From NCBI RefSeq assembly GCF_024707105.1, contig NZ_JANQAJ010000009.1, positions 310,001 to 374,000 on the forward strand: a DNA stretch of 64,000 nt. The letters are read 5' to 3'. The DNA comes from Devosia ginsengisoli. GTDB taxonomy: Bacteria; Pseudomonadota; Alphaproteobacteria; Rhizobiales; Devosiaceae. This document shows, in pieces, positions 1-64,000 of the stretch. The translations under genes and the position numbers were made by a program. Positions within the stretch are counted from its first letter, which is position 1, and each line of letters opens with the position of its first letter. The notes below the pieces were generated by a model. The model was given only the letters and a program-made list of their open reading frames with translations. It made no database searches and was not told the origin of the DNA.

Positions 1-2
1 GG

Positions 3-680
3 CTCGGCAGCCAGCCCGACACGGTCTTCGCCATGGGCGACCTCAAATTCTACGGCCGCGCCAATGCCGAGGAGCGCGGCGTCTTCACGCCCTATACGCG
101 TACCACCGGCGTCGAGGCCGCCAAGAACGACCACTTCGCCATCGACCTGACCGCCAACCCCGTGCAGAAGGGCCTCTACTGGGACGGCGAAAAGGAAGAC
201 GGCTACCAGCGCGACCAGAACGTCTTCGGCGACGGCATTTCCATCGAGGATACGATGAATGTCATGGTCCGCTACCGCAACAAGGCGGTCATGACCTATT
301 CGCTCTATGCCTATGCCCCCTGGGAAGGCTTCAACGTCGCCATCAACGGCACCGGCGGCCGGCTCGAACTGATGGTGCGCGAGACCTCCTACATCAATGC
401 CGGCTCCACCTCGACAGCCGAAGGCGCCGCCAAGGGCGTCGATCTCTATCACTTCCCCCTGCATGGCGAAGCGCGCGTCGTCCCGATCAAGGCCGGCGAA
501 GGCGGCCATGGCGGCGGCGACAAGATCATGCTCGAGGAAATCTTCGGCAACGCCACCCCGCGCCCCGGCTACGGCGCCAACCACCGCGACGGCGCCCTCT
601 CCATCCTGACCGGCATCGCCGCCAACCAGTCCTTCGCCACCGGCCTGCCGGTGGATGTGAAGACGCTGGTCAAGCTGTAG
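3..680 (+). CDS. Gfo/Idh/MocA family oxidoreductase, C-terminal part (5' end outside window)
   Basis: The reading frame is open from the window edge, so only the last 225 or so residues are present and the N-terminal NAD(P)-binding Rossmann domain is missing. What remains looks like the alpha/beta C-terminal domain of Gfo/Idh/MocA dehydrogenases. It has a stretch about a strand matching 'VMVRYRNKAVMTYSLYAYAP' (substrate-domain sheet, describing behaviour of a sugar-like substrate) and a C-terminal helix with GANHRDGALSILTGIAAN, typical of the family's end. These enzymes oxidise or reduce sugars, inositols and related polyols. It lies upstream of, but some 5 kb from, a sugar ABC importer, and the link is only suggestive. 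Substrate unknown. Confidence 0.7.
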   Translation, partial: LGSQPDTVFAMGDLKFYGRANAEERGVFTPYTRTTGVEAAKNDHFAIDLTANPVQKGLYWDGEKEDGYQRDQNVFGDGISIEDTMNVMVRYRNKAVMTYSLYAYAPWEGFNVAINGTGGRLELMVRETSYINAGSTSTAEGAAKGVDLYHFPLHGEARVVPIKAGEGGHGGGDKIMLEEIFGNATPRPGYGANHRDGALSILTGIAANQSFATGLPVDVKTLVKL

Positions 681-751
681 GGCTCTACACTTACCCCGCC
701 CACAAAACGTCTCCCCATCCACAAGGGGAGTGTTGAATGCATGAGCCCTCT

Positions 752-904
752 GCCCCTCTCCCCTCGTGGGAGAGGGTGGAAATTCGCGTTCAGCGGATTT
801 CCGGGCGAAGGGGCTGCGCTCACCTATGATTCAATGCAGGCAGGAAACTCGGCGCCTCCTCATCCGCCCTTCGGGCACCTTCTTCCACGAGGGGAGAAGG
901 GAGG
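752..904. repeat. Intergenic palindromic repeat, family A copy 1
   Basis: A GC-rich element with a left arm around CCCCTCTCCCCTCGTGGGAG and a right arm around GGGCACCTTCTTCCACGAGG. Diverged copies lie near 10004, 21728 and 35971. The 342-bp gap between the oxidoreductase and the next gene (681-1022) holds this repeat and no convincing gene. Confidence 0.75.
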
Positions 905-1022
905 GCGCTCAGCGCAGGATGATATCGAATGAAACTCGAAATGCGCCCATGCGCCTCCCTCCCCATGATGGGGAGGGACCGAGGGTGTGGTGGGGCCACA
1001 CACTCGAAAGTCTCGGAAGCCC

Positions 1023-1535
1023 CTACTGCGCGAACGGCACCGACGCCGTCAGCACATTGCCCGAATTGTTGAACTCCACCTCGAAGTCCACGGTAATATT
1101 GCCGTTGACCAGCAAGATCCGCGAACCGATGCGCACATCGCTGCCGCCGCGGTCCTTCTGCTGTTCCTTGAGGTCGAAGCTGATCTGCCCCGCCCGCTGC
1201 TGCCCGATGGCCAACCCGGTAAACCCGGCATTGGAGCTCATCGCCGCCTCGTAGCGCTTCGCGTCCTCGTTATAGGCGATGGTGCCGCTGATCGAGAGCG
1301 TCGCATTCACCAGCGCGCAGCGCCCGGTATAGTTCACCTTGGCCTGGTTGCCCTTGGCGATGGTCAGTCGGCAGCGGAACGGCTCGGGCCTGTCCCCGCC
1401 CACCAGCGCGCCCTCGCCCTGCCAGTTGCCGATATAGGATTCGAGCAAGGCCACTTCTCCGGCCGCCTGTGCCGGCGCCAGCCCCCCGAATGACATCGAC
1501 AACAATACGACGCCTATTCCCCACCACGTCTTCAT
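1023..1535 (-). CDS. Secreted protein of unknown function
   Basis: A 170-residue protein with a clear Sec signal peptide: MKTWW, a hydrophobic core through about residue 18, and a likely cleavage after the AQA near residue 24. The mature part is rich in alternating polar/hydrophobic strands and begins with GNWQGEG, which suggests a small lipocalin-like beta-barrel (inference only). Two cysteines, in FRCRL and TGRCAL, could form a periplasmic disulfide. The ATG at 1535 is chosen over longer starts because the signal peptide begins there and AGGAGG lies about 12 bases upstream. It is divergent from the ABC exporter gene pair. I do not recognise a named family. Confidence 0.7.
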   Translation of the reverse strand: MKTWWGIGVVLLSMSFGGLAPAQAAGEVALLESYIGNWQGEGALVGGDRPEPFRCRLTIAKGNQAKVNYTGRCALVNATLSISGTIAYNEDAKRYEAAMSSNAGFTGLAIGQQRAGQISFDLKEQQKDRGGSDVRIGSRILLVNGNITVDFEVEFNNSGNVLTASVPFAQ

Positions 1536-1719
1536 CGCAAAAAGCACCCTCCTGCTGCCCCGTGACATCAGATTCTGTTTATGTCTGCCAGTGCAGAGAT
1601 ATCGAAGCCAATAGAAATCTGACACATCTGACGCAGTTGTTACGATTTCGCTACTGACTGGGCGTTACAAATCACGGCCAATGGGCAGTCGGGCTCATCG
1701 ACGCCAAAAGGGGGACTGG

Positions 1720-2424
1720 GTGACTACGGACGCACCGATCATTGATGCAAGGGACGTGACCTATAGCCTGGAGGTCGCCGGCCGTCCGCTCCACATCCTC
1801 AAGGGCGTCAGCCTGCGCGTCGCGCCGGCTGAGGTCGTCGCCATTGTCGGCCCCTCGGGCAGCGGCAAGACATCGCTGCTCATGCTGCTGGCGGGGCTCG
1901 AACGCGCCACGTCAGGCACGGTCACGGTCAATGGCGCCGAGCTGGGCACCCTCAACGAAGACGACCTGGCCCGCTTCCGCCGCAAGACGCTGGGCATCGT
2001 CTTCCAGAGCTTCCACCTCATTCCCTCGCTGGCCGCGCATGACAATGTGGGCCTCGCGCTTGAAATCGCCGCGCCCGAACTCACCCAGGCGCAGATCCGT
2101 GAAAAGGCCGCCGCCGCCCTCGCCGCCGTGGGCCTGGCCGACCGGCTCGATCATCGCCCCTCGGCTTTGTCGGGTGGCGAGCAGCAGCGCGTCGGCCTCG
2201 CCCGCGCCATGGTCGCCAATCCGCCGCTCCTGCTGGCCGACGAACCCACCGGCAATCTCGACCAGAAGACCGGCGCCCTCGTCGTCGAACTGATGTTCGA
2301 CCTCGCCCGCAAGCAGGGCACCGCCGTCCTGCTTATCACCCACGACCCGGCCCTTGCCGCCCGCGCCGACCGCGTCTTCACCATGACAGCCGGTGAATTG
2401 ACCGAAACGACGGGGCAAAAGTGA
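1720..2424 (+). CDS. ABC transporter ATP-binding protein, LolD/YbbA type
   Basis: A 234-residue ATPase with every ABC motif: Walker A GPSGSGKT (about 44-51), Q-loop in VFQSF, signature LSGGE (about 150-154), Walker B LLLADEPTG (about 170-178) and the switch histidine in ITHD. The short single-domain form and the DEPTGNLD sequence are typical of the LolD/MacB/YbbA group, which works with FtsX-type permeases. The GTG at 1720 follows a GGGGGAC ribosome site. An in-frame ATG at 1681 has no such site and would add 13 poorly conserved residues. The stop overlaps the permease start (ATGA), so the two are translationally coupled. The exported substrate is unknown: a lipoprotein, lipid or peptide are all possible. 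Confidence 0.88.
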   Translation: MTTDAPIIDARDVTYSLEVAGRPLHILKGVSLRVAPAEVVAIVGPSGSGKTSLLMLLAGLERATSGTVTVNGAELGTLNEDDLARFRRKTLGIVFQSFHLIPSLAAHDNVGLALEIAAPELTQAQIREKAAAALAAVGLADRLDHRPSALSGGEQQRVGLARAMVANPPLLLADEPTGNLDQKTGALVVELMFDLARKQGTAVLLITHDPALAARADRVFTMTAGELTETTGQK

Positions 2425-4970
2425 TGGGCGCCTTCTGGGGCGCCGTCCGCATCGGCCTGCTCGATATGCGCGGCGACCTGCGCCGCTTCCTGCTGCTCGT
2501 GGTGTGCCTCGCCGTCGGTACCGCGCTGATCTCGGGCGTCAATTCCGTCGGATCGAGCATCACCCGCGCCATCGATGACGGCGCTGCCGAACTGATGGGC
2601 GGCGATGTCGAACTCTCCCGCGCCGACCGCCTCGCCACATCGGACGAACTGGCCACCATGGCCGGTTTCGGCACCATCTCGACCATTGTGGATACCAATC
2701 TGCGCGCCGAATCCCCCGCCGGCGACGCCTTTGTTGATCTTTCCGCCATCGGCCCCACCTACCCCCTGCTCGGCCGCGTCCTGAGCCCGCAACTGCCGGA
2801 CGGTGCTTCGCTCTACGACCGCCTCGCCACCAGTGACGATATGCCTGGCGCCTTGCTCGATCCCATCCTGCTCGATCAGCTTGGCCTCGCCATCGGCGAC
2901 AGCTTCCGCCTCGGTGGCACCGATTTCGAGGTGCGCGGCACCTTGACCAAACTGCCCGACGGCCCGGTGCGCGGCTTCCGCCTCGGCCTCACCGCGCTGG
3001 TCACCGACCAGGGCTTCGCCGCCGTCTCCGACCGCACCTCGCCTTTGCCGGGCCTCGGCACCTGGTTCCGCTACAAGCTCCTGCTCAATGACCGGGATGC
3101 CGAAGCCGGCAAGGCCGCGCTCGAATCCGGTTTCGCTGATAGCGGCTGGACCGTCCGCTCCGCCCGCGATGGGCTAGGCGACATGGTGCGCTACTACGAT
3201 CTCTTCATGCGCTTCCTGGTCATTGTCGGCCTCGGCTCGCTGCTCATCGGTGGGGTCAGCGTCTGGACCGGCATGCAGGCCTATATCGCCGAGCGCGCCA
3301 GCGTCATCGCCATCCTGCGCTCCATGGGCGCCACGAGAGGGCGCATTTTCATCCACTTCTTCGCCCAGGTCGCCGCCCTCGCCGCGGTCGGCGTCGGCAT
3401 TGGCCTCGTCATCGGGGGCGGCGCGGCCTTCGCCGTCCTGCCCATTATCGGCCGCGCCGTGGGCATCGACCTCGCCGCCACCATCCATGTCCAAGCCCTC
3501 GCCGTGGCCGCTGCGGCAGGCCTCGTCACCGCCTTCGCCTTTGCCTATCTGCCTTTGCAGCAGGCCCAGACCATTCGCCCGGTCCTGCTGTTCCGCTCCA
3601 AGGGCCTGTCTGCCCCGCCGGTCGATTGGGCCGCGCTCCTCCTCTCCTGGCAGGTCGTCCCGCTCATCGCCGCCGCCCTGGCCTTCTTCCTCCTCGCCTG
3701 GCTCATGACCGGGGATGCCGTGCTGGTCGCCGCCTTCGGCCTCGCCGCCGCCGCCGCCGCCGTGGTCTTTCAACTCTTCATCCGCGCCATCCAGCTCGCG
3801 CTCGCCCGCCTGCCCGAGCCGCGCGCCCGCATTCCGCGCCATGCTCTGCGCGCCATTTCCGGCTCCGGCCAGAATGCCGCTTCGGTCGTCGTCTCGGCTG
3901 GCATGGCGCTGGCCATGCTCGTCGTCGTCCTCGTCCTGCAGGCCAATCTGCGCCAGGAATTCCTCGGCGCCTCGGCCTTCGACGTGCCGACCCTGGTCGC
4001 CTCCGACCTCTTCCCGGACGAAGTCGAGTCCCTCGCCGCCATTGCCGGCGAAGGCACCGATATTGTCCGCTTCGTCGCCACCCCCATGCTGCGCGGCGCC
4101 CTGACCGAAATTGCCGGCCAGCCCGCCGAAACCGTCCGCACCAACGGCCCCGAAGCCACTTTCCTGCTGGCCGGCGAAGTGCCCCTCACCTTCCGCGCCG
4201 AGCTGCCCGCCTCCTCCCGCGTCACCTCGGGTGAATGGTGGCCATCGGACTATGCCGGCCCGGGCCTCGTCTCCCTGCACCAGAGCCTGCGCTCCGGCCT
4301 CGGCGTCGATCTCGGCGACACCTTGACCTTCACCATTTTCGGCGAAGAGGTCGCCACCACGATCGCCTCCTTCCGCGATTACTCCTGGCAGGGCGGCATC
4401 GACTTCCTCGCCACCTTTTCCCCCGGCGTCATCGAGAGCTATCCGACCACGCTCTTCGCCGCCGTCACGGCCGCACCCGGCCGCGAGGAGGCCGTCGAAC
4501 GCCAGCTCGCCGCCGACTTCCCCGACCTGCGTTTCATCGCCATCGGCGATACCCTCAAGCAGATCACCGACGCACTGAGCCAGCTCTCCTTCGCCGCCGT
4601 CCTGGTCGGCGGCCTTGCCGTCGGCAATGGCCTGCTCGTCCTCGTCGGCAGCCTCTCCACCGGCCGCCGTCAGCGCGAGGCCGATACCGTCATATCAAAG
4701 GTCCTCGGCGCCACCCGCTTCGAGCTCATGGCCACCGCCTTCACGCAATATCTGATCCTGGCCTTCCTCGCCGCCATCCCCGCCATCCTCCTCGGCATTG
4801 GCCTCGGCTGGCTGGTCAGCATGGTCATGCTCAATGTCGACTTCACCCTCAACCTCGACGCCCTCCTCGTCGTCATGGCTGTCGCCATAGCCATCACCGC
4901 CCTGCTCGGCGCCCTGACCATTTTGCGCGCGGCTTCGGCCCGACCGGCGAGACTGCTCCGGGATTTGTAG
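2424..4970 (+). CDS. FtsX-like ABC transporter permease (YbbP type)
   Basis: An 848-residue permease. It has one membrane segment near the N-terminus (FLLLVVCLAVGTALISGV), a long periplasmic domain, and two blocks of hydrophobic helices each belonging to an FtsX domain, around residues 265-450 and 710-845. This two-FtsX layout and the length of about 800-850 residues match YbbP-type permeases that pair with a LolD-like ATPase. It overlaps the upstream ATPase gene by one ATGA, so both are almost certainly one transporter. A GTG at 2421 is an alternative start one codon earlier. The family generally transmits ATP energy to the periplasm (extraction or mechanotransmission) rather than carrying small solutes. 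The substrate is not predictable here. Confidence 0.85.
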   Translation: MGAFWGAVRIGLLDMRGDLRRFLLLVVCLAVGTALISGVNSVGSSITRAIDDGAAELMGGDVELSRADRLATSDELATMAGFGTISTIVDTNLRAESPAGDAFVDLSAIGPTYPLLGRVLSPQLPDGASLYDRLATSDDMPGALLDPILLDQLGLAIGDSFRLGGTDFEVRGTLTKLPDGPVRGFRLGLTALVTDQGFAAVSDRTSPLPGLGTWFRYKLLLNDRDAEAGKAALESGFADSGWTVRSARDGLGDMVRYYDLFMRFLVIVGLGSLLIGGVSVWTGMQAYIAERASVIAILRSMGATRGRIFIHFFAQVAALAAVGVGIGLVIGGGAAFAVLPIIGRAVGIDLAATIHVQALAVAAAAGLVTAFAFAYLPLQQAQTIRPVLLFRSKGLSAPPVDWAALLLSWQVVPLIAAALAFFLLAWLMTGDAVLVAAFGLAAAAAAVVFQLFIRAIQLALARLPEPRARIPRHALRAISGSGQNAASVVVSAGMALAMLVVVLVLQANLRQEFLGASAFDVPTLVASDLFPDEVESLAAIAGEGTDIVRFVATPMLRGALTEIAGQPAETVRTNGPEATFLLAGEVPLTFRAELPASSRVTSGEWWPSDYAGPGLVSLHQSLRSGLGVDLGDTLTFTIFGEEVATTIASFRDYSWQGGIDFLATFSPGVIESYPTTLFAAVTAAPGREEAVERQLAADFPDLRFIAIGDTLKQITDALSQLSFAAVLVGGLAVGNGLLVLVGSLSTGRRQREADTVISKVLGATRFELMATAFTQYLILAFLAAIPAILLGIGLGWLVSMVMLNVDFTLNLDALLVVMAVAIAITALLGALTILRAASARPARLLRDL

Positions 4971-4991
4971 GATGGTTCCACAAGAGTGGAA

Positions 4992-5147
4992 CCCACCCTC
5001 CCCCTTTGTGGGGAGGGAAGCGAGATAGGACTTAGCGTTTGCTAAGTCCGTTGAATCGAGCAGGGTGGGGGTATCTCTCCACATACGCACTGGTTGAGAG
5101 ACCACCCCCACCCTTGATCCCTCCCCACAAGGGGAGGGAGACGACTG
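4992..5147. repeat. Intergenic palindromic repeat, family C copy 1
   Basis: Inverted arms (CCCTCCCCCTTTGTGGGGAG on the left; CCCTCCCCACAAGGGGAGGG on the right) flank a core with the small dyad ACTTAGCGTTTGCTAAGT. Other copies lie near 8928, 11283, 13078, 22842 and 32499. Confidence 0.8.
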
Positions 5148-5555
5148 CAGCTTCAGCGCTCATCATCCCAAAACCCTAACAAATTCCGTCTTGTATGGAA
5201 GAACCTCCATCCTAACCCCTTGCCCATCCATCATTATTTCCGCATCCCAAATTTTATGATTGACGCCGCTCCCCGCGCTTGCCAATCTTGCGCCATCTGA
5301 GCGGGAACAATCCCCCAGGATCGGCCGGAGACACGTCATGGGCCCGCGGGCCCAGCCAGGGTATGTGGTCAAGCGTGAGCTACGCGGTATGTCTTCGGTC
5401 TGACCGTTCAACCAACGGACCGATGCTCGTATCGACCTTCTGAGAGACCCGCAAAATCGATCTCAACCGTGCGGTCGCGGTTGGCGGGACGGTCTTCACC
5501 CTCACCCCAGCTTCTCCGCACGATGACCCGGAAACCGGGCACGCGGGAGGCGAAT
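5148..5555 (+). other. Long leader/promoter region ahead of the PhyH-ABC locus
   Basis: About 400 bases without a convincing gene. It contains a weak sigma-70-like pair (TTGACG at 5260-5265 and CAATCT at 5283-5288, spacer 17) and a perfect 16-bp palindrome, TGGGCCCGCGGGCCCA, at 5339-5354. Either could belong to the regulation of the following locus, but neither is conclusive. Confidence 0.35.
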
Positions 5556-6398
5556 ATGAACGACCAGCAGCCATGCACGGATATGGAACGCTATCTGTTC
5601 GATCTGAACGGCTATCTCGTCGTCCCCAATGCCCTTTCCGCCGAAGAACTCGCCGCCTGCAACGCCACCCTGGATGATTGCAAGGACTTCGTCGGCAGTG
5701 AATTCCGCGGCCATGTCTACCTGCATAACGATCCTGCCCGCCAGGAAGGCATCATGCTACAGCAGATGTACGAAGCCGGCACCGTCTGGGAAAAGATGAT
5801 CGACCACCCCTCCTGGTTCGCCAAGGCCGTCCACTTCATCGGCGCCGACGACCCCGAGAATTTCGACGGCCATCACGGCCCTGCCTTCATCGACGAATGT
5901 TTCGCCACCATTCGCGGTCCCGGCCAGGCCCTGCGGCTGCATTCCGGCGGCCATATGGGCACCATCCGCACGCAATACCGCTTCCATGCCGGCAAGTTCC
6001 ATTGCGGCCAGGTCAATGTCCTCATCGCGCTGAACGATATCGGCCCCGGCGATGGCGCCACCATGGTCATTCCCGGCAGCCACAAATCCAACCTGCGCCA
6101 CCCCCAGACCGTCGCCCTCGACAAGCGCGACGAACAGACTTCGGTCGATGGTGTGGTCGGCGCCGTGGAAGTCCATCTCAAGGCCGGCGATGCACTGATT
6201 TTCGTCGATGCCATCATGCATGGCGCCGCCCGCCGCGTGAATCCGGGCGAGCGCCGCATGACCGTCTATCGCTACGGCCCGAGCTGGGGCTATTTCCGCC
6301 ACCGCTTCGTGCCCAGCCCCGAACTGCTCGCCCGGCTGACGCCCCGCCAGCGCCAGATCGTCATGCCGCACCAGCCACCCATGGTGGCCAACGCATGA
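5556..6398 (+). CDS. Phytanoyl-CoA dioxygenase (PhyH) family protein
   Basis: A 280-residue member of the PhyH branch of Fe(II)/2-oxoglutarate oxygenases. Visible are the first metal-site histidine in LRLHSGGH (H129), the ALNDIGPGDGATMVIPGSHK core, the distal histidine in IMHGAARR (H222) and arginines 10-12 residues later for 2-oxoglutarate. The usual H-x-D motif reads H-S-G, so the carboxylate ligand is missing at its expected place. This may be a subfamily trait, or may mean that another residue or an anion binds iron. The ATG at 5556 is preceded by GGGAGG with 5 bases spacing. It is the first gene of a same-strand run with a sugar ABC importer and a glycosidase, so it probably acts on the imported compound or its aglycone. 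Confidence 0.8.
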   Translation: MNDQQPCTDMERYLFDLNGYLVVPNALSAEELAACNATLDDCKDFVGSEFRGHVYLHNDPARQEGIMLQQMYEAGTVWEKMIDHPSWFAKAVHFIGADDPENFDGHHGPAFIDECFATIRGPGQALRLHSGGHMGTIRTQYRFHAGKFHCGQVNVLIALNDIGPGDGATMVIPGSHKSNLRHPQTVALDKRDEQTSVDGVVGAVEVHLKAGDALIFVDAIMHGAARRVNPGERRMTVYRYGPSWGYFRHRFVPSPELLARLTPRQRQIVMPHQPPMVANA

Positions 6399-6430
6399 CT
6401 GATAACCCATAGCCTGTCACTCCGCAGGCT

Positions 6431-6476
6431 GCCGCGCCGGGCAGTCTCCAGGCATCTCTCCCGGGTCCGGCGCGGC
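6431..6476 (+). other. Intercistronic hairpin between the PhyH and binding-protein genes
   Basis: A perfect 10-bp inverted repeat, GCCGCGCCGG (6431-6440) and CCGGCGCGGC (6467-6476), without a following T-run. In this position it could protect the 3' end of one mRNA segment or reduce read-through so that the binding protein is made in different amounts. Confidence 0.5.
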
Positions 6477-6577
6477 CACTGATATCAGCCTTCGGGAGGC
6501 AAAGAGGTACGTAAGTCGGCAGCGCAGGGGGAGGGAACCGCAGCACTGCCAGCAATGCTCAACAGGGAGGACACCAT

Positions 6578-7879
6578 ATGAGCAGACTGAATCGCAGAAC
6601 CTTCATGACCAAGGCGGGCGCCGCCGCCGGCTCCGTCGCCGTGCTTTCGGCCCTCGGCCCCCAGGCCTTCGGCCAGGACAAGCAGGTCCGCCACTTCTGG
6701 TGGGGCAACCCGGAGCGCGACAGGCGCACCTTCGCCGTCATCGACCTCTATAATTCCAAGAATCCCGGCACGGTCGTGTCAGGCGAAACCCTCGGCTTTG
6801 ACGATTATTTCACCAAGCTGACCACCCAGATCGCCGGCGGCAACATGCCCGACGTGATCCAGCAGGGCTATGGCGTGCTATTCGAATATATCGCCAATGG
6901 CGCCGTCGTCCCGCTCGACGACTATGTCGGCAACAGCCTCGATATCAGCAAGATCGACCAGTCGGCCATTGATGCCGGCACCGTGGACGGCAAGTTCTAT
7001 GCCCTCTCCATCGGCGCCAATTCCCACATGGCCATCTACAATTCCCGCCTCTTCGAGGCAGCCGGCATCGTCCCCGGCGAGGATTTCGACCCCTATGGCT
7101 ATACCTATGACGACCTCGCCCGCATCGGCGCCCAGGTCAAGGAAGCCACCGGCGTCCCCGGCACCGACGACAACACCGCCGATTACCAGAACTTCTCCGA
7201 CTTCATCGCCCAGAAGGGCGTCAAGATGTTCAACCCGGACGGCACCTATGGCGCCACCCAGGAAATCGTCGAGGAATACTGGTCCATCTGGCAGACCATC
7301 CGCGATGCCGGCGCCACCCCTCCGGGACCGGAATCCGCGGGCCTGGCCGGCGTGGCCGATCTCAGCCAGCTCGGCGTCGTCACCGGCAAGTCCGCCATGT
7401 CCTACCTTTGGAGCAACCAGCTCGTCGGCGCCCAGGGCCTGATGGAGGACACGCTCGGCGTCGCCATGTACCCCAATACGCCGGCCATGGTCCCCGGCTC
7501 GATCGTCCAGCCGAGCCAGTTCATCTGCCTCACCCGCGACAGCGTCGATCCCGAAGCCGCCACCGCCTATATGAGCGCCTTCGTCAACGACCTCGACATC
7601 ACGGCCATTCTCGGCCTCGAACGCGGCATTCCCAGCCAGGTCGATGTCCGCGAGGCCCTGCAGCCCAACCTCTCGCCTGCCGAAGCCCTCTCGGTCGAGT
7701 TCTTCGCCGGCATCCAGGGCAAGACGGCGCCTCTCGATCCCCCGCCCCCCAGTGGCAGCAACGAAGTCGAACAGACCTTCGAGCGCGTCGCGGTGTCCGT
7801 CCTGCTGGGCGAAAAATCCATCCCCGAAGTCGCCACCGACTTCCTGGCCCAGGCCAAGGCGATTTTGGCCCGGGCCTGA
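6578..7879 (+). CDS. Carbohydrate ABC transporter substrate-binding protein (Tat-exported)
   Basis: A 433-residue type I extracellular solute-binding protein. The N-terminus has a twin-arginine signal (NRRTFMTKAG) followed by an Ala/Gly hydrophobic stretch and a likely cleavage near AFGQ at residue 33, so export through Tat is predicted. The body has the features of the sugar-binding family: NMPDVIQQGYG, a hinge, and a C-terminal helix block with LERGIPSQVDVREAL. The ATG at 6578 has a strong GGGAGG site. The two permease genes and the MalK-like ATPase that follow complete the importer. The ligand is unknown. The neighbouring six-hairpin glycosidase suggests a glycoside or oligosaccharide. Confidence 0.88.
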   Translation: MSRLNRRTFMTKAGAAAGSVAVLSALGPQAFGQDKQVRHFWWGNPERDRRTFAVIDLYNSKNPGTVVSGETLGFDDYFTKLTTQIAGGNMPDVIQQGYGVLFEYIANGAVVPLDDYVGNSLDISKIDQSAIDAGTVDGKFYALSIGANSHMAIYNSRLFEAAGIVPGEDFDPYGYTYDDLARIGAQVKEATGVPGTDDNTADYQNFSDFIAQKGVKMFNPDGTYGATQEIVEEYWSIWQTIRDAGATPPGPESAGLAGVADLSQLGVVTGKSAMSYLWSNQLVGAQGLMEDTLGVAMYPNTPAMVPGSIVQPSQFICLTRDSVDPEAATAYMSAFVNDLDITAILGLERGIPSQVDVREALQPNLSPAEALSVEFFAGIQGKTAPLDPPPPSGSNEVEQTFERVAVSVLLGEKSIPEVATDFLAQAKAILARA

Positions 7880-7890
7880 CACACTTCGGA

Positions 7891-7989
7891 TGAGGTCTCA
7901 ACAGACCTCATCCTGAGCCTGTCGAAGGACGAGGTCGTGGCACCATCCAGCCACGTCCTCATGGTTCGACAGGCTCACCATGAGGACTA
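7891..7989. repeat. Intergenic palindromic repeat, family B copy 1
   Basis: Contains CCTGAGCCTGTCGAAGGACG and, in the opposite sense, ATGGTTCGACAGGCTCACCA, forming an imperfect dyad. Similar copies lie near 10094, 25457 and 31630. It lies inside the transporter gene run. Confidence 0.75.
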
Positions 7990-8006
7990 CTGAAGGGCCT
8001 TACGCC

Positions 8007-8900
8007 ATGGAAAAATTCTTCCGACGCAATTTCGCCGGCTATGCTTTCCTGGCGCCCTGGCTCATCGGCTTCTTCCTGCTCGCCATCGGCCCCATCCTGG
8101 CCTCGCTCTGGCTGAGCTTCACCAAATACAACATCGTCCGTCCGCCCCAGTGGATCGGCCTCGACAACTATATCTACATGTTCGAGTTCGACGACCGCTT
8201 CAAGAAGGCCCTGCAGGTCACCTTCTCCTTCGTCGTCATCTCTGTGCCGGCAAAGCTCATCTTCGCCCTCGGCGTCGCCATGGCGCTCGACAAGGGCATC
8301 CGCGCCATCGGCTGGTATCGGGCCCTGTTCTACCTGCCTTCCATCCTGGGCGGCTCCATCGCCGTCGCCATCCTCTGGCGCCAGCTCTTCAATTATGACG
8401 GCGTGGTCAATTCCGCCCTGCGCCTTGTCGGTCTCGATGGCCCCTATTGGCTGGCCGATCCCAAATATTCGCTCTGGACCCTCATCGTCCTTGCGGTCTG
8501 GCAGTTCGGCTCGCCCATGCTGATCTTCCTCGCCGGCCTGCGCGCCATTCCGCAGGAACTCTACGAGGCCGCCGAGATCGACGCGGCCGGCCCGGTGCGC
8601 AAATTCTTCGCCATCACCGTGCCCCTGCTCGCCCCGGTCATCTTCTTCAATCTGGTCCTGCAGATGATCGAGGCCTTCAAGAGCTTCTCCGGCGCCTTCA
8701 TCATTTCCGGCGGCAGCGGCGCCCCGCTCGACAGCCTGCTCTTCTTCACCGTCTATCTCTACGACGAAGCCTTCTCCTATCTCCGCATGGGCTACGCTTC
8801 CGCCCTCGCCTGGGTGCTGCTCCTGATCATCGCCGCCTTCACCGCCATCGCCTTCTGGACCAGCAAATACTGGGTCCACTACGAAAACGAGCGGGGGTGA
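8007..8900 (+). CDS. Sugar ABC transporter permease (MalF/UgpA type)
   Basis: A 297-residue inner-membrane permease with about six hydrophobic segments. The first is GYAFLAPWLIGFFLLAIGPI at roughly residues 10-30. The cytoplasmic EAA loop that docks on the ATPase is visible as ELYEAAEIDAAGPVRKFF, close to the family consensus EAAxxDGA. The ATG at 8007 (MEKFFRR) is preferred over an upstream ATG lying in the repeat, because it follows GAAGGG and begins the positively charged N-terminus usual in the family. It lies between the binding-protein gene and the second permease, each separated by a palindromic repeat rather than the usual short spacers. Confidence 0.88.
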   Translation: MEKFFRRNFAGYAFLAPWLIGFFLLAIGPILASLWLSFTKYNIVRPPQWIGLDNYIYMFEFDDRFKKALQVTFSFVVISVPAKLIFALGVAMALDKGIRAIGWYRALFYLPSILGGSIAVAILWRQLFNYDGVVNSALRLVGLDGPYWLADPKYSLWTLIVLAVWQFGSPMLIFLAGLRAIPQELYEAAEIDAAGPVRKFFAITVPLLAPVIFFNLVLQMIEAFKSFSGAFIISGGSGAPLDSLLFFTVYLYDEAFSYLRMGYASALAWVLLLIIAAFTAIAFWTSKYWVHYENERG

Positions 8901-8927
8901 TGACGATGACTTCTGTGGCTCCCGTCA

Positions 8928-9032
8928 CCCCACCCTCAATCCCTCCCCATCAAGGGGAGGGAGGCGCCAGCGCTGACGCCCGTGTTCATCGTCTCCCTCC
9001 CCCTTGTGGGGAGGGATCAAGGGTGGGGGTGA
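8928..9032. repeat. Intergenic palindromic repeat, family C copy 2
   Basis: Arms around CCTCCCCATCAAGGGGAGGG and CTCCCCCTTGTGGGGAGGGA, sited between the two permease genes. Confidence 0.75.
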
Positions 9033-9063
9033 GTCCCACGCACCGGACCGATGGGGACATCCA

Positions 9064-9987
9064 ATGACCGAAAACCCCGTCACCACCACCATCGCCGCCA
9101 GGCCGGCCTCAACCGACACCGCCGCCCTTGCCCGGGCCTACCGCGAGGCTCGCGCCCGCCGCGCCAAACGCGCCGGCCTCCTCAAGCACATCTTCCTGAT
9201 CCTGACGTCCCTCATCATGATCTACCCGCTGATCTGGATGATCTCGGCCTCCTTCAAGCCCGACAACCAGATTTTCGGCAGCCTCTCGCTCTGGCCCCAG
9301 ACCTTCGATTGGGACAATTACGGCCAGGGCTGGAATGCCCTCTCGGTCAGTTTCACCCGCTTCTTCCTCAACTCGACGCTGGTGACCGTGCTCTCGGTCA
9401 TCGGCAATGTCATCTCCTGCTCCTTCGCGGGCTATGCCTTTGCCCGCCTCGAATTTACCGGCAAGAATATCTGGTTCGCCCTGATGATGATGACGCTGAT
9501 GGTGCCCTACCACGTCGTCCTCATCCCCCAATATCTGCTCTTCCTCAACCTGGGCTGGGTCAACACCTACCTGCCCCTGATCGTACCCAAATTCCTCGCC
9601 GGCGAGGCCTTCTTCATTTTCCTCATGATCCAGTTCTTCCGCCAGCTCCCCCGCGAACTCGATGAAGCGGCCATGATCGACGGCTGCTCGCCCTTCAAGA
9701 TCTACTGGGCCATCATCATGCCCTTGAGCCTGCCGGCCATGGCCACGGCAGCCATCTTCAGCTTCATCTGGACCTGGGAGGATTTCCTTGGCCCGCTCGT
9801 CTACCTAAACAAGGTCGAGGACTATACCGTCCCCCTGGCCCTGCGCATGTTCCTCAGCCAGGACGGCGCCAGCCAGTATGGCCCCATGTTCGCCATGTCG
9901 ATCCTCTCCATCCTGCCCATCTTCCTCTTCTTCATCATCTTCCAGCGCCTCATCATCCGCGGCATAGCCATGAGCGGGCTGAAATGA
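9064..9987 (+). CDS. Carbohydrate ABC transporter permease (MalG type)
   Basis: A 307-residue partner of the MalF-type permease. It has a long cytoplasmic N-terminal tail, a first membrane segment near residues 45-65 ([20 protein letters not shown]) and the EAA loop [18 protein letters not shown]. The C-terminus ends in [13 protein letters not shown], the normal MalG-like ending. The ATG at 9064 begins MTENPV; an upstream in-frame ATG lies in the repeat and is rejected. Together with the upstream permease it forms the heterodimeric channel of a CUT1-type sugar importer. Confidence 0.88.
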
Positions 9988-10003
9988 GCAGGCGCCCCAA
10001 CCA

Positions 10004-10173
10004 CCGAGCCCCCCTTCTCCCCTTGCGGGAGAAGAGCCTGCCCCGGACGCGATCCGGGGTGCCCGAAGGGCGGATGAGGGGTCTGCGATCTCGCCACGCC
10101 CTCGTGGTACGACAAGCTCACCATGTCCCAGTAGACCTCATCCTGAGCCTGTCGAAGGACGAGGTCGTGTCAC
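10004..10173. repeat. Adjoining palindromic repeats, families A and B
   Basis: 10004-10086 is a family A copy (CCCTTCTCCCCTTGCGGGAG) with an inserted small dyad around CCCCGGACGCGATCCGGGG. 10094-10173 is a family B copy (CCTGAGCCTGTCGAAGGACG). They separate the second permease from the ATPase gene. Confidence 0.75.
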
Positions 10174-10198
10174 TAATGCACGTTCGACCGGAGTAGAA

Positions 10199-11272
10199 AT
10201 GGCCTCAGTCACCCTCAGCGAAGTCCGCAAGGCCTATTCCGGCTTCGAGGTCATCCACGGTATCGATCTCGACGTCCGCTCCGGCGAATTCCTCGTCCTG
10301 GTCGGCCCCTCCGGCTGCGGCAAGTCCACCCTGCTCCGCATGATTGCCGGCCTCGAAGACATCACCGACGGCACCATTTCCATCGGCGACCGCATCGTGA
10401 ACGACCTGCCCGCCTCCCAGCGCAACCTCTCCATGGTCTTCCAGAGCTACGCGCTCTACCCCCATATGAGCGTGCGCAAGAACCTCGCCTTCGGCCTGGG
10501 CAATCTCCGCATGCCCAAGGATGAAATCGCCCGCCGCGTCGCCGACGCCGCCCGCATCCTGCAGATCGAGGAACTGCTGGAGCGCAAGCCGCGCCAGCTC
10601 TCCGGTGGCCAGAAGCAGCGCGTCGCCATCGGCCGCGCCATCGTGCGCGAGCCCCAGCTTTTCCTCTTTGACGAACCGCTTTCCAATCTCGATGCCGAAC
10701 TCCGCGTCCAGATGCGCGTCGAACTCGCCGGCCTCTACCAGCGCCTCGGCACCACCATGATCTACGTCACCCACGACCAGATCGAGGCCATGACCATGGC
10801 GACCCGCATCGTCGTGCTCAACAAGGGCAATGTCGAACAGGTCGGCACCCCCTTCGAGCTCTACAACTTTCCGCGCAATCTCTTCGTCGCCAGCTTCATC
10901 GGCTCCCCCCGCATGAACCTGCTCACGGCCAGCGCCGCCGATGGCAAGGCCGACATAACCGGCCTCGGCAGCATCACGCTGCCCCCAGGCGTCACCGCCA
11001 CCGGCCCCCTCACCATCGGCCTCCGCCCCGAACAGCTCACCATCGACGCCTCGGGCCCCCTCACCGTCTCCGGCACCATCACCCTGGTCGAATATCTCGG
11101 CTCGGAAGTCTTCATCTACCTCCGCCTCGACACCGGCCAGACAATCCTGGTCAAGGCCCCCGGCAAGTCCACCCACCAGAACGCCGAAAAACTCACCGTC
11201 TCGCTCCACCCCGACGACGCCCACTATTTCGACGCCGAAGGCCAGCGCCTCGCCAAGACGGGCGAGGCGTAA
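10199..11272 (+). CDS. Sugar ABC transporter ATP-binding protein (MalK/UgpC type)
   Basis: A 357-residue ATPase with Walker [10 protein letters not shown] (36-44), Q-loop [11 protein letters not shown] (80-90), signature LSGGQ (134-138) and Walker [13 protein letters not shown] (154-165). A C-terminal OB/TOBE regulatory domain starts near residue 235 (IGSPRMNLL, then [11 protein letters not shown]). That C-terminal domain separates MalK/UgpC-type importer ATPases from shorter exporters. It energises the two permeases encoded just upstream. The start ATG follows CGGAG about 5 bases upstream. Confidence 0.9.
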
Positions 11273-11282
11273 TTCCGTGGCT

Positions 11283-11413
11283 CCCGTCACCCCACCCTCA
11301 TTCCCTCCCCATCATGGGGAGGGAGGCGCACGCCAAACGCCAGTGGTCCAATGTAGCCCCGTCCACCGGCCAGGCTTCCCTCCCCTTTGTGGGGAGGGAA
11401 TGAGGGTGGGGGT
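11283..11413. repeat. Intergenic palindromic repeat, family C copy 3
   Basis: Arms CCTCCCCATCATGGGGAGGG and CCTCCCCTTTGTGGGGAGGG with about 60 bases between them, ahead of the glycosidase gene. Confidence 0.75.
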
Positions 11414-11439
11414 TTGAACGCGCCGAGAACACATAAATC

Positions 11440-13074
11440 ATGATCAGCCAGCCCGACCTCCTCACCCGCCTCCGCACCACCAACCTCGCCACCCGCCTCG
11501 GCCGCGACCACCCCGCTTTGGCTGAGTGGCAGTCCGCCGACGTCGCCTTCGCGTCCTCCACCCCCCGCCTAGAAGCCCGCTACGACCAGGCTGTCAGCGA
11601 ACTCCTCGACTGCATCAAGCCCACCGACGTCACCGGCCCCATCCTGCATGAAGGCGGCGTCTATCACGGCTGCTGGCTCGAAAGCACCGGCACCATCAAT
11701 ACCGAGCTGATGGCCCGCTTCCTGCCCTCGATCGCCGCCGAAACCTATGCCGCCTTCGCCACCCACCAGCGCGAAGACGGCCTCATCCCCTACAAGATCA
11801 CCCAGACCGGCCCCGCCTTCGCCCAGATCCAGCTCGTCACCCCCCTCGCCCGCTCCGTCTGGAACCACTACTGCCTAAACGGCGACCGCACCTTCCTCGC
11901 CCGCCTATACGCCGCCATGGCCCGCTACGACGCCTGGCTGGCCCAATACCGCGATACGCGCGGCACCGGCGCCGTCGAGGCCTTCTGCACCTACGATACC
12001 GGCCACGACCTTTCCGCCCGCTTCTGGCACGTCCCCGACAGCCCCTTCGGCAATGACCCGACCCGCTGCGACCCTGATAGCCCCGTCCTGCCCTTCATCG
12101 CGCCGGACCTCACGGCCAATGTCATCTGCCAGCGCCTCTACCTCGCCCGCATCGCCGCCGAACTGGGCGAAGACCCCCAGCCCTGGCGCGACAAGGCCCA
12201 GTCGAGCCTCAAGGCCCTGTTCGCCCACTGCTACGACCCGGACGACCATTTCTTCTACGACCGCGACCGCAACGGCAATCTGGTCCGCGTCCAGGCCGAT
12301 GTCCTGCTCCGCGTCCTCGCCTGCGAGATCGGCGACGACGCCTTCTTCGCCGAGGCCCTCAGCCGCTACCTGCTGAACACTTCGAAATTCTTCGCCAAAT
12401 ACCCCTTCACGTCAGTCGCCCTGGACGATCCGCGCTTCGACCCCAATTTCGGCCAGAACTCCTGGTCCGGCCCGTCCAATTTCCTCTCCATCATCCGCGC
12501 CGCCCACGCCTTCGAGCACCATGGCCGCCATGTCGAACTGACCTGGGCGCAGATGCCGATCCTCGCCGCCCTCTTCGCCATGGACACCTTCCCCCAGACC
12601 CTGAGCCCCTTCACCGGCGCGCCCGGCTACACCGAAAGCTATTCCCCCGCGATCCTGTGCCTCCTCGACATGGTCGAACGCCTCTGCGGCATCCTCCCCC
12701 GCCCCGACGGCACGCTCTGGTTCACCGGCCTCGTCCCCCGCGAAGTCATCCACAGATACCAGGACCACCACACCGCCTATCGCCGCAAGGTCGACAGCCA
12801 CACATTCGAGCTGCTCAACGACGGCATATCAGCCACCATCTACCGCGACGGCGAAAAGCGCTTCACCTTCCCCCACGGCACCCGCCTCGTCGCCACCCGC
12901 GAAGGCAACCTGCACAGCCTCATCGGCATGGTCGCCCGATCAGTGACGGGCACGATCGAAACGCCTACTGGCCCAATCCCGATCTCCATCGGCCCCAACG
13001 AAGTCGTGACGCTGCAAAACGGCACCCTCACAAGCACCCGCGAATCCAGTTTGGTGACACCAAGCTATGGCTAG
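11440..13074 (+). CDS. Six-hairpin (alpha/alpha-6 barrel) glycosidase-like protein, MGH1/GH63-like
   Basis: A 544-residue protein without a signal peptide, so cytoplasmic. The sequence has the repeated helix-hairpin pattern of (alpha/alpha)6 glycosidases: an EGGVYHGCWLES segment near residue 70, a DTGHDLSARF loop near 190, a GQNSWSGPSNFLS block near 345 that resembles the W-x-GP substrate-site motif of GH63/mannosylglycerate-hydrolase-like enzymes, and a short beta-rich C-terminal domain. Family assignment rests on overall pattern and is moderate. It closes the sugar importer locus and probably hydrolyses the imported glycoside inside the cell. Glucosyl- or mannosylglycerate would be a reasonable guess from the family, but nothing here proves it. 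Confidence 0.65.
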   Translation: MISQPDLLTRLRTTNLATRLGRDHPALAEWQSADVAFASSTPRLEARYDQAVSELLDCIKPTDVTGPILHEGGVYHGCWLESTGTINTELMARFLPSIAAETYAAFATHQREDGLIPYKITQTGPAFAQIQLVTPLARSVWNHYCLNGDRTFLARLYAAMARYDAWLAQYRDTRGTGAVEAFCTYDTGHDLSARFWHVPDSPFGNDPTRCDPDSPVLPFIAPDLTANVICQRLYLARIAAELGEDPQPWRDKAQSSLKALFAHCYDPDDHFFYDRDRNGNLVRVQADVLLRVLACEIGDDAFFAEALSRYLLNTSKFFAKYPFTSVALDDPRFDPNFGQNSWSGPSNFLSIIRAAHAFEHHGRHVELTWAQMPILAALFAMDTFPQTLSPFTGAPGYTESYSPAILCLLDMVERLCGILPRPDGTLWFTGLVPREVIHRYQDHHTAYRRKVDSHTFELLNDGISATIYRDGEKRFTFPHGTRLVATREGNLHSLIGMVARSVTGTIETPTGPIPISIGPNEVVTLQNGTLTSTRESSLVTPSYG

Positions 13075-13077
13075 AGT

Positions 13078-13200
13078 GGAGCCCCTCCCTCCCCCTTGTG
13101 GGGAGGGTGGCCCCGAAGGGGCCGGGTGGGGGTTCTCTCCGCGAGTCTGGTGCGTGTGACACCCCCACCCTCGATCCCTCCCCAAAAGGGAGAGGGAGTC
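13078..13200. repeat. Intergenic palindromic repeat, family C copy 4
   Basis: Arms CTCCCTCCCCCTTGTGGGGA and ATCCCTCCCCAAAAGGGAGA around a central GGCCCCGAAGGGGCC hairpin. Confidence 0.75.
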
Positions 13201-13253
13201 GACTGAAACACCCGGTTCACACCACCACGCCTTTCACGAATCGCCTCCGTCAG

Positions 13254-13283
13254 TGCTAACAGTCTGCTAACCAATTCGACCCT
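13254..13283 (+). promoter_or_regulatory. Upstream element shared with hpt (TGCTAACAGTCTG...ATTCGACCC)
   Basis: TGCTAACAGTCTGCTAACCA followed by ATTCGACCC. Nearly the same stretch, with the same spacing, lies at 45169-45198 in front of hpt. The repeated half is GCTAAC. A protein-binding or promoter role is inferred from conservation and position only. Confidence 0.45.
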
Positions 13284-13331
13284 CGCGTGACTCCCGATTG
13301 ACCGGGACGAAACCCGCCAATCGGAGACCCG

Positions 13332-14843
13332 ATGAAGGTAGCAATCGACATGGGCGCAACGACGGGCGCCGCGCCCGCCACGCTCGATCTCGAGGAGCTG
13401 CTGGCCACCCGTCTCCTGGTTCAGGGCAATTCGGGCTCCGGCAAGTCGCATCTCCTGCGGCGCCTGCTCGAACAATCCGCCCCCTGGGTGCAGCAATGCA
13501 TCATCGATCCCGAGGGCGATTTCACAACGCTGTCAGAGCGTTACGGCCACACGGTCGTGGACGCCACCCGCACCGAGGCCGAGCTGACCCGCATCGCCGC
13601 CCGCGTCCGCCAGCATCGTGTCTCGGTCGTGCTCAACCTTGAAGGCCTTGATGTAGAACAACAAATGCGCGCCGCCGCCGCTTTCCTCGGCGGCATGTTC
13701 GATGCCGACCGCGACTATTGGTATCCCGTCCTCGTCGTCGTCGACGAAGCTCAGCTCTTCGCCCCATCGGTGGCCGGCGAAGTGTCTGACGAAGCACGCA
13801 AATTGTCGCTCGGCGCCATGACCAACCTCATGTGCCGCGGCCGCAAGCGGGGCCTCGCCGGCGTCATCGCCACCCAGCGCCTCGCCAAGCTGGCCAAGAA
13901 CGTTGCGGCCGAAGCCAGTAACTTCCTGATGGGCCGCACTTTTCTCGATATCGACATGGCCCGGGCCGCCGATCTTCTCGGCATGGAAAAGCGCCAGGCC
14001 GAGCAGTTCCGCGACCTCGCCCGCGGCCACTTCGTCGCCCTCGGCCCCGCCATTTCCCGCCGCCCGCTACCGGTCACCATCGGCCCGGTCGAAACCTCGG
14101 CCCGCTCCACCAGTCCCAAGCTGACGCCCCTGCCGGAAGCCCCTGAAGATGCCGCCGAGCTGATCTTTTCCGCCTCGGCCGAAGAACAGGCCCGCCCCGT
14201 CACCCGCCGCCCGGCGCCGCCTCCGCCCCCTTCGACCAATGAGCTGCTGGCCCAGCTTTCCCGCGCCCGCCCGCCGGCCGAAGAGACCCCACAGACCCTC
14301 TTTCCCGAGATCGACGAAGCCGAGCGCGACCGCCAGATCGACGCCATCATGGCCGAACTGCTCGGCGACCCCGATGCCAGCTTCCGCACCGTCGCCGTGC
14401 TCTATCAGGATTTCCTGGTCCGCTGCCGCATCCGCCGCGTCCCCGGCGAGCCGCCCGCTCTACCGGCCTTCAAACGTCGCCTCGCCGTCGCCCGCGTCGC
14501 CCCCGATACCGAGGTCGCCCAGTCCGACGGCTGGCAACAGGCCCTGTCGCTCTCCGAAACCCTCACCGACGACGTGCAGGGCGTCTTCCTCGTCCTCGCC
14601 CAGGCCGCGCTCACGTCAGCCCCCTGCCCTTCCGACGCCACCTTGGCTCGCCTCTATGGCACCCATTCGGCCAGCCGCGCCCGGCGCCTTTTGACCTGGT
14701 TCGAGGAACGCGGCCTGCTGGTCGTGCGCCTCGATTTCCGCAACAACCGCGTCGTCGCCTTCCCCGACCTATCAGCCGAAACCGCCCCCGGCGACCCCAA
14801 CGGCCCCGATGCCCTGGTGGAAGAACGCGGCGCGGCAGAATGA
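13332..14843 (+). CDS. HerA/VirB4-like ATP-binding protein (DUF87 type)
   Basis: A 503-residue P-loop ATPase of the HerA-FtsK class. Walker A is GNSGSGKS (32-39) and Walker B is VLVVVDEA followed by QLF (133-143). A CRGRKRGLAGVIATQRLAKL stretch near residue 172 includes the sensor-like ATQR typical of DUF87/HerA proteins. After about residue 250 comes a proline-rich linker (RRPAPPPPPS) and a helical C-terminal region that may bind DNA. No NurA nuclease or Sir2 partner gene adjoins it, so this is not an evident HerA-NurA repair or defence pair. The function is probably DNA translocation, but the substrate is unknown. Confidence 0.75.
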   Translation: MKVAIDMGATTGAAPATLDLEELLATRLLVQGNSGSGKSHLLRRLLEQSAPWVQQCIIDPEGDFTTLSERYGHTVVDATRTEAELTRIAARVRQHRVSVVLNLEGLDVEQQMRAAAAFLGGMFDADRDYWYPVLVVVDEAQLFAPSVAGEVSDEARKLSLGAMTNLMCRGRKRGLAGVIATQRLAKLAKNVAAEASNFLMGRTFLDIDMARAADLLGMEKRQAEQFRDLARGHFVALGPAISRRPLPVTIGPVETSARSTSPKLTPLPEAPEDAAELIFSASAEEQARPVTRRPAPPPPPSTNELLAQLSRARPPAEETPQTLFPEIDEAERDRQIDAIMAELLGDPDASFRTVAVLYQDFLVRCRIRRVPGEPPALPAFKRRLAVARVAPDTEVAQSDGWQQALSLSETLTDDVQGVFLVLAQAALTSAPCPSDATLARLYGTHSASRARRLLTWFEERGLLVVRLDFRNNRVVAFPDLSAETAPGDPNGPDALVEERGAAE

Positions 14844-14889
14844 TCCTGCCGGGATGGCGTGGCGCCATCTCCCCACCCACCAGCCGTCA

Positions 14890-14964
14890 CCCTCGGGCCT
14901 GACCCGAGGGCTCTGCACTTACCGAACGCACAAAGTGAAACACCCTCGGGTCGAGCCCGAGGGT
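14890..14964. terminator. Paired hairpins between convergent genes
   Basis: Two hairpins: CCCTCGGG/CCCGAGGG at 14890-14910 and ACCCTCGGG/CCCGAGGGT at 14942-14964. They lie between the convergent HerA-like gene and tctA. No strong T-run follows, so a repeat with a possible terminator role is the cautious reading. Confidence 0.45.
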
Positions 14965-14992
14965 GGCGATTGTGTGGGACGGTGCGGAGAAA

Positions 14993-16498
14993 TCAATCGT
15001 CCTCGACAAACACTTCCGCGCGCTTCCGCCTGATGCTCGGCAGCACCGCGATCAGCACCGCCAACAGGGCCAGGCCCAGCAGCGTCGCCGAAATCGGGCG
15101 GTGCAGGAAGATCATCGGATCGCCGCGCGAAATGATCATCGCCCGCCGCAGATGCTCTTCCAGCAGCGGCCCCAGCACGAAGCCCAGCAACAGCGGTGCC
15201 GGCTCGCAGCCGAAGCGGATCAGCAGGTAGCCGAGGATGCCGAAGAAGGCGATCGCATAGATGTCGTAGATGTTCTGGTTGATCGAGAATGTCCCGATGC
15301 ACGCGAACAGCACGATGGCCGGAAACAGCACGCGATAGGGGATGGAGAGCATTTTCACCCACAGCCCCACCAGCGGCAGGTTGAGGATGACCAGCAGCAG
15401 GTTGCCCACCCACATCGAGGCAATGATGCCCCAGAACAGGGCCGGCTGTTCATTGATGACATTGGGGCCGGGCGTGATGCCCTGCAGGATGAACGCCCCG
15501 ATCATCAGCGCCATCACGGGATGGGCCGGAATGCCCAGCGTCATCAGCGGAATGAAGCTGGTCTGTGCCGCCGCATTATTGGCCGATTCCGGTCCGGCGA
15601 CGCCCTCGATGGCCCCCTGCCCGAACTCTTCGGGCGTTTTGGAGAGCCGCTTTTCCACCGAATAGGAGGCAAAGGACGAAAGGATATGTCCCCCGCCCGG
15701 CAGGATGCCGAGGATCGAGCCGAGCCCTGTACCGCGCAGGATGGGCATGACGATGCGCTTGACGTCATCCCTGGTGAGCCAGAGGTTGGTCACCGCCTTG
15801 ACCCCAACTTCGCGCTCCTTCTCGTTTTCGAGATTGCGCAGGATTTCGGCGATACCGAACACGCCCACCGCCACGGCCACGAAGTTGAGGCCCCCGAACA
15901 ATTCGCGCACCCCGAAGGTGAAGCGCGGCGTGCCGGTATAGATATCCTGGCCCACCATGCCCAGCAGCAGTCCGAGCACGATCATGCCCAGCGCCTTGAG
16001 GATGGAACCATGCGCCAGCGCAATGGAGACCAGCAGGCCCAGCACGATCAGCGAGAAATATTCCGGCGCCCCGAAATTGAGCGCCGCCCGCGCCAGCGGC
16101 GGAGCGAAGAAGGCCAGTAGCAGCGTCGCTACCGAACCGGCGAAGAACGAGCCGATGGCCGCCGTGGCCAAAGCCGCGCCGGCGCGGCCCTTGCGGGCCA
16201 TCTGGTAGCCGTCGATGGCCGTGACCGCCGAAGAACTTTCCCCAGGCAGGTTGATCAGGATGGCGGTGGTCGAGCCGCCGTACTGGGCGCCGTAATAGAT
16301 GCCTGCCAGCATGATCAGCGCCGTTTCCGCATTGAGCGAAAAGGTGATGGGTAGCAGCATGGCGATGGTGGCCGTCGGCCCGATGCCGGGCAGCACGCCC
16401 ACCAGCGTGCCCAGCAGCACGCCGATGAAACAGTAAAGGATATTGACCGGATCGAGCGCGACCGAAAAGCCGAGAGCGAGAGAGGATATGAGGTCCAT
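14993..16498 (-). CDS. tctA: Tripartite tricarboxylate transporter, large permease TctA
   Basis: A 501-residue polytopic membrane protein, the normal TctA length, with about 11-12 hydrophobic segments. Family hallmarks are visible: LGTLVGVLPGIGPTATIAML near residue 30, GGSTTAILINLPGESSS near 75 and the second LPGGGHILSSF repeat near 260. It carries the transport path, using an ion gradient, for a carboxylate delivered by the TctC periplasmic protein. It is the last gene of tctC-tctB-tctA. The start is followed upstream by tctB with only a 15-base gap. Confidence 0.93.
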   Translation of the reverse strand: MDLISSLALGFSVALDPVNILYCFIGVLLGTLVGVLPGIGPTATIAMLLPITFSLNAETALIMLAGIYYGAQYGGSTTAILINLPGESSSAVTAIDGYQMARKGRAGAALATAAIGSFFAGSVATLLLAFFAPPLARAALNFGAPEYFSLIVLGLLVSIALAHGSILKALGMIVLGLLLGMVGQDIYTGTPRFTFGVRELFGGLNFVAVAVGVFGIAEILRNLENEKEREVGVKAVTNLWLTRDDVKRIVMPILRGTGLGSILGILPGGGHILSSFASYSVEKRLSKTPEEFGQGAIEGVAGPESANNAAAQTSFIPLMTLGIPAHPVMALMIGAFILQGITPGPNVINEQPALFWGIIASMWVGNLLLVILNLPLVGLWVKMLSIPYRVLFPAIVLFACIGTFSINQNIYDIYAIAFFGILGYLLIRFGCEPAPLLLGFVLGPLLEEHLRRAMIISRGDPMIFLHRPISATLLGLALLAVLIAVLPSIRRKRAEVFVEDD

Positions 16499-16513
16499 CT
16501 ATGGTCTCCCGGC

Positions 16514-16978
16514 CTAGAAGCGCAGCCACGGACCGACCCAGGGCACCAGCAGCCCCAGTCCGACCACGAAGATCAACATGCACAGCACGCACAGTCCCAC
16601 GCTGATCACCAGCGACGAGAGCAGCGAGTTGCGGCTGCTCGAAAGCGCCGTCGCCAGCCCGGAAATCAGCACCACGGGAATGAAGCCCAGCCCGCGTATG
16701 GTCGCGGCAAAGAACAGGATCGTGCCCAGCACCAATACGATGCCGCGCCACGGCCAGGCCGGAGGTGCCTCGGCATCCGGCTTGCCGATGCCCTTGGCCG
16801 CCACGGCCACGCCCAGCGCCACCAGGACGCCGCCCAGCACGACGGGCATGAAGCCCGGCCCCATGCGGAACGGCGTGCCGAAGTCGTATTTCATGGCCTC
16901 GAGCGCAAAATAGCCGCCCAGGGCGACGAAGATTGCTCCCGAGGCAAAGTCGTTCCGCGAAGCATTGACTGCCATCAT
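16514..16978 (-). CDS. tctB: Tripartite tricarboxylate transporter, small permease TctB
   Basis: A 154-residue protein with four hydrophobic helices, the usual size and topology of TctB. Motifs include a first helix FASGAIFVALGGYFALEA followed by KYDFGTPFRMGPGFMPVVLG, which is the conserved TctB N-terminal pattern (G-x-PxxxPG-like). The ATG at 16978 follows GAGGAAGAAT; longer readings run into a palindromic repeat and are rejected. It sits between tctC and tctA on the same strand. Confidence 0.88.
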   Translation of the reverse strand: MMAVNASRNDFASGAIFVALGGYFALEAMKYDFGTPFRMGPGFMPVVLGGVLVALGVAVAAKGIGKPDAEAPPAWPWRGIVLVLGTILFFAATIRGLGFIPVVLISGLATALSSSRNSLLSSLVISVGLCVLCMLIFVVGLGLLVPWVGPWLRF

Positions 16979-17008
16979 ATTCTTCCTCGATATCGCCATA
17001 CCCACCGG

Positions 17009-17117
17009 ACGGCACCTCCCCCTCGACGGGGGAGGCTGGGAGGAGTGTCGGCAGGCCCGATACCGGAACCAGACACCCCCCTCGACCCCTCTCCGCAAGG
17101 GGAGAGTGTCGGTTGGG
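17009..17117. repeat. Intergenic palindromic repeat, family D-like
   Basis: Carries CCTCCCCCTCGACGGGGGAG and a second arm CCCCTCTCCGCAAGGGGAGA, between tctC and tctB. Confidence 0.65.
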
Positions 17118-17177
17118 ACAGCGGTAGTTGACCAAGCGCATACCCCGGCCAAAGCCGGCCGGGGTCAGGCTACCCGC

Positions 17178-18161
17178 CTACTGCGCCTCGACGCCGGCGG
17201 CCGCGATCACTTCGGCCCAGAGGGCGATCTGGCCTTCGAGCTTCTGCGCCAGCGCGGCAGGGGTCGCATCGGAAGCCTGCACCGGATAGGTGCCCAGTTC
17301 GGCAAAGCTGTTGCCCACCATCTCGTCGGCCAGCGCCTTCTGCAGCGACTGGGTCAGCTTGTCGATGATGGCCTGGTCGGTGCCGGCCGGGGCATAGAGC
17401 CCGTGCCAGATGCCCAGCTCGAAATTCTCCACGCCACCCTCGGCCATGGTCGGCACGTCGGGCAGCACGGCGATGCGTTCGGGCGTGGTCACGGCATAGG
17501 CCTTGATCTCGCCGGCCAGGATCTGGCTCGTCGTATTGGTGGTCTGGTCGCACATCATGTCGATCTGGCTGCCCAGCAGATCCGTCATGGCCGGGCCGGT
17601 ACCCTGATAGGGCACTTCGGTCATCTTGGTATCCAGCGCATCCATGAACAGCAGGCCGCAGAGCTGGCTGGCCGCACCGATGCCGGCATTGGCATAGGTT
17701 ATGTCCTCGCCATTCTTCTTCACATAGGCGATGAGGTCTTCCAGCGTCGCCGGCTCGAAGTCCCGGCGCGCCACGATCGTCATCGGCACTTCGGTCACCA
17801 GCCCGATCGGGGCGAAGTCGGTGATCGGATCGAAGGGCAGGCTGGCATAGAGCGCCGGGGCGGTCGACATGCCAATATGGTGCAGCAGCAGCGTATAGCC
17901 GTCCGGATTGGCCGCAGCCACCTGGCCAGCGCCCAGCGTGCCGCCGGCGCCGCCCACATTCTGCACCACGACCTGCTGGCCCAGATCCTCGCTCATCGCG
18001 GCCGCCACCAGGCGCGTCACCGTATCGGTGGGGCCGCCGGCCGCGAACGGCACCACAATGGTCACCGGCTGGTTCGGGTAGTCCTGCGCCACGGCCACTG
18101 CCGCAGTCAGCGCCGAACCGGCCACAAGGCCCGCAGCCAGGATTTTAACGAAGCTCTTCAT
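17178..18161 (-). CDS. tctC: Tripartite tricarboxylate transporter substrate-binding protein TctC (Bug family)
   Basis: A 327-residue periplasmic protein with a Sec signal peptide (MKSFVKILAAGLVAGSALTA, cleavage after AVA about residue 25). The mature N-terminus has the Bug-family signature YPNQPVTIVVPFAAGGPTD, whose loop holds the carboxylate, and later QYGxA-like features such as LLGSQIDMM. The ATG at 18161 follows GGGAGG. It is the first gene of the tct operon and is preceded by a consensus sigma-54 promoter. The ligand is a carboxylic acid; citrate or another di/tricarboxylate is likely but not certain, because Bug proteins vary widely. Confidence 0.92.
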   Translation of the reverse strand: MKSFVKILAAGLVAGSALTAAVAVAQDYPNQPVTIVVPFAAGGPTDTVTRLVAAAMSEDLGQQVVVQNVGGAGGTLGAGQVAAANPDGYTLLLHHIGMSTAPALYASLPFDPITDFAPIGLVTEVPMTIVARRDFEPATLEDLIAYVKKNGEDITYANAGIGAASQLCGLLFMDALDTKMTEVPYQGTGPAMTDLLGSQIDMMCDQTTNTTSQILAGEIKAYAVTTPERIAVLPDVPTMAEGGVENFELGIWHGLYAPAGTDQAIIDKLTQSLQKALADEMVGNSFAELGTYPVQASDATPAALAQKLEGQIALWAEVIAAAGVEAQ

Positions 18162-18219
18162 TGAGTCTGTCCTCCCATATTGCTTAGACCCCGGCTTCTC
18201 GGCCGGGTCGAACCTGTGA

Positions 18220-18235
18220 TGCAAACTGCGTGCCA
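18220..18235 (-). promoter_or_regulatory. Sigma-54 (RpoN) promoter of tctCBA
   Basis: On the minus strand the sequence reads TGGCACG-CAGT-TTGCA, a perfect match to the -24/-12 consensus TGGCACG-N4-TTGCA. Transcription would start near 18209, giving tctC a leader of about 48 bases. The divergent gene pair encodes a DctB/DctD-type system, whose regulator has the sigma-54-contacting GAFTGA motif, so the pieces fit together. Confidence 0.88.
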
Positions 18236-18288
18236 CGCACCATACGCAAGGCTGATATGCTATTTTCCGCGACCATGCTAAGCGTTTG

Positions 18289-18335
18289 GGCAAGAACTTG
18301 CTCATCGCACCGTCGGCCATCGGCAATTTCTTGCC
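18289..18335. promoter_or_regulatory. Two upstream dyads, candidate DctD-type activator sites
   Basis: GGCAA-GAAC-TTGCT at 18289-18302 and GGCAA-TTTC-TTGCC at 18322-18335 share a GGCAA-N4-TTGC core and lie exactly 33 bp apart, three helical turns. The second is flanked by further GGCCA/TGGCC arms (18315-18342). They lie about 80-130 bp upstream of the predicted tctC start point, where enhancer-binding proteins normally bind. Confidence 0.7.
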
Positions 18336-18366
18336 AATGGCCTTGTCGTGGCCGGGAAAGGCGCCT

Positions 18367-20352
18367 GTGACGATAAGAACGCCCCTGCGGAACTGGTTCG
18401 GCCGGCGCCACCTGACCGCCGCGGGCATCGGCCTGCTCGTCGTGCTGCTCGTGGCATGGGCCTCCTTCGAGATGACCCTCAACGCCACCATTCTCGATAC
18501 CCGCGAACAGGCCCAGCGGCGCCTCGCGCTGTTCGAGCGCACGCTGGAGGCCATCATCGAGCGCTTCCACTACCTGCCCGTGGCCATCTCCCAGGCCCGC
18601 GAAACCCGCGCGGCGCTGACCAATCCAGACGATCCGGCTGCCGTCGAGGAGGCCAACGGCTTCCTCTCCAAGCTCAACGAAACCGCCGGCGCCGGCGAGA
18701 TCTTCCTCATGGAGGACGATGGCGCGGTGGTCGCCGCCAGCAACTGGTGGACGCTGACCAGCCTGGTCGGCACCAACTATTCCTTCCGCCCCTATTTCGC
18801 CGACGCCATGCGGCTCGGCCGGGCGCAATTCTATGCCTTCGGCATTTCCACCAGCGTGCCCGGCTATTTCCTCTCCCAGCGCGTGGATGGCCCCGATGGC
18901 CCCCTGGGCGTGGCCGTCACCAAGATCAATCTGGGCGAGATCGAAGCCACCTGGTGGCGCTCGGGCGAGCTCATCGGCATTGTCGATCTCAACGATGTGG
19001 TGATCCTCTCCACCCGCCCCGACTGGCGCTACCGGCCGCTACAGACCATTCCCCGCTCGCGCGTCGAAGCCATTTCCAGCCAGTTGCGCTATGGCGAAAA
19101 CGGCGTCGACAATGCCGGCATCATCACCGACCGCTGGTTCTCCCGCGGCGCCGAATTCGCGCTGTTGGCGGGCAGTGATCCCGAGACCTCGGGCTATTTC
19201 GTGCTGCAGGAACTGCGCCTGCCCAAGCATGGCTGGGAACTGCTGTCCTTCACCCCGCTCACTCCGCTCTATGGCGTCGCCTGGACGGCCGCCGCCGCCG
19301 CTGGCCTGGGCGCCGCGGCCCTGCTGCTCATCATCGTGCTGCTGGTGCAGCGCCAGCGCATCGTCGCCCAGCGCCTGGCCGATCATGAACGGCTCGAACA
19401 GCGCGTCGCCGAACGCACCGAAGACCTCCATATCGCCAACGAGGCCCTGCGCGAGGAAATCGCCGAGCGCATCCGAGCCGAAAAGGCCGAGCGCGAAGCC
19501 CAGCACGGCCTGGTGCAGGCCGCCAAGATGGCCAGCCTCGGCCAGGCCCTGGCCGGCGTCGCCCATGAGGTCAGCCAACCCGTCGCCGCACTCACCACCC
19601 ATCTCGCCAGCGCCAAGCTCATCGCCAGCCGCCAGGACGATGCCGAAGTCACGGCCATCCTCTCCACCATGGACAAGGTGGTCGACCGCCTCTCGGCCCT
19701 GACGAGCCACCTCAAGACCTTCGCCCGCAAGGAGACGCGCGTCGAAATGCGGGCCGACCTCGCCACGGTCATCGCCAATGCCCTCGATCTGGTCGATCAC
19801 AAGTTGCGGGCCTTCGGCATCGACGTCGAATATCGCCGCCCGCGCGCCATCCTGGTCTCGGGCAATCCCGTGCATCTCGAACAGGTGCTGATCAACCTCA
19901 TCGCCAATGCCGCCGACGCCATGGAGCACAGCCCCGTTCGCGTGCTCTCCATCGGAGTCGTCAAGGCGACCGGCACCGTCGAAATCGCCGTATCCGACAC
20001 CGGCTCGGGCATTGCCGCGGCCGAACTCTCCAACCTGTTCGACCCCTTCTATTCCACCAAGGAGGCCGGGCGGGGCCTCGGCCTCGGCCTCTCCATCTCC
20101 TACGGCCTCGTCCGCGATATCGGCGGCGCCATCACCGTCGACAGCCGTCCCGGCAAGGGCAGCACTTTTACCGTGCGCCTGCCGCTTGCCCACGCTGCGC
20201 CGGGCTCCTCACCATCCCCCCAACCACCGCGTCATTCCCGCGAAGGCGGGAATCCACTCTTCGGCTCCCAGTCCGATACAACAATGGATTCCCGCCTTCG
20301 CGGGAATGACGTCGTGGTCGAAACCACAATCACGCAAAGATCAAAGCAATGA
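18367..20352 (+). CDS. DctB-type sensor histidine kinase
   Basis: A 661-residue membrane kinase. There is a transmembrane helix at about 15-33, a large periplasmic dCache-like sensor region, a second helix (AAAAGLGAAALLLIIVLLV) near 330, a coiled linker, and the HisKA box with the phosphorylated histidine in AHEVSQPVAAL. The ATPase domain has N-box NLIANAADA, DTGSGI, LFDPFYST and GLGLGLS. This arrangement matches DctB, which senses C4-dicarboxylates. The GTG at 18367 follows GGGAAAGG; earlier starts would overlap the putative activator sites. The last ~45 residues come from a palindromic repeat (HSREGGNPLF, DSRLRGNDVV) and are probably dispensable. It overlaps the regulator gene by ATGA and is divergent from tctC. 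Confidence 0.85.
   Translation: MTIRTPLRNWFGRRHLTAAGIGLLVVLLVAWASFEMTLNATILDTREQAQRRLALFERTLEAIIERFHYLPVAISQARETRAALTNPDDPAAVEEANGFLSKLNETAGAGEIFLMEDDGAVVAASNWWTLTSLVGTNYSFRPYFADAMRLGRAQFYAFGISTSVPGYFLSQRVDGPDGPLGVAVTKINLGEIEATWWRSGELIGIVDLNDVVILSTRPDWRYRPLQTIPRSRVEAISSQLRYGENGVDNAGIITDRWFSRGAEFALLAGSDPETSGYFVLQELRLPKHGWELLSFTPLTPLYGVAWTAAAAAGLGAAALLLIIVLLVQRQRIVAQRLADHERLEQRVAERTEDLHIANEALREEIAERIRAEKAEREAQHGLVQAAKMASLGQALAGVAHEVSQPVAALTTHLASAKLIASRQDDAEVTAILSTMDKVVDRLSALTSHLKTFARKETRVEMRADLATVIANALDLVDHKLRAFGIDVEYRRPRAILVSGNPVHLEQVLINLIANAADAMEHSPVRVLSIGVVKATGTVEIAVSDTGSGIAAAELSNLFDPFYSTKEAGRGLGLGLSISYGLVRDIGGAITVDSRPGKGSTFTVRLPLAHAAPGSSPSPQPPRHSREGGNPLFGSQSDTTMDSRLRGNDVVVETTITQRSKQ
20231..20317. 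repeat. Palindromic repeat, family E copy 1, inside the 3' end of the kinase gene
   Basis: GTCATTCCCGCGAAGGCGGG and its inverse CCCGCCTTCGCGGGAATGAC flank a 35-base spacer. A second copy lies at 43494-43573. Here the repeat is translated as part of the histidine kinase tail. Confidence 0.8.
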
Positions 20353-21699
20353 CCACTCCGAGCGTTCTCATCGTCGATGACGAGGAAATGGTGCGCACCG
20401 CCCTCGACCAATGGCTGCGCCTGTCGGGCTTTACGACCCATGTCGCGTCAAGCGCCACCGAAGCCCTGGTCATGCTCGACGATATCCATCCCCAGGTCAT
20501 CCTGTCAGATGTCCGCATGCCGGGCCTTTCCGGCCTCGACCTGCTGCGCACCGTACACGAGCGCGCTTTGGCCAGCGAAGTCATCCTCATCACCGGCCAT
20601 GGCGACGTGCCCATGGCGGTGGAAGCCATGCGATCAGGCGCCTTCGATTTCCTGCAAAAGCCTTATGTACCGGACCAGTTGGTCAAGACCCTGCGCCGTG
20701 CCGCCGAACAGGCCGGCCTCAAGCGCGAAGTCGCCGACCTGCGCCGCAGGCTCGATGGCGGCGAAGCCGAGCTCGCCACCCGCTTGGTCGGCTCCTCCCA
20801 GGTCATGGAGGATTTGCGCCGCGCCGTGCGCGAACTGGCCTCCATTCCCACCGATGTCATCATCCTGGGCGAAACCGGCACCGGCAAGGAAGTCGTCGCC
20901 CGGTGCCTCCACGATTTCTCGCCCCGATCAAAAGGCCCCTTTGTCGCCGTCAACTGCGCCGCCATCCCGGCCGAGCTGATCGAATCCGAGCTCTTCGGCC
21001 ACGAGGCCGGCGCCTTTACCGGCGCCTCCGGCCAACGCGTCGGCAAGTTCGAATTCGCCAATGGCGGCACGCTCCTGCTCGATGAAATCGAATCCATGCC
21101 TCTGCTGGCCCAGGCCAAGGTGCTCCGCGTCATCCAGGAGCGCGTGGTCGAGCGCGTCGGCTCCAACAAGCAGATCCCGCTCGACCTGCAGATCGTCGCC
21201 GCCTCCAAGGTCGATCTCGCCGCCGAAAGCGAGGCTGGCCGCTTCCGCGCCGATCTCTATTACCGGCTCAACCTCGCCACCATCCAGCTCGCCCCCCTGC
21301 GCGACCGCGGCGAGGACAGCGTGCTGCTGTTCCACCATTTCCTGGGCCTGGCCGCCCAGCGCTTCAACAAGCCCGCACCCCAGTTGCACCCCGCCGACAT
21401 CAACGCCCTGCTCGTCCACACCTGGCCGGGTAATGTCCGCGAACTCAAGGCCGCCGCCGACCGCTTCGCCCTGGGCCTCGACGCCACCGGCCGCTCCCTC
21501 GACGCCATACTCGGCCCCAGGACCAAGCCCCCTCCCCTCGTCAGCCAGCCTCGCCGACCGCCTCGCCGCCTACGAACGCCACGTCATCGAAGCCGAACTG
21601 GCGAGACATGGCGATTCCATCGCGGCAGTGGTGGATGCATTGCAGGTGCCACGGCGAACACTAAGCGAGAAAATGGCGCGGCTGGGCGTGCGGCGATAA
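20349..21699 (+). pseudogene. DctD-type sigma-54-dependent response regulator, one frameshift near 21528 (possible sequencing indel)
   Basis: The protein has an N-terminal receiver (DDE, phosphorylated D54 in ILSDVRMP, K near 104), a central AAA+ domain with Walker A GETGTGKE, the sigma-54 contact motif GAFTGA, Walker B GGTLLLDEIES and R-finger region, and a C-terminal Fis-like HTH (SLSEKMARLGV-type ending, VPRRTLSEKMARLGVRR). That C-terminus is in the +1 frame relative to the rest: the frame changes in the five-C run at 21528-21532, where one C less restores KPLPSSASLADRLAAYE. Read through, the product is about 449 residues, the usual DctD size. Without correction the protein loses its DNA-binding domain. 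It pairs with the upstream kinase and probably activates the tctCBA sigma-54 promoter. Confidence 0.82.
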
Positions 21700-21727
21700 G
21701 CACCGAAGCGCCCCACCCACCGGACCA

Positions 21728-21882
21728 CCCCTCGCCCCTTGCGGGAGAGGGGGTAATTTCTTCGTTCAGAAGAAATTACGGGTGAGGGGTCTGCGCCCCC
21801 CCATGCTTCGATGTGGGCGGATAGCACAGTAGCCCCCTCATCCGACCTTCGGGCACCTTCTCCCGCAAGGGGAGAAGGAAGA
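21728..21882. repeat. Intergenic palindromic repeat, family A copy 3
   Basis: Arms CGCCCCTTGCGGGAGAGGGG and CACCTTCTCCCGCAAGGGGA with an inner hairpin (TAATTTCTTC/GAAGAAATTA) between convergent genes. The inner hairpin could serve as a terminator. Confidence 0.75.
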
Positions 21883-21887
21883 ACGGC

Positions 21888-22751
21888 CTACCCCACCAGC
21901 TCCACCTTGAACGAATACCGCCCCGTCGCCCCCGGCCCCAGCACCTCCCCATAAGGCCGCTCCTCCAGCGCATCGCTGCCGCCCACCTCAGCCGCCATCC
22001 CATGCCACGGCTCAAGACACACGAATCCCGCCCCCGCCTTCGACCAGATCGCGAAATTCGGCAAATTCTCCCAGGTAAAGCGCACCGCCCTCTCCCCCGC
22101 CGCATAGGTCAGCCCGGCCCCGGCCCCTTCGGGAAACAGCATGGCATCATCAGCGAACAGGTCATGGTTCAGCACCAGCTCCCCGGCCGTGAACGGCGAG
22201 GGCTGCCGCTCCGGCTTCACCAGTCCACCCGATAACCGCACCAGCTCCGGCTCACCGCCATTGTCCAGCACCACGCGATGCTCCAGCCCCTCGCAATCAG
22301 GCAGTGGCCACACGAAAGCCGGATGAAACCCGATGCCGAACGGCATCGGCCGATGATCCCGATTGGTCACCTCCGCCGTGACACTCACCCCGCGCCCCGT
22401 GACGCGATGCTCCAGTTCCAGCAGGAAATCGAACGGAAAGATCGAGTGGCTCGCCTGCCCCGCCCGCAGCGCGAACCGGCAGAAATCCGCCCCGCTCTCC
22501 ACCAGCGTAAATTCGCTGCGCCGGGCAAAGCCATGCTGCCCCATCGGATAGCGAAAACCCTCGATCCGCACATGATCGTCCGGCGCCTTGCCCACGATCG
22601 GAAACAGCACCGGCGACCGTCCGCCCCAGAACGCCGCATCGCCCTCCCACAACCAGTCCTGCCCATCGCCGGTCACGATCGACTGCATCTCGGCGCCCAG
22701 CGGGGACACCTCGACAGTCACTTGCTCATTGCCGATGCGAAGATTGGTCAT
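21888..22751 (-). CDS. Aldose 1-epimerase family protein
   Basis: A 287-residue galactose-mutarotase-like protein of the Aldose_epim superfamily (beta-sandwich). It has the family-type motifs SPLGAEMQSI near the N-terminus, PMGQHGFARRSEF with the catalytic-type histidine near residue 75, and IGFHPAFVWPLPD with a second histidine near 155. It resembles LacX/YihR-like epimerases that interconvert alpha and beta anomers of sugars. No signal peptide, so cytoplasmic. It stands alone between the DctD-like gene and hrpB, with palindromic repeats on both sides. Sugar specificity is unknown. Confidence 0.82.
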   Translation of the reverse strand: MTNLRIGNEQVTVEVSPLGAEMQSIVTGDGQDWLWEGDAAFWGGRSPVLFPIVGKAPDDHVRIEGFRYPMGQHGFARRSEFTLVESGADFCRFALRAGQASHSIFPFDFLLELEHRVTGRGVSVTAEVTNRDHRPMPFGIGFHPAFVWPLPDCEGLEHRVVLDNGGEPELVRLSGGLVKPERQPSPFTAGELVLNHDLFADDAMLFPEGAGAGLTYAAGERAVRFTWENLPNFAIWSKAGAGFVCLEPWHGMAAEVGGSDALEERPYGEVLGPGATGRYSFKVELVG

Positions 22752-22841
22752 GGAATGCTCCCTGAATCGCCCTACCCTAACCCAAGAAGGAGAGAACAGC
22801 CTCGTATGTTGGCAACATCATGCCACATCTACCGACCCCAC

Positions 22842-22918
22842 CCCTCCCCCTTGTGGGGAGGGAAGCGAGATAGGACTTAGCCTAAGCTAAGTCCGTTGAA
22901 TCGAGCAGGGTGGGGGTA
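22842..22918. repeat. Intergenic palindromic repeat, family C copy 5
   Basis: CTCCCCCTTGTGGGGAGGGA followed by the ACTTAGCCTAAGCTAAGT dyad and AGGGTGGGGGT, as in the copy at 4992. The gap 22752-22981 holds little else. Confidence 0.75.
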
Positions 22919-22981
22919 TGGTTCCGCAAACTCGCTGCTGTTCCTCTTGCCCACAGGCAACGGATACTTCAAGACCTTCGC

Positions 22982-25427
22982 ATGTCCCTGCCGCCGCTCC
23001 CCATCGACGACGCCCTGCCGGCCCTGCAATCCGCGCTGGCCGCCGGCCCCTATGCCGTCCTCGTCGCCCCGCCCGGTGCCGGCAAGACCACCCGCGTCCC
23101 CCCTCGCCCTCCTCGCCGCCCCCTGGCGTCAGGATGGCCGCATCATCATGCTCGAACCGCGCCGCCTCGCCGCCCGTGCGGCCGCCGCCCAGATGGCGCG
23201 CCTGCTTGGCGAAGATGTCGGCCAGACCGTCGGCTACCGCGTCCGCATGGATTCCCGCGTCTCTGCCCGCACCCGCATCGAGGTGGTCACCGAAGGCGTC
23301 TTCACCCGCATGCTGCTGGACGATCCAGAATTGACCGGCATTGCCGCCGTCCTCTTCGACGAATTCCACGAACGCAGCCTCGACGGCGATCTCGGCCTCG
23401 CCCTCACCCTCGACGCAGCCGCGCTCCGCCCCGATCTCCGCGTCCTGGTCATGTCCGCCACTATCGACGGCGCTCACGTCGCCCGCCTGCTGCACGACGC
23501 TCCCGTCATCGAAAGCCAGGGCCGCGCCTTCCCGGTCGAAACCATCCACCGTGAACCCGATCCCCTGCAACGCCTCGAAGACCAGGTCACCTCAGCCACC
23601 CTCACGGCCCTGCGCGACTACGAAGGCTCGGCCCTCGTCTTCCTCCCCGGCCAGGGCGAAATCACCCGTGTCGCCGAGCGCCTCGCCGCCCGTGTACCCG
23701 CCAATGTGGATATCGCCCCGCTCTACGGCCAGCTCACGCCATCGGAGCAGGACCGCGCCATCCGTCCCGCCGAGCCCGGCCGTCGCAAGGTGGTGCTCGC
23801 CACCTCCATTGCCGAAACCTCTCTCACCATCGACGGCGTCCGCATCGTGGTCGATTCCGGCTTTCGCCGCGTCCCGGTCTATGAGCCCGATACCGGCCTC
23901 ACCACATTGCAGACCCGCCGCGTCTCCCCGCGCCGGCGCCGACCAGCGCCGCGGCCGCGCCGGCCGTACCAGCCCCGGCGTCGCCATCCGCCTGTGGAAT
24001 GAGGGGCAGACATCAGCGCTCGACCCCTTCGATACGCCCGAAATGTCAGCCGCCGATCTCGCCGGCTTCGCGCTGGATCTCGCAAGCTGGGGCATCACCG
24101 ACCCGTCGGCTTTGCCCTTCCTCGATCTCCCGCCCGCCCCCGCCTGGGCCGAGGCGATAACCCTGCTCAAATCCCTCGATGCGCTCGATGCCGCCAGCCG
24201 CATTACGCCCGAAGGCAAGGCCCTGGCCCGCCTGCCGCTCCATCCCCGCCTCGCCCATATGGTCGTCGCCGCTGCCGCCGAAGACGACGCCCTCACCGCC
24301 GCCGCTCTCGCCGTCCTCATCACCGAACGCGGCCTGGGTGGCGAGGGCACCGACCTCGCCCACCGCCTCGACCGCTTTCGCGCCGACCGCAGCAAGCGCG
24401 CCGAAGATGCCCGCAACCTGGCAAAGCGCTGGGCCGGTCTCGCCGGGGGTGGCAAGGGCGGCAACCTGCCCGCCGGCCACCATCTCGCCCGCGCCTATCC
24501 CGATCGCGTTGCCCAGGCCGCCGGTCCGCGCGGCAAATTTCGCCTCGCCAATGGCCGCCAGGCCAGCCTCGAGGAAACCGACGCCCTCGCCGCCTCGCCC
24601 TTCCTCGTCGTCACCGACTTGACGGGCGCCGCCGCCACGTCCCGCATTCGCGCCGCCGCTGCGCTCGACCGCGACACGCTCGAAACCCTCTTCGCCCACC
24701 GCATCACCGAAACGACCACACTGGCCTTCGACCCCGCCTCGGCCAGCATCCGCGCCCGCCGCCAGCGCCAGCTGGGCGCCCTGCGCCTGGCCGACGAACC
24801 CGTCGCCGTCTCCGATCTCGAACAGGCTGCAACCCTGCTGGCCCAGGCCGCCCTGCGCCGCCCCGATGCGCTGCCCTGGAGCAAGGAGCAAGGGCCCTCC
24901 GCGCCCGCGCCCTCTATCTCCGCGAAACCGTCGGCGATGCCTGGCCCGACCTGTCCGACGCCGCCCTCGCCGCCGATCCCGCCTGGCTGGCACCGCATAT
25001 TCTCGGCGAAACCCGCCTCGCCGCCATCACCGCCGCCCATCTCGGCAATGCCCTCGACGTGGCTCTGCCCTGGTCCCAGCGCCAGGGAATCGACCGGCTC
25101 CTGCCCAGCCATTTCGCCGCGCCCTCGGGCAGCCACCTGCCCATCGACTACGCCGCCGAAAACGGCCCGGCGCTGGAAGTCCGCGTGCAGGAACTCTTCG
25201 GCCTCGACCGCCACCCGTCCGTGGCTGGCGGCAAGGTGCCGCTCCTGCTCATCCTGCTCTCCCCGGCCCATCGCCCCATCCAGACCACGCGCGACCTGCC
25301 CGGCTTCTGGCGCGGCAGCTGGAAGGATGTCGCCAAGGATTTGAAGGGCCGCTACCCCCGTCACTTCTGGCCCGACGACCCCATCACCGCCGCAGCCACG
25401 GCCCGCGCCAAGCCAAGAGGAACCTAG
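22982..25427 (+). pseudogene. hrpB: ATP-dependent helicase HrpB, three frameshifts (possible sequencing indels)
   Basis: Joining three reading frames yields an intact-looking HrpB of about 815 residues, the family's normal length. Motifs in order: Walker A APPGAGKTT, LEPRRLAARAA, DEFHERSLDGDLG (DEAH-type box), MSATIDG, TSIAETSLTIDGV, QRRGRAGR, the helicase-associated domain, and the HrpB C-terminal domain ending in FWPDDP. The frame changes at the six-C run 23098-23103 (one C too many), at 23925-23928 (one C too many) and near 24892 (one G too few). Such clustered homopolymer events suggest assembly error rather than decay. HrpB is a DEAH-box RNA/DNA helicase of poorly defined role. The ATG at 22982 begins MSLPPLPIDD. 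Confidence 0.83.
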
Positions 25428-25456
25428 CGCCAATAGCCCGCATGATGCGGGCTTCA

Positions 25457-25501
25457 GTAGCCCTCATGGTGAGCCTGTCGAACCACGAGGGCGTGGCACC
25501 A
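25457..25501. repeat. Palindromic repeat, family B copy 3
   Basis: CCTCATGGTGAGCCTGTCGA and AACCACGAGG, between convergent hrpB and hyi. It overlaps the last codons and stop of the hyi gene. Confidence 0.75.
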
Positions 25502-26270
25502 CCAGCCCGCGCATCCACCCCAGCCCCTCACTGGTCCCCGCAACCGGCCGATATTCCGCCCCGATCCATCCGCCATATCCGGATGCCGAGACAGCAGCGA
25601 ACACCGCCGCATAATCCACCTGCCCCGTCCCCGGCTCACCCCGCCCCGGCGCATCGGCCACCTGTACATGTCCGATCCGTGGCAGCAGCCGGGCAAAATT
25701 CTCCGTCAGCGCCACGCCGGTCATCGCCATGTGGTAGAAATCGTATTGCAGGTAGAGATTGTCATGCGCCACCGCCGCCAGCATGGCCTCGGCCGCATCC
25801 AGCGTGCCCAGGGCATAGCCCGGCATGTCCACCGCATTGATCGGCTCGATCAGCGCCACGATGCCATGCTGCCCCAGCCGCTCGGCCGCATGGCGCAGGT
25901 TGCCCGCCAGCACCGCCGCCGCAGCCTCGGGCGCCACATCATCAGGCACCACCCCGGCCATCACATGCACAAGCCGGCAGTCCAGCGCCCGCGCATAGCT
26001 GATCGCCTGCTCGATACCCGCGGCGAATTCCTCCTGCCGCCCGGGCACACAGGCCATGCCCCGGTCTCCGGCCGCCCAGTCGCCGGTGGGCGAATTGAAC
26101 AGGACCTGCTCCAGCCCCAGCCGCCGCAACCGCTCGACAATCGCCTCGGCCGGGTAGTCATAGGGCGCAATATATTCGACGCCGCGGAAGCCATCGGCCG
26201 CCGCGGCGTCGAACCGGTCGAGAAAACCATGCTCGGGATAGAGCATGGAAAGATTGGCCGAAAACCTCAC
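25464..26270 (-). CDS. hyi: Hydroxypyruvate isomerase family protein (AP-endonuclease-2-like TIM barrel)
   Basis: A 268-residue TIM-barrel protein of the Hyi/xylose-isomerase-like family. Motifs include FSANLSMLYPEHGFLDRF at the start, GVEYIAPYDYP, VHVMAGVVP, the metal-site glutamate in ALIEPINAVDMPGY, QYDFYHMA and HVQVADAPGRGEPGTG. The family converts hydroxypyruvate to tartronate semialdehyde or isomerises related sugars. The GTG at 26270 overlaps the msrB stop (GTGA), so it is translated with msrB. About 10 C-terminal residues (VVPRPRGSTGSP) come from a palindromic repeat rather than family sequence. No glyoxylate carboligase gene is in view. Confidence 0.85.
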   Translation of the reverse strand: MRFSANLSMLYPEHGFLDRFDAAAADGFRGVEYIAPYDYPAEAIVERLRRLGLEQVLFNSPTGDWAAGDRGMACVPGRQEEFAAGIEQAISYARALDCRLVHVMAGVVPDDVAPEAAAAVLAGNLRHAAERLGQHGIVALIEPINAVDMPGYALGTLDAAEAMLAAVAHDNLYLQYDFYHMAMTGVALTENFARLLPRIGHVQVADAPGRGEPGTGQVDYAAVFAAVSASGYGGWIGAEYRPVAGTSEGLGWMRGLVVPRPRGSTGSP

Positions 26271-26671
26271 GCCGCGGGCGTGAAATTCAGTGCCACGCCA
26301 TTGATGCAGTAGCGCAGCCCCGTCGGCGGCGGACCGTCGGGGAAGACATGTCCCAGATGGCTGCCGCAGGTGGCGCAATGCACTTCCGTCCGCACCATGC
26401 CGAAGCTCTTGTCGGTGGTCGTCTCCACCGCGCCGGGCAGCGGGTCGTTGAAGCTCGGCCAGCCGGTGCCGCTCTCGAATTTCAGCGTCGACTGAAACAG
26501 CGGCGTATCGCAACCGGCGCAGGCAAATGTGCCCTGCCGCTTCTCATGCAGCAGCGCGCACGAGCCGGGACGCTCCGTCCCGTGATTGCGCATCACCTGA
26601 TACTGTTCCGGCGTCAGCTTCGCGCGCCATTCGGCATCGCTATGGGTCACCTTGAAGGCATGGGTGTCCAT
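26267..26671 (-). CDS. msrB: Peptide-methionine (R)-S-oxide reductase MsrB
   Basis: A 134-residue cytoplasmic MsrB. It has the two zinc CxxC pairs (C51/C54 in FACAGCD and C99/C102 in HCATCGSH), the substrate-site SGTGWPSF, HLGHVFPDGP and the catalytic cysteine in RYCINGVALNF (C122). It repairs the R form of oxidised methionine in proteins. The ATG at 26671 follows AAGGAG, so longer readings are rejected. It is followed by hyi with overlapping start/stop, and its upstream region carries the same operator/promoter as the hxlR gene 1.3 kb away, linking it to that redox regulator. Confidence 0.95.
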   Translation of the reverse strand: MDTHAFKVTHSDAEWRAKLTPEQYQVMRNHGTERPGSCALLHEKRQGTFACAGCDTPLFQSTLKFESGTGWPSFNDPLPGAVETTTDKSFGMVRTEVHCATCGSHLGHVFPDGPPPTGLRYCINGVALNFTPAA

Positions 26672-26705
26672 GGATTTACTCCTTTGTCGCACTTCTATTC
26701 GCATG

Positions 26706-26729
26706 GAATATAGGATCAGTTACGTTCAG
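26706..26729 (-). promoter_or_regulatory. msrB promoter with HxlR-type operator
   Basis: On the minus strand: CTGAACGTAACTGA, two bases, then CTATATTC, which contains a TATATT -10 box. The identical arrangement lies at 28039-28062 before hxlR (22 of 24 bases equal). The operator sits in the -35/-10 spacer. The divergent PPOX gene shares this region. Confidence 0.75.
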
Positions 26730-26779
26730 CCCATAGCGCCCGTTGCTTCATATCGGGCTGAAGCCTCCAAAGGCCCACC

Positions 26780-27394
26780 ATGTCCATTGTTTCCTCGCTG
26801 GAGCAGCTCGAAGCGCTCTACACGCCCGCTCCCGTCGCCGCCTCGACCACCAAGGTCGCCCATCGCATGACGCCGCATTACCGGCGCCTGATCGAAGCCA
26901 GCCCCTTCGCCGCCCTGGCCACTGTCGGCCCCGAAGGCGTGGATTGCTCGCCCCGCGGCGACCGCCCCGGCTTCGTGCGCATCCATGACGATGCAACCCT
27001 GATGATGCCCGACCGGCGCGGCAATAACCGCATCGATTCCCTGCGCAATATCGTGCGCGACCCGCGCTGCGCCTTCCTCTTCCTGCTGCCCGGCAGCGGC
27101 ACCACCTTCCGAGCCCAGGGCCAGGCCCATCTCAGCGTGGACTCGGACCTGCTGGCGAGCTTTGCCGTCGACGACAAGCCGCCGCGCTCGGTCATCGTCC
27201 TGAAAATAGACGAGCTCTATTTCCAGTGCGCCCGCGCCATCGTGCGTTCCGAGCTCTGGAACCCGGCCCGCCACATTGATCCCAAGACCCTGCCCACGCC
27301 CGGCGAAATCCTCGCCAGCATGACGGCTGGCGAGGTGGGTGGTGAAGCCTATGATCAGGCCTGGCCCGAGCGGGCCCGCCAGACCATGTGGTAG
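26780..27394 (+). CDS. Pyridoxamine 5'-phosphate oxidase family FMN-binding protein (MSMEG_1061-like)
   Basis: A 204-residue split-barrel protein of the PPOX class. FMN/substrate-site features include LIEASPFAALATVGPEG, DCSPRGDRPGF, RRGNNRIDSLRNI and the core strand RDPRCAFLFLLPG near residue 95. It matches the subfamily of general stress FMN-binding proteins rather than true PdxH (no PdxH C-terminal). Cytoplasmic, no signal peptide. It is divergent from msrB and shares its operator region, which suggests a part in a redox or electrophile stress response. Exact reaction unknown. Confidence 0.8.
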   Translation: MSIVSSLEQLEALYTPAPVAASTTKVAHRMTPHYRRLIEASPFAALATVGPEGVDCSPRGDRPGFVRIHDDATLMMPDRRGNNRIDSLRNIVRDPRCAFLFLLPGSGTTFRAQGQAHLSVDSDLLASFAVDDKPPRSVIVLKIDELYFQCARAIVRSELWNPARHIDPKTLPTPGEILASMTAGEVGGEAYDQAWPERARQTMW

Positions 27395-27397
27395 CGA

Positions 27398-27991
27398 CTA
27401 CGCCGCCTTCAGTTCCGCGGCATCCCGGCCTGCCTTCAGCGTCTGGGCATACCAGGCCAGTTCCTCCAGCATCGTGTCGACCGTCGGCGCCAGATAGGGA
27501 TAGTCGGCAAAGTCCTTTCCCTCCATCAGCATGCCCTTGAAGGGCTCCATGTTGATATGCACCGCCCGGTTCAGCGGCGCCATGCTCAGCTCCACCGCGA
27601 TCAGCCGCAACTGCTCGACGGCCCGGGCGCCACCGACCGCACCATAGCCGACAAAGGCGGCCGGCTTGCGCGCCGGCTCGGCAAACACGAAATCGAGCGC
27701 ATTCTTGAGCACGCCCGACACCGAATGGTTGTATTCGGCGGTGACGAAGACATAGCCGTCGAGCTCGGCCAGCTTGCCCGCCCATTTCCTGGCTTCCGGC
27801 GTGTCGATGGGCGCAAAGCGCGGCGAACTGACCGAATCGAAGAATGGCAGCGGATAGTCGCGCAGGTCGACGATTTCGGTCTCGATATCATTGCGGCTGG
27901 CGGCCAGTTCGGCCACCCAGCGCGCGGCCCGCTCGCCGAAGCGGCCTTCACGCGTGGTGGAAATGATGATGCCGATACGCGGTTTGCTCAT
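27398..27991 (-). CDS. NADPH-dependent FMN reductase / quinone reductase-like flavoprotein
   Basis: A 197-residue flavodoxin-fold protein. The N-terminal IGIIISTTREGRFGERAARW binds the FMN phosphate, and TAEYNHSVSGVLKNALDF around residue 80 is the standard NADPH-dependent FMN-reductase (azoreductase-type) motif. It reduces FMN, quinones or azo compounds in the cytosol. It is divergent from an HxlR-family regulator with the shared operator in between, a typical arrangement for electrophile- or quinone-inducible reductases. Its stop lies only 3 bases from the stop of the convergent PPOX gene. Confidence 0.88.
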   Translation of the reverse strand: MSKPRIGIIISTTREGRFGERAARWVAELAASRNDIETEIVDLRDYPLPFFDSVSSPRFAPIDTPEARKWAGKLAELDGYVFVTAEYNHSVSGVLKNALDFVFAEPARKPAAFVGYGAVGGARAVEQLRLIAVELSMAPLNRAVHINMEPFKGMLMEGKDFADYPYLAPTVDTMLEELAWYAQTLKAGRDAAELKAA

Positions 27992-28034
27992 GGTGTCAGT
28001 CTCTTTTATTAAGTGAGGATCGTTTCGAACGCTG

Positions 28035-28062
28035 GTAACTGAACGTAACTGACGCTATATTC
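28035..28062 (+). promoter_or_regulatory. hxlR promoter/operator, matching the msrB site
   Basis: GTAACTGA at 28035-28042 and again at 28045-28052 (10-bp phased tandem copies), followed by CTATATTC with a TATATT -10 box at 28056-28061. CTGAACGTAACTGA-N2-CTATATTC is shared with the msrB upstream region. Autoregulation by the HxlR protein and control of the divergent FMN reductase are inferred. Confidence 0.72.
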
Positions 28063-28115
28063 GTGACTATCGACACGTCCGCAAGACCGCACTTTTTCCT
28101 CACCTGAGGCACCAG

Positions 28116-28517
28116 ATGGAAACCCTACGCACCCGCACGAAACCACCCGAGACCTTTGCCGAATGCACCCGGGCAGCCGTGCCCATGATCGAGGTCCTGG
28201 GCCGGATCAGCGGGAAGTGGTCGCTCTACATCATCATGGCGCTGCTGCGCGGTCCGATGCGGTTTTCCGAGCTCCAGCGCCATGTCGAGGGCATCTCCCA
28301 GAAAATGCTGACCCAGACGCTGCGCGAGCTGGAAGAAGATGGCATCGTGCACCGCACCGTGACGCCGATCATTCCGCCCCGCGTCGATTATGAACTCTCC
28401 GCCATGGGCCGCGAATTGCAGGGCCCGCTGGCCGCGATCAGCGACTGGACGGTCCGCAATGGCGAACGCGTGGCCGAAGCGCGCGAGCGTTACGCCGCCC
28501 GGCGCAACGCGGCCTGA
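28116..28517 (+). CDS. HxlR family transcriptional regulator (probably redox-sensing)
   Basis: A 133-residue winged-helix regulator. It has the HxlR core: VLGRISGKWSLYIIMALL, then RFSELQRHVEGISQKMLTQTLRELEEDGIVHR (helix-turn-helix and wing, about residues 48-80). The only cysteine is C17, in AECTRAAVP, at the N-terminal position where redox-sensing members such as YodB and QorR have their conserved cysteine. It is divergent from an FMN reductase, and the intergenic region and the msrB upstream region share a likely operator. The likely role is a repressor released by quinones or other electrophiles. Confidence 0.88.
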   Translation: METLRTRTKPPETFAECTRAAVPMIEVLGRISGKWSLYIIMALLRGPMRFSELQRHVEGISQKMLTQTLRELEEDGIVHRTVTPIIPPRVDYELSAMGRELQGPLAAISDWTVRNGERVAEARERYAARRNAA

Positions 28518-28580
28518 CTGGCCGTCACAGGCCTTTCATGCGCCGCCTCTAGGAGAACCACTCAACCAGTCTGAGAGGCA

Positions 28581-29372
28581 ATGATGACCCTGAAATTCGT
28601 GGTGCTGAGCGACCTGCATGTCATGCCCGAGGGCGAATTGTCGGTCACGCTCGATACCGGCGCGAGGCTGGAACAGGCGGTCGAAGCCGTCATCGCCCGC
28701 TACGATCATGTCGATTTCTGCGTGCTGGCCGGCGACCTGGCCGATCTGGGCCAGCCAGCCGCCTATCAGCGCCTGCAAGCCATCATCGCCCGCCTGCCCA
28801 TCCCGGTGCATATCACCCTGGGCAATCACGATGACCGCGCGTCATTCCTCGCGGTTTTCGGCAATGGTTTCGTCGCCGAGACCGGCAAGGTCGACAAGGT
28901 CATCGATATCAAGGGCTATCGCATCATCCTGCTCGATTCCTCCGAGCCCGGCCGCGTCGATGGCATTCTTACCGAAACCCAGATTTCCTGGCTGCATGCG
29001 CGTCTGGCCGAGGCCATGGACCGCCCCGTCATCGTGATCCTCCATCACAATGCCAACGCCCTCCATATCGAATCGGACAATATCCGTATTCTCGAGCCGG
29101 CCGCCTTCATCGACGCGCTCAAGACCCATCCCGATATCCGCCAGGTCATTGCCGGCCATGTCCACCTGACCTCGACCGCCACCTGGCGCGGCCTGCCCTT
29201 CACCACCCTGTCAGGCAATCACTATTCCTGCAGCGTCGACCAGCCCCACATCCCCATGCGCCGCCTCACCGGCCCCGGCCAGCTCGCCTTCGTCATCGCC
29301 GACCAGGACAGCACCACCGTCCTCTTCGACGACTATATCGACGGCAATACAGAGATTTTCCTGGAAGACTGA
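28581..29372 (+). CDS. Metallophosphoesterase (CpdA-like cyclic-nucleotide phosphodiesterase family)
   Basis: A 263-residue calcineurin-fold enzyme with all five metal-site motifs: D-x-H in LSDLHV (D11, H13), GDLADLG, GNHDDR, the HHN motif (ILHHNAN) and GHVHLTS. The size and the order match the CpdA class of 3',5'-cAMP phosphodiesterases, though related phospholipid or nucleotide phosphodiesterases cannot be excluded. Cytoplasmic. The start ATG follows TGAGAGG. A structured repeat and two valine tRNA genes (other strand) lie beyond its stop. Confidence 0.82.
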   Translation: MMTLKFVVLSDLHVMPEGELSVTLDTGARLEQAVEAVIARYDHVDFCVLAGDLADLGQPAAYQRLQAIIARLPIPVHITLGNHDDRASFLAVFGNGFVAETGKVDKVIDIKGYRIILLDSSEPGRVDGILTETQISWLHARLAEAMDRPVIVILHHNANALHIESDNIRILEPAAFIDALKTHPDIRQVIAGHVHLTSTATWRGLPFTTLSGNHYSCSVDQPHIPMRRLTGPGQLAFVIADQDSTTVLFDDYIDGNTEIFLED

Positions 29373-29412
29373 CGATCCCCCGGCAGGCACCATTTGCCCA
29401 TATTTCGGGTCA

Positions 29413-29510
29413 GGCCGAGGCGAAAATGCCCGTTCCCGAGAACCGGCGCGCAGCGTGCGTTCGGCACGTGAGCACCGGAAGCGGAGGGAATAGGTATTTG
29501 CAGACCGCCT
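29413..29510 (+). ncRNA. Structured repeated element, copy 1 (candidate RNA or DNA element)
   Basis: A long imperfect dyad with outer arms around GGCGAAAATGCCCGTTCCC and GGGAATAGGTATTTGCAG...CGCC, and an inner 5-bp stem CGTGC/GCACG (29454-29458 and 29464-29468). The loop carries ACCGG...TGAGCACCGGAAGCG. Copies at 33680-33795 and 38368-38462 keep the same layout with different paired bases, which supports a folded structure. Function unknown. Confidence 0.5.
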
Positions 29511-29530
29511 TCACCGGAAGCGAAGGCAAA

Positions 29531-29605
29531 TGGTGGGAGTAACAAGGATTGAACTTGTGACCCTTCGCGTGTGAAGCGAATGCTCTCCCGCTGAGCTATA
29601 CTCCC
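29531..29605 (-). tRNA. tRNA-Val (CAC)
   Basis: A 75-base tRNA with encoded CCA. The acceptor stem pairs GGGAGTA with TACTCCC. The D arm contains TAGCTCAGCGGGAGAGC, the anticodon loop is TTCACAC (anticodon CAC) between TTCGC/GCGAA stems, and the T arm is ACAAGTTCAATCCTTGT. It is the second of two valine tRNAs in tandem downstream of cpdR on the same strand. Confidence 0.95.
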
Positions 29606-29635
29606 GTCGCCATTGGCGAAAGTCTACTAGAGAGA

Positions 29636-29710
29636 TGGTGGGCGTAACAAGGATCGAACTTGTGACCCCCTCGATGTCAACGAGGTGCTCTCCCGCTGAG
29701 CTATACGCCC
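29636..29710 (-). tRNA. tRNA-Val (GAC)
   Basis: A 75-base tRNA with encoded CCA. The acceptor stem pairs GGGCGTA with TACGCCC, the anticodon loop is TTGACAT (anticodon GAC) on a CCTCG/CGAGG stem, and the T arm is ACAAGTTCGATCCTTGT. It lies 30 bases before the other valine tRNA, so the two are probably processed from one transcript. Confidence 0.95.
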
Positions 29711-29934
29711 ATCTCTCCGGGATGGAAGAGCCGCTTGGGCCCGTCCAGTGGCGCGGATAGACCATAAAACCCGGTTTGGGGTCAAGAGGCTTCGACGCCG
29801 CCCGCAGGGACAAATTGCGCCTGTGGAGCAATTTGGGCGGCGAAGGCCATGAGAGCTACGCTCCAATGGCGGGATCGGCGTTCTAAGACCATGTGGAAAC
29901 TCGCCCCACCACCGTGGGTGGGGATGAGTATCGG

Positions 29935-30294
29935 TCAGGCCGCCAGCAGCCGCTCGACCTCGTTGACCAGGTCCTTGAGATGAAACGGCTTTGACAACAC
30001 CGAGGCATCCTTGGGCGCGTCGCTATCGGGGTTCAGCGCCACGGCGGCAAAGCCGGTGATGAACATCACCTTGAGGTCCGGATCGAGCTCGGTGGCGCGC
30101 CGCGCCAGCTCGATCCCGTCCATTTCCGGCATCACGATATCGCTGAGCAGCAGCGAGAACGGTTCCTCGCGCAGGCGCTCATAGGCCGAAAGCCCGTTAT
30201 CGAACGACACGACCTCGTAGCCCGCATTCTTGAGCGCACGCGTCAGGAACTGGCGCATGTCGTTATCGTCTTCCGCGAGCAGGATTCGCTTCAT
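29935..30294 (-). CDS. cpdR: Response regulator CpdR (cell-cycle proteolysis adaptor)
   Basis: A single-domain receiver of 119 residues with no output domain. It has the acidic pocket in AEDDND, the phosphorylated aspartate in LLLSDIVMPEMDG (about D51), the threonine in FITGFA and the lysine in SVLSKPFHLKDL. The sequences MFITGFAAVAL and LSKPFHLKDLV strongly match Caulobacter CpdR, which when unphosphorylated directs ClpXP to degrade CtrA and other cell-cycle proteins. The ATG at 30294 gives the normal 118-120 residue length. Its kinase phosphorelay (CckA/ChpT) is not in the window. It is divergent from an N-formylglutamate amidohydrolase gene, an arrangement I recall as common in this order. 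Confidence 0.93.
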   Translation of the reverse strand: MKRILLAEDDNDMRQFLTRALKNAGYEVVSFDNGLSAYERLREEPFSLLLSDIVMPEMDGIELARRATELDPDLKVMFITGFAAVALNPDSDAPKDASVLSKPFHLKDLVNEVERLLAA

Positions 30295-30544
30295 CAGGGG
30301 TCTCCGGGCATTCAACTTGCGCTGCCGGATCGCTCCATCCGGCGCGGACGCAGGAGCGCGACGCATGCCGCGCTGTGAGTCGGACTATATAGCGCGATGT
30401 TTAAGCGAAGTTTGCCTCCATGCAATCGCAACCCGTTCCCATCAGCAATTTTGCGACAATCTGGACAAGCCGGGCGCAAAGGGCGACACTGCAAAGGCAA
30501 ATCAGTGCGGCGTCGTTGGCAAGGCGCCTGTTTGGGGAGGCATC

Positions 30545-31441
30545 GTGCGGTCCGACTATTGGGATCAGCCGGCATTCGAAACCATCCGGCCCCGCCGGCT
30601 GGTCACACCTTTGGTGTTCAATTCGCCCCATTCCGGCCGGGTCTATCCCGAGCGCTTCCTCGCCATGACCAGGCTCGATCACCTCTCGATCCGCCAGTCC
30701 GAGGATGCCTGGGTCGATGAACTTTTCGCCCGCGCGCCCCATCTCGGCGCCCCCATGCTGCGCGCGCATTTCCCCCGTGCCTATCTCGATGTGAACCGCG
30801 AACCCTGGGAACTCGACCCCACCATGTTCGTGGAGCCCCTGTCCGAGCGCTTCAACACCACTTCGCCCCGCGTCGCCGCCGGCCTGGGCACGCTGGCCCG
30901 CGTCGTGGCCGAGAACAAGCCCATCTATCGCGACAGGCTGACGCTCGAGGATGCACGGATGCGCATCGAGGGCATTTACCACCCCTATCACGCGGCTTTG
31001 CAGAAGCTGCTCAGCGAAGCCATATCCGCCTTCGGCGTGGCCCTGCTGATCGACTGCCATTCCATGCCGCGCATTACCCGCTCCAATGACAAGGCCGCGC
31101 CCGATATCGTCCTGGGCGATCGCTACGGCACCACCTGCGCTCCGGGCCTGGTCGATCTGGCCGAAACCATATTCGCCAGCGCCGGCCTCAAGGTCGCCCG
31201 CAACCGCCCCTATGCCGGGGGCTTTGCCACCCGCACCTATGGCCGCCCGCAACACGGCGTGCACGCCCTCCAGATCGAGATCAGCCGCCACCTCTACATG
31301 AACGAGGTCACCCTGGCCCGCAATGACGGCTTCGACGCCGTCCGCGCTTTGGTCGAACGCCTGATCTTCGCCCTGATCGGGCTGGATCTGGTGTCACTGG
31401 TCGGCAGCACCCCCGCCATCGACAAGGAAGCGGCGGAATAG
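30545..31441 (+). CDS. N-formylglutamate amidohydrolase family protein
   Basis: A 298-residue member of the FGase (HutG-II) family, zinc-dependent. Motifs include LVFNSPHSGRVYP near residue 25, RAYLDVNREPWELDP near 80, LLIDCHSMPR near 160 and QIEISRHLYMNE near 240, which supply the metal ligands and substrate contacts. It hydrolyses N-formyl-glutamate or similar N-acyl acids in histidine degradation, but no other hut genes are nearby, so the substrate may differ. The GTG at 30545 follows GGGGAGG; the longer frame upstream is not supported. It is divergent from cpdR. Confidence 0.85.
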   Translation: MRSDYWDQPAFETIRPRRLVTPLVFNSPHSGRVYPERFLAMTRLDHLSIRQSEDAWVDELFARAPHLGAPMLRAHFPRAYLDVNREPWELDPTMFVEPLSERFNTTSPRVAAGLGTLARVVAENKPIYRDRLTLEDARMRIEGIYHPYHAALQKLLSEAISAFGVALLIDCHSMPRITRSNDKAAPDIVLGDRYGTTCAPGLVDLAETIFASAGLKVARNRPYAGGFATRTYGRPQHGVHALQIEISRHLYMNEVTLARNDGFDAVRALVERLIFALIGLDLVSLVGSTPAIDKEAAE

Positions 31442-31452
31442 ATTTTCCTTGT

Positions 31453-31581
31453 TGGATACCCCCCCTCCTAACCTCCCCCTGATAGGGGGAGGAGCCGCAC
31501 TGTGGCTGGGGCAATATAGTGCCAAATCCCCGATCTGTTCCTCCCCCTATCAGGGGGAGGCTAGGAGGGGGTATCCAGAAA
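31453..31581. repeat. Intergenic palindromic repeat, family D copy 1
   Basis: CCTCCCCCTGATAGGGGGAG and, after about 60 bases, CTCCCCCTATCAGGGGGAGG with AGGAGGGGGTATCC. Other copies lie near 35238, 45100 and 45781. Confidence 0.78.
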
Positions 31582-31629
31582 AGACTCACGTCCCCCGCAC
31601 CACCCTGTGCTAGTTACGCCCATCCCTCA

Positions 31630-31672
31630 GTAGACCTCATGGTGAGCTCGTCGAACCACGAGGTCGTGGCAC
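31630..31672. repeat. Palindromic repeat, family B copy 4
   Basis: GTAGACCTCATGGTGAGCTC and GTCGAACCACGAGGTCGTGG, just before the start of the hisN-like gene. Confidence 0.72.
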
Positions 31673-31683
31673 GGACCCCGCCC

Positions 31684-32472
31684 ATGACCCTCGATCTCGC
31701 CAAAATCGAAGCCACCCTCCTCGCCGCCGCGAAAGCCGCCGCAGCCCACACGCTCCCCCTCTTCCGCACCCCCCTCGCCATCGACAACAAGTTCACCGTG
31801 GGCTTCGACCCCGTCACCGAGGCCGATCGCGGCGCCGAAACCGTCATCCGCGCCGTCATTGCCGAAGCCTTCCCCGACCACGCCATTGTCGGCGAGGAAT
31901 GGGGCAGCTCCGGCGACAGCAATGACACCTGGATCATCGACCCGGTCGACGGCACCCGCGCCTTCATTTCCGGCGCCCCCGTCTGGGGCACGCTGATCGG
32001 CTTCGCCCACAATGGCGTGGCCATATCAGGCATCATGAGCCAGCCCTTTATCGGCGAAACCTTCCTCGCCGTGCCCGGCCGCGCCACCTATCGCCGCGGC
32101 GACACCACCACGCCCATCCGCACCAGCGGCCAGATCGACTTGCCCCCCGCCCGCGTTTTCACCACCACCCCTTCCCTGTTCAACACGCCCGAACTGGCCG
32201 GCAAATGGCGGGCCATCGAATCCGCCACGCGCCTGCAGCGCTTCGGCATGGATTGCTACGGCTATGCCCTATTGGCCGCCGGCCACGCCGACCTCGTGGT
32301 CGAGCCCTATCTCAACACCTATGACATCGCCGCCCTGGTCCCCATCATCCGCGAAGCCGGCGGCGCCATCGCCTGCTGGGACGGCAGCGAACCCACTGGC
32401 GGCGGTAACGTGGTGGCCGCTGCGACGCCCGAACTGCTGGAAAAGGCGCTGGCGCTGGTCAACGCCTCGTAA
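31684..32472 (+). CDS. hisN: Inositol monophosphatase family protein, probable histidinol-phosphatase
   Basis: A 262-residue lithium-sensitive phosphatase-fold enzyme with the family's metal motifs: E71 in VGEEWG, D86 and D89 in IIDPVDGTRAFISG, and the C-terminal NTYDIAALVPIIREAGG containing the third aspartate. The DPVTEADRGAE and the FISGAPVWGTLIG segments resemble HisN-type histidinol-phosphate phosphatases, which perform the next-to-last steps of histidine synthesis where HisB is bifunctional or absent. Myo-inositol or other sugar phosphates remain possible. Cytoplasmic. The ATG at 31684 is the first methionine after the repeat and starts MTLDLAKI. Confidence 0.8.
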   Translation: MTLDLAKIEATLLAAAKAAAAHTLPLFRTPLAIDNKFTVGFDPVTEADRGAETVIRAVIAEAFPDHAIVGEEWGSSGDSNDTWIIDPVDGTRAFISGAPVWGTLIGFAHNGVAISGIMSQPFIGETFLAVPGRATYRRGDTTTPIRTSGQIDLPPARVFTTTPSLFNTPELAGKWRAIESATRLQRFGMDCYGYALLAAGHADLVVEPYLNTYDIAALVPIIREAGGAIACWDGSEPTGGGNVVAAATPELLEKALALVNAS

Positions 32473-32498
32473 GGTAGGTACCCGAACGCGCAGTCGTC

Positions 32499-32647
32499 CA
32501 CCCTCCCCCTTGTGGGGAGGGAAGCGAGATAGGACTTAGCCCTTGCTAAGTCCGTTTATCGAGCAGGGTGGGGGTATGGTTCCGCAAACGCGGTGTGCGT
32601 GGCCCCACCCCCACCCTTGATCCCTCCCCACAAGGGGGAGGGAGACG
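32499..32647. repeat. Intergenic palindromic repeat, family C copy 6
   Basis: CCTCCCCCTTGTGGGGAGGG, the ACTTAGCCCTTGCTAAGT dyad, and GATCCCTCCCCACAAGGGGG, between convergent genes. Confidence 0.78.
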
Positions 32648-32661
32648 ACTGAGAAATCAGC

Positions 32662-33636
32662 TCAAGAAGACTGCTCCGTAATAAACGCGTCAAACGCCGC
32701 AAACACCTGTCCGCGGATCGCATCGCTCTCCATGAACAGTTCGTGCCGCGCCCCGGCAATCACCACATGCCGCCCGGTGCGCAGGCGCAGCCCCAATTGC
32801 TCGATGGCCGGCGCCGACACCACCTCGTCCCGCGCTGCCGCCAGCATCAGCAGCGGCACATTGATGCGGGCGGGGAAATTGTCCTCCGCCGCCTCGGCCA
32901 TGGCCCCGAAGGCCGATGCCGCCCAGCGCACGGTCGGCACGCCGATTTCGAGATCCGGTCGCTCCCTGATCACATCGACCGACCGCATATAGCGGATCAG
33001 GTCCCCCGTCAGCGGATTGCCCGGAAAGCTCGCCTCCGACACCGGCTTGTCCGCCTTGCGTCCCACCGGCATCTGCCCCAACCCGAAAAAGCTCAGCGTC
33101 TCGCAGACCCGTGCCATGCCCTTCATGCTCAATGGCTGCCGGTCCAGCGCCAACATGGGCGCTGAGAGAAACACCCGATCGAACATCATCCGATCGTTGA
33201 TCCCGGCAAAGAGCGAGGCCAGCCCGCCCATCGAATGGCCGACGAGATAATAAGGCGGCGGACAATCCGGCAGCAGGATATCGCCATGAAAGCTGCGCAG
33301 GTCGGTCCAGTAATCCTCGAACCGGTCGACATAGCCCAGTTTGCGATTGCCGATCAGCCGGTCCGAGCCGCCCTGCCCGCGCCAGTCGAACGTGGCCACG
33401 GCAAAGCCGCGCCGGCGGAAGTCGGCCACGGTCTCGAAATATTTCTCGATGAATTCGGTGCGCCCCTGCACCAGACAGATCGTCCCCCGATGCGCCCCTT
33501 CCGACTTGGGCCAGGTCGCATAGCGCAACTGCACATTGTCAGCCGTCCGGAAAAAGCCCACCCGTCCACCTTCGGGCATGGGATTGGACGGGATATTGAC
33601 CAGGCTGGGTCCATTGGGATCGACGACGGCGTTCAT
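32662..33636 (-). CDS. Alpha/beta hydrolase (lysophospholipase/monoacylglycerol-lipase-like)
   Basis: A 324-residue alpha/beta-hydrolase with a GHSMGG nucleophile elbow (S135). It also has FDWRGQGGSDRL near 84-95, an aspartate around VPLLMLAAARDEVVSA near 265, and a histidine in GARHELFMESD near 300, completing the catalytic triad. The layout resembles PldB-type lysophospholipases (serine aminopeptidase S33 class). No signal peptide, so cytoplasmic or membrane-associated. It is upstream-adjacent to a structured repeat. True substrate unknown. Confidence 0.85.
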   Translation of the reverse strand: MNAVVDPNGPSLVNIPSNPMPEGGRVGFFRTADNVQLRYATWPKSEGAHRGTICLVQGRTEFIEKYFETVADFRRRGFAVATFDWRGQGGSDRLIGNRKLGYVDRFEDYWTDLRSFHGDILLPDCPPPYYLVGHSMGGLASLFAGINDRMMFDRVFLSAPMLALDRQPLSMKGMARVCETLSFFGLGQMPVGRKADKPVSEASFPGNPLTGDLIRYMRSVDVIRERPDLEIGVPTVRWAASAFGAMAEAAEDNFPARINVPLLMLAAARDEVVSAPAIEQLGLRLRTGRHVVIAGARHELFMESDAIRGQVFAAFDAFITEQSS

Positions 33637-33679
33637 GGGTGGCCCTTCGTGAGGTAGGCACTATTTTCTGTATCGAGAT

Positions 33680-33795
33680 TCGCAGGCCCGCCGAGTCGAA
33701 AATGGCTGGCTCTGAGACCCGGAGCGCAGCGTACATGAGTACGTGAGCACCGGAAGCGCAAGAGACAGCCATTTGCAGACCGGCGGACTGCGAAG
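33680..33795 (+). ncRNA. Structured repeated element, copy 2 (most regular copy)
   Basis: Nested paired arms: TTCGCAG with CTGCGAA, CCGCCG with CGGCGG, AAATGGCTG with CAGCCATTT, CTCT with AGAG, and an inner CGTAC/GTACG hairpin (33731-33735, 33740-33744). Loop sequence ACCCGGAGCG and TGAGCACCGGAAGCG matches the other copies. This and the following terminator account for most of the 358-bp gap 33637-33994. Confidence 0.55.
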
Positions 33796-33806
33796 ATTGA
33801 TGCAGA

Positions 33807-33838
33807 AAAAGAAAACCAGCATCCCGGAGGATGCTGGC
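33807..33838 (-). terminator. Rho-independent terminator (minus strand)
   Basis: A perfect 9-bp stem CCAGCATCC/GGATGCTGG with a 4-base loop. On the minus strand it is followed by TTTTCTTTTT. It lies downstream of the secreted-protein gene that ends at 33995. Confidence 0.8.
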
Positions 33839-33994
33839 TTCCTTGTTGCGGCCCATGCGGGGGCGGGTGATGGGCCGCATTGGGGTTGTGACGAGGTCTC
33901 CCTCAACACATGCCCCCTTCTAGCCGCCCCAGCCTGAACTCGACCGGACTCGTCCGTTCATATTCGGTTCATCCAGAGCCGGCCTCTGCCTGCC

Positions 33995-34477
33995 TCAGTC
34001 ATTCCCGGCCACGCATTGCTGGACATAGATCAACGCCTCGCTCGATCCGCGCAGCGAAATCCTGGCAATGTCGAGTTCGGGCGCCGATACGGTCAGGGTG
34101 CGGCCGCGGCGCAGCTTTTCGATCAGCGCGAGGGTCAGCGCGTCATCGTCAGGTTCGGACCGGTAGAAGAACACAGCGCCGTTCTCGGCGGTGACCGGCA
34201 CCGTGAAGATTTCCCCATCGACGATGAAATCGAGCTGCGGCGGCGCATCGGCGAAAGCCTCGATCGCGGCGGCCGGCTCCAGTTGCAGAAAGAAGGCGCC
34301 GGCATCCGCAAGCCCATCGCCCGAACATTCCAGGCTGACATGGCCATCGGCCGCGCTGCCGCCCCCGGCAGCGAATACCCCCATATTATAATGCCCGCCC
34401 CAGATCGGAGCGGGTTGGGCGTAAGCGGACACGGGCGCGAGGAGCGCGAGCGCCAGCAGCGGAGCGAATGGTTTCAT
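33995..34477 (-). CDS. Secreted protein of unknown function
   Basis: A 160-residue protein with a Sec signal peptide (MKPFAPLLALALLAPVSAYA, cleavage near residue 20). The mature chain contains WGGHYNMGVFAAGGG, two cysteines (LECSG and QQCVAG) that could pair, and alternating strand-like segments such as FIVDGEIFTVPVT, a small beta-sandwich look. No known family recognised. The ATG at 34477 starts the signal peptide and follows GGAAAAG. It is divergent from the small heat-shock gene, and has a strong terminator after it. Confidence 0.65.
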   Translation of the reverse strand: MKPFAPLLALALLAPVSAYAQPAPIWGGHYNMGVFAAGGGSAADGHVSLECSGDGLADAGAFFLQLEPAAAIEAFADAPPQLDFIVDGEIFTVPVTAENGAVFFYRSEPDDDALTLALIEKLRRGRTLTVSAPELDIARISLRGSSEALIYVQQCVAGND

Positions 34478-34553
34478 GAGACTTTTCCCGGTTGCCTGTC
34501 GAGTTGTGACGACAAACGCCCATAATAGGTTCCGCATGGGGCGAAATTGTCCC

Positions 34554-34581
34554 CTTGAACCGGCAAATCCATCCCCCATAT
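34554..34581 (+). promoter_or_regulatory. RpoH (sigma-32) type heat-shock promoter of the Hsp20 gene
   Basis: CTTGAA at 34554-34559 and CCCCATAT at 34574-34581 with a 14-base spacer, a full match to the sigma-32 consensus. Transcription would begin near 34588 and give a leader of about 110 bases containing the ROSE hairpin. Confidence 0.75.
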
Positions 34582-34670
34582 TTCATGCGTTCGCCGGAAT
34601 TGCCGGGAACCCCGACCTCGAAAACCGCTCGCCTGCGACAGGGAGCTTCGGCCGAGACCACCGGGACATC

Positions 34671-34693
34671 CACGTTGCTCACAGGAGAATGTG
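34671..34693 (+). promoter_or_regulatory. ROSE-type RNA thermometer hairpin
   Basis: CACGTTGCTC (34671-34680) pairs across an ACAG loop with GAGAATGTG (34685-34693). The pairing covers the ribosome site AGGAGA, and a bulged G sits in TTGCT opposite the site, the hallmark of ROSE elements. Heat melts the hairpin and frees the ribosome site. Confidence 0.82.
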
Positions 34694-34696
34694 ACC

Positions 34697-35155
34697 ATGC
34701 AGACCATCGATTTTTCCCCCTTCTATCGCTCCACCGTCGGTTTCGACCGCGTCTTCAACCGCCTCGATACCCTTGTCGGGCAGGAAGCCAAGACCTACCC
34801 GCCCTACAATATCGAGCGCACCGGCGATGATGCCTACCGCATCTCGATTGCCGTCGCCGGCTTTGCCAATGGCGACATTGCCATCGAGACCAAGGAGAAC
34901 AACCTGGTCGTGAAGGGCGCCAAGCCCGCCGAGAGCGGCGACAAAACCCGTGAATTCCTCCATCGCGGCATTGCCGAGCGCGCCTTCGAGCTGCGCTTCC
35001 AGCTTGCCGACTATGTCGAGGTTCAGGGCGCCAGCCTCGAAAACGGCCTGCTGCATCTGGAACTGAAGCGCGAACTGCCCGAAAGCAAGAAGCCGCGTTC
35101 CATCCAGATCAGTGCCGGCACCCAGCCGACCATCGAAGACAAGTCGGTAAACTAG
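34697..35155 (+). CDS. Small heat-shock protein, Hsp20/IbpA family
   Basis: A 152-residue alpha-crystallin-domain chaperone. It starts with the IbpA-type MQTIDFSPFYRSTVGFDRVF, has the alpha-crystallin core from about residue 35 (YPPYNIERTGDDAYRISIAV) and the FELRFQLADYVEV and ENGLLHLELKRELPE strands that hold the dimer. It binds unfolding proteins at high temperature for later refolding by DnaK/ClpB. The ATG at 34697 is chosen because AGGAG lies 9 bases upstream; a GTG at 34691 lies inside the thermometer stem. Expression is likely governed twice, by sigma-32 and by the ROSE hairpin. Confidence 0.93.
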   Translation: MQTIDFSPFYRSTVGFDRVFNRLDTLVGQEAKTYPPYNIERTGDDAYRISIAVAGFANGDIAIETKENNLVVKGAKPAESGDKTREFLHRGIAERAFELRFQLADYVEVQGASLENGLLHLELKRELPESKKPRSIQISAGTQPTIEDKSVN

Positions 35156-35237
35156 TCGCGCGGCCTTCCGCGTCGACCGACACCTCCCGGTGACGATAGA
35201 GGCGCAGTCCGCAAGGGCTGCGCCTTTTGCTTGTGGA

Positions 35238-35352
35238 GCACCCCCTCCCAACCTCCCCTAATAGGGGAGGAGCCGCGCAGTGGTTGGGGCAAAACGGTGC
35301 CACAAGCTCGATCGGTTCCTCCCCCTGTCAGGGGAAGGCTAGGAGGGGGTAC
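35238..35352. repeat. Intergenic palindromic repeat, family D copy 2
   Basis: ACCTCCCCTAATAGGGGAGG and CCTCCCCCTGTCAGGGGAAG with AGGAGGGGGTACC, between the heat-shock and dps genes. Confidence 0.75.
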
Positions 35353-35440
35353 CCGCTTTCAGGCAAACAGCCCCACCAACGGAACCTCCCTCGTCCCTGC
35401 AAGTTGAGTCCCAAAACCACCCAGCGTCAAAGGACTCCCC

Positions 35441-35914
35441 ATGAAAACCCCTTCCATCGCCCTCAAAGCCAATGCCAAGTCGGCCGTCATCGACATCCTG
35501 AACGCCCGTCTGGCCGATGCGATCGATCTGGCCCTCATCACCAAGCAGGCGCATTGGAACCTCAAGGGCCCCAATTTTATCGCCGTGCATGAAATGCTCG
35601 ATCCCATGCGCGCCACCATCGATACCCATGTCGATATCATCGCCGAGCGCGTCGCCCAGCTCGACGGCATCGCCCTGGGCACCAGCCAGGTCGTCGCCAA
35701 GGCCACCGCCCTCGCGCCCTATCCCACCGATCTCAGGAAGGTCCCCGACCATCTCGCGGCCCTGGCCGAGCGCTTCGCCGCCCTGGCCAACCAGGTCCGC
35801 GAAGATATCGACGCCACCGACGAGGCCGGCGATGCCGATGCCGCCGACATCCTCACCGCCTTTTCGCGCGACCTCGACAAGAACCTCTGGTTCATCAAGT
35901 CCCACCTCGAATAG
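35441..35914 (+). CDS. dps: Dps, DNA-protection ferritin-like protein
   Basis: A 157-residue ferritin-like protein of normal Dps length. It has the ferroxidase-site motif: histidine in TKQAHWNLKGPNF (about H39), then HEMLDPM with D and E, and the DTHVDIIAERVAQLDG segment with further ligands. Twelve subunits form a shell that oxidises iron using peroxide and protects DNA in starvation and oxidative stress. The start follows AAAGGACTCCCC. A lone gene between palindromic repeats. Regulation is not visible. Confidence 0.95.
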   Translation: MKTPSIALKANAKSAVIDILNARLADAIDLALITKQAHWNLKGPNFIAVHEMLDPMRATIDTHVDIIAERVAQLDGIALGTSQVVAKATALAPYPTDLRKVPDHLAALAERFAALANQVREDIDATDEAGDADAADILTAFSRDLDKNLWFIKSHLE

Positions 35915-35970
35915 CGTCAGGAACAGCGGGCCCACCCGAGGGAGCGTTGACTTCGGAGGCATGGGCAGGC

Positions 35971-36110
35971 TTGCCCTCTCCCCTCGTGGGAGAGGGTGGA
36001 AATCCGCGTCCAGCGGATTTCCGGGAGAGGGGTCTGCGTCATCCCATGCTTCAATGTCTACTGCCCCTCATCCGCCCTTCGGGCACCTTCTCCCACAAGG
36101 GGAGAAGGGA
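35971..36110. repeat. Intergenic palindromic repeat, family A copy 4
   Basis: TTGCCCTCTCCCCTCGTGGG and CGGGCACCTTCTCCCACAAG; very close to the copy at 752-904, including the central CAGCGGATTTCCGGG. It fills most of the 330-bp gap 35915-36244. Confidence 0.8.
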
Positions 36111-36244
36111 AGAGTGGGGCGGGGCCACGCGCACAGGGCCAACGGCTCCATCCTCTCGCGCATCTGAACGTCCTGTTCATGCGCCGGTCAGTGCATTTCT
36201 CCCAGTCTTGCGCCATAATAGGTCCGCGTTCCGGGAGACTTGCC

Positions 36245-37306
36245 ATGTCCTTGCCTCTTCCTCGCCTACGCCCTGCCTGCCTCATTCTGTCCGCCGCGCT
36301 GCTCGCCGCGATGCCGGCCGCCCGCGCCGCCGATTTTCTCGCCACCGACACCTGGCCCATGGCCGCCGCGCAGCAGGCCCTGGCCGACGAGATCGGCGCT
36401 GCCCTGGTCCACGACATCACCATCGATGCGGACAGCATCTTCATCACCGCCGACCACGCCGCCGATCCCGAACAGACCACCGACTATTCCTGGGATGGCG
36501 TGAGCGTGCGCCAGGGCATCAGCATGCCCAATTTCACCGCCATGGGCATGGGCGACACCGAGCCCTTCCCCCTCGCCGATCTGCCGTTCGATCGCCTCCC
36601 CGCCGTCAAGCGCGCGGCCATCGCCGCTTTCGCCTTGCCCGAAGCGCAGATCACCGAGATCGAAGGCACCATGCCGACCACCCGCACCAGCAAGAAGCTC
36701 ATTCCGCTCTGGGAGGTGCATTTCGCCCGCTCCGGCGGCGAAACCGGCTCGGTCCTGCTCACCGCCAATGCCCAGGTGCTCGATGTCATCTCGCCCGCAA
36801 GCCAGCAGGTCGAAGCCGGCCCCTGGCTCGCCCCGGCCACCGTGGCGGCCACTTTGGCCCGCCTCGGCGCGGAATTCGGCCCCAATGCGCGCTATGCCGA
36901 AATCCTCATCGATGACAGCAAGGCGCTGGTGCAGATGGAGGACCCGCGCAATCCCGGCCAGCTCGTCGAAATCTACGTCACGGCCGATTCCATAAGGCGA
37001 CAGGATTCGATGATGATGGGCATGGCCAACCCGTTCGGCCCCACGCTGGACCGCGCCTTCACCCTGTCCGACATTGCCGCGCTCGACCCCGACAGGCTGG
37101 CCGACCTGGAACAGCGCACCATCGCGCGCATGGGCATGCCCGGCATGAGCGTCTTCCGCTACACCATCTCCCGCTCCGTCCTGTTCATGACGCCGGAAGA
37201 TGATCGCCTCGTCGTCGAAGTGCGCGCCGAACTCTCCGACGGCTGGACCGGCGGCCGCGTCGCCTACGATATGGCGGGCAACGAGGTCGATGTGGTCACG
37301 CCCTGA
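36245..37306 (+). CDS. Secreted protein of unknown function, possibly PepSY-like
   Basis: A 353-residue protein with a signal peptide (RLRPACLILSAALLAAMPAA, cleavage after ARA near residue 28). The middle part has ALPEAQITEIEG and IPLWEVHFARSGGETGSVLL, which recall a PepSY-type alpha+beta fold, but the assignment is weak. Near residues 257-261 there is a run of methionines (SMMMGMA). Otherwise unremarkable. The ATG at 36245 begins the signal peptide; there is a GGGAGA site upstream. It precedes a methyltransferase on the same strand. Confidence 0.6.
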   Translation: MSLPLPRLRPACLILSAALLAAMPAARAADFLATDTWPMAAAQQALADEIGAALVHDITIDADSIFITADHAADPEQTTDYSWDGVSVRQGISMPNFTAMGMGDTEPFPLADLPFDRLPAVKRAAIAAFALPEAQITEIEGTMPTTRTSKKLIPLWEVHFARSGGETGSVLLTANAQVLDVISPASQQVEAGPWLAPATVAATLARLGAEFGPNARYAEILIDDSKALVQMEDPRNPGQLVEIYVTADSIRRQDSMMMGMANPFGPTLDRAFTLSDIAALDPDRLADLEQRTIARMGMPGMSVFRYTISRSVLFMTPEDDRLVVEVRAELSDGWTGGRVAYDMAGNEVDVVTP

Positions 37307-37370
37307 TCGACCGCTTGCCTCGGCCCGTCCGATCCGCCACGCTGGCCCGGCAGCCATAAGGAGCCGGGCC

Positions 37371-37970
37371 ATGGCCAAGTTCGCCGACAATTTCGAAGGC
37401 TGGTACAAATATGCCGAACGCGCCGCCGGCCGCCCGCCGCGACCGCTGCTTGTCGAAGCCGTTACCCGTGCGTCCGGCCGTGAGGCGGCGCTCGATATCG
37501 GCGCCGGCGCCCTCAACGATACCATCCACCTGCTCGGCGCCGGCTTCGCCCATGTCACCGCGCTCGACGGCGAACCCATCGCACAGCAGATCGCTGATAC
37601 GCTTCCGCCCGACCGCTTCGCCTATGTCATCTCCCGCTTCGAGGATTTCGCCTTCCCGCCGGCGGCCTATGACCTGCTCAACGCCCAATATGCCCTGCCC
37701 TTCATCCGGCCCGACCGGTTCGACCGGGTCTTTGCCGCCATCCTCGCCGCGCTGAAGCCCGGCGCCATTATCACCGGCCAGCTCTTCGGCGATCGCGACG
37801 ACTGGGTCGGTACATCAGGCATGACCTTCCACACCCGCGCCGCGGCCGAAGCCCTCCTCGCCCCGCTCACCCTGCTCAGCTTCCGCGAAGAAGACGACCC
37901 CAACAGCCAGACCCTCAACGGCACCGCCAAGCACTGGCACCTCTTCCACTTCCTCGCCCGCCGCGACTGA
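37371..37970 (+). CDS. Class I SAM-dependent methyltransferase
   Basis: A 199-residue methyltransferase. Motif I is ALDIGAGALNDTIHLL (about residues 40-55), the acidic end of strand 2 is in TALDGEP, and motif IV appears as YDLLNAQYALPFI. The C-terminal sheet ends with NGTAKHWHLFHFLARR. It resembles small TehB/Methyltransf_23-type enzymes acting on small molecules. AAGGAG lies directly upstream of the ATG. Substrate unknown. Confidence 0.8.
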   Translation: MAKFADNFEGWYKYAERAAGRPPRPLLVEAVTRASGREAALDIGAGALNDTIHLLGAGFAHVTALDGEPIAQQIADTLPPDRFAYVISRFEDFAFPPAAYDLLNAQYALPFIRPDRFDRVFAAILAALKPGAIITGQLFGDRDDWVGTSGMTFHTRAAAEALLAPLTLLSFREEDDPNSQTLNGTAKHWHLFHFLARRD

Positions 37971-37999
37971 TGCGGCGCTTTCGCGACTCAGCACGCATC

Positions 38000-38190
38000 A
38001 AAGTCCTACAGATGCACTCAGATCAAAATAGGCAAACCAACCGAAATCCCGCTCAAAATAGGGATTTTGCTCAAAAACTATTCATAGTGCTCACAATTTA
38101 GGCGAAATAGCCGATTTAGTCGCCAAAACTCCTACAAATCCTATAGTGAAATATCGCCTTTCCTATAGATTTTTCACAAAGTCCAGCTTT
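38000..38190. other. AT-rich island with short repeats upstream of gltB
   Basis: Clearly richer in A+T than its surroundings. It contains CAAAATAGG twice, a 7-bp inverted repeat AAATCCC/GGGATTT (38044-38067), GGCGAAAT...ATTT...TCGCC (38101-38124) and TCCTATAG twice, 22 bp apart (38139 and 38161). It lies in the 726-bp gap 37971-38696. No gene seen. A regulatory role is possible. Confidence 0.45.
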
Positions 38191-38367
38191 GGCGCTTGCT
38201 CGCAGTTTTGAATTATGCAAATGTGCCGGCGTTAGGGCAGCACACCTGTCCTATCTGACGCGTCGCCCCGCTCTCCGCGGCCAGCGCGCACGCTGGTCCG
38301 GCTGGCCCGCTCTGCATGAGCGGAAACGGATAGGCGGGGTTGAGACGGTCCGAAGGAATTCGCTTCA

Positions 38368-38462
38368 GGCCGCGCCGAAAGGCAGGGTTTGCCAGAACCG
38401 GAGCGAAGCGTAGACTGCTACGTGACGCCGAACCGGAGCAGACCCTGGCTTGCAGGCCGGCA
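38368..38462 (+). ncRNA. Structured repeated element, copy 3
   Basis: Outer arms CAGGGTTTGC (38383-38392) and GCAGACCCTG (38438-38447), inner stem CGTAG/CTACG (38409-38413, 38418-38422), loop parts AACCGGAGCG and GAACCGGAGC. Less regular than copy 2 but with the same order of stems. It lies between the AT-rich island and gltB. Confidence 0.45.
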
Positions 38463-38696
38463 TCATGCGAAAAACGACGACCGGCCCGAATTGAGTGGCC
38501 ATTTGGATGCAGCGCCACTCCCCACGCATGGACGCGTTGCGCTTCCGAGCCGTACTCTATAGTACGACCCGCCTGAACAATGCGCCCACAGAGGAACGAA
38601 ACGCATCCAGTCCGCCGCACGCCGGCACCATCAGGATGCACACGACATAGCGACAAGGCCCGGTAACGGGCACGACCAGCGAACGAGGAACATGCC

Positions 38697-43445
<4,749 letters not shown>

Positions 43446-43493
43446 CGCCTCAATCTTCACCTCCCCTTGCTGGGGAGGCCAAAACCCACCGGG

Positions 43494-43573
43494 TCATTCC
43501 CGCGAAAGCGGGAACCTCTGTTGACCAAACCAGAAGCGAAACAGAGGTCCCCGCTTTCGCGGGGATGACGTGG
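43494..43573. repeat. Palindromic repeat, family E copy 2
   Basis: CATTCCCGCGAAAGCGGGAA and CCCCGCTTTCGCGGGGATGA with about 35 bases between, in the gltB-gltD gap. Confidence 0.8.
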
Positions 43574-43630
43574 TGATCGGAATAAATGGCGGTCTGACCA
43601 CCGCAAGTGCAGCAGTTAGGGGCACGACAA

Positions 43631-45058
43631 ATGGGTAAGGTAACAGGCTTTCTCGAGATCGACCGCGAAGAGCCCCGGTACGAGCCGGCCTCCGATCGCA
43701 TCCGTCATTTCGGCGAATTCACCATTCCGATGAGCGAAGGCCGCATCGTCGACCAGGCGGCACGCTGCATGGATTGCGGCATTCCCTTCTGCCACGGCGA
43801 TACCGGCTGCCCGGTCAACAACCAGATTCCGGATTGGAACGACCTCGTCTATAACGGCGACTGGGAGGAGGCTGCCCGCAACCTCCACTCCACCAACAAC
43901 TTCCCCGAATTCACCGGCCGTATCTGCCCCGCCCCTTGCGAGGAAGCCTGCACGCTGAACCTGGAAGACATCCCGGTCGCCATCAAGACGGTCGAACAGG
44001 CCATCGCCGACCGCGCCATCCGCAATGGCTGGATCAAGCCGCAGATATCAGCGAGCAAGACCGGCAAGTCCGTCGCCATTGTCGGCTCGGGGCCGGCAGG
44101 CATGTCGGCGGCCCAGCAACTGGCCCGCGCCGGCCATGACGTACATGTCTATGAGCGCGAGCCCAAGGCCGGCGGCCTGATGCGCTACGGCATCCCTGAC
44201 TTCAAGATGGAAAAGCAGCATATCGACTTCCGCGTCACCCAGATGGAAGCCGAAGGCGTCACCTTCCACTACAACGAGAATATCGGCGTCACCCGGCCCC
44301 TGTCCGACCTGCAGGCCCGGCACGATGCCGTACTGCTCTGTGGCGGTTCGGAAAAGCCGCGCGATGTCGATAGCGAGGGCACCGACCTCAACGGCGTCCA
44401 CTTCGCCATGCCCTTCCTCGTGCAGCAGAACCGCCGCCTCGGCGGCGAGGATGTGTCGTCCGAAGTCCAGCTCACCGCCGCGGGCAAGCATGTCGTCGTG
44501 GTCGGCGGCGGCGATACCGCGTCGGACTGCGTCGGCACCAGCTTCCGCCAGGGCGCCATCGCCGTCACCCAGCTCGACGTGCGCCCCATGCCGCCGGAAC
44601 TGGAAAACAAGCTGACCAACTGGCCCAACTGGGCGGTCAAGATGCGCACCTCCTCGTCGCAGGCCGAAGGCGCCATCCGCGAATTCGCTGCCGGCACGAT
44701 GAAGATCATCGGCAATGCCAAGGGCCAGGTCACGGGCGTCGAATGCGCCCGCGTCGACCGCAAGCGCCAGCCCATTCCCGGTACCGAATTCGTCATCAAG
44801 GCCGACATCGTGCTGCTGGCCATCGGCTTCGCCCACCCGATCCACGAGGGCATGCTGGAGCAACTGGGCGCCCAGCTCGACAAGCGCGGCAATCTCTTCG
44901 CCGACACGATGAGCTACAAGACGACCGTCCCCAAGGTCTACGCCGCCGGCGACATGCGCCGCGGCCAGTCCCTCGTTGTCTGGGCCATCCGCGAAGGCCG
45001 CCAGGCCGCCCGCTCGATCGACTACGACCTGATGGGCAAGACGGATTTGCCGCGATAG
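43631..45058 (+). CDS. gltD: Glutamate synthase (NADPH) small subunit
   Basis: A 475-residue flavoprotein. The N-terminus holds the iron-sulfur cysteines C46, C49, C54, C60 ([18 protein letters not shown]) and C99, C103, C107 (CPAPCEEAC). The FAD-binding motif follows in [18 protein letters not shown], then the NADPH motif [12 protein letters not shown]. It takes electrons from NADPH and passes them to GltB. The ATG at 43631 gives the usual length of about 470-480; earlier in-frame starts add unrelated residues. Same strand as gltB, gap 185 bp filled with a repeat. Confidence 0.96.
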
Positions 45059-45099
45059 GAACGCAGGGCACGATCACGCCACGATCACCACACGGATTC

Positions 45100-45137
45100 C
45101 TCCCCCTATCAGGGGGAGGTTAGGAGGGGGTATCCCC
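45100..45137. repeat. Palindromic repeat, family D copy 3 (short)
   Basis: CCTCCCCCTATCAGGGGGAG followed by GTTAGGAGGGGGTATCC, downstream of gltD. Confidence 0.75.
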
Positions 45138-45168
45138 ACAGGAATCATTCCCGCTTCCGCCCCGTCGA

Positions 45169-45198
45169 TGCTAACAGTCTGTTAGCGTATTCGACCCC
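45169..45198 (+). promoter_or_regulatory. Upstream element of hpt, shared with the HerA-like gene
   Basis: TGCTAACAGTCTGTTAGCGT then ATTCGACCC. Here the first part is a perfect palindrome, GCTAAC-AGTCT-GTTAGC, and a third GCTAAC half lies at 45202. The other copy is at 13254-13283. Confidence 0.5.
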
Positions 45199-45218
45199 TC
45201 TGCTAACCGGAATCGCGC

Positions 45219-45758
45219 ATGACCCAGAAGCCTTACACCGTCGATGAACTGATCTCGGCCAAGGCCATCGCCGCCCGCGTGGAAGCCCTCGCCCGGGAGA
45301 TATCCACCCATTATGCCGATACCGACAAGCTGGTCGTCGTCGGCCTGCTGCGCGGTTCCTTCATCTTCATCGCCGACCTGGTCCGCGAGCTCGACCTGCC
45401 CGTCGAAGTCGATTTCCTCGAAGCCTCTTCTTACGGCAACTCCACCGAATCCAGTCGGGAAGTCCGCATCCTCAAGGACTTGCGCGGCGAGATCGCCGGC
45501 CGCGACGTGCTTGTCGTCGAAGACATTGTCGACACCGGCTATACCCTCAAGCACGTCCTCGAAATCCTCGAGACCCGTCATCCCCGCCGCATGGAAGTCT
45601 GCGCTTTGCTCAACAAGCCGAGCCGCCGCGAGACCGACGTCACCGCCCGCTGGGTCGGCTTCGACATTCCCGACAAATTCGTCGTCGGCTACGGCATCGA
45701 CTACGCCCAGCGCAACCGCAACCTCCCCCATATCGGCGCCGTCCGCTTCACCGACTGA
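45219..45758 (+). CDS. hpt: Hypoxanthine phosphoribosyltransferase
   Basis: A 179-residue purine-salvage enzyme with the PRPP-binding motif [14 protein letters not shown] (about residues 103-116), an N-terminal hood region and a C-terminal [18 protein letters not shown] that contacts the purine. It converts hypoxanthine or guanine plus PRPP to the nucleotide. No signal peptide. It stands alone between gltD and a convergent SGNH hydrolase gene. The upstream palindrome GCTAAC-N5-GTTAGC suggests local control. Confidence 0.95.
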
Positions 45759-45784
45759 GCACTCCTCGCGCCCCATCCACCGCG

Positions 45785-45815
45785 CCGTTCCTCCCCCTAT
45801 CAGGGGGAGGAACGG
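45785..45815. terminator. Perfect 13-bp hairpin between convergent genes (family D repeat)
   Basis: CCGTTCCTCCCCC (45785-45797) pairs with GGGGGAGGAACGG (45803-45815) around a TATCA loop. It is strong enough to end transcription from both sides, though it lacks a clear T-run. Confidence 0.55.
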
Positions 45816-45889
45816 CGGGGGTATCCGGGCAAAGCCAAAAACTTATCCCCATCGACAATGGGAGCGGCATAATAGGCGTTCGCCGCGGA

Positions 45890-47046
45890 TCACCGTCCGC
45901 CGTCATTCTCCACCGCGCCGGCCGCCGGATCGATCCCCACGCCGAACGCATCGGCCCGCCCCACCGGCGCCGACACCAGTTGCTCGAGCGTGAAGGGCGC
46001 CGTGGCTGGCGCGCTCGCCGCCGTCACCAGGTCCGTAGCCCGCGCCGGCACCCGGCTGATCGGGATGACAGCGCCTGCCACTTCCAGCAGCCGCGCCGCC
46101 CCCAGCCCCTGATAGGGTGGCCGCAACATCGCCGCCGCATCGGTGCCCAGCAGCGGATCGGCCACCGCCATGGTGACACCGCCACCGCGATAGAACGCCC
46201 TGATGGTCTGGCTCAGATAGAAGGCCAGCTTGTCCGAGCCGGCCGAGGAAAAGTGGATGCCGTCATCCTTGCGCATGCGCGCATTCTGCCCGTTCACGTC
46301 AGGCCCATAGGACGAATATTTGCCGTCCTCGCCTAGAAATCTCTCATAGATATCAAGGAATTCCGCGCCGCCCGAAAAGCTGGCCAGCCGCTGGATATTG
46401 CTGATCTGGCTGATCGCAGCCGAATACTCGCTCTTCGACATGGGCGGCAGGCCCACCCAGATCACCGGCTTGCGCGCCGCCCGCAGCTTGCCGAGAAAGG
46501 CGGTGATCCGGCCTTGATAGGCAGCGGTCCACTGTTCGGTCAGCGGCGCGAAGCTCCCCCACTCGTCGTGATCTCCTGCCGGTCATTGATGCCGATGATC
46601 ACCACCGCCAGGTCGAAACTGTCGGCCGCGATCTGCTCGGTGATCGCCTTGTCCCAGTCGAAATAGTCGAACCGCACGAAGCCCGACGAGCTGACCCCCT
46701 GGTTGACCACGACCAGATTGGGGTCTTCCGCATAGAACCGCTCCAGCGCTTTGCTGAGGTCGATGGCCAGGGAATCCCCGAACACCGCCAGCCGCGTGGC
46801 GTCTGGCGCCTTTTCCACCTGTGGCTTGGGCGGCGGCAAGGCTGCCGCAGGGGCGGCTGCCGCCGGACGCGGCGCCTGCTGCACCGGGGCCGGCGCCGGT
46901 TCCGGCTCACCGAACAGCAAGTCGAACAGTGTCCGCCGCCGCTGCTCCTGCGCCACCACGATCGTGCCATCGCTCTGGGCAAGGGCGGGCGCCACGTCGA
47001 TGAAGACGAGCATGCCGACCAGCAATGCCACAACCAGGCGGATCAT
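45890..47046 (-). pseudogene. SGNH/GDSL hydrolase family protein (DUF459-like), one frameshift near 46558 (possible sequencing indel)
   Basis: The N-terminal half has a signal peptide (MIRLVVALLVGMLVFIDVAP) and a proline/alanine-rich linker, followed by the first SGNH block with the serine in LAVFGDSLAIDLS and GINDRQEI. The C-terminal half continues in another frame with VIWVGLPPMS and the histidine in DGIHFSSAGSDKLAFYL. Between them the frame changes near 46555-46577; one extra base would give EWGSFAPLTEQW in the right frame. Combined length is about 385 residues, normal for this family. The protein is probably exported and may act on cell-envelope esters, such as acetyl groups of polysaccharide. 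It is downstream of a lytic transglycosylase and galE. Confidence 0.75.
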
Positions 47047-47099
47047 TCCCAATCCTCTAGCAAACCCGCTATGGCAACGCCATCGGCGTCCCCATCATG

Positions 47100-48308
47100 T
47101 TACCGCGCCGCTGCCGCCAGCGCCTCATAGGATGCCCGCGTGATGAAGCCATCGGCCACCTGCCCCTGGCTCGCCTGGAAGCGGGCATAGGCCTCCTGGC
47201 TGATGGGCCCCAGCCTTCCGTCGATGATCCCGTCATAGAGCCCCAGCCGCGACAGCGCCTGCTGGATCGCCTGCCGCTGCGCCAGATCGGGAAAAGCGGT
47301 ATTGCGCGGCCAGTCGTCGACAAAGGCCCCGCCTCCCTTCAGCCGGTCGGTCATATGCGCCACGCTCATGGCGTAGCTGTCGGAGAAATTGTAGCCCTTG
47401 AGCACCAGATAATTCTGCGTCATCAGGAATTTAGGACCGTCCTTGCCAGCCGGCACATAGAGAAAGACCGGCAGGTTCGGATCGGCGAACTGCCGCCCCG
47501 CCACCCGCGCAATGCCCCGCTCGGCAAAGAACGAGACCGGCCGCAATTCCGTCCGGGTCGCCAGCAGGTAATCGAAGCCATCCGGCACCACGACTTCCAT
47601 GCCCCAGTCCATACCCGGCTGATAGCCCAGCGCCCGCAGGAACCGCGCAGAGGTCGCCAGCGCATCGCCCAGCGAATGATGCAGGTCCACCCGCCCATCG
47701 CCGTCCCCGTCCGTGCCATGCGCCACCACATTGGACGGATTGACCTGCAGGTGCCCGATGGCCCCGGCCCAGGAGCCGACCAGCGATTGCGCATCGAGCG
47801 GTCCCTTTTGCACCAGCAGCAGGGCCGCGATGAGGTCGGCCTCATCCTCCACCAGCCGCGTGCGCCGCTGATGCACCAGCGTCGCCAGCGACCGAACGAT
47901 GGGCCGGATCAGCCCGTCATTATCAAGCACCGCGCCATAATCGGTCTCCATGCCCCAGATGGCGCCCAGGATATAGGGATCGACGCCATAGGTCTGGCCG
48001 ACCGCGGTGAACAGCGCCGAATTGCGGGCAATCGCCGTCTTGCCGCGCTCGATGCGGCCGGCCGTGACACGGCCCTCGATATAGTCCCAGACCGGCGTGG
48101 TGAATTCGGGCTGCGTCGTCACCAGGTCCGGCACCCGCGGATCGGGCGTCAGCCCGCCCATGGCCGCGTCATAGACCGCCCCGCTCACCCCCGCGGCCAA
48201 CGCCTTGCTGCGGAAATTGGCGATGAAGCTGTCAAAGCTCTCAACGGGTTGGCCAACGGCCGGAGCGGCAGTCAGCAGGACGAAGAAGAGCGCAATCAGC
48301 CGCTTCAT
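47100..48308 (-). CDS. Lytic murein transglycosylase, MltB/SLT_2 family
   Basis: A 402-residue periplasmic peptidoglycan lyase. Signal peptide MKRLIALFFVLLTAAPAVG (cleavage near 19). The SLT_2 domain spans about 25-320 with the catalytic glutamate E121 in IWGMETDYG. A PG-binding-1 domain sits at the C-terminus (around 345-400, DGIIDGRLGPISQEAYARFQ). It cuts between MurNAc and GlcNAc with 1,6-anhydro formation. It lies between the SGNH hydrolase and galE on the same strand, a cell-envelope cluster. Confidence 0.92.
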   Translation of the reverse strand: MKRLIALFFVLLTAAPAVGQPVESFDSFIANFRSKALAAGVSGAVYDAAMGGLTPDPRVPDLVTTQPEFTTPVWDYIEGRVTAGRIERGKTAIARNSALFTAVGQTYGVDPYILGAIWGMETDYGAVLDNDGLIRPIVRSLATLVHQRRTRLVEDEADLIAALLLVQKGPLDAQSLVGSWAGAIGHLQVNPSNVVAHGTDGDGDGRVDLHHSLGDALATSARFLRALGYQPGMDWGMEVVVPDGFDYLLATRTELRPVSFFAERGIARVAGRQFADPNLPVFLYVPAGKDGPKFLMTQNYLVLKGYNFSDSYAMSVAHMTDRLKGGGAFVDDWPRNTAFPDLAQRQAIQQALSRLGLYDGIIDGRLGPISQEAYARFQASQGQVADGFITRASYEALAAAAR

Positions 48309-48324
48309 GTCCTGCCCTTTCCGC

Positions 48325-49311
48325 TTACCGGTTCCGCGTCATCAGGTGGCGTTCCCACCAATAGGCCGATTCAACGATCTCGGTCAGGTCGTCATGCTGC
48401 GGCACCCAGCCGAGCAACTTCCGCACCTTTTCGCCCGTCGCCGTGATCGAGGCCGGATCGCCCGCCCGCCGCGGTCCTTCATCGGCCCGGAAATCGACGC
48501 CCGACACCGACCGCACGGTCTCCACCACCTGCCGCACCGAATAGCCCTGCCCATAGGCACAATTGAGCGTCGTGCTCTCCCCGCCCCCGCGCAGATGCTT
48601 GAGCAGCAGCGCATGGGCGGCGATCAGGTCGGTCACATGGATATAGTCGCGGATACAGGTCCCGTCGGGCGTTTCGTAATCTGTCCCGAAGATATCCATC
48701 TTGTCCCGCTGCCCCAAAGCCGTCTGGCACGCCACCTTGATCAGATGCGTCGCCAAAGGCGTCGATTGCCCGCTACGCTTGCCCGGATCGGCCCCCGCCA
48801 CGTTGAAATAACGCAGCACCCCATAGGTCATGGGATGGGCCGCCGCGACATCGGCCAGCATCCATTCGGTCATCAGCTTGGAGCGGCCATAGGGCGACAT
48901 CGGGTTGAGCGGTGTGGTCTCGACCACAGGCGCCAGCCCTGTCATGCCATAGACCGCGGCGGTCGAGGAAAAGATGAAATGCTTCACTCCGCCCTTGATC
49001 GCGGCCTCGATCAGGTTGCGCGACGTGGCTGTGTTGTTGCCGTAATATTTCAGCGGATCGGTGACCGATTCCGGCACCACGATCGAGCCGGCGAAATGCA
49101 CGATCTCGGTAATGCCATGCTTGTCGATCAGCCCGCGCACATGGTCGATATCGCCGGCATTGCCGGGCTCGAAAATGGCGCGCCCGTCAATGGCCCAGTC
49201 GAACCCGGTCACCAGATTGTCGAGCACGACGACCTTTTCGCCGGCATCGGTCAGGTTCAGCACCATGTGGCTACCGATATAGCCCGCGCCGCCGGTTACC
49301 AGAACCGCCAT
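48325..49311 (-). CDS. galE: UDP-glucose 4-epimerase
   Basis: A 328-residue SDR-type epimerase with the NAD-binding GGAGYIGS (7-14), the catalytic S/T in FSSTAAVYG (115-122), and Y141-x3-K145 in SPYGRSKLM. It interconverts UDP-glucose and UDP-galactose for lipopolysaccharide and exopolysaccharide. It is divergent from galU, whose product makes UDP-glucose. The length and motifs are complete. The intergenic region of about 95 bases (49312-49405) must hold both promoters. Confidence 0.93.
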   Translation of the reverse strand: MAVLVTGGAGYIGSHMVLNLTDAGEKVVVLDNLVTGFDWAIDGRAIFEPGNAGDIDHVRGLIDKHGITEIVHFAGSIVVPESVTDPLKYYGNNTATSRNLIEAAIKGGVKHFIFSSTAAVYGMTGLAPVVETTPLNPMSPYGRSKLMTEWMLADVAAAHPMTYGVLRYFNVAGADPGKRSGQSTPLATHLIKVACQTALGQRDKMDIFGTDYETPDGTCIRDYIHVTDLIAAHALLLKHLRGGGESTTLNCAYGQGYSVRQVVETVRSVSGVDFRADEGPRRAGDPASITATGEKVRKLLGWVPQHDDLTEIVESAYWWERHLMTRNR

Positions 49312-49405
49312 GGATTAACTCCGTATTTCAACCGCTTATTCGCCTTGATGATATTCTAGACAGATTGAGATAGTTTTACGTCGATCCTCGAATGGAGTGC
49401 ATGAT

Positions 49406-50291
49406 TTGCCCAAGCGCGTCAGAACGGCTGTGTTTCCCGTCGCCGGTCTCGGAACCCGGTTCCTGCCGGCCACCAAGGCCCTGCCCAAGGAAATGCTGAC
49501 CGTAGTCGATCGCCCCCTGATCCAGTATGCGGTCGATGAGGCGCGCGAAGCGCGGAATCGAACATTTCGTCTTTGTCACCGGCCGCAACAAGGGCGTGAT
49601 CGAGGACCATTTCGACCGCCAGTTCGAGCTGGAAACCACGCTGGAAAGCCGCGGCAAGACCCAGGCGCTCGACGAATTGCGCAAGGACCTGCCCTCGGCC
49701 GGCCGCACCAGCTTTACTCGCCAGCAGGAGCCGCTCGGCCTCGGCCACGCCGTATGGTGCGCCCGCGACATCGTCGGCGACAGCCCCTTCGCCCTCCTGC
49801 TGCCCGACATGCTGTTCAAGGGCGAACCGGGCGTGCTGAAACAGATGATGGACGCCTATGAGCAAACCGGCGGCAATGTCATCGCCGTCGAGGAAGTGCC
49901 CGAAAGCGAGGTCTCGTCCTATGGCGTGATCAAGCGTGGCGCGGGCGCCGACAACAGCTTCGAAGTCACCGACATGGTGGAAAAGCCCAAGCGCGAAGAG
50001 GCTCCGTCCAACCTCATCATTTCCGGCCGCTATATCCTGCAGCCCGAAATCTTCGGCCTGCTGGCCAACCAGCAGCGCGGCGCGGGTGGAGAAATCCAAC
50101 TCACCGACGCCATGCAGACGCTGATGCACAACCAGCGCTTCACCGGCGTCAAATATGTCGGCCAGAGCTTCGATTGCGGCTCCAAGATCGGGTTCCTGAC
50201 GGCCAATGTCGTCTATGCGCTGGATCGCGACGACATCCGCGACGGCTTCGTGAGGGAATTGCGCAAGCTGGATCTGGAAGATCACCTTTAG
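49406..50291 (+). pseudogene. galU: UTP-glucose-1-phosphate uridylyltransferase GalU, one frameshift near 49551 (possible sequencing indel)
   Basis: Starts [19 protein letters not shown] with the nucleotide-binding [18 protein letters not shown]. After DEAREA the frame shifts at 49551-49554: removing one C from GAAGCGCGGAATC restores [16 protein letters not shown], and the rest reads through to a normal C-terminus (KLDLEDHL). The whole is about 294 residues, the standard GalU size, with EVPESEVSSYGVI, GGEIQLTDAMQ and FDCGSKIGFL present. The TTG at 49406 is the likely start, with TGGAG 8 bases upstream; a GTG at 49397 is an alternative. Its product UDP-glucose is the substrate of GalE, encoded divergently. 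Confidence 0.85.
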
Positions 50292-50309
50292 GGCTTTGGC
50301 CCGGGAATC

Positions 50310-51605
50310 CTAACGGGTGAGCGTGACCCCGACGGTCACCCGATGCGCATCCTGCATGCCATTGGTGCTGCTTTCGGAGTGATCATAACCGTAATCGGCC
50401 GAAACGGCCGTGTGGGCATTGACCTTGTAGTCGGCGCCTGCGCCCAATCCGTAGCCGGTTTCGGTATTGGTGCTGCCGGCAAAACGCGCACTGTTCCAAT
50501 CGGCCAGCGCCCGCAGCGCCAGCCAGGAATTGACCGTATAGGCAACCTCGGCATTGGCCGTGTAATCCACCCGCGTCGTGCCGCCGGCATCGGGACCGGG
50601 CGGGGCCACGGTCGTCGCAAAGCCGGCCGTCATGCGCCAGGTCGGATCGGGCGTGAAGCTGACCTGGGCACCATAAAGCTGGGTAACCACCTCGTCGAGC
50701 CCGGCGGCGTCGAAGCGCCGCAGGCCGACGCCGGTCGATGCCGTGATTTCGAGAACATCGTTCCAGCGGCCAGTCACCCCGCCCTCCAGCGTGATGTCAG
50801 TGGCGTTGGGATAGGCCAGCAGCGCCGCCGAGGGCCGGTCGAAAATGTCGCGCCCGAGCCCTGCCCGCCCGAACACCTCGAAAATCGGCGTCACCTGGAA
50901 GCCGACGCGCAAGCCGGAATCGAGCGCCCAGTAATTCTGGTCCGAATTGTCGATCAACGCGCCCGTGGTCAGCGTCGTTTCGCCATAGACATGGCGCTGC
51001 GCCGCCCCGGTCACACCAATATTGAACTTGCCGAATTGCCTTGTGATGCCGGCATCGAACCCGCCGCTGATCGTCTGTGGGGCGATGGCGATATTGTCGG
51101 CCAGCCCCGGCGTGCCGGGCGTGGCGCGGGTCAGCGACAGGTTGCCATTGGCGGTAAGCCGCGTGACGCTGTCCAGATCGTAGCCGGTTTGCAGTCCCAG
51201 CCGCAACGCGCCGACATCGATCTTGCCATCGCCGCTGGGCCGCACGATTTCCGCACCGGCATCGAAATTGACCGCCGAGCGGCTGCCGATATGCTCAAGC
51301 CCGACGGTGGGCACGACCAGAATATCGAAACGTTCGCCTGACGTGGTCTTGGTATAGCTGCCGCGCAAAGCCACCGACCAATCCACATCGAAGAACGGAT
51401 CATAGGGCTCGCGCAGCCACCCGCCGTTGCTTAACACCGGGTCGGCCGGATAGACATTGGGCAACAGGCGCTCGTTATCCGTGCCTGCGCCATCGCCTTT
51501 CGTCTGCGCCAGAACAGGCGCGGCAAGGCACAGCGCGCAGAGCGCCGTGGCGCCTGCAAGTCCCGCTGTCTGCCGCCACCACAAGGGCAAGATGCTCTCC
51601 GCCAA
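50310..51605 (-). CDS. Outer-membrane beta-barrel protein
   Basis: A 431-residue exported protein with a signal peptide (about 33 residues, ending APVLAQ). The mature chain is a run of amphipathic strands of about ten residues separated by short turns (for example FDILVVPTVGLEHIG, YGLGAGADYKVNAHTAVSADYGY). This is typical of outer-membrane porin-like barrels of the BBP2/OMP beta-brl family. It ends VTVGVTLTR rather than in a phenylalanine. No specific function recognised. It lies convergent with galU. A role as a structural or transport barrel is a general inference. Confidence 0.7.
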   Translation of the reverse strand: MAESILPLWWRQTAGLAGATALCALCLAAPVLAQTKGDGAGTDNERLLPNVYPADPVLSNGGWLREPYDPFFDVDWSVALRGSYTKTTSGERFDILVVPTVGLEHIGSRSAVNFDAGAEIVRPSGDGKIDVGALRLGLQTGYDLDSVTRLTANGNLSLTRATPGTPGLADNIAIAPQTISGGFDAGITRQFGKFNIGVTGAAQRHVYGETTLTTGALIDNSDQNYWALDSGLRVGFQVTPIFEVFGRAGLGRDIFDRPSAALLAYPNATDITLEGGVTGRWNDVLEITASTGVGLRRFDAAGLDEVVTQLYGAQVSFTPDPTWRMTAGFATTVAPPGPDAGGTTRVDYTANAEVAYTVNSWLALRALADWNSARFAGSTNTETGYGLGAGADYKVNAHTAVSADYGYDHSESSTNGMQDAHRVTVGVTLTR

Positions 51606-51688
51606 CCAAAATCGGCCCGCGGCGCACCGCCCGAACCTGGCAGCGATCCTTCCATCTTATGGTTAATGAAGCCTTGCCTCGGTGACGA

Positions 51689-52138
51689 TCAGGCCGCCTC
51701 GACCTTAAGCACGGCGCCTTCATTGCCGACGATGCGCACGCGCTGTCCGGCCGGCATATCGGCACCCGAGACGCGCCACACCGTATCGCCCAGCACGACG
51801 CGGCCGAAACCTTGCTGGATCGGCTGTTCGAGCACGGCCTCCTGGCCGATGAACTGGTCAGCGCGGCGGTTGAGGTAGGGCCGGTCGGTCGCGGCGGGCC
51901 GGCTGCGCGTCCAGCGCACCCAGATTGCGATCGTGACCAGCGACAACACGCCGAAGATCAGCCATTGCAGCGGCCAGCCGATAGGCTGGAACAGCACGAC
52001 AAGCCCGGTGACGATACCCGAAATGCCCATCCACAGCAGGAATCCGCCCGGCACCACCAGTTCCAGCGCCAACAGGACCAGCCCCGCCACGATCCAGGCC
52101 CAGGGTCCGTTGGCCGCGATGAAGTCGATGACCTGCAT
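51689..52138 (-). CDS. NfeD family protein
   Basis: A 149-residue membrane protein with three hydrophobic helices in its first 70 residues (WAWIVAGLVLLALELVVPGG and following) and a C-terminal OB-fold (about residues 95-147, IGQEAVLEQPIQQGFGRVVL). This is the short NfeD form. It follows the SPFH-protein gene by 12 bases, the standard arrangement in which NfeD and a stomatin-like protein act together in the membrane. Confidence 0.88.
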   Translation of the reverse strand: MQVIDFIAANGPWAWIVAGLVLLALELVVPGGFLLWMGISGIVTGLVVLFQPIGWPLQWLIFGVLSLVTIAIWVRWTRSRPAATDRPYLNRRADQFIGQEAVLEQPIQQGFGRVVLGDTVWRVSGADMPAGQRVRIVGNEGAVLKVEAA

Positions 52139-52150
52139 GGATGGCTCCTT

Positions 52151-53143
52151 TTAGGGCTGACCCGCCGATGGCGGCCGGCCCGGTCGCACGGGCGTCGATG
52201 GCGCTCCACCCCCGAATGTCTCGCGGGCGATTTCGGCAATGCCGCCGATCGAACCGATGACGCTGGCCGCCTCGACCGGCAGCATCAACACCTTCTGGTT
52301 GGGCGAAGTGGCGATCTTGCCCAGGGCCTCGATATAGTTATTGGCCACGAAGTAGTTGATGGCCTGCACGCTGCCCGAAGCGATGGCGTCGCTCACCATC
52401 TGGGTGGCCTTGGCCTCGGCCTCGGCCGAACGCTCGCGTGCCTCGGCATCGCGGAACGCGGCTTCCCGGCGGCCTTCGGCCTCCAGCACCTGCGCCTGCT
52501 TGGCGCCTTCCGCCTGCAGGATGGCCGACTGTCGCCGACCCTCTGCTTCGAGGATGGTCGCCCTTTTCTCGCGTTCCGCCTTCATCTGGCGACCCATCGA
52601 ATCCACCAGATCCTTGGGCGGGTCGATATCCTTGATTTCGATGCGGGTGATCTTGACGCCCCACGGCGACACGGCCGTATCGACCACGCGCAGCAAGCGC
52701 TCGTTGATCTCGTCGCGATGGCTCAGCAGTTCATCGAGGTCCATCGAGCCCATCACCGTACGGATATTGGTCATGGTGAGGTTGAGGATGGCATTCTCCA
52801 GATTGGACACTTCATAGGCCGCCGCCGCCGCATCGAGGATCTGGTAGAAGGTCACGCCATTGGCGGTTATCGAGGCGTTGTCCCTTGTGATCACCTCCTG
52901 GTGCGGCACGTCGAGCACCTGCTCCATGACGTTGATCCGCTTGCCGATGCCATCGATGAACGGCACGATCAGGTTGAGGCCTGGCTTGAGCGTGCGGGTA
53001 TATTTGCCGAAGCGTTCCACCGTGAAATTATAGCCTTGCGGCACCGTCTTGGCGCCGGCAAACAGCACCAGGAGCGCGAGGATACCCAGGCCGATCAGCG
53101 TGATGCTGAGCCCGTCGAGCGCGAAGCCATCGAATAGTTCCAT
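52151..53143 (-). CDS. SPFH domain stomatin-like protein, QmcA family
   Basis: A 330-residue SPFH/band-7 protein. One N-terminal membrane helix ([18 protein letters not shown]) is followed by the SPFH core from about residue 35 ([21 protein letters not shown]) with [14 protein letters not shown], then a long coiled-coil region with repeated [18 protein letters not shown]. It assembles in the membrane and is thought to scaffold membrane microdomains or regulate proteases such as FtsH. The ATG at 53143 follows AAGGGAG; a methionine eight codons upstream (MKSKGESAM) is another possibility. nfeD follows. Confidence 0.9.
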
Positions 53144-53277
53144 CGCTGATTCTCCCTTGGACTTCATGGGCCTGAGTGTAGGGTCGCCAGGAGGACAGCG
53201 CAACGCGTTGGAACGCCGAACACTGCGCGTCGTTGAGCATGCGGGCGATAGGGCGCCCACCACCCGGCAGGAGACCT

Positions 53278-54219
53278 GTGTTGACCCAGCCAAAGCCACT
53301 CGATCCCAAGGCCGGCATCGCCGCCGCCGAAGCCGCCGGCATCAAGCTCACCAGTCCCGACCGTGTCGTCTATCCCGGCCAGGGCGTCACCAAGGCCGAT
53401 CTCGTCGCCTATTACGCCGCGGTGGCCGAACGCATGCTGCCCTATATCGAGAACCGTCCGCTGAGCCTGCTGCGCTGCCCGCAGGGTCGCTCGAAATTCT
53501 GCTTCTTCCAGAAGCACGATACCGGTGGTTTTCCCGATGCCATGGCCTCATCCCCCATCACCGAGAAGGACGGCAGCACCGACAACTATTTCTACGTCAA
53601 GGACCTGGCCGGACTCATCGCCGGCACGCAGATGAATGTGCTCGAATGGCACGTCTGGGGCGCGCGGTTCGACGATATCGAAAAGCCCGAACGCGTGGTC
53701 TTCGATATCGACCCCGATGAAGGTATGGACTTCGCCCATGTCCGCGCCGCCGCCCTGGATATCCGCACCGAACTCGCCGCCTGGGCGCTGGAAAGCTATG
53801 CTCTCGTTACCGGCGGCAAGGGCATCCATGTCATAGCGCCGCTGAAGCCGACCACCGAATGGCCCGAGGTCAAGAGCTTCTGCAAGACCTTTGCCCAGCG
53901 CCTGGCCGACAAATTCCCCGACCGATTCACTGCCAATTCGCGCAAGGCCAGCCGTAAGGGCAAGCTCTTCATCGATTATCTGCGCAATGAGCGCGGCTCG
54001 ACCGCTATCGCCCCGTGGTCCACCCGTTCGCGCGAGGGCGCTCCGGTCGCGGTACCGGTCAGTTGGGACGAACTGGAGACGGTCAAGGCCGCCAACCAGT
54101 TCAGCCTGGCCGACGCCGTGAAGCGGGCGAAGCAACCTGACCCGTGGAAGTATTACGCCTCCACCACCCAGTCGATCACCAAGGCCATGTGGAGCGCCGT
54201 GGCCTCGCCCGCGAGCTAG
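53278..54219 (+). CDS. LigD-type polymerase/primase domain protein (non-homologous end joining)
   Basis: A 313-residue protein equal to the polymerase domain of LigD, with no ligase or nuclease domain. The catalytic motifs of the archaeo-eukaryotic primase fold are present: D143 and D145 in [17 protein letters not shown] (179-185) and the third aspartate in [11 protein letters not shown]. The opening [19 protein letters not shown] is the usual LigD-pol start. It can extend ends during double-strand break repair. No Ku or LigD ligase gene is in the window. The GTG at 53278 follows GGAG. Its last bases overlap the convergent modB stop. Confidence 0.88.
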
Positions 54220-54896
54220 GGCATCGGCACATTCACCCGTCGGTCGATGGTCAGCGTCACCGCGATGACGACGAAGGCGAAGATCACCATGCCCAGCGCG
54301 ATCACATGCGCCTCGCCCCATTGCAGGCGCTCGACATAATCGTAGAGCGCGATGGCGATCACCTTGGTCTGGCCCGGAATATTGCCACCGATCATCAGCA
54401 CCACGCCGAACTCGCCCACCGTATGGGCAAAGGTCATCACCGCGCCGGTGATATAGCCCGGCCGTGCCAGTGGCAGCGCCACGCGCCAAAAACGCTGCCA
54501 ATTGCTGGCGCCCAGGCTCGATGCCACTTCCAGTGGATCATTGCCGATGGCGGCAAAGCCGTTGCGCAAAGGCTGCACCATGAACGGCAGCGAATAAAAG
54601 AACGAACCAATGACCAGTCCGGTGAAGGAAAAGGCCAGCGTGCGCGCCCCCCACAAGCCGGCAATCCAGCCGCCCGGCCCATTGGGGCCGAGTGCCAGCA
54701 GCAGGTAAAAGCCCAGCACGGTAGGTGGTAGCACCAGTGGCATGGCCACTACCGCCCCCACCAGTTCGCGGTAGCGGCTTTTGCTGCGCGCCAGCCACCA
54801 GCCGATCGGCGTGCCAATGACCAGCAGGATGAGTGTGTTGATCGCGGCCAGAGTCAGCGTCAGGCTGACCGGTGTCCAGATGTCGGCAAAACTCAT
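54216..54896 (-). CDS. modB: Molybdate ABC transporter permease ModB
   Basis: A 226-residue inner-membrane permease of the usual ModB length. It has five hydrophobic segments, starting with LTLAAINTLILLVIGTPIGW. The ATPase-docking loop is visible around EVASSLGASNWQRFWRVALP. ATP hydrolysis normally comes from ModC. Here modB ends against a convergent gene and no modC follows. It is 12 bases after modA on the same strand. Confidence 0.9.
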   Translation of the reverse strand: MSFADIWTPVSLTLTLAAINTLILLVIGTPIGWWLARSKSRYRELVGAVVAMPLVLPPTVLGFYLLLALGPNGPGGWIAGLWGARTLAFSFTGLVIGSFFYSLPFMVQPLRNGFAAIGNDPLEVASSLGASNWQRFWRVALPLARPGYITGAVMTFAHTVGEFGVVLMIGGNIPGQTKVIAIALYDYVERLQWGEAHVIALGMVIFAFVVIAVTLTIDRRVNVPMP

Positions 54897-54908
54897 CCCG
54901 CTATCCGT

Positions 54909-55640
54909 TTACTCGACGATGTAACCCGCCGCTTCTATCACCTCGATTGCCGTATCGCTTTTGAGGAAATCCACATAGGCCGTGGCCGCGGGGTTGGCTT
55001 CGCCGGTCTTGAGCAGCACCGCATCCTGGCGGATCGGCTCGAACAGGTCGGCGGGCACGATCCAGACTCCAGACTTGCCAATCACCTGGCTGGCGGCAAC
55101 GAAGCCGAGTTCGGCATTGCCGCTTTCGACGAATTGCAGCGTTTGGGTAATGTTCTCCCCGGTCACCAGTTTGGGGGTGATGGCTTCGGTGAGGCCGAGA
55201 GCGGCAATAGTCTCGGTGGCCGCCTGTCCATAAGGGGCGGTGGCCGGATCGGCGATAGCGATCTTGTCGAAAGCACCAGCCTCGAGCACGGCCTTGCCAT
55301 CGGCAAGGTCGAGCGACGTGCTGTAAAGCGCCAGCGCCCCGATGGCATAGGTAAAGACGCTGCCCTCCACGCCGAAACCTTCCGCTACGGCCTGCGTGGG
55401 GCGCACATCGTCGGCAGCCAGGAATACCTCGAAAGGCGCACCCTGCGTGATCTGGGTATAGAGCTGGCCGGTGGCGCCGAAACTATAAGTTACATCATGA
55501 CCGGTCTCGGCCTTGAACAGCGGCGCCAGTTCCTCGGCAACATTGGTGAAATTTGCCGCCACGGCGACACTGACGCTCTCGGCATGTGCGGCGGTGGAAA
55601 GCAGCAGGCCGGCCAGCGCGCCCAGGATCATGCGGTTCAT
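54909..55640 (-). CDS. modA: Molybdate ABC transporter substrate-binding protein ModA
   Basis: A 243-residue periplasmic protein with a signal peptide (MNRMILGALAGLLLSTAAHA, cleavage near 20). The mature chain starts ESVSVAVAANFTNVAEELAP and carries YSFGATGQLYTQITQGAPFEVFLAADD, the ModA oxyanion pocket, then ATAPYGQAATE and NAELGFVAASQ. It binds molybdate or tungstate. The ATG at 55640 follows CGGAG. modB is downstream, and modE is upstream with a likely ModE operator between. Confidence 0.92.
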   Translation of the reverse strand: MNRMILGALAGLLLSTAAHAESVSVAVAANFTNVAEELAPLFKAETGHDVTYSFGATGQLYTQITQGAPFEVFLAADDVRPTQAVAEGFGVEGSVFTYAIGALALYSTSLDLADGKAVLEAGAFDKIAIADPATAPYGQAATETIAALGLTEAITPKLVTGENITQTLQFVESGNAELGFVAASQVIGKSGVWIVPADLFEPIRQDAVLLKTGEANPAATAYVDFLKSDTAIEVIEAAGYIVE

Positions 55641-55649
55641 CAACAGCTC

Positions 55650-55673
55650 CGATATGGTTTGAAATCCATACCG
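55650..55673. promoter_or_regulatory. Inverted repeat in the modE-modA gap, candidate ModE operator
   Basis: CGATATGG-TTTGAAAT-CCATACCG: arms match at seven of eight positions around an 8-base spacer. The position just before modA and the ModE-type gene next door make this a plausible molybdate-responsive operator. Confidence 0.55.
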
Positions 55674-55705
55674 GTTTTCGCCTAGCCGCAACGCACAGGC
55701 AAGCG

Positions 55706-56074
55706 TTATTTCCGTTCGGACATATCGAACTTCCGGCGCAAAGCCGTAACGTCTTCGGCTATGGCCTGCCGTGTCTTGTCCTGCATGGAACGATAGCGAG
55801 CGAGCACGAAACGCCCGGCCTCGGTGAGCTGTGCCCCGCCCTGGCTGGCACCGCCCCGGCTGGATTCGACCAACACCTGCCCGAAACCCTCGTTGAGTGC
55901 CTGCACCAGCCCCCAAGCCCGCTTGTAGCTCATGCCCATGGCCTTGCCGGCCGCCGAAATGGAGCCGGTGCTGTCGATGAGCTCAAGCAGATCCGCCCGG
56001 CCGGGCCCAATATAGGCGGCCTCGCTCAGGGTAACCCTGAGATGGGTGAGGCCATACTCGGGGATACCGGCCAT
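55706..56074 (-). CDS. ModE-like winged-helix regulator (DNA-binding domain only)
   Basis: A 122-residue protein matching the N-terminal LysR-type winged-helix domain of ModE: ADLLELIDSTGSISAAGKAMGMSYKRAWGLVQALNE (HTH, about residues 20-55) and GGASQGGAQLTEAGR. The molybdate-binding TOBE domains of full ModE (about 260 residues) are missing, as in many alphaproteobacterial homologues. It starts 6 bases after eda, so the two may be cotranscribed, and precedes modA. It most likely controls the mod genes. Confidence 0.82.
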   Translation of the reverse strand: MAGIPEYGLTHLRVTLSEAAYIGPGRADLLELIDSTGSISAAGKAMGMSYKRAWGLVQALNEGFGQVLVESSRGGASQGGAQLTEAGRFVLARYRSMQDKTRQAIAEDVTALRRKFDMSERK

Positions 56075-56080
56075 GTCGGA

Positions 56081-56716
56081 CTAACCCCGCAACGCGGAGG
56101 CCTCGCGCGCCAGTGCCTCGATGCGGCCCCAGTCATTGGCGGCCAGCGCATCTGATGGCATGATCCACGAGCCACCAACGCAGATGACATTGGGCAGGCC
56201 GAGATAGACCTTGGCCTTGGCAGGATCAATGCCGCCCGTCGGGCAGAAGGTGATATCCGCCAGCGGCGACGCGAACGCCTTGAGCACCGGTGCGCCGCCA
56301 TTGGCTTCGGCCGGGAAGAATTTGAGGTAGCTGTAGCCGCGCTCGGCCGCCGTCATGGCTTCGCTCGGCGTGGCAATGCCGGGCAGCAGCGGAATGCCGA
56401 TATCGTCGGCGGCATCGAGAATGCGGGGTGAAATGCCCGGCGACACCATGAAGCGGCAGCCGGCATCGACCGACTGCTTCATATGGAGGCCATTGCGCAC
56501 CGTACCTGAGCCGACAATGGCGCCCGTCACCTTGCCCATCTCTTCCATGACCTTGAGCGCATTGGGCGTGCGCAAGGTCACTTCGAGGATCGGCAAGCCG
56601 CCTGCGACCAGCGCCTCGGCCAGCGGCCGCGCCTGGCTCACGTCATCGAGGATGATCACCGGCACGACCGGGGCAAGCGAGAGGATGGAGCGGATGGCGG
56701 CGGCGTCCTGTGGCAT
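56081..56716 (-). CDS. eda: 2-keto-3-deoxy-6-phosphogluconate / 4-hydroxy-2-oxoglutarate aldolase
   Basis: A 211-residue class I aldolase of the Entner-Doudoroff pathway. It contains the catalytic glutamate in LEVTLRT (E45) and the Schiff-base lysine in [11 protein letters not shown] (K132), plus FCPTGGI for phosphate binding. It cleaves KDPG to pyruvate and glyceraldehyde-3-phosphate. Length is normal. No edd gene is beside it. It is upstream of and close to the modE-like gene on the same strand and divergent from nadA. Confidence 0.92.
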
Positions 56717-56758
56717 GATCTGTCCTCGTCGGTGCTGTCTGGGGCAAGGGTTAGGTCG

Positions 56759-56774
56759 GCGGTAAATTTACCGC
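56759..56774. promoter_or_regulatory. Perfect 16-bp palindrome upstream of nadA
   Basis: GCGGTAAATTTACCGC, in the 126-base gap between divergent eda and nadA. Symmetry and position suggest a repressor operator. NAD synthesis genes of alphaproteobacteria are often controlled by NadQ, but I cannot match its motif from memory with certainty. Confidence 0.55.
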
Positions 56775-56842
56775 AACCCCGTTCATTGAAATGGCGGCAA
56801 AAAATCCCTAGGTTCCGCCTCGACTTCGGGGAGGGCCAGTCC

Positions 56843-57910
56843 ATGGTGCAGACGATCAACGCGGTGACGCCCCTTGATGAGGCGCGCGCCATCCTCGCCG
56901 ATCACTTCGACCTCAAATTCTCCAAAGCCGTGGAACGCGCCACCTCAAAGGTGTTCGACCGTGTCCGCGACAAGATTCCCGAGATCGAATGGCCCTTCTA
57001 TGCCCCACTGATCTTCGAGATCAACCGGTTGAAGAAGGAGAAGGATGCGGTCATCCTCGCCCATAATTACCAGACGCCGCAGATCTATCACGGCGTGGCC
57101 GACATTGTCGGCGACAGCCTGCAGCTTGCCATCGAGGCGACCAAGGTCAAGCAGCAGGTGATCGTGCAATGCGGCGTGCATTTCATGGCCGAGACATCCA
57201 AGCTCCTGAACCCCGACAAGACCGTGCTCATCCCCGACAGCCGCGCCGGCTGCTCGCTCGCCTCCTCCATCACGGCCGATGACGTGCTGATGATGAAGGC
57301 GAAATATCCCGGCGTGCCCGTTGTGACCTATGTGAACACCTCGGCCGCCGTCAAAGCGGTGACCGATGTCTGCTGCACCTCGTCCAACGCGCTCGATATC
57401 GTCAATCGCGTCGAAGGCGACACGGTCATCATGATCCCCGACCAGTATCTGGCGCAGAACACCGCCAAGAAGACCGGCAAGAAGGTCATCACCTGGGCCG
57501 GTGCCTGCGAAGTGCACGAGACCTTCACGGCTGAAGATATCTCGGAATTGCGCCACGCCTATCCCACGGCCAAGATCATCGCTCACCCCGAATGCCCGCC
57601 CGAAGTGATCGACGCGGTGGATTTCGCCGGCTCGACCGCGGCGATGATCGACTGGGTCAAGACCACCAAGCCACCACGCGTCGTCATGGTCACCGAATGC
57701 TCGATGTCGGACAATGTCGCCAGCGAAACCACGGGCGTCGACTTCCTGCGCGGCTGCAACATCTGCCCGCATATGAAGCGCATCAACCTCGAAAACGTGC
57801 TGTGGAGCCTCCACACCATGACCGAAGAAGTCACGGTTCCCGAGGACATCATTCCGCCCGGCCGGCTGGCGGTGGAACGGATGATCGAGATGAGCCGGAA
57901 GGGCGACTAG
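56843..57910 (+). CDS. nadA: Quinolinate synthase
   Basis: A 355-residue NadA with the three conserved cysteines for its 4Fe-4S cluster: in [19 protein letters not shown] and GCNICPHM (about residues 112, 178-179 and 310-313). It also has the [20 protein letters not shown] and HPECPPEV motifs. It condenses iminoaspartate from NadB with dihydroxyacetone phosphate. The ATG at 56843 follows GGGGAGGG. nadB lies 0.5 kb downstream in the same direction with an unusual minus-strand gene between. Confidence 0.95.
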
Positions 57911-58350
57911 GTGCCCGGCGGCATTGCGCGGTGAAAAGCCAGGTAAGCCGGATTGGGCCGGAACAGCTGCTCGGTGGGCACCAGCAGGCGCCCATCCGCA
58001 TGCGGGCGCAGGCCCGGATGGAAAGCTCCGGGATTGCGGATCACGACGCGATAGTCGTCCTCGACGATGAAGAGGCCCGCCCTGAAGGCCCGTGCCGCAT
58101 GCTCTTCGAGCGCCAGGTAGTTGTCGATCGCCAGTGGCCCGCCGGCTTCGCGTGGCCGGATCGCCACCACTTCCAGATGCGGATGCACCAGCCCGATATC
58201 GGGCGCAAACTGCTCGCCGGTCAAAGCGCAGCGATAGCCATAGGCGGTCATCACCAGCCGATAGACGGCTTCATAGACATCGAGCGACGCACCCGTGGCA
58301 AACCCGCCTTGCGGATTGTCGCCGAAGCCATCGCCATTCGCGCTTGCCAT
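57907..58350 (-). CDS. Small HNH-nuclease-like protein, probably degenerate
   Basis: A 147-residue protein resembling HNH_2-type domains: [20 protein letters not shown] with a zinc-like cysteine, then [36 protein letters not shown], the usual 'H-I-x-P ... DN ... H ... FD-G' framework. The first HNH histidine (H of HIxP) appears as alanine in VAIRP, and D of FDxG as alanine in ARAFRAG, so nuclease activity is doubtful. It may have another binding role. It lies antisense to the nadA-nadB direction, its stop overlapping the nadA stop. The ATG at 58350 is chosen because the longer frame reads antisense through nadB. Confidence 0.62.
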
Positions 58351-58426
58351 AATGCAGGGTCCCGGTCTTGTTACGTGCAGAACCTTACGGACAATTACCA
58401 AGTCTGAAAACACTCCGGAGCGGCCA

Positions 58427-60016
58427 GTGACCACCTTCGAAAACACCCTCAATGCCGATGGCGCCCTGATCGTGGGCGCGGGGCTGGCCGGCCTGTTCAC
58501 CGCGCTCAAACTGGCGCCGCGCCCCGTGACCGTATTGTCGCCCAAGCCGCTGGGCACCGGCGCCTCCTCGGCCTGGGCGCAGGGCGGCGTGGCAGCGGCG
58601 GTGGGCGAAGGCGACAGCAGCCATGCCCACGCCCTCGATACCGAAATGGCCGGCGCCGGCATTGTCGACCATGGCACGGCCGAAAGCGTCACCGCCGAAG
58701 CTGCCGCCCGCATCGAGGACCTGGCCCGCTGGGGCACCCCCTTCGACCGCGACGATTTCGGCCATTACGAACTGGGCCGCGAAGCCGCCCATTCCGCCAA
58801 TCGCATCGTCAAGGTCGAAGGCGACCGCGCCGGCTGGGCCATCATGCAAGCCATCATCGCCGAGGTGCGCCGCACGCCCTCCATCCGCGTGGTGGAAGGC
58901 ATCACCGCCCTCAGCCTTGCCCGTGACAATGGCCGCATTGTCGGTGTGTTCTGCCGCCGGCTGGGCGATCGCTATTCCGAACCGGTCTTCATCCGCGCCC
59001 GTGCCACCGTGCTGGCGGCAGGCGGCCTGGGCGGGCTCTATGCCGTCACCACCAATCCGCCCGGCGTACGCGGCCACGCCATGGGCCTGGCGGCGCGGGC
59101 GGGCGCGCTGATCGCCGATGCCGAATTCGTGCAGTTCCACCCCACGGCAATCGCCACCGGCGCCGACCCGGCGCCACTGGCGACCGAGGCCCTGCGCGGC
59201 GAGGGGGCCATCCTGGTCAATGACCTTGGCGAGCGTTTCATGCCCGCCATCCACCCCGATGCCGAGCTGGCCCCGCGCGATGTCGTCGCCCGCGCCAATT
59301 TCCGGCAGATACAGGCCGGGCGGAAAGTGTTCCTCGATACGCGGCAGGTGCTGGGTGAGGCCATCCTCACCCGCTTCCCGACCGTTTCCAAATATTGCCG
59401 CGACGCGGGCATCGACCCGGTGACCGGCCTGATCCCAGTCACTCCGGCCGCCCATTTCCACATGGGCGGCGTCAAGGTCGATGAGCGGGGCCGCTCGTCC
59501 CTGCCCGGCCTCTGGGTCTGCGGCGAAGCCAGTTGCACCGGCCTGCATGGCGCCAATCGCCTGGCCTCCAACTCGCTGCTCGAAGCCACGGTCTACGGCG
59601 CCCGCATCGCCGAAGACATTGGCGGACTGGAGCCGTCCCGCGAACTCGCGCCATTCATGGGCATCGAATGGGACGAAATCGAAGGCCAGAAAGCCGAGGA
59701 TGTGCTGCGCGGAACCGTAGCGGTGCAGGATTTGCGCCGCATCATGACGGACCTGGTGGGCGTCGAGCGCAATGCCGAAGGCCTGCGACAGGCCCTGCGT
59801 GGCATTGCTCACCTGGAAGCCACCGCCGAACAGGTCACCAGCGCCTATCTCAACATGACCACATCGGCCACTCTGGTCGCCGCTGCCGCACTCAAGCGCA
59901 CCGAAAGCCGCGGCGGCCATTTCCGCACGGATTACCCGGAGACGGATGACCAGCACTGGGAACACCACACCACGATGGCGCTGGAGGAAGCGCTGGCGAT
60001 CCGCGCCAGCGCCTGA
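58427..60016 (+). CDS. nadB: L-aspartate oxidase
   Basis: A 529-residue FAD enzyme with the dinucleotide motif GAGLAG (17-22), GASSAWAQGGVAAAVG, the active-site HPTAIATG, the succinate-dehydrogenase-like GGLGGLYAVTTNPPG and HFHMGGVKVDERGRSSLPGLWVCGE. It oxidises aspartate to iminoaspartate, which NadA uses. The GTG at 58427 follows CCGGAG with 7 bases spacing. It is downstream of nadA and the HNH-like gene. nadC, which usually follows, is not seen here. Confidence 0.94.
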   Translation: MTTFENTLNADGALIVGAGLAGLFTALKLAPRPVTVLSPKPLGTGASSAWAQGGVAAAVGEGDSSHAHALDTEMAGAGIVDHGTAESVTAEAAARIEDLARWGTPFDRDDFGHYELGREAAHSANRIVKVEGDRAGWAIMQAIIAEVRRTPSIRVVEGITALSLARDNGRIVGVFCRRLGDRYSEPVFIRARATVLAAGGLGGLYAVTTNPPGVRGHAMGLAARAGALIADAEFVQFHPTAIATGADPAPLATEALRGEGAILVNDLGERFMPAIHPDAELAPRDVVARANFRQIQAGRKVFLDTRQVLGEAILTRFPTVSKYCRDAGIDPVTGLIPVTPAAHFHMGGVKVDERGRSSLPGLWVCGEASCTGLHGANRLASNSLLEATVYGARIAEDIGGLEPSRELAPFMGIEWDEIEGQKAEDVLRGTVAVQDLRRIMTDLVGVERNAEGLRQALRGIAHLEATAEQVTSAYLNMTTSATLVAAAALKRTESRGGHFRTDYPETDDQHWEHHTTMALEEALAIRASA

Positions 60017-60038
60017 CCGCCCGGCGCGGAAACCCGGG

Positions 60039-61016
60039 TTACTTTCCGAGTACGGCGTCGACCTCGGCGCGGGTCGGTGGCTTGCAGCCCTTGCGACCGC
60101 AATTGATACCCGCCACGACGGCGCCGAAACGCAGCATGTCGGATAGGGCGCCATCGCCCAGCCCGTCGAGCTTGCCGGGCTTGAGCAGCCCGCGCTCATG
60201 CAGCCACGAGAGGATGCCTGCCATGAGGCTGTCGCCCGCCCCCACCGTGTCGCCGAAAACTGGCGGTGCATAAATCGCTGCCTGCGCCTTGCCAGCTTTG
60301 GTGAAAGCCCGCGAACCTTTCTCGCCCAGGGTCACCACCACGAGCTGGCAATTGGGTCGCGCCAGCAGGTCCGCCACATGCTGCTCGATGCTCCTGGTGC
60401 TGTCGAGCGCATCGAGGTCTTCCTCCGACACCTTCACCACATGGGCCAGGTCGAGGAAGGTAGCGAGCCGGGCCTTGTAGCCGGCGAAATCGTCCACCAG
60501 GCTCGGCCGCACATTGGGGTCGATGGAAATCGTCGCGCCCTTGGCGATGGCCGCCTTGACGATATCGAGCCAGATGGCTGCCTCGTCCGGCTTGATCGGG
60601 CAGAAGCCGCCGATCTGGTAGAGGTCGAGTTGTTCGGGCAAAGCCGCGATGCCTTTTTCCGCTTCGATCGCGCCGTCGGCGGAGCGGTAGAAGCCATAGC
60701 GGGCATTGCGATTGGCATCGAAATTGATCACGGCCAGCGTGGTATAGTCCTTGACGCGCTCGCTCAGCAGGGGCTTGACGCCGGCCTCGCCGAGCGGCCC
60801 GAGCAAGTAGTCGCCGAACGCATCGGCCGAGATGGGGCATAGAAAGCCGGTGGGATTGCCGAGTTTGGCCAGAGCGATGGCGCAATTATAGGGCGAGCCG
60901 CCCGGATGGGCCGTCATCACGATCTGGTTCTCGCCGTCACGACCGATCAGCGCACCATCGGGCAGCGCCACTTCGGCCTTGAGATCGATCAGGCTTTCCC
61001 CACCAACCACGAACAT
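60039..61016 (-). CDS. PfkB family carbohydrate kinase (fructokinase-like)
   Basis: A 325-residue ribokinase-fold kinase. It starts MFVVGGESLIDLK and has the GGSPYNCAIALAKLG substrate segment (near 45-60), the anion-hole and catalytic GDTVGAGDSLMAG (D about residue 255), and a C-terminal GVVAGINCGRKG. It resembles fructokinases, though ketodeoxygluconate or other sugar kinases of the family cannot be excluded. The ATG at 61016 follows GGGGAGGG. It is divergent from a TRAP transporter and could act on the imported compound. Confidence 0.86.
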   Translation of the reverse strand: MFVVGGESLIDLKAEVALPDGALIGRDGENQIVMTAHPGGSPYNCAIALAKLGNPTGFLCPISADAFGDYLLGPLGEAGVKPLLSERVKDYTTLAVINFDANRNARYGFYRSADGAIEAEKGIAALPEQLDLYQIGGFCPIKPDEAAIWLDIVKAAIAKGATISIDPNVRPSLVDDFAGYKARLATFLDLAHVVKVSEEDLDALDSTRSIEQHVADLLARPNCQLVVVTLGEKGSRAFTKAGKAQAAIYAPPVFGDTVGAGDSLMAGILSWLHERGLLKPGKLDGLGDGALSDMLRFGAVVAGINCGRKGCKPPTRAEVDAVLGK

Positions 61017-61189
61017 GCAGATGCCCTCCCCGGCGAATGCTGTGCCACCGAGGCGCAACCGGCAGCGACATAGCATTTTTGCCGGGCCTGTCACCAGCGG
61101 CGTGAGCATATGCCCAGCCGGCGGGCGCGATCCTCTTGCCTACCCACTATTACGGGCTCGGCTCCACTTCCTCCCAGGCGCACCGTTGT

Positions 61190-61252
61190 GGCGCAAGCGC
61201 CTTTCCCATATCGGTCGGCTATATGTCGGACGCATCTTGCGATGGTTAACCA
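61190..61252. promoter_or_regulatory. Candidate operators before the TRAP genes
   Basis: GGCGC-AA-GCGCC at 61190-61201 and the perfect palindrome TGGTTAACCA at 61243-61252, which has the TGGT-N2-ACCA form common for GntR-type regulators. They lie in the 318-base gap between the divergent kinase and TRAP genes. Binding protein unknown. Confidence 0.4.
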
Positions 61253-61297
61253 GCCGTGTTCACCTGATCGCCTGATGCCGTCAAACGGCTCAAGAAT

Positions 61298-61315
61298 GCC
61301 GGGAAACATCCCGGC
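61298..61315 (+). other. Leader hairpin just before the TRAP ribosome site
   Basis: GCCGGGA/TCCCGGC, a perfect 7-bp stem with an AACA loop, ending about 6 bases before the GAGGGGAGG ribosome site of dctQ. It could stabilise the mRNA or tune translation. Confidence 0.45.
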
Positions 61316-61334
61316 GGGGAGAGGGGAGGATGAT

Positions 61335-61898
61335 ATGCAAGCCCTTGCTTTGCTTGTCCGCACGATCAGCGGTCTGAACCGCATCGTCGGCGAAGTGCTG
61401 TCATGGCTGGCGCTCGGATGCGTGCTGGTCTGCTTCGCGGTTGTCGTGGAGCGCTATGTTTTCAACTCATCCACATTGTGGATGCAGGACCTCTATGTCT
61501 GGCTGGGTGGCGCCATGTTCACCGGTGTCGCTGGCTTCGCGCTGATGCGCGACGACCATGTACGTGTCGACATTTTCTACCGCCCCGCACCGGTGCGAAA
61601 GAAGGCCATGGCAGACCTGTTCGGCGTCGCTTTCTTCCTGCTGCCCTTCATCTATGTCGTGTTTCACTACGCCTGGCCCGCGGTGGCGCGCTCGTGGAGC
61701 TATCAAGAGGGCTCCGCCAATTTCGGCGGCATGCCGGGGCTCTTCGTGCTCAAGGGCTTCATCATCCTGTTCTGCGCGCTGGTCGGCCTGCAGGGTCTGG
61801 CCATGGGTGCGCGCGCTATCCTAGCGCTGACCAACCGCGAGGACCTGCTGCCCGATAACCTGCGCTATGGCGCCAACGACGCCAAGGAAGCGCACTGA
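61335..61898 (+). CDS. TRAP transporter small permease (DctQ family)
   Basis: A 187-residue membrane protein with four hydrophobic helices, the usual DctQ layout. The conserved segment is ERYVFNSSTLWMQDLYVWLGGAMFTGVAGFALMRDDHVRVDI: a helix pair joined by an acidic motif. It follows GGGGAGG. Its TGA overlaps the ATG of the large permease, so both are coupled. The substrate (an organic acid) is unknown. Confidence 0.9.
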   Translation: MQALALLVRTISGLNRIVGEVLSWLALGCVLVCFAVVVERYVFNSSTLWMQDLYVWLGGAMFTGVAGFALMRDDHVRVDIFYRPAPVRKKAMADLFGVAFFLLPFIYVVFHYAWPAVARSWSYQEGSANFGGMPGLFVLKGFIILFCALVGLQGLAMGARAILALTNREDLLPDNLRYGANDAKEAH

Positions 61899-63289
61899 TG
61901 GATCCTGTTCTCATTGGCGAACTTCTCTCCGGCCTCATGTTCGTTGGCGTTATCGGCGTGCTCATGCTGGGCTTCCCCGTCGCCTTTTCCCTGGCTGGCA
62001 CGGCCCTGATTTTTGGCCTCGTCGGCTGGTTCCTGGGTGTCTATGACCCCTCAAACTACGGCTCACTGGTCGGTCGCTATATCGGCATGATGACCAATGA
62101 AGTGCTGGTGGCCGTGCCGCTTTTTATCTTCATGGGTGTGATGCTGGAGCGATCCGGCATCGCCGAACAATTGCTGCTCACCATGGGCAAGCTCTTCGGC
62201 AATCTGCGCGGAGGCCTGGGTCTTTCGGTTATCGTGGTGGGTGCACTGCTCGCCGCCTCGACCGGTGTGGTCGGCGCTACCGTGGTCACCATGGGGCTCA
62301 TCTCCCTGCCCGCCATGCTGCGCGCCGGCTATGATCCCAAGCTGGCCACCGGCGTCATCTGCGCCTCCGGCACGCTGGGCCAGATCATCCCTCCCTCTAC
62401 CGTCCTCATTTTCATGGGCGACATGCTCTCGGGTATCAATGCCCAGGTGCAGATGGAGCAAGGCAATTTCGCGCCCGAACCGGTCTCGGTAGGCGCGCTG
62501 TTCGCCGGCGCCATCATTCCCGGCCTGCTGCTGGTCGCGCTGTATGCCGCCTGGGTAATCTTCAAGGCGATAACCGACCCCAAATCCTGCCCGGCGACAC
62601 CCGTACCGGAGGCCGAGAAGGCCGGCCTCATGCGCGAGGTTTTCGTTGCCCTCGTGCCGCCTCTGCTACTGATCGTGGCCGTGCTCGGTTCGATCCTGGC
62701 CGGTATTGCCACCCCTACCGAGGCCGCATCCGTGGGTTCGGTCGGTGCGATGATCCTGGCCGCCCTGCGCGGGAAGCTGGGCCTCACCATCCTGCGTCAG
62801 GCGGTGATTTCGACGGCCACCATCACCTCGATGGTGTTTATCATCCTGTTCGGTGCCGCGGTCTTCTCCATCGTCTTCCGCACCATGGGCGGCGACAACC
62901 TGGTTCATGAATTCCTCTCGTCCATGCCGGGCGGGGCGATCGGCGCCACGATCATCGTGATGTTCATCATGTTCCTGCTCGGCTTCATCCTGGACACGTT
63001 CGAGATCATCTTCATCGTGATCCCCATCACCGCGCCGGTACTGCTGGCCCTGGGTGTCGATCCGATCTGGCTGGGCGTGATGGTGGGCGTGAACCTGCAG
63101 ACCAGCTTCCTGACCCCACCCTTCGGCTTCTCGCTGTTCTACCTGCGCGGCGTAGCCCCGGCCCGCGTGACGACAGGCATGATCTATCGGGGCGTCGTGC
63201 CCTTCGTGATCCTGCAACTGACGGGACTGATCATCCTGTTCATCTTCCCGCAGCTCATCACCTGGCTGCCCGATCTGATCTACCACTGA
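61898..63289 (+). CDS. TRAP transporter large permease (DctM family)
   Basis: A 463-residue membrane protein with about 12 helices, the family's usual size. Signature segments include VAVPLFIFMGVMLERSGIAE, LSVIVVGALLAASTGVVGATVVTMG, CASGTLGQIIPPS and PTEAASVGSVGAMI, which line the transport path. It forms the sodium-coupled channel with DctQ. It ends 23 bases before a strong terminator. Confidence 0.94.
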   Translation: MDPVLIGELLSGLMFVGVIGVLMLGFPVAFSLAGTALIFGLVGWFLGVYDPSNYGSLVGRYIGMMTNEVLVAVPLFIFMGVMLERSGIAEQLLLTMGKLFGNLRGGLGLSVIVVGALLAASTGVVGATVVTMGLISLPAMLRAGYDPKLATGVICASGTLGQIIPPSTVLIFMGDMLSGINAQVQMEQGNFAPEPVSVGALFAGAIIPGLLLVALYAAWVIFKAITDPKSCPATPVPEAEKAGLMREVFVALVPPLLLIVAVLGSILAGIATPTEAASVGSVGAMILAALRGKLGLTILRQAVISTATITSMVFIILFGAAVFSIVFRTMGGDNLVHEFLSSMPGGAIGATIIVMFIMFLLGFILDTFEIIFIVIPITAPVLLALGVDPIWLGVMVGVNLQTSFLTPPFGFSLFYLRGVAPARVTTGMIYRGVVPFVILQLTGLIILFIFPQLITWLPDLIYH

Positions 63290-63311
63290 GGCAGGTACGG
63301 TGAACTACAAA

Positions 63312-63345
63312 GGGCCCGGATGGCATTGCCATCCGGGCCCTTTTT
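63312..63345 (+). terminator. Strong rho-independent terminator after dctM
   Basis: A perfect 13-bp stem, GGGCCCGGATGGC (63312-63324) and GCCATCCGGGCCC (63328-63340), 3-base loop, followed by TTTTT. Confidence 0.93.
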
Positions 63346-63366
63346 GCGGCTGTCGCCATCCACAAG

Positions 63367-63400
63367 GAAAGGCCCCATCGCCGACGCGACGGGGCCTTTC
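63367..63400 (-). terminator. Terminator of the convergent dctP gene
   Basis: GAAAGGCCCC (63367-63376) and GGGGCCTTTC (63391-63400) form a perfect 10-bp stem, with a further TCG/CGA pairing inside. On the minus strand it lies 22 bases after the dctP stop and ends in a short T-containing run. Confidence 0.75.
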
Positions 63401-63421
63401 AAGTTCTGGCACTATGCGGGA

Positions 63422-64000
63422 TCAGCTCAGCGTGAAGTATTTCTCGCGGGCCGCCAGGAACAGCGAGTCGGTGCCGTCGGTCTTCTGGCGCACCACGTTG
63501 AAGGCCGCGACGAAGCTCTCGGCCGTCTTCTTGGTGAGGGCATCGCCACCTTCGCGGAGCTCGGCGAGAACTTCGCTGGCAGCCTTGGCACCGGCCTCGA
63601 GGATTTCCTCGGGGAACTGCTTGATCTGCACGCCATGCTCGCTGACCAGCGCTTGCAGGGCGCGCGGGTCGTTGGCGGCGAAGTCAGCCGCTACATTGTC
63701 GTATTCGGCCTGGCAGACATCCTTGACCAGGGCCTGCAAGTCCGCCGGCAGTTCCTGATACTTGGCCTTGTCGACCACGAGTTCGGTGGCCAGGCCAGGT
63801 TCGATGAAGCTGGGGAAGTAGTAATTCTTGGCGATCTGGTAGAAGCCCAGCGCCAGATCGTTATAGGGGCCGACGAATTCGGCGGCGTCCAGCGTACCCG
63901 ACTGCAATGCGGCAAAGATTTCGCCGGCAGCGAGGTTGGTCACCGAGGCACCCAGCTTGGCCCAGACCTGCCCGCCCATGCCCGGCGTGCGGAAGCGCAG
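63422..64000 (-). CDS. TRAP transporter substrate-binding protein (DctP family), C-terminal part
   Basis: The frame is open to the window edge, so the N-terminal signal peptide and first domain are outside. The 192 residues present contain the DctP C-terminal pattern: GGQVWAKLGASVTNLAAGEIFAALQSGTLDAAEFVGPYND, LGFYQIAKNYYFPSF, and a long helix ending with FNVVRQKTDGTDSLF. It belongs to the periplasmic carboxylate-binding protein of TRAP systems, and is probably the partner of the convergent dctQM. The opposite orientation is less common than a dctPQM operon. Confidence 0.9.
   Translation of the reverse strand: MRFRTPGMGGQVWAKLGASVTNLAAGEIFAALQSGTLDAAEFVGPYNDLALGFYQIAKNYYFPSFIEPGLATELVVDKAKYQELPADLQALVKDVCQAEYDNVAADFAANDPRALQALVSEHGVQIKQFPEEILEAGAKAASEVLAELREGGDALTKKTAESFVAAFNVVRQKTDGTDSLFLAAREKYFTLS

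Follow-up and report, generated by a model that had tools for sequence, protein, structure and literature searches.

Covarying hairpins scattered through alphaproteobacterial genomes as possible fold-dependent mobile repeats

Three structured elements on the + strand of the window, a 64,000-nucleotide stretch of the Devosia ginsengisoli genome, lie between genes of unrelated function and raise the question of whether they represent a small RNA family, an mRNA processing element or a non-autonomous mobile repeat, the three readings offered by the original prediction. All three copies are indeed present on the + strand and are recognized by a covariance model of the family built from 26 members, with scores of 119.6, 107.2 and 84.1 bits for copies 1 to 3 (copy 3 being the lowest), a match that is partly by construction as all three are among the 26 model-building rows. 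An independent blastn search of the same genome with copy 2 recovers copy 1 (E 2.2e-12); copy 3 is missed by this search and recovered by the covariance model. Examination of their structure reveals that each copy is a single stem-loop of 136-148 nt (Table 1), which reaches further out on both sides than the extent of about 100-115 bp first proposed. The hairpin pairs (CGTGC/GCACG, CGTAC/GTACG and CGTAG/CTACG) and the outer-arm pairs (AAATGGCTG/CAGCCATTT and CAGGGTTTGC/GCAGACCCTG) had been read correctly. Of the two segments thought to be common to the copies, ACCGGAGCG is exact in copy 3 only, being replaced by ACCGGCGCG in copy 1 and CCCGGAGCG in copy 2, and TGAGCACCGGAAGCG is disrupted in copy 3. 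On the + strand none of 200 shuffles folds as well as the respective copy (z -2.85, -8.74 and -5.67 for copies 1 to 3); taken by itself, the short motif is about as frequent in the window as expected (35 occurrences vs 34, allowing at most one mismatch). The right arm of copy 1 extends through the CCA that a minus-strand tRNA-Val gene encodes (29531-29533), copy 2 has minus-strand genes on both sides, the start of one for an alpha/beta hydrolase and the end of another, and copy 3 lies upstream of gltB (38697-43445, + strand).

Table 1. Positions in the window of the three hairpins, their cores and the adjoining tRNA gene
Feature	Position	Strand	Remarks
Copy 1, full hairpin	29388..29535	+	49 pairs, 148 nt; model match 29402-29521
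Copy 2, full hairpin	33664..33809	+	53 pairs, 146 nt; model match 33678-33795
Copy 3, full hairpin	38347..38482	+	44 pairs, 136 nt; model match 38357-38473
Copy 1, core	29441..29483	+	AACCGGCGCGCAGCGTGC..GCACGTGAGCACCGGAAGCG
Copy 2, core	33717..33758	+	ACCCGGAGCGCAGCGTAC..GTACGTGAGCACCGGAAGCG
Copy 3, core	38397..38441	+	ACCGGAGCGAAGCGTAG..CTACGTGACGCCGAACCGGAGCAG, partly diverged
tRNA-Val (CAC) gene	29531..29605	-	mature 3' end adjoins copy 1

The proposal that the fold is under selection is strongly supported by covariation, by the types of non-canonical pair tolerated and by compensatory change at orthologous loci in different species. Among the 26 members, both partners vary in 28 of 42 helix pairs (192 cells with such double changes), values that none of 500 shuffles reaches; 92.2% of cells are paired in register, and no more than 40.3% once the partners are slid. 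Asymmetric internal loops, in which GA faces GNA, interrupt the helices; the inner two hardly vary, and there are two versions of the outer one. At helix positions, which were picked after the per-position table had been seen, 120 elements from mixed genera contain 3420 Watson-Crick, 265 G.U and 73 A.C pairs. The corresponding counts are 2134, 172 and 38 in 76 Devosia elements (78 from both strands, less two duplicates), several of which are orthologous and hence not fully independent. With every position counted, G.U and A.C stand at 399 vs 347 in the 120 elements and 245 vs 211 in Devosia, because A.C then takes in the constant mismatches of the loops and G.U a single position at which most members have U.G. 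The excess of G.U over A.C in the helices indicates that selection for folding acts on the core-sense strand. This excess does not depend on which flanking gene would transcribe the element (G.U/A.C of 71/20 for L+R-, 113/30 for L-R-, 4/2 for L+R+, 18/1 for L-R+ and 59/20 for overlapping or unclear cases), and sense transcription in place is thus unsupported as the origin of the strand signal.

A covariance-model search, as suggested along with the original prediction, uncovers further members across Devosia and the class: 14 copies in the genome under study, matches in 62 of 75 Devosia genomes with none in the other 13 (0 to at least 48 copies per genome), and members with a score of at least 60 bits in 21 of the 385 genomes sampled from the class. 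The 60-bit cut is a conservative substitute for E<=1e-4, at which 40 of the 385 match; weak matches were treated as generic hairpins because the best outside-class match among those listed reaches 53.5 bits, and one in-class match of 50.3 bits still shows the loops. The family is a large one of ~145-nt hairpins scattered through alphaproteobacterial genomes, with flanks that differ between copies. No Rfam 15 family reaches threshold at the element: at gathering score the whole window contains two tRNAs and nothing else, and at E up to 5 the region 29300-38600 yields one sub-threshold match (RF03128, 29.4 vs 33 bits, E 0.19), which at 29507-29539 overlaps the outer right arm of copy 1 and the tRNA end. 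Phage sequences contained no match to the element, and a literature text search for the core sequence found no connected paper, as judged by titles and abstract openings.

Among the readings first offered, the non-autonomous mobile repeat is best supported by copy number, by similar copies within one genome and by syntenic presence and absence. In one Devosia genome (G006), 9 of 20 copies are matched elsewhere by another copy that is 90-93% identical over 150 nt; the best of these differ by ~7%, which suggests that the amplification is not very recent. The copy at 331556 in the same genome is missing from two others (G078 and G049), with flanks that are 92-97% identical, and among the relatives compared copy 2 is absent from five and the full form of copy 3 from eight. 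Together with the covariation, the strand-specific tolerance of G.U, the range of copy number and the TA at the ends, these observations lead us to propose, with about even confidence, that the three copies are non-autonomous, fold-dependent mobile hairpin repeats with YTAR/TA-type ends, some of which were later kept in place. At ~145 nt the element is too short for a transposase and hence has no gene of its own; it would move as a folded single strand of core sense, either DNA or RNA, and would be recognized through its shape and loops, not its end sequence, leaving lineages free to drift in sequence while the fold holds. Entry would occur at YTAR sites with duplication of TA, for which TAA and TAG stop codons would be natural targets in GC-rich genomes, the stop codon being rebuilt by the outermost G or A of the element; some copies may then have been retained to serve structurally at the ends of genes. 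No mobilising gene emerged from a search for the Y1 transposase and reverse transcriptase, which counts against the proposal. Just 3 of 75 Devosia genomes carry the Y1 transposase (PF01797), namely G021, G062 and G067 (with 6, 2 and 0 element copies), and reverse transcriptase (PF00078) was seen in none of the six highest-copy ones (G070, G003, G043, G032, G078 and G006); PF00078 occurs in 22 of the 75, including G052, G049 and the genome under study.

The placement of right ends at stop codons and the strict orientation had gone unnoticed in the original prediction. The stop codon of the facing gene lies at right offset 46-50 in 61 of 120 mixed-genera elements, at 47-50 in 36 of 76 Devosia elements and, in a check against annotated genes, at 40-49 in 7 of 13. 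This is a preference of the right end over the left (61 vs 5 of the 120; 36 vs 8 of the 76). The core-sense folding strand is antisense to the gene that it abuts. TA has peaks at offset 49 on the right and 51 on the left, also in elements lacking an adjacent stop; the highest right-hand peak of the 120 elements, at offset 36, lies inside the arm (GAATATC) and not at the end. Inverted repeats are present, with an end sequence that differs between copies, and the left junctions of empty sites are diverged, with no clean target duplication. Several of these features, the unclean junctions among them, speak against mobility: symmetric ends and target do not predict an orientation bias or a preference of the right end for stops, and the ends vary where ordinary MITEs have inverted repeats of fixed sequence.

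It is possible, though less probable than the mobile reading, that the element is instead a cis-acting structured RNA or 3'-end element that is kept in place, for mRNA end processing, stability or bidirectional termination, and spread only now and then. Consistent with this are the right ends at stop codons or tRNA 3' ends, the compensatory change at the same locus across species, and the mean pairwise identity of the core relative to the left flank (0.911 vs 0.485 at an argF-like locus; 0.836 vs 0.37 at the copy 1 locus). In the argF-like case this comparison of sequences suggests function in place rather than decay, against the mobile reading. Moreover, all eight relatives without the full element at the copy 3 locus retain some hairpin there (six short, two core-less but longer), which also counts against mobility, and the "empty" sites of copy 3 may be shortened elements. 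Against this reading, the folding strand is antisense to the abutted gene, the G.U excess is similar when both flanking genes oppose it, and copy 2 has a separate GC-rich hairpin downstream (33816-33837). Furthermore, orientation in Devosia tracks strand composition and not the coding strand.

The core strand coincides with the locally C-rich one in 50 of 52 20-kb Devosia regions (32/32 and 18/20), for all three copies in the window, and in 81 of 116 8-kb windows from other genera; the core motif itself is oriented 38 to 0, with six other motifs being less biased. These figures would fit a DNA signal that marks one chromosome strand and is read when the core strand is single-stranded, in priming, pausing or segregation. 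Such a role appears improbable: 13 of the 75 Devosia genomes lack any match and copy number is variable, which would be odd for a chromosome-wide signal, the strand is here defined by composition rather than as leading or lagging, and another repeat motif is biased as well (9 to 1).

At the copy 1 locus whole arm blocks differ (G064/G063 type vs G000 type) yet still pair, as would be expected if template switching between the arms kept them complementary by mutation, without selection on the fold; this is very improbable, as arm copying would erase the fixed mismatched internal loops and predicts no strand bias, in contrast to the observed preponderance of G.U pairs. About as improbable are free small RNAs, each transcribed from a promoter of its own, a reading which the RNA-like covariation and strand signal would fit but which is unsupported, given that flanks vary between copies, copies can be absent, no Rfam family matches at threshold and the strand signal is independent of the transcribing flank gene.

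Returning to the mobile repeat, it could even constitute a new class, though we regard this as unlikely: a hairpin moving single-stranded and folded, in one sense, recognized by its repeated GA/GNA internal loops and not by end sequence, entering mainly by one end, at stop codons and the 3' ends of tRNAs, with a replication-tied orientation, in the absence of Y1 transposase or reverse transcriptase, and then maintained as a gene-end structure. Movement by shape would put a shape-guided mobile element within reach of testing, and maintenance at gene ends would point to a 3'-end structure that is widespread in Alphaproteobacteria. Intergenic palindromes tend to be overlooked, and this family displays RNA-grade covariation, strand-specific folding, stop-codon placement and, in one genus, near-absolute orientation. 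Two S. meliloti small-RNA screens excluded regions of annotated repeats beforehand (PMC2573895, PMC2245857).

Among known systems, the element resembles MITEs in being small, repeated, geneless and insertion-polymorphic; as regards a target site duplication, TA is enriched at both ends and the left junctions of empty sites are not clean. Conserved terminal inverted repeats are lacking, the repeats of the element differing between copies. Integron attC sites, with their outer boxes RYYYAAC...GTTRRRY, were rejected, as neither box occurs in the tested stretches of the outer arms of any of 120 elements. The RIME, ABC and Sm repeats of Sinorhizobium were reportedly described by Osteras in 1995, and the CIR1-CIR4 repeats are said to go back to Chen and Shapiro in 2003. 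The former, and Bru-RS1/2 of Brucella, with copies of 103 and 106 bp (PMC10800456), are like the element intergenic palindromes of related bacteria, a likeness of description; S. meliloti pSymB 1-50000 contains no model match, and no pSymB record is among the blastn matches listed. ERIC/RU-1, YPAL/RU-2, RUP and Correia are mostly intergenic MITE-type repeats forming long stem-loops of ~100-200 bp, several with TA ends (PMC2229807, PMC2759123), and the element matches them in size, stem-loop, mostly intergenic site and TA ends; unlike in ERIC, RU-2, RUP and Correia, its arms covary, its end sequence is unfixed, its inner loops are nearly invariant and its orientation in Devosia is near-absolute. 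The GTAG and CGTC REPs are, like the element, palindromic repeats, but are 20-40 bp long and tagged; for the GTAG REPs, movement through single-stranded DNA has been proposed (PMC3733652). A RAYT-linked REP was rejected on account of the few Devosia genomes with a Y1 transposase, and a retroelement-driven repeat is made unlikely by the highest-copy genomes having no reverse transcriptase. IS711, a complete 842-bp insertion sequence with a YTAR target and TA duplication (PMC3163539), agrees with the element in apparent target and ends, a resemblance in pattern alone. The CIR repeats of Caulobacter and relatives (PMC2229807) are ~110-bp intergenic repeats with RNA structure models, two arms, a linker and GANTC at the terminal loop, and thus share with the element an alphaproteobacterial host, intergenic site, similar length and modeled RNA structure. 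Identity with them was rejected, as the element is one hairpin and GANTC is missing in 33 of 120; where present, GANTC occupies mainly two stem positions of the left arm and varies with its pairing partner.

The three structured copies predicted in the window are real and lie on the + strand, but the original prediction captured only the inner part of each: every copy is a single long stem-loop of 136-148 nt that extends further on both sides. In a test run on spans shorter than these full hairpins, each of the three + strands folded better than all 200 of its shuffles.

Features of the window and, for the copies, folding energies (kcal/mol; + strand, minus strand)
Feature	Position	Strand	Remarks
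Copy 1	29388-29535	+	-71.7, -70.1
Copy 2	33664-33809	+	-83.6, -75.2
Copy 3	38347-38482	+	-64.9, -57.2
Second conserved structured stretch	38248-38338	+	upstream of gltB; TCCTATCTGACGCG...GAGCGGAAACGGATAGG
GAGTGGC...GCCACTC hairpin	38493-38520	+	between copy 3 and gltB; conserved
Inverted pairs	20223-20318, 43487-43575		GTCATTCCCGCG...GCGGGAATGACG-like
Another palindromic repeat	7895-7995, 10093-10173, 25451-25499, 31624-31672		CCTCATGGTGAGCCTGTCGAACCA...

Searches of the same genome recovered 14 places by blastn with copy 2 as query and 14 by a covariance model (R1) built from 26 diverse members, 3 of them the window copies; 13 places are common to both lists, copy 3 being found by R1 alone and a partial place (C14:1014221) by blastn alone. 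R1 matches 62 of 75 Devosia genomes (E<=0.001), with 0 to at least 48 copies per genome, 48 being the number of candidates scored and hence a lower bound; G001 and G024 of this set correspond to Devosia sediminis (locus L094) and D. aurantiaca (L143). A pattern scan of named genomes found at least 118 stretches with the pattern of the core (the inner segment of the hairpin). Mesorhizobium, counted from titles, accounts for 76 among the 118 matches listed, which also include Phyllobacterium, Agrobacterium, Rhizobium, Brucella tritici, Stappia, Bosea, Sphingosinicella, Sphingopyxis, Asticcacaulis, Devosia, Acidocella and one Nitrospirae MAG. In this last, a single exact core match lies near the end of contig MHEO01000082 (L108), and its presence under the label of another phylum could reflect transfer or misbinning. 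Plasmid records were matched by blastn with both copy 2 (31) and a Mesorhizobium element (36), while the latter query matched no phages. Matches of at least 60 bits occur in 21 of 385 class genomes sampled; beyond the class, 42 genomes of a phylum sample match at E<=1e-4, with no listed match above 53.5 bits. In distant members of the class the inner loops are retained while the inner helix has changed as well, with, for example, CCGC/GCGG (L213) or CGTGG/CCACG (L224) replacing CCGG/CCGG.

The listings of a literature search of mainly open-access papers showed no description of the family, which may therefore be new; RIME1, ABC and Bru-RS were compared with it by description. According to PMC2229807, CIR has two arms and a GANTC in the terminal loop, both unlike the present elements. 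S. meliloti pSymB is in neither plasmid match list, and a 50-kb piece of it gave no model match.

An alignment of family members (A2) strongly supports the fold: 92.2% of 1083 cells pair, against a shuffled mean of 73.6, both sides have changed in 28 of 42 pairs, and the covariation score is 0.495 as against 0.152 in shuffles, none of which reaches the observed values. Shifting the partner by 1-3 columns reduces paired cells to 28-40%. The helices are interrupted by recurrent internal loops with GA opposite GNA; of these the two inner ones are nearly invariant, and the outer one has either a CGAAAA/TTTGCAG version or one of CAGNTG-like/CAGATG type. With G.U and A.C scored alike in aligning the arms, helix positions of 120 elements comprise 3420 Watson-Crick, 265 G.U, 73 A.C and 256 other cells (2134, 172, 38 and 164 in 76 Devosia elements). 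G.U exceeds A.C in 94 of the 120 elements and falls below it in 9 (60 and 6 of the 76), similarly for every flanking gene orientation. Because of this excess, the strand carrying the core is the one on which selection for folding acts, a result that fits RNA and single-stranded DNA equally.

The same strand is marked by base composition. Its GC skew is negative in all 32 20-kb regions from two Devosia genomes (G006 and G010), in 31 by third codon positions and in 29 by intergenic bases. Further 20-kb regions agree in 18 of 20 cases (11/11 in the window's own genome, 4/6 in G064, 3/3 in G033), the two exceptions having |skew| of at most 0.004. All three window copies conform, their surrounding 20-kb regions overlapping one another, as do 81 of 116 8-kb windows from other genera. 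The coding strand does not explain this orientation, since on average a fraction of 0.52 of the coding sequence lies on the core strand in the 32 regions. Where |skew| is at least 0.03 (48 of 60 regions), all 38 exact core motifs fall on the C-rich strand; six other motifs gave 57:46, 30:15, 14:8, 14:11, 10:6 and 9:1. In the G010 and G006 chromosomes (L233-L272) skew is strong but patchy, reaching 0.17 in 20-kb windows and switching sign between regions with no obvious link to coding strand.

The elements also have a preferred position relative to genes. By a simple gene caller, 89 of 120 elements from named genomes have a minus-strand gene whose end is no more than 120 nt from that of the core. 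In 61 of them the stop codon of this gene starts 46-50 nt past the core, where the right arm has its outer end; 5 elements have a plus-strand stop at the equivalent point on the left. The corresponding counts for the 76 Devosia elements, called likewise, are 50, 36 and 8. Annotated plasmid genes end at 40-49 in 7 of 13 cases and at 59 and 95 in two others, the core being placed with 4-5 mismatches in 3 of the 13 and a fourteenth region lacking annotation. Even in elements without an adjacent stop, TA is over-represented at offset 49 to the right of the core and at 51 to the left: its frequencies are 0.25 and 0.18 in 28 stop-less Devosia elements (about 0.02 at other right-hand offsets) and 0.25 and 0.19 in 32 others. 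Such enrichment is consistent with entry at a YTAR target and duplication of TA, as reported for IS711 (PMC3163539), the element's own first base then completing the stop codon. Among the window copies only copy 1 adjoins a facing gene, its right arm extending through the encoded CCA of the tRNA-Val gene.

Of the 20 copies in G006, 9 resemble a copy at another locus, with 90-93% identity across 150 nt. The G006 copy at 331556 is absent from G078 and G049, in which the flanks are 92-97% identical; as judged from the sequence, the stop codon of the facing gene occupies the same place in G078, G049, G066 and G082, and no clean duplication is readable at this site, the left side having diverged. 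Copy 2 is present in G000, G008, G064, G077 and, with an extra apical stretch, G063, and absent from G010, G051, G042, G054 and G034. The complete form of copy 3 occurs in G000, G008, G051 and G063; the locus holds a longer core-less hairpin in G077 and G047 and a short one in G010, G064, G052, G054, G042 and G034, with covarying arms (GGACTA/TAGTCC, GGGCTA/TAGCCC, GGTTGT/ACAACC, GGGCT/AGCCC). At an argF-like locus (ornithine/aspartate carbamoyltransferase gene) the element is common to eight species, with mean pairwise identities of 0.911 for the core, 0.485 for the left flank (19 columns) and 0.91 for the coding right flank; for copy 1 in seven species the values are 0.836, 0.37 and 0.924 (tRNA). 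Presence, absence and locus conservation together show that copies are gained or lost, and that resident ones can be kept with compensatory change. In G063 the elements at the copy 2 (L322) and copy 1 (L398) loci both have an additional ~45-75 nt, located in the same part of the core and with GAGCTACGCTCG(A/C)AGGGCTATG in common, an arrangement that looks like the insertion of a second repeat into each. Upstream of tRNA-Val in G077 (L400) copy 1 is missing in its usual form, and roughly 110-160 nt away from the end of the tRNA there is a core in the opposite orientation.

The best single account of the family is a non-autonomous mobile hairpin whose movement depends on shape; its main rival is a function of the hairpin in place. 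Were spread limited to copies folding on the core strand, arms would drift in pairs and loops stay fixed. This mobile-hairpin account leaves unexplained the elements' orientation rule and their preference for the right end, and no driver emerged among the Y1 transposases (3 of 75 Devosia genomes) and reverse transcriptases (22 of 75, none of the six highest-copy genomes).

Of the other structured sequences, the stretch upstream of gltB is present in all 12 Devosia genomes compared, folds with a few compensatory pairs (4 of 28, in 8 sequences), matches no Rfam family up to E 1, and is a candidate gltB leader or small RNA. The neighboring hairpin has compensatory GAGCGGC...GCCGCTC forms in some compared Devosia genomes. 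The inverted pairs may be CGTC-tagged REPs, which one report describes for Alphaproteobacteria (PMC3733652). The 13-mer TGAGCCTGTCGAA of the CCTCATGGTGAGCCTGTCGAACCA repeat occurs 9 times on the C-rich strand against 1 on the other.
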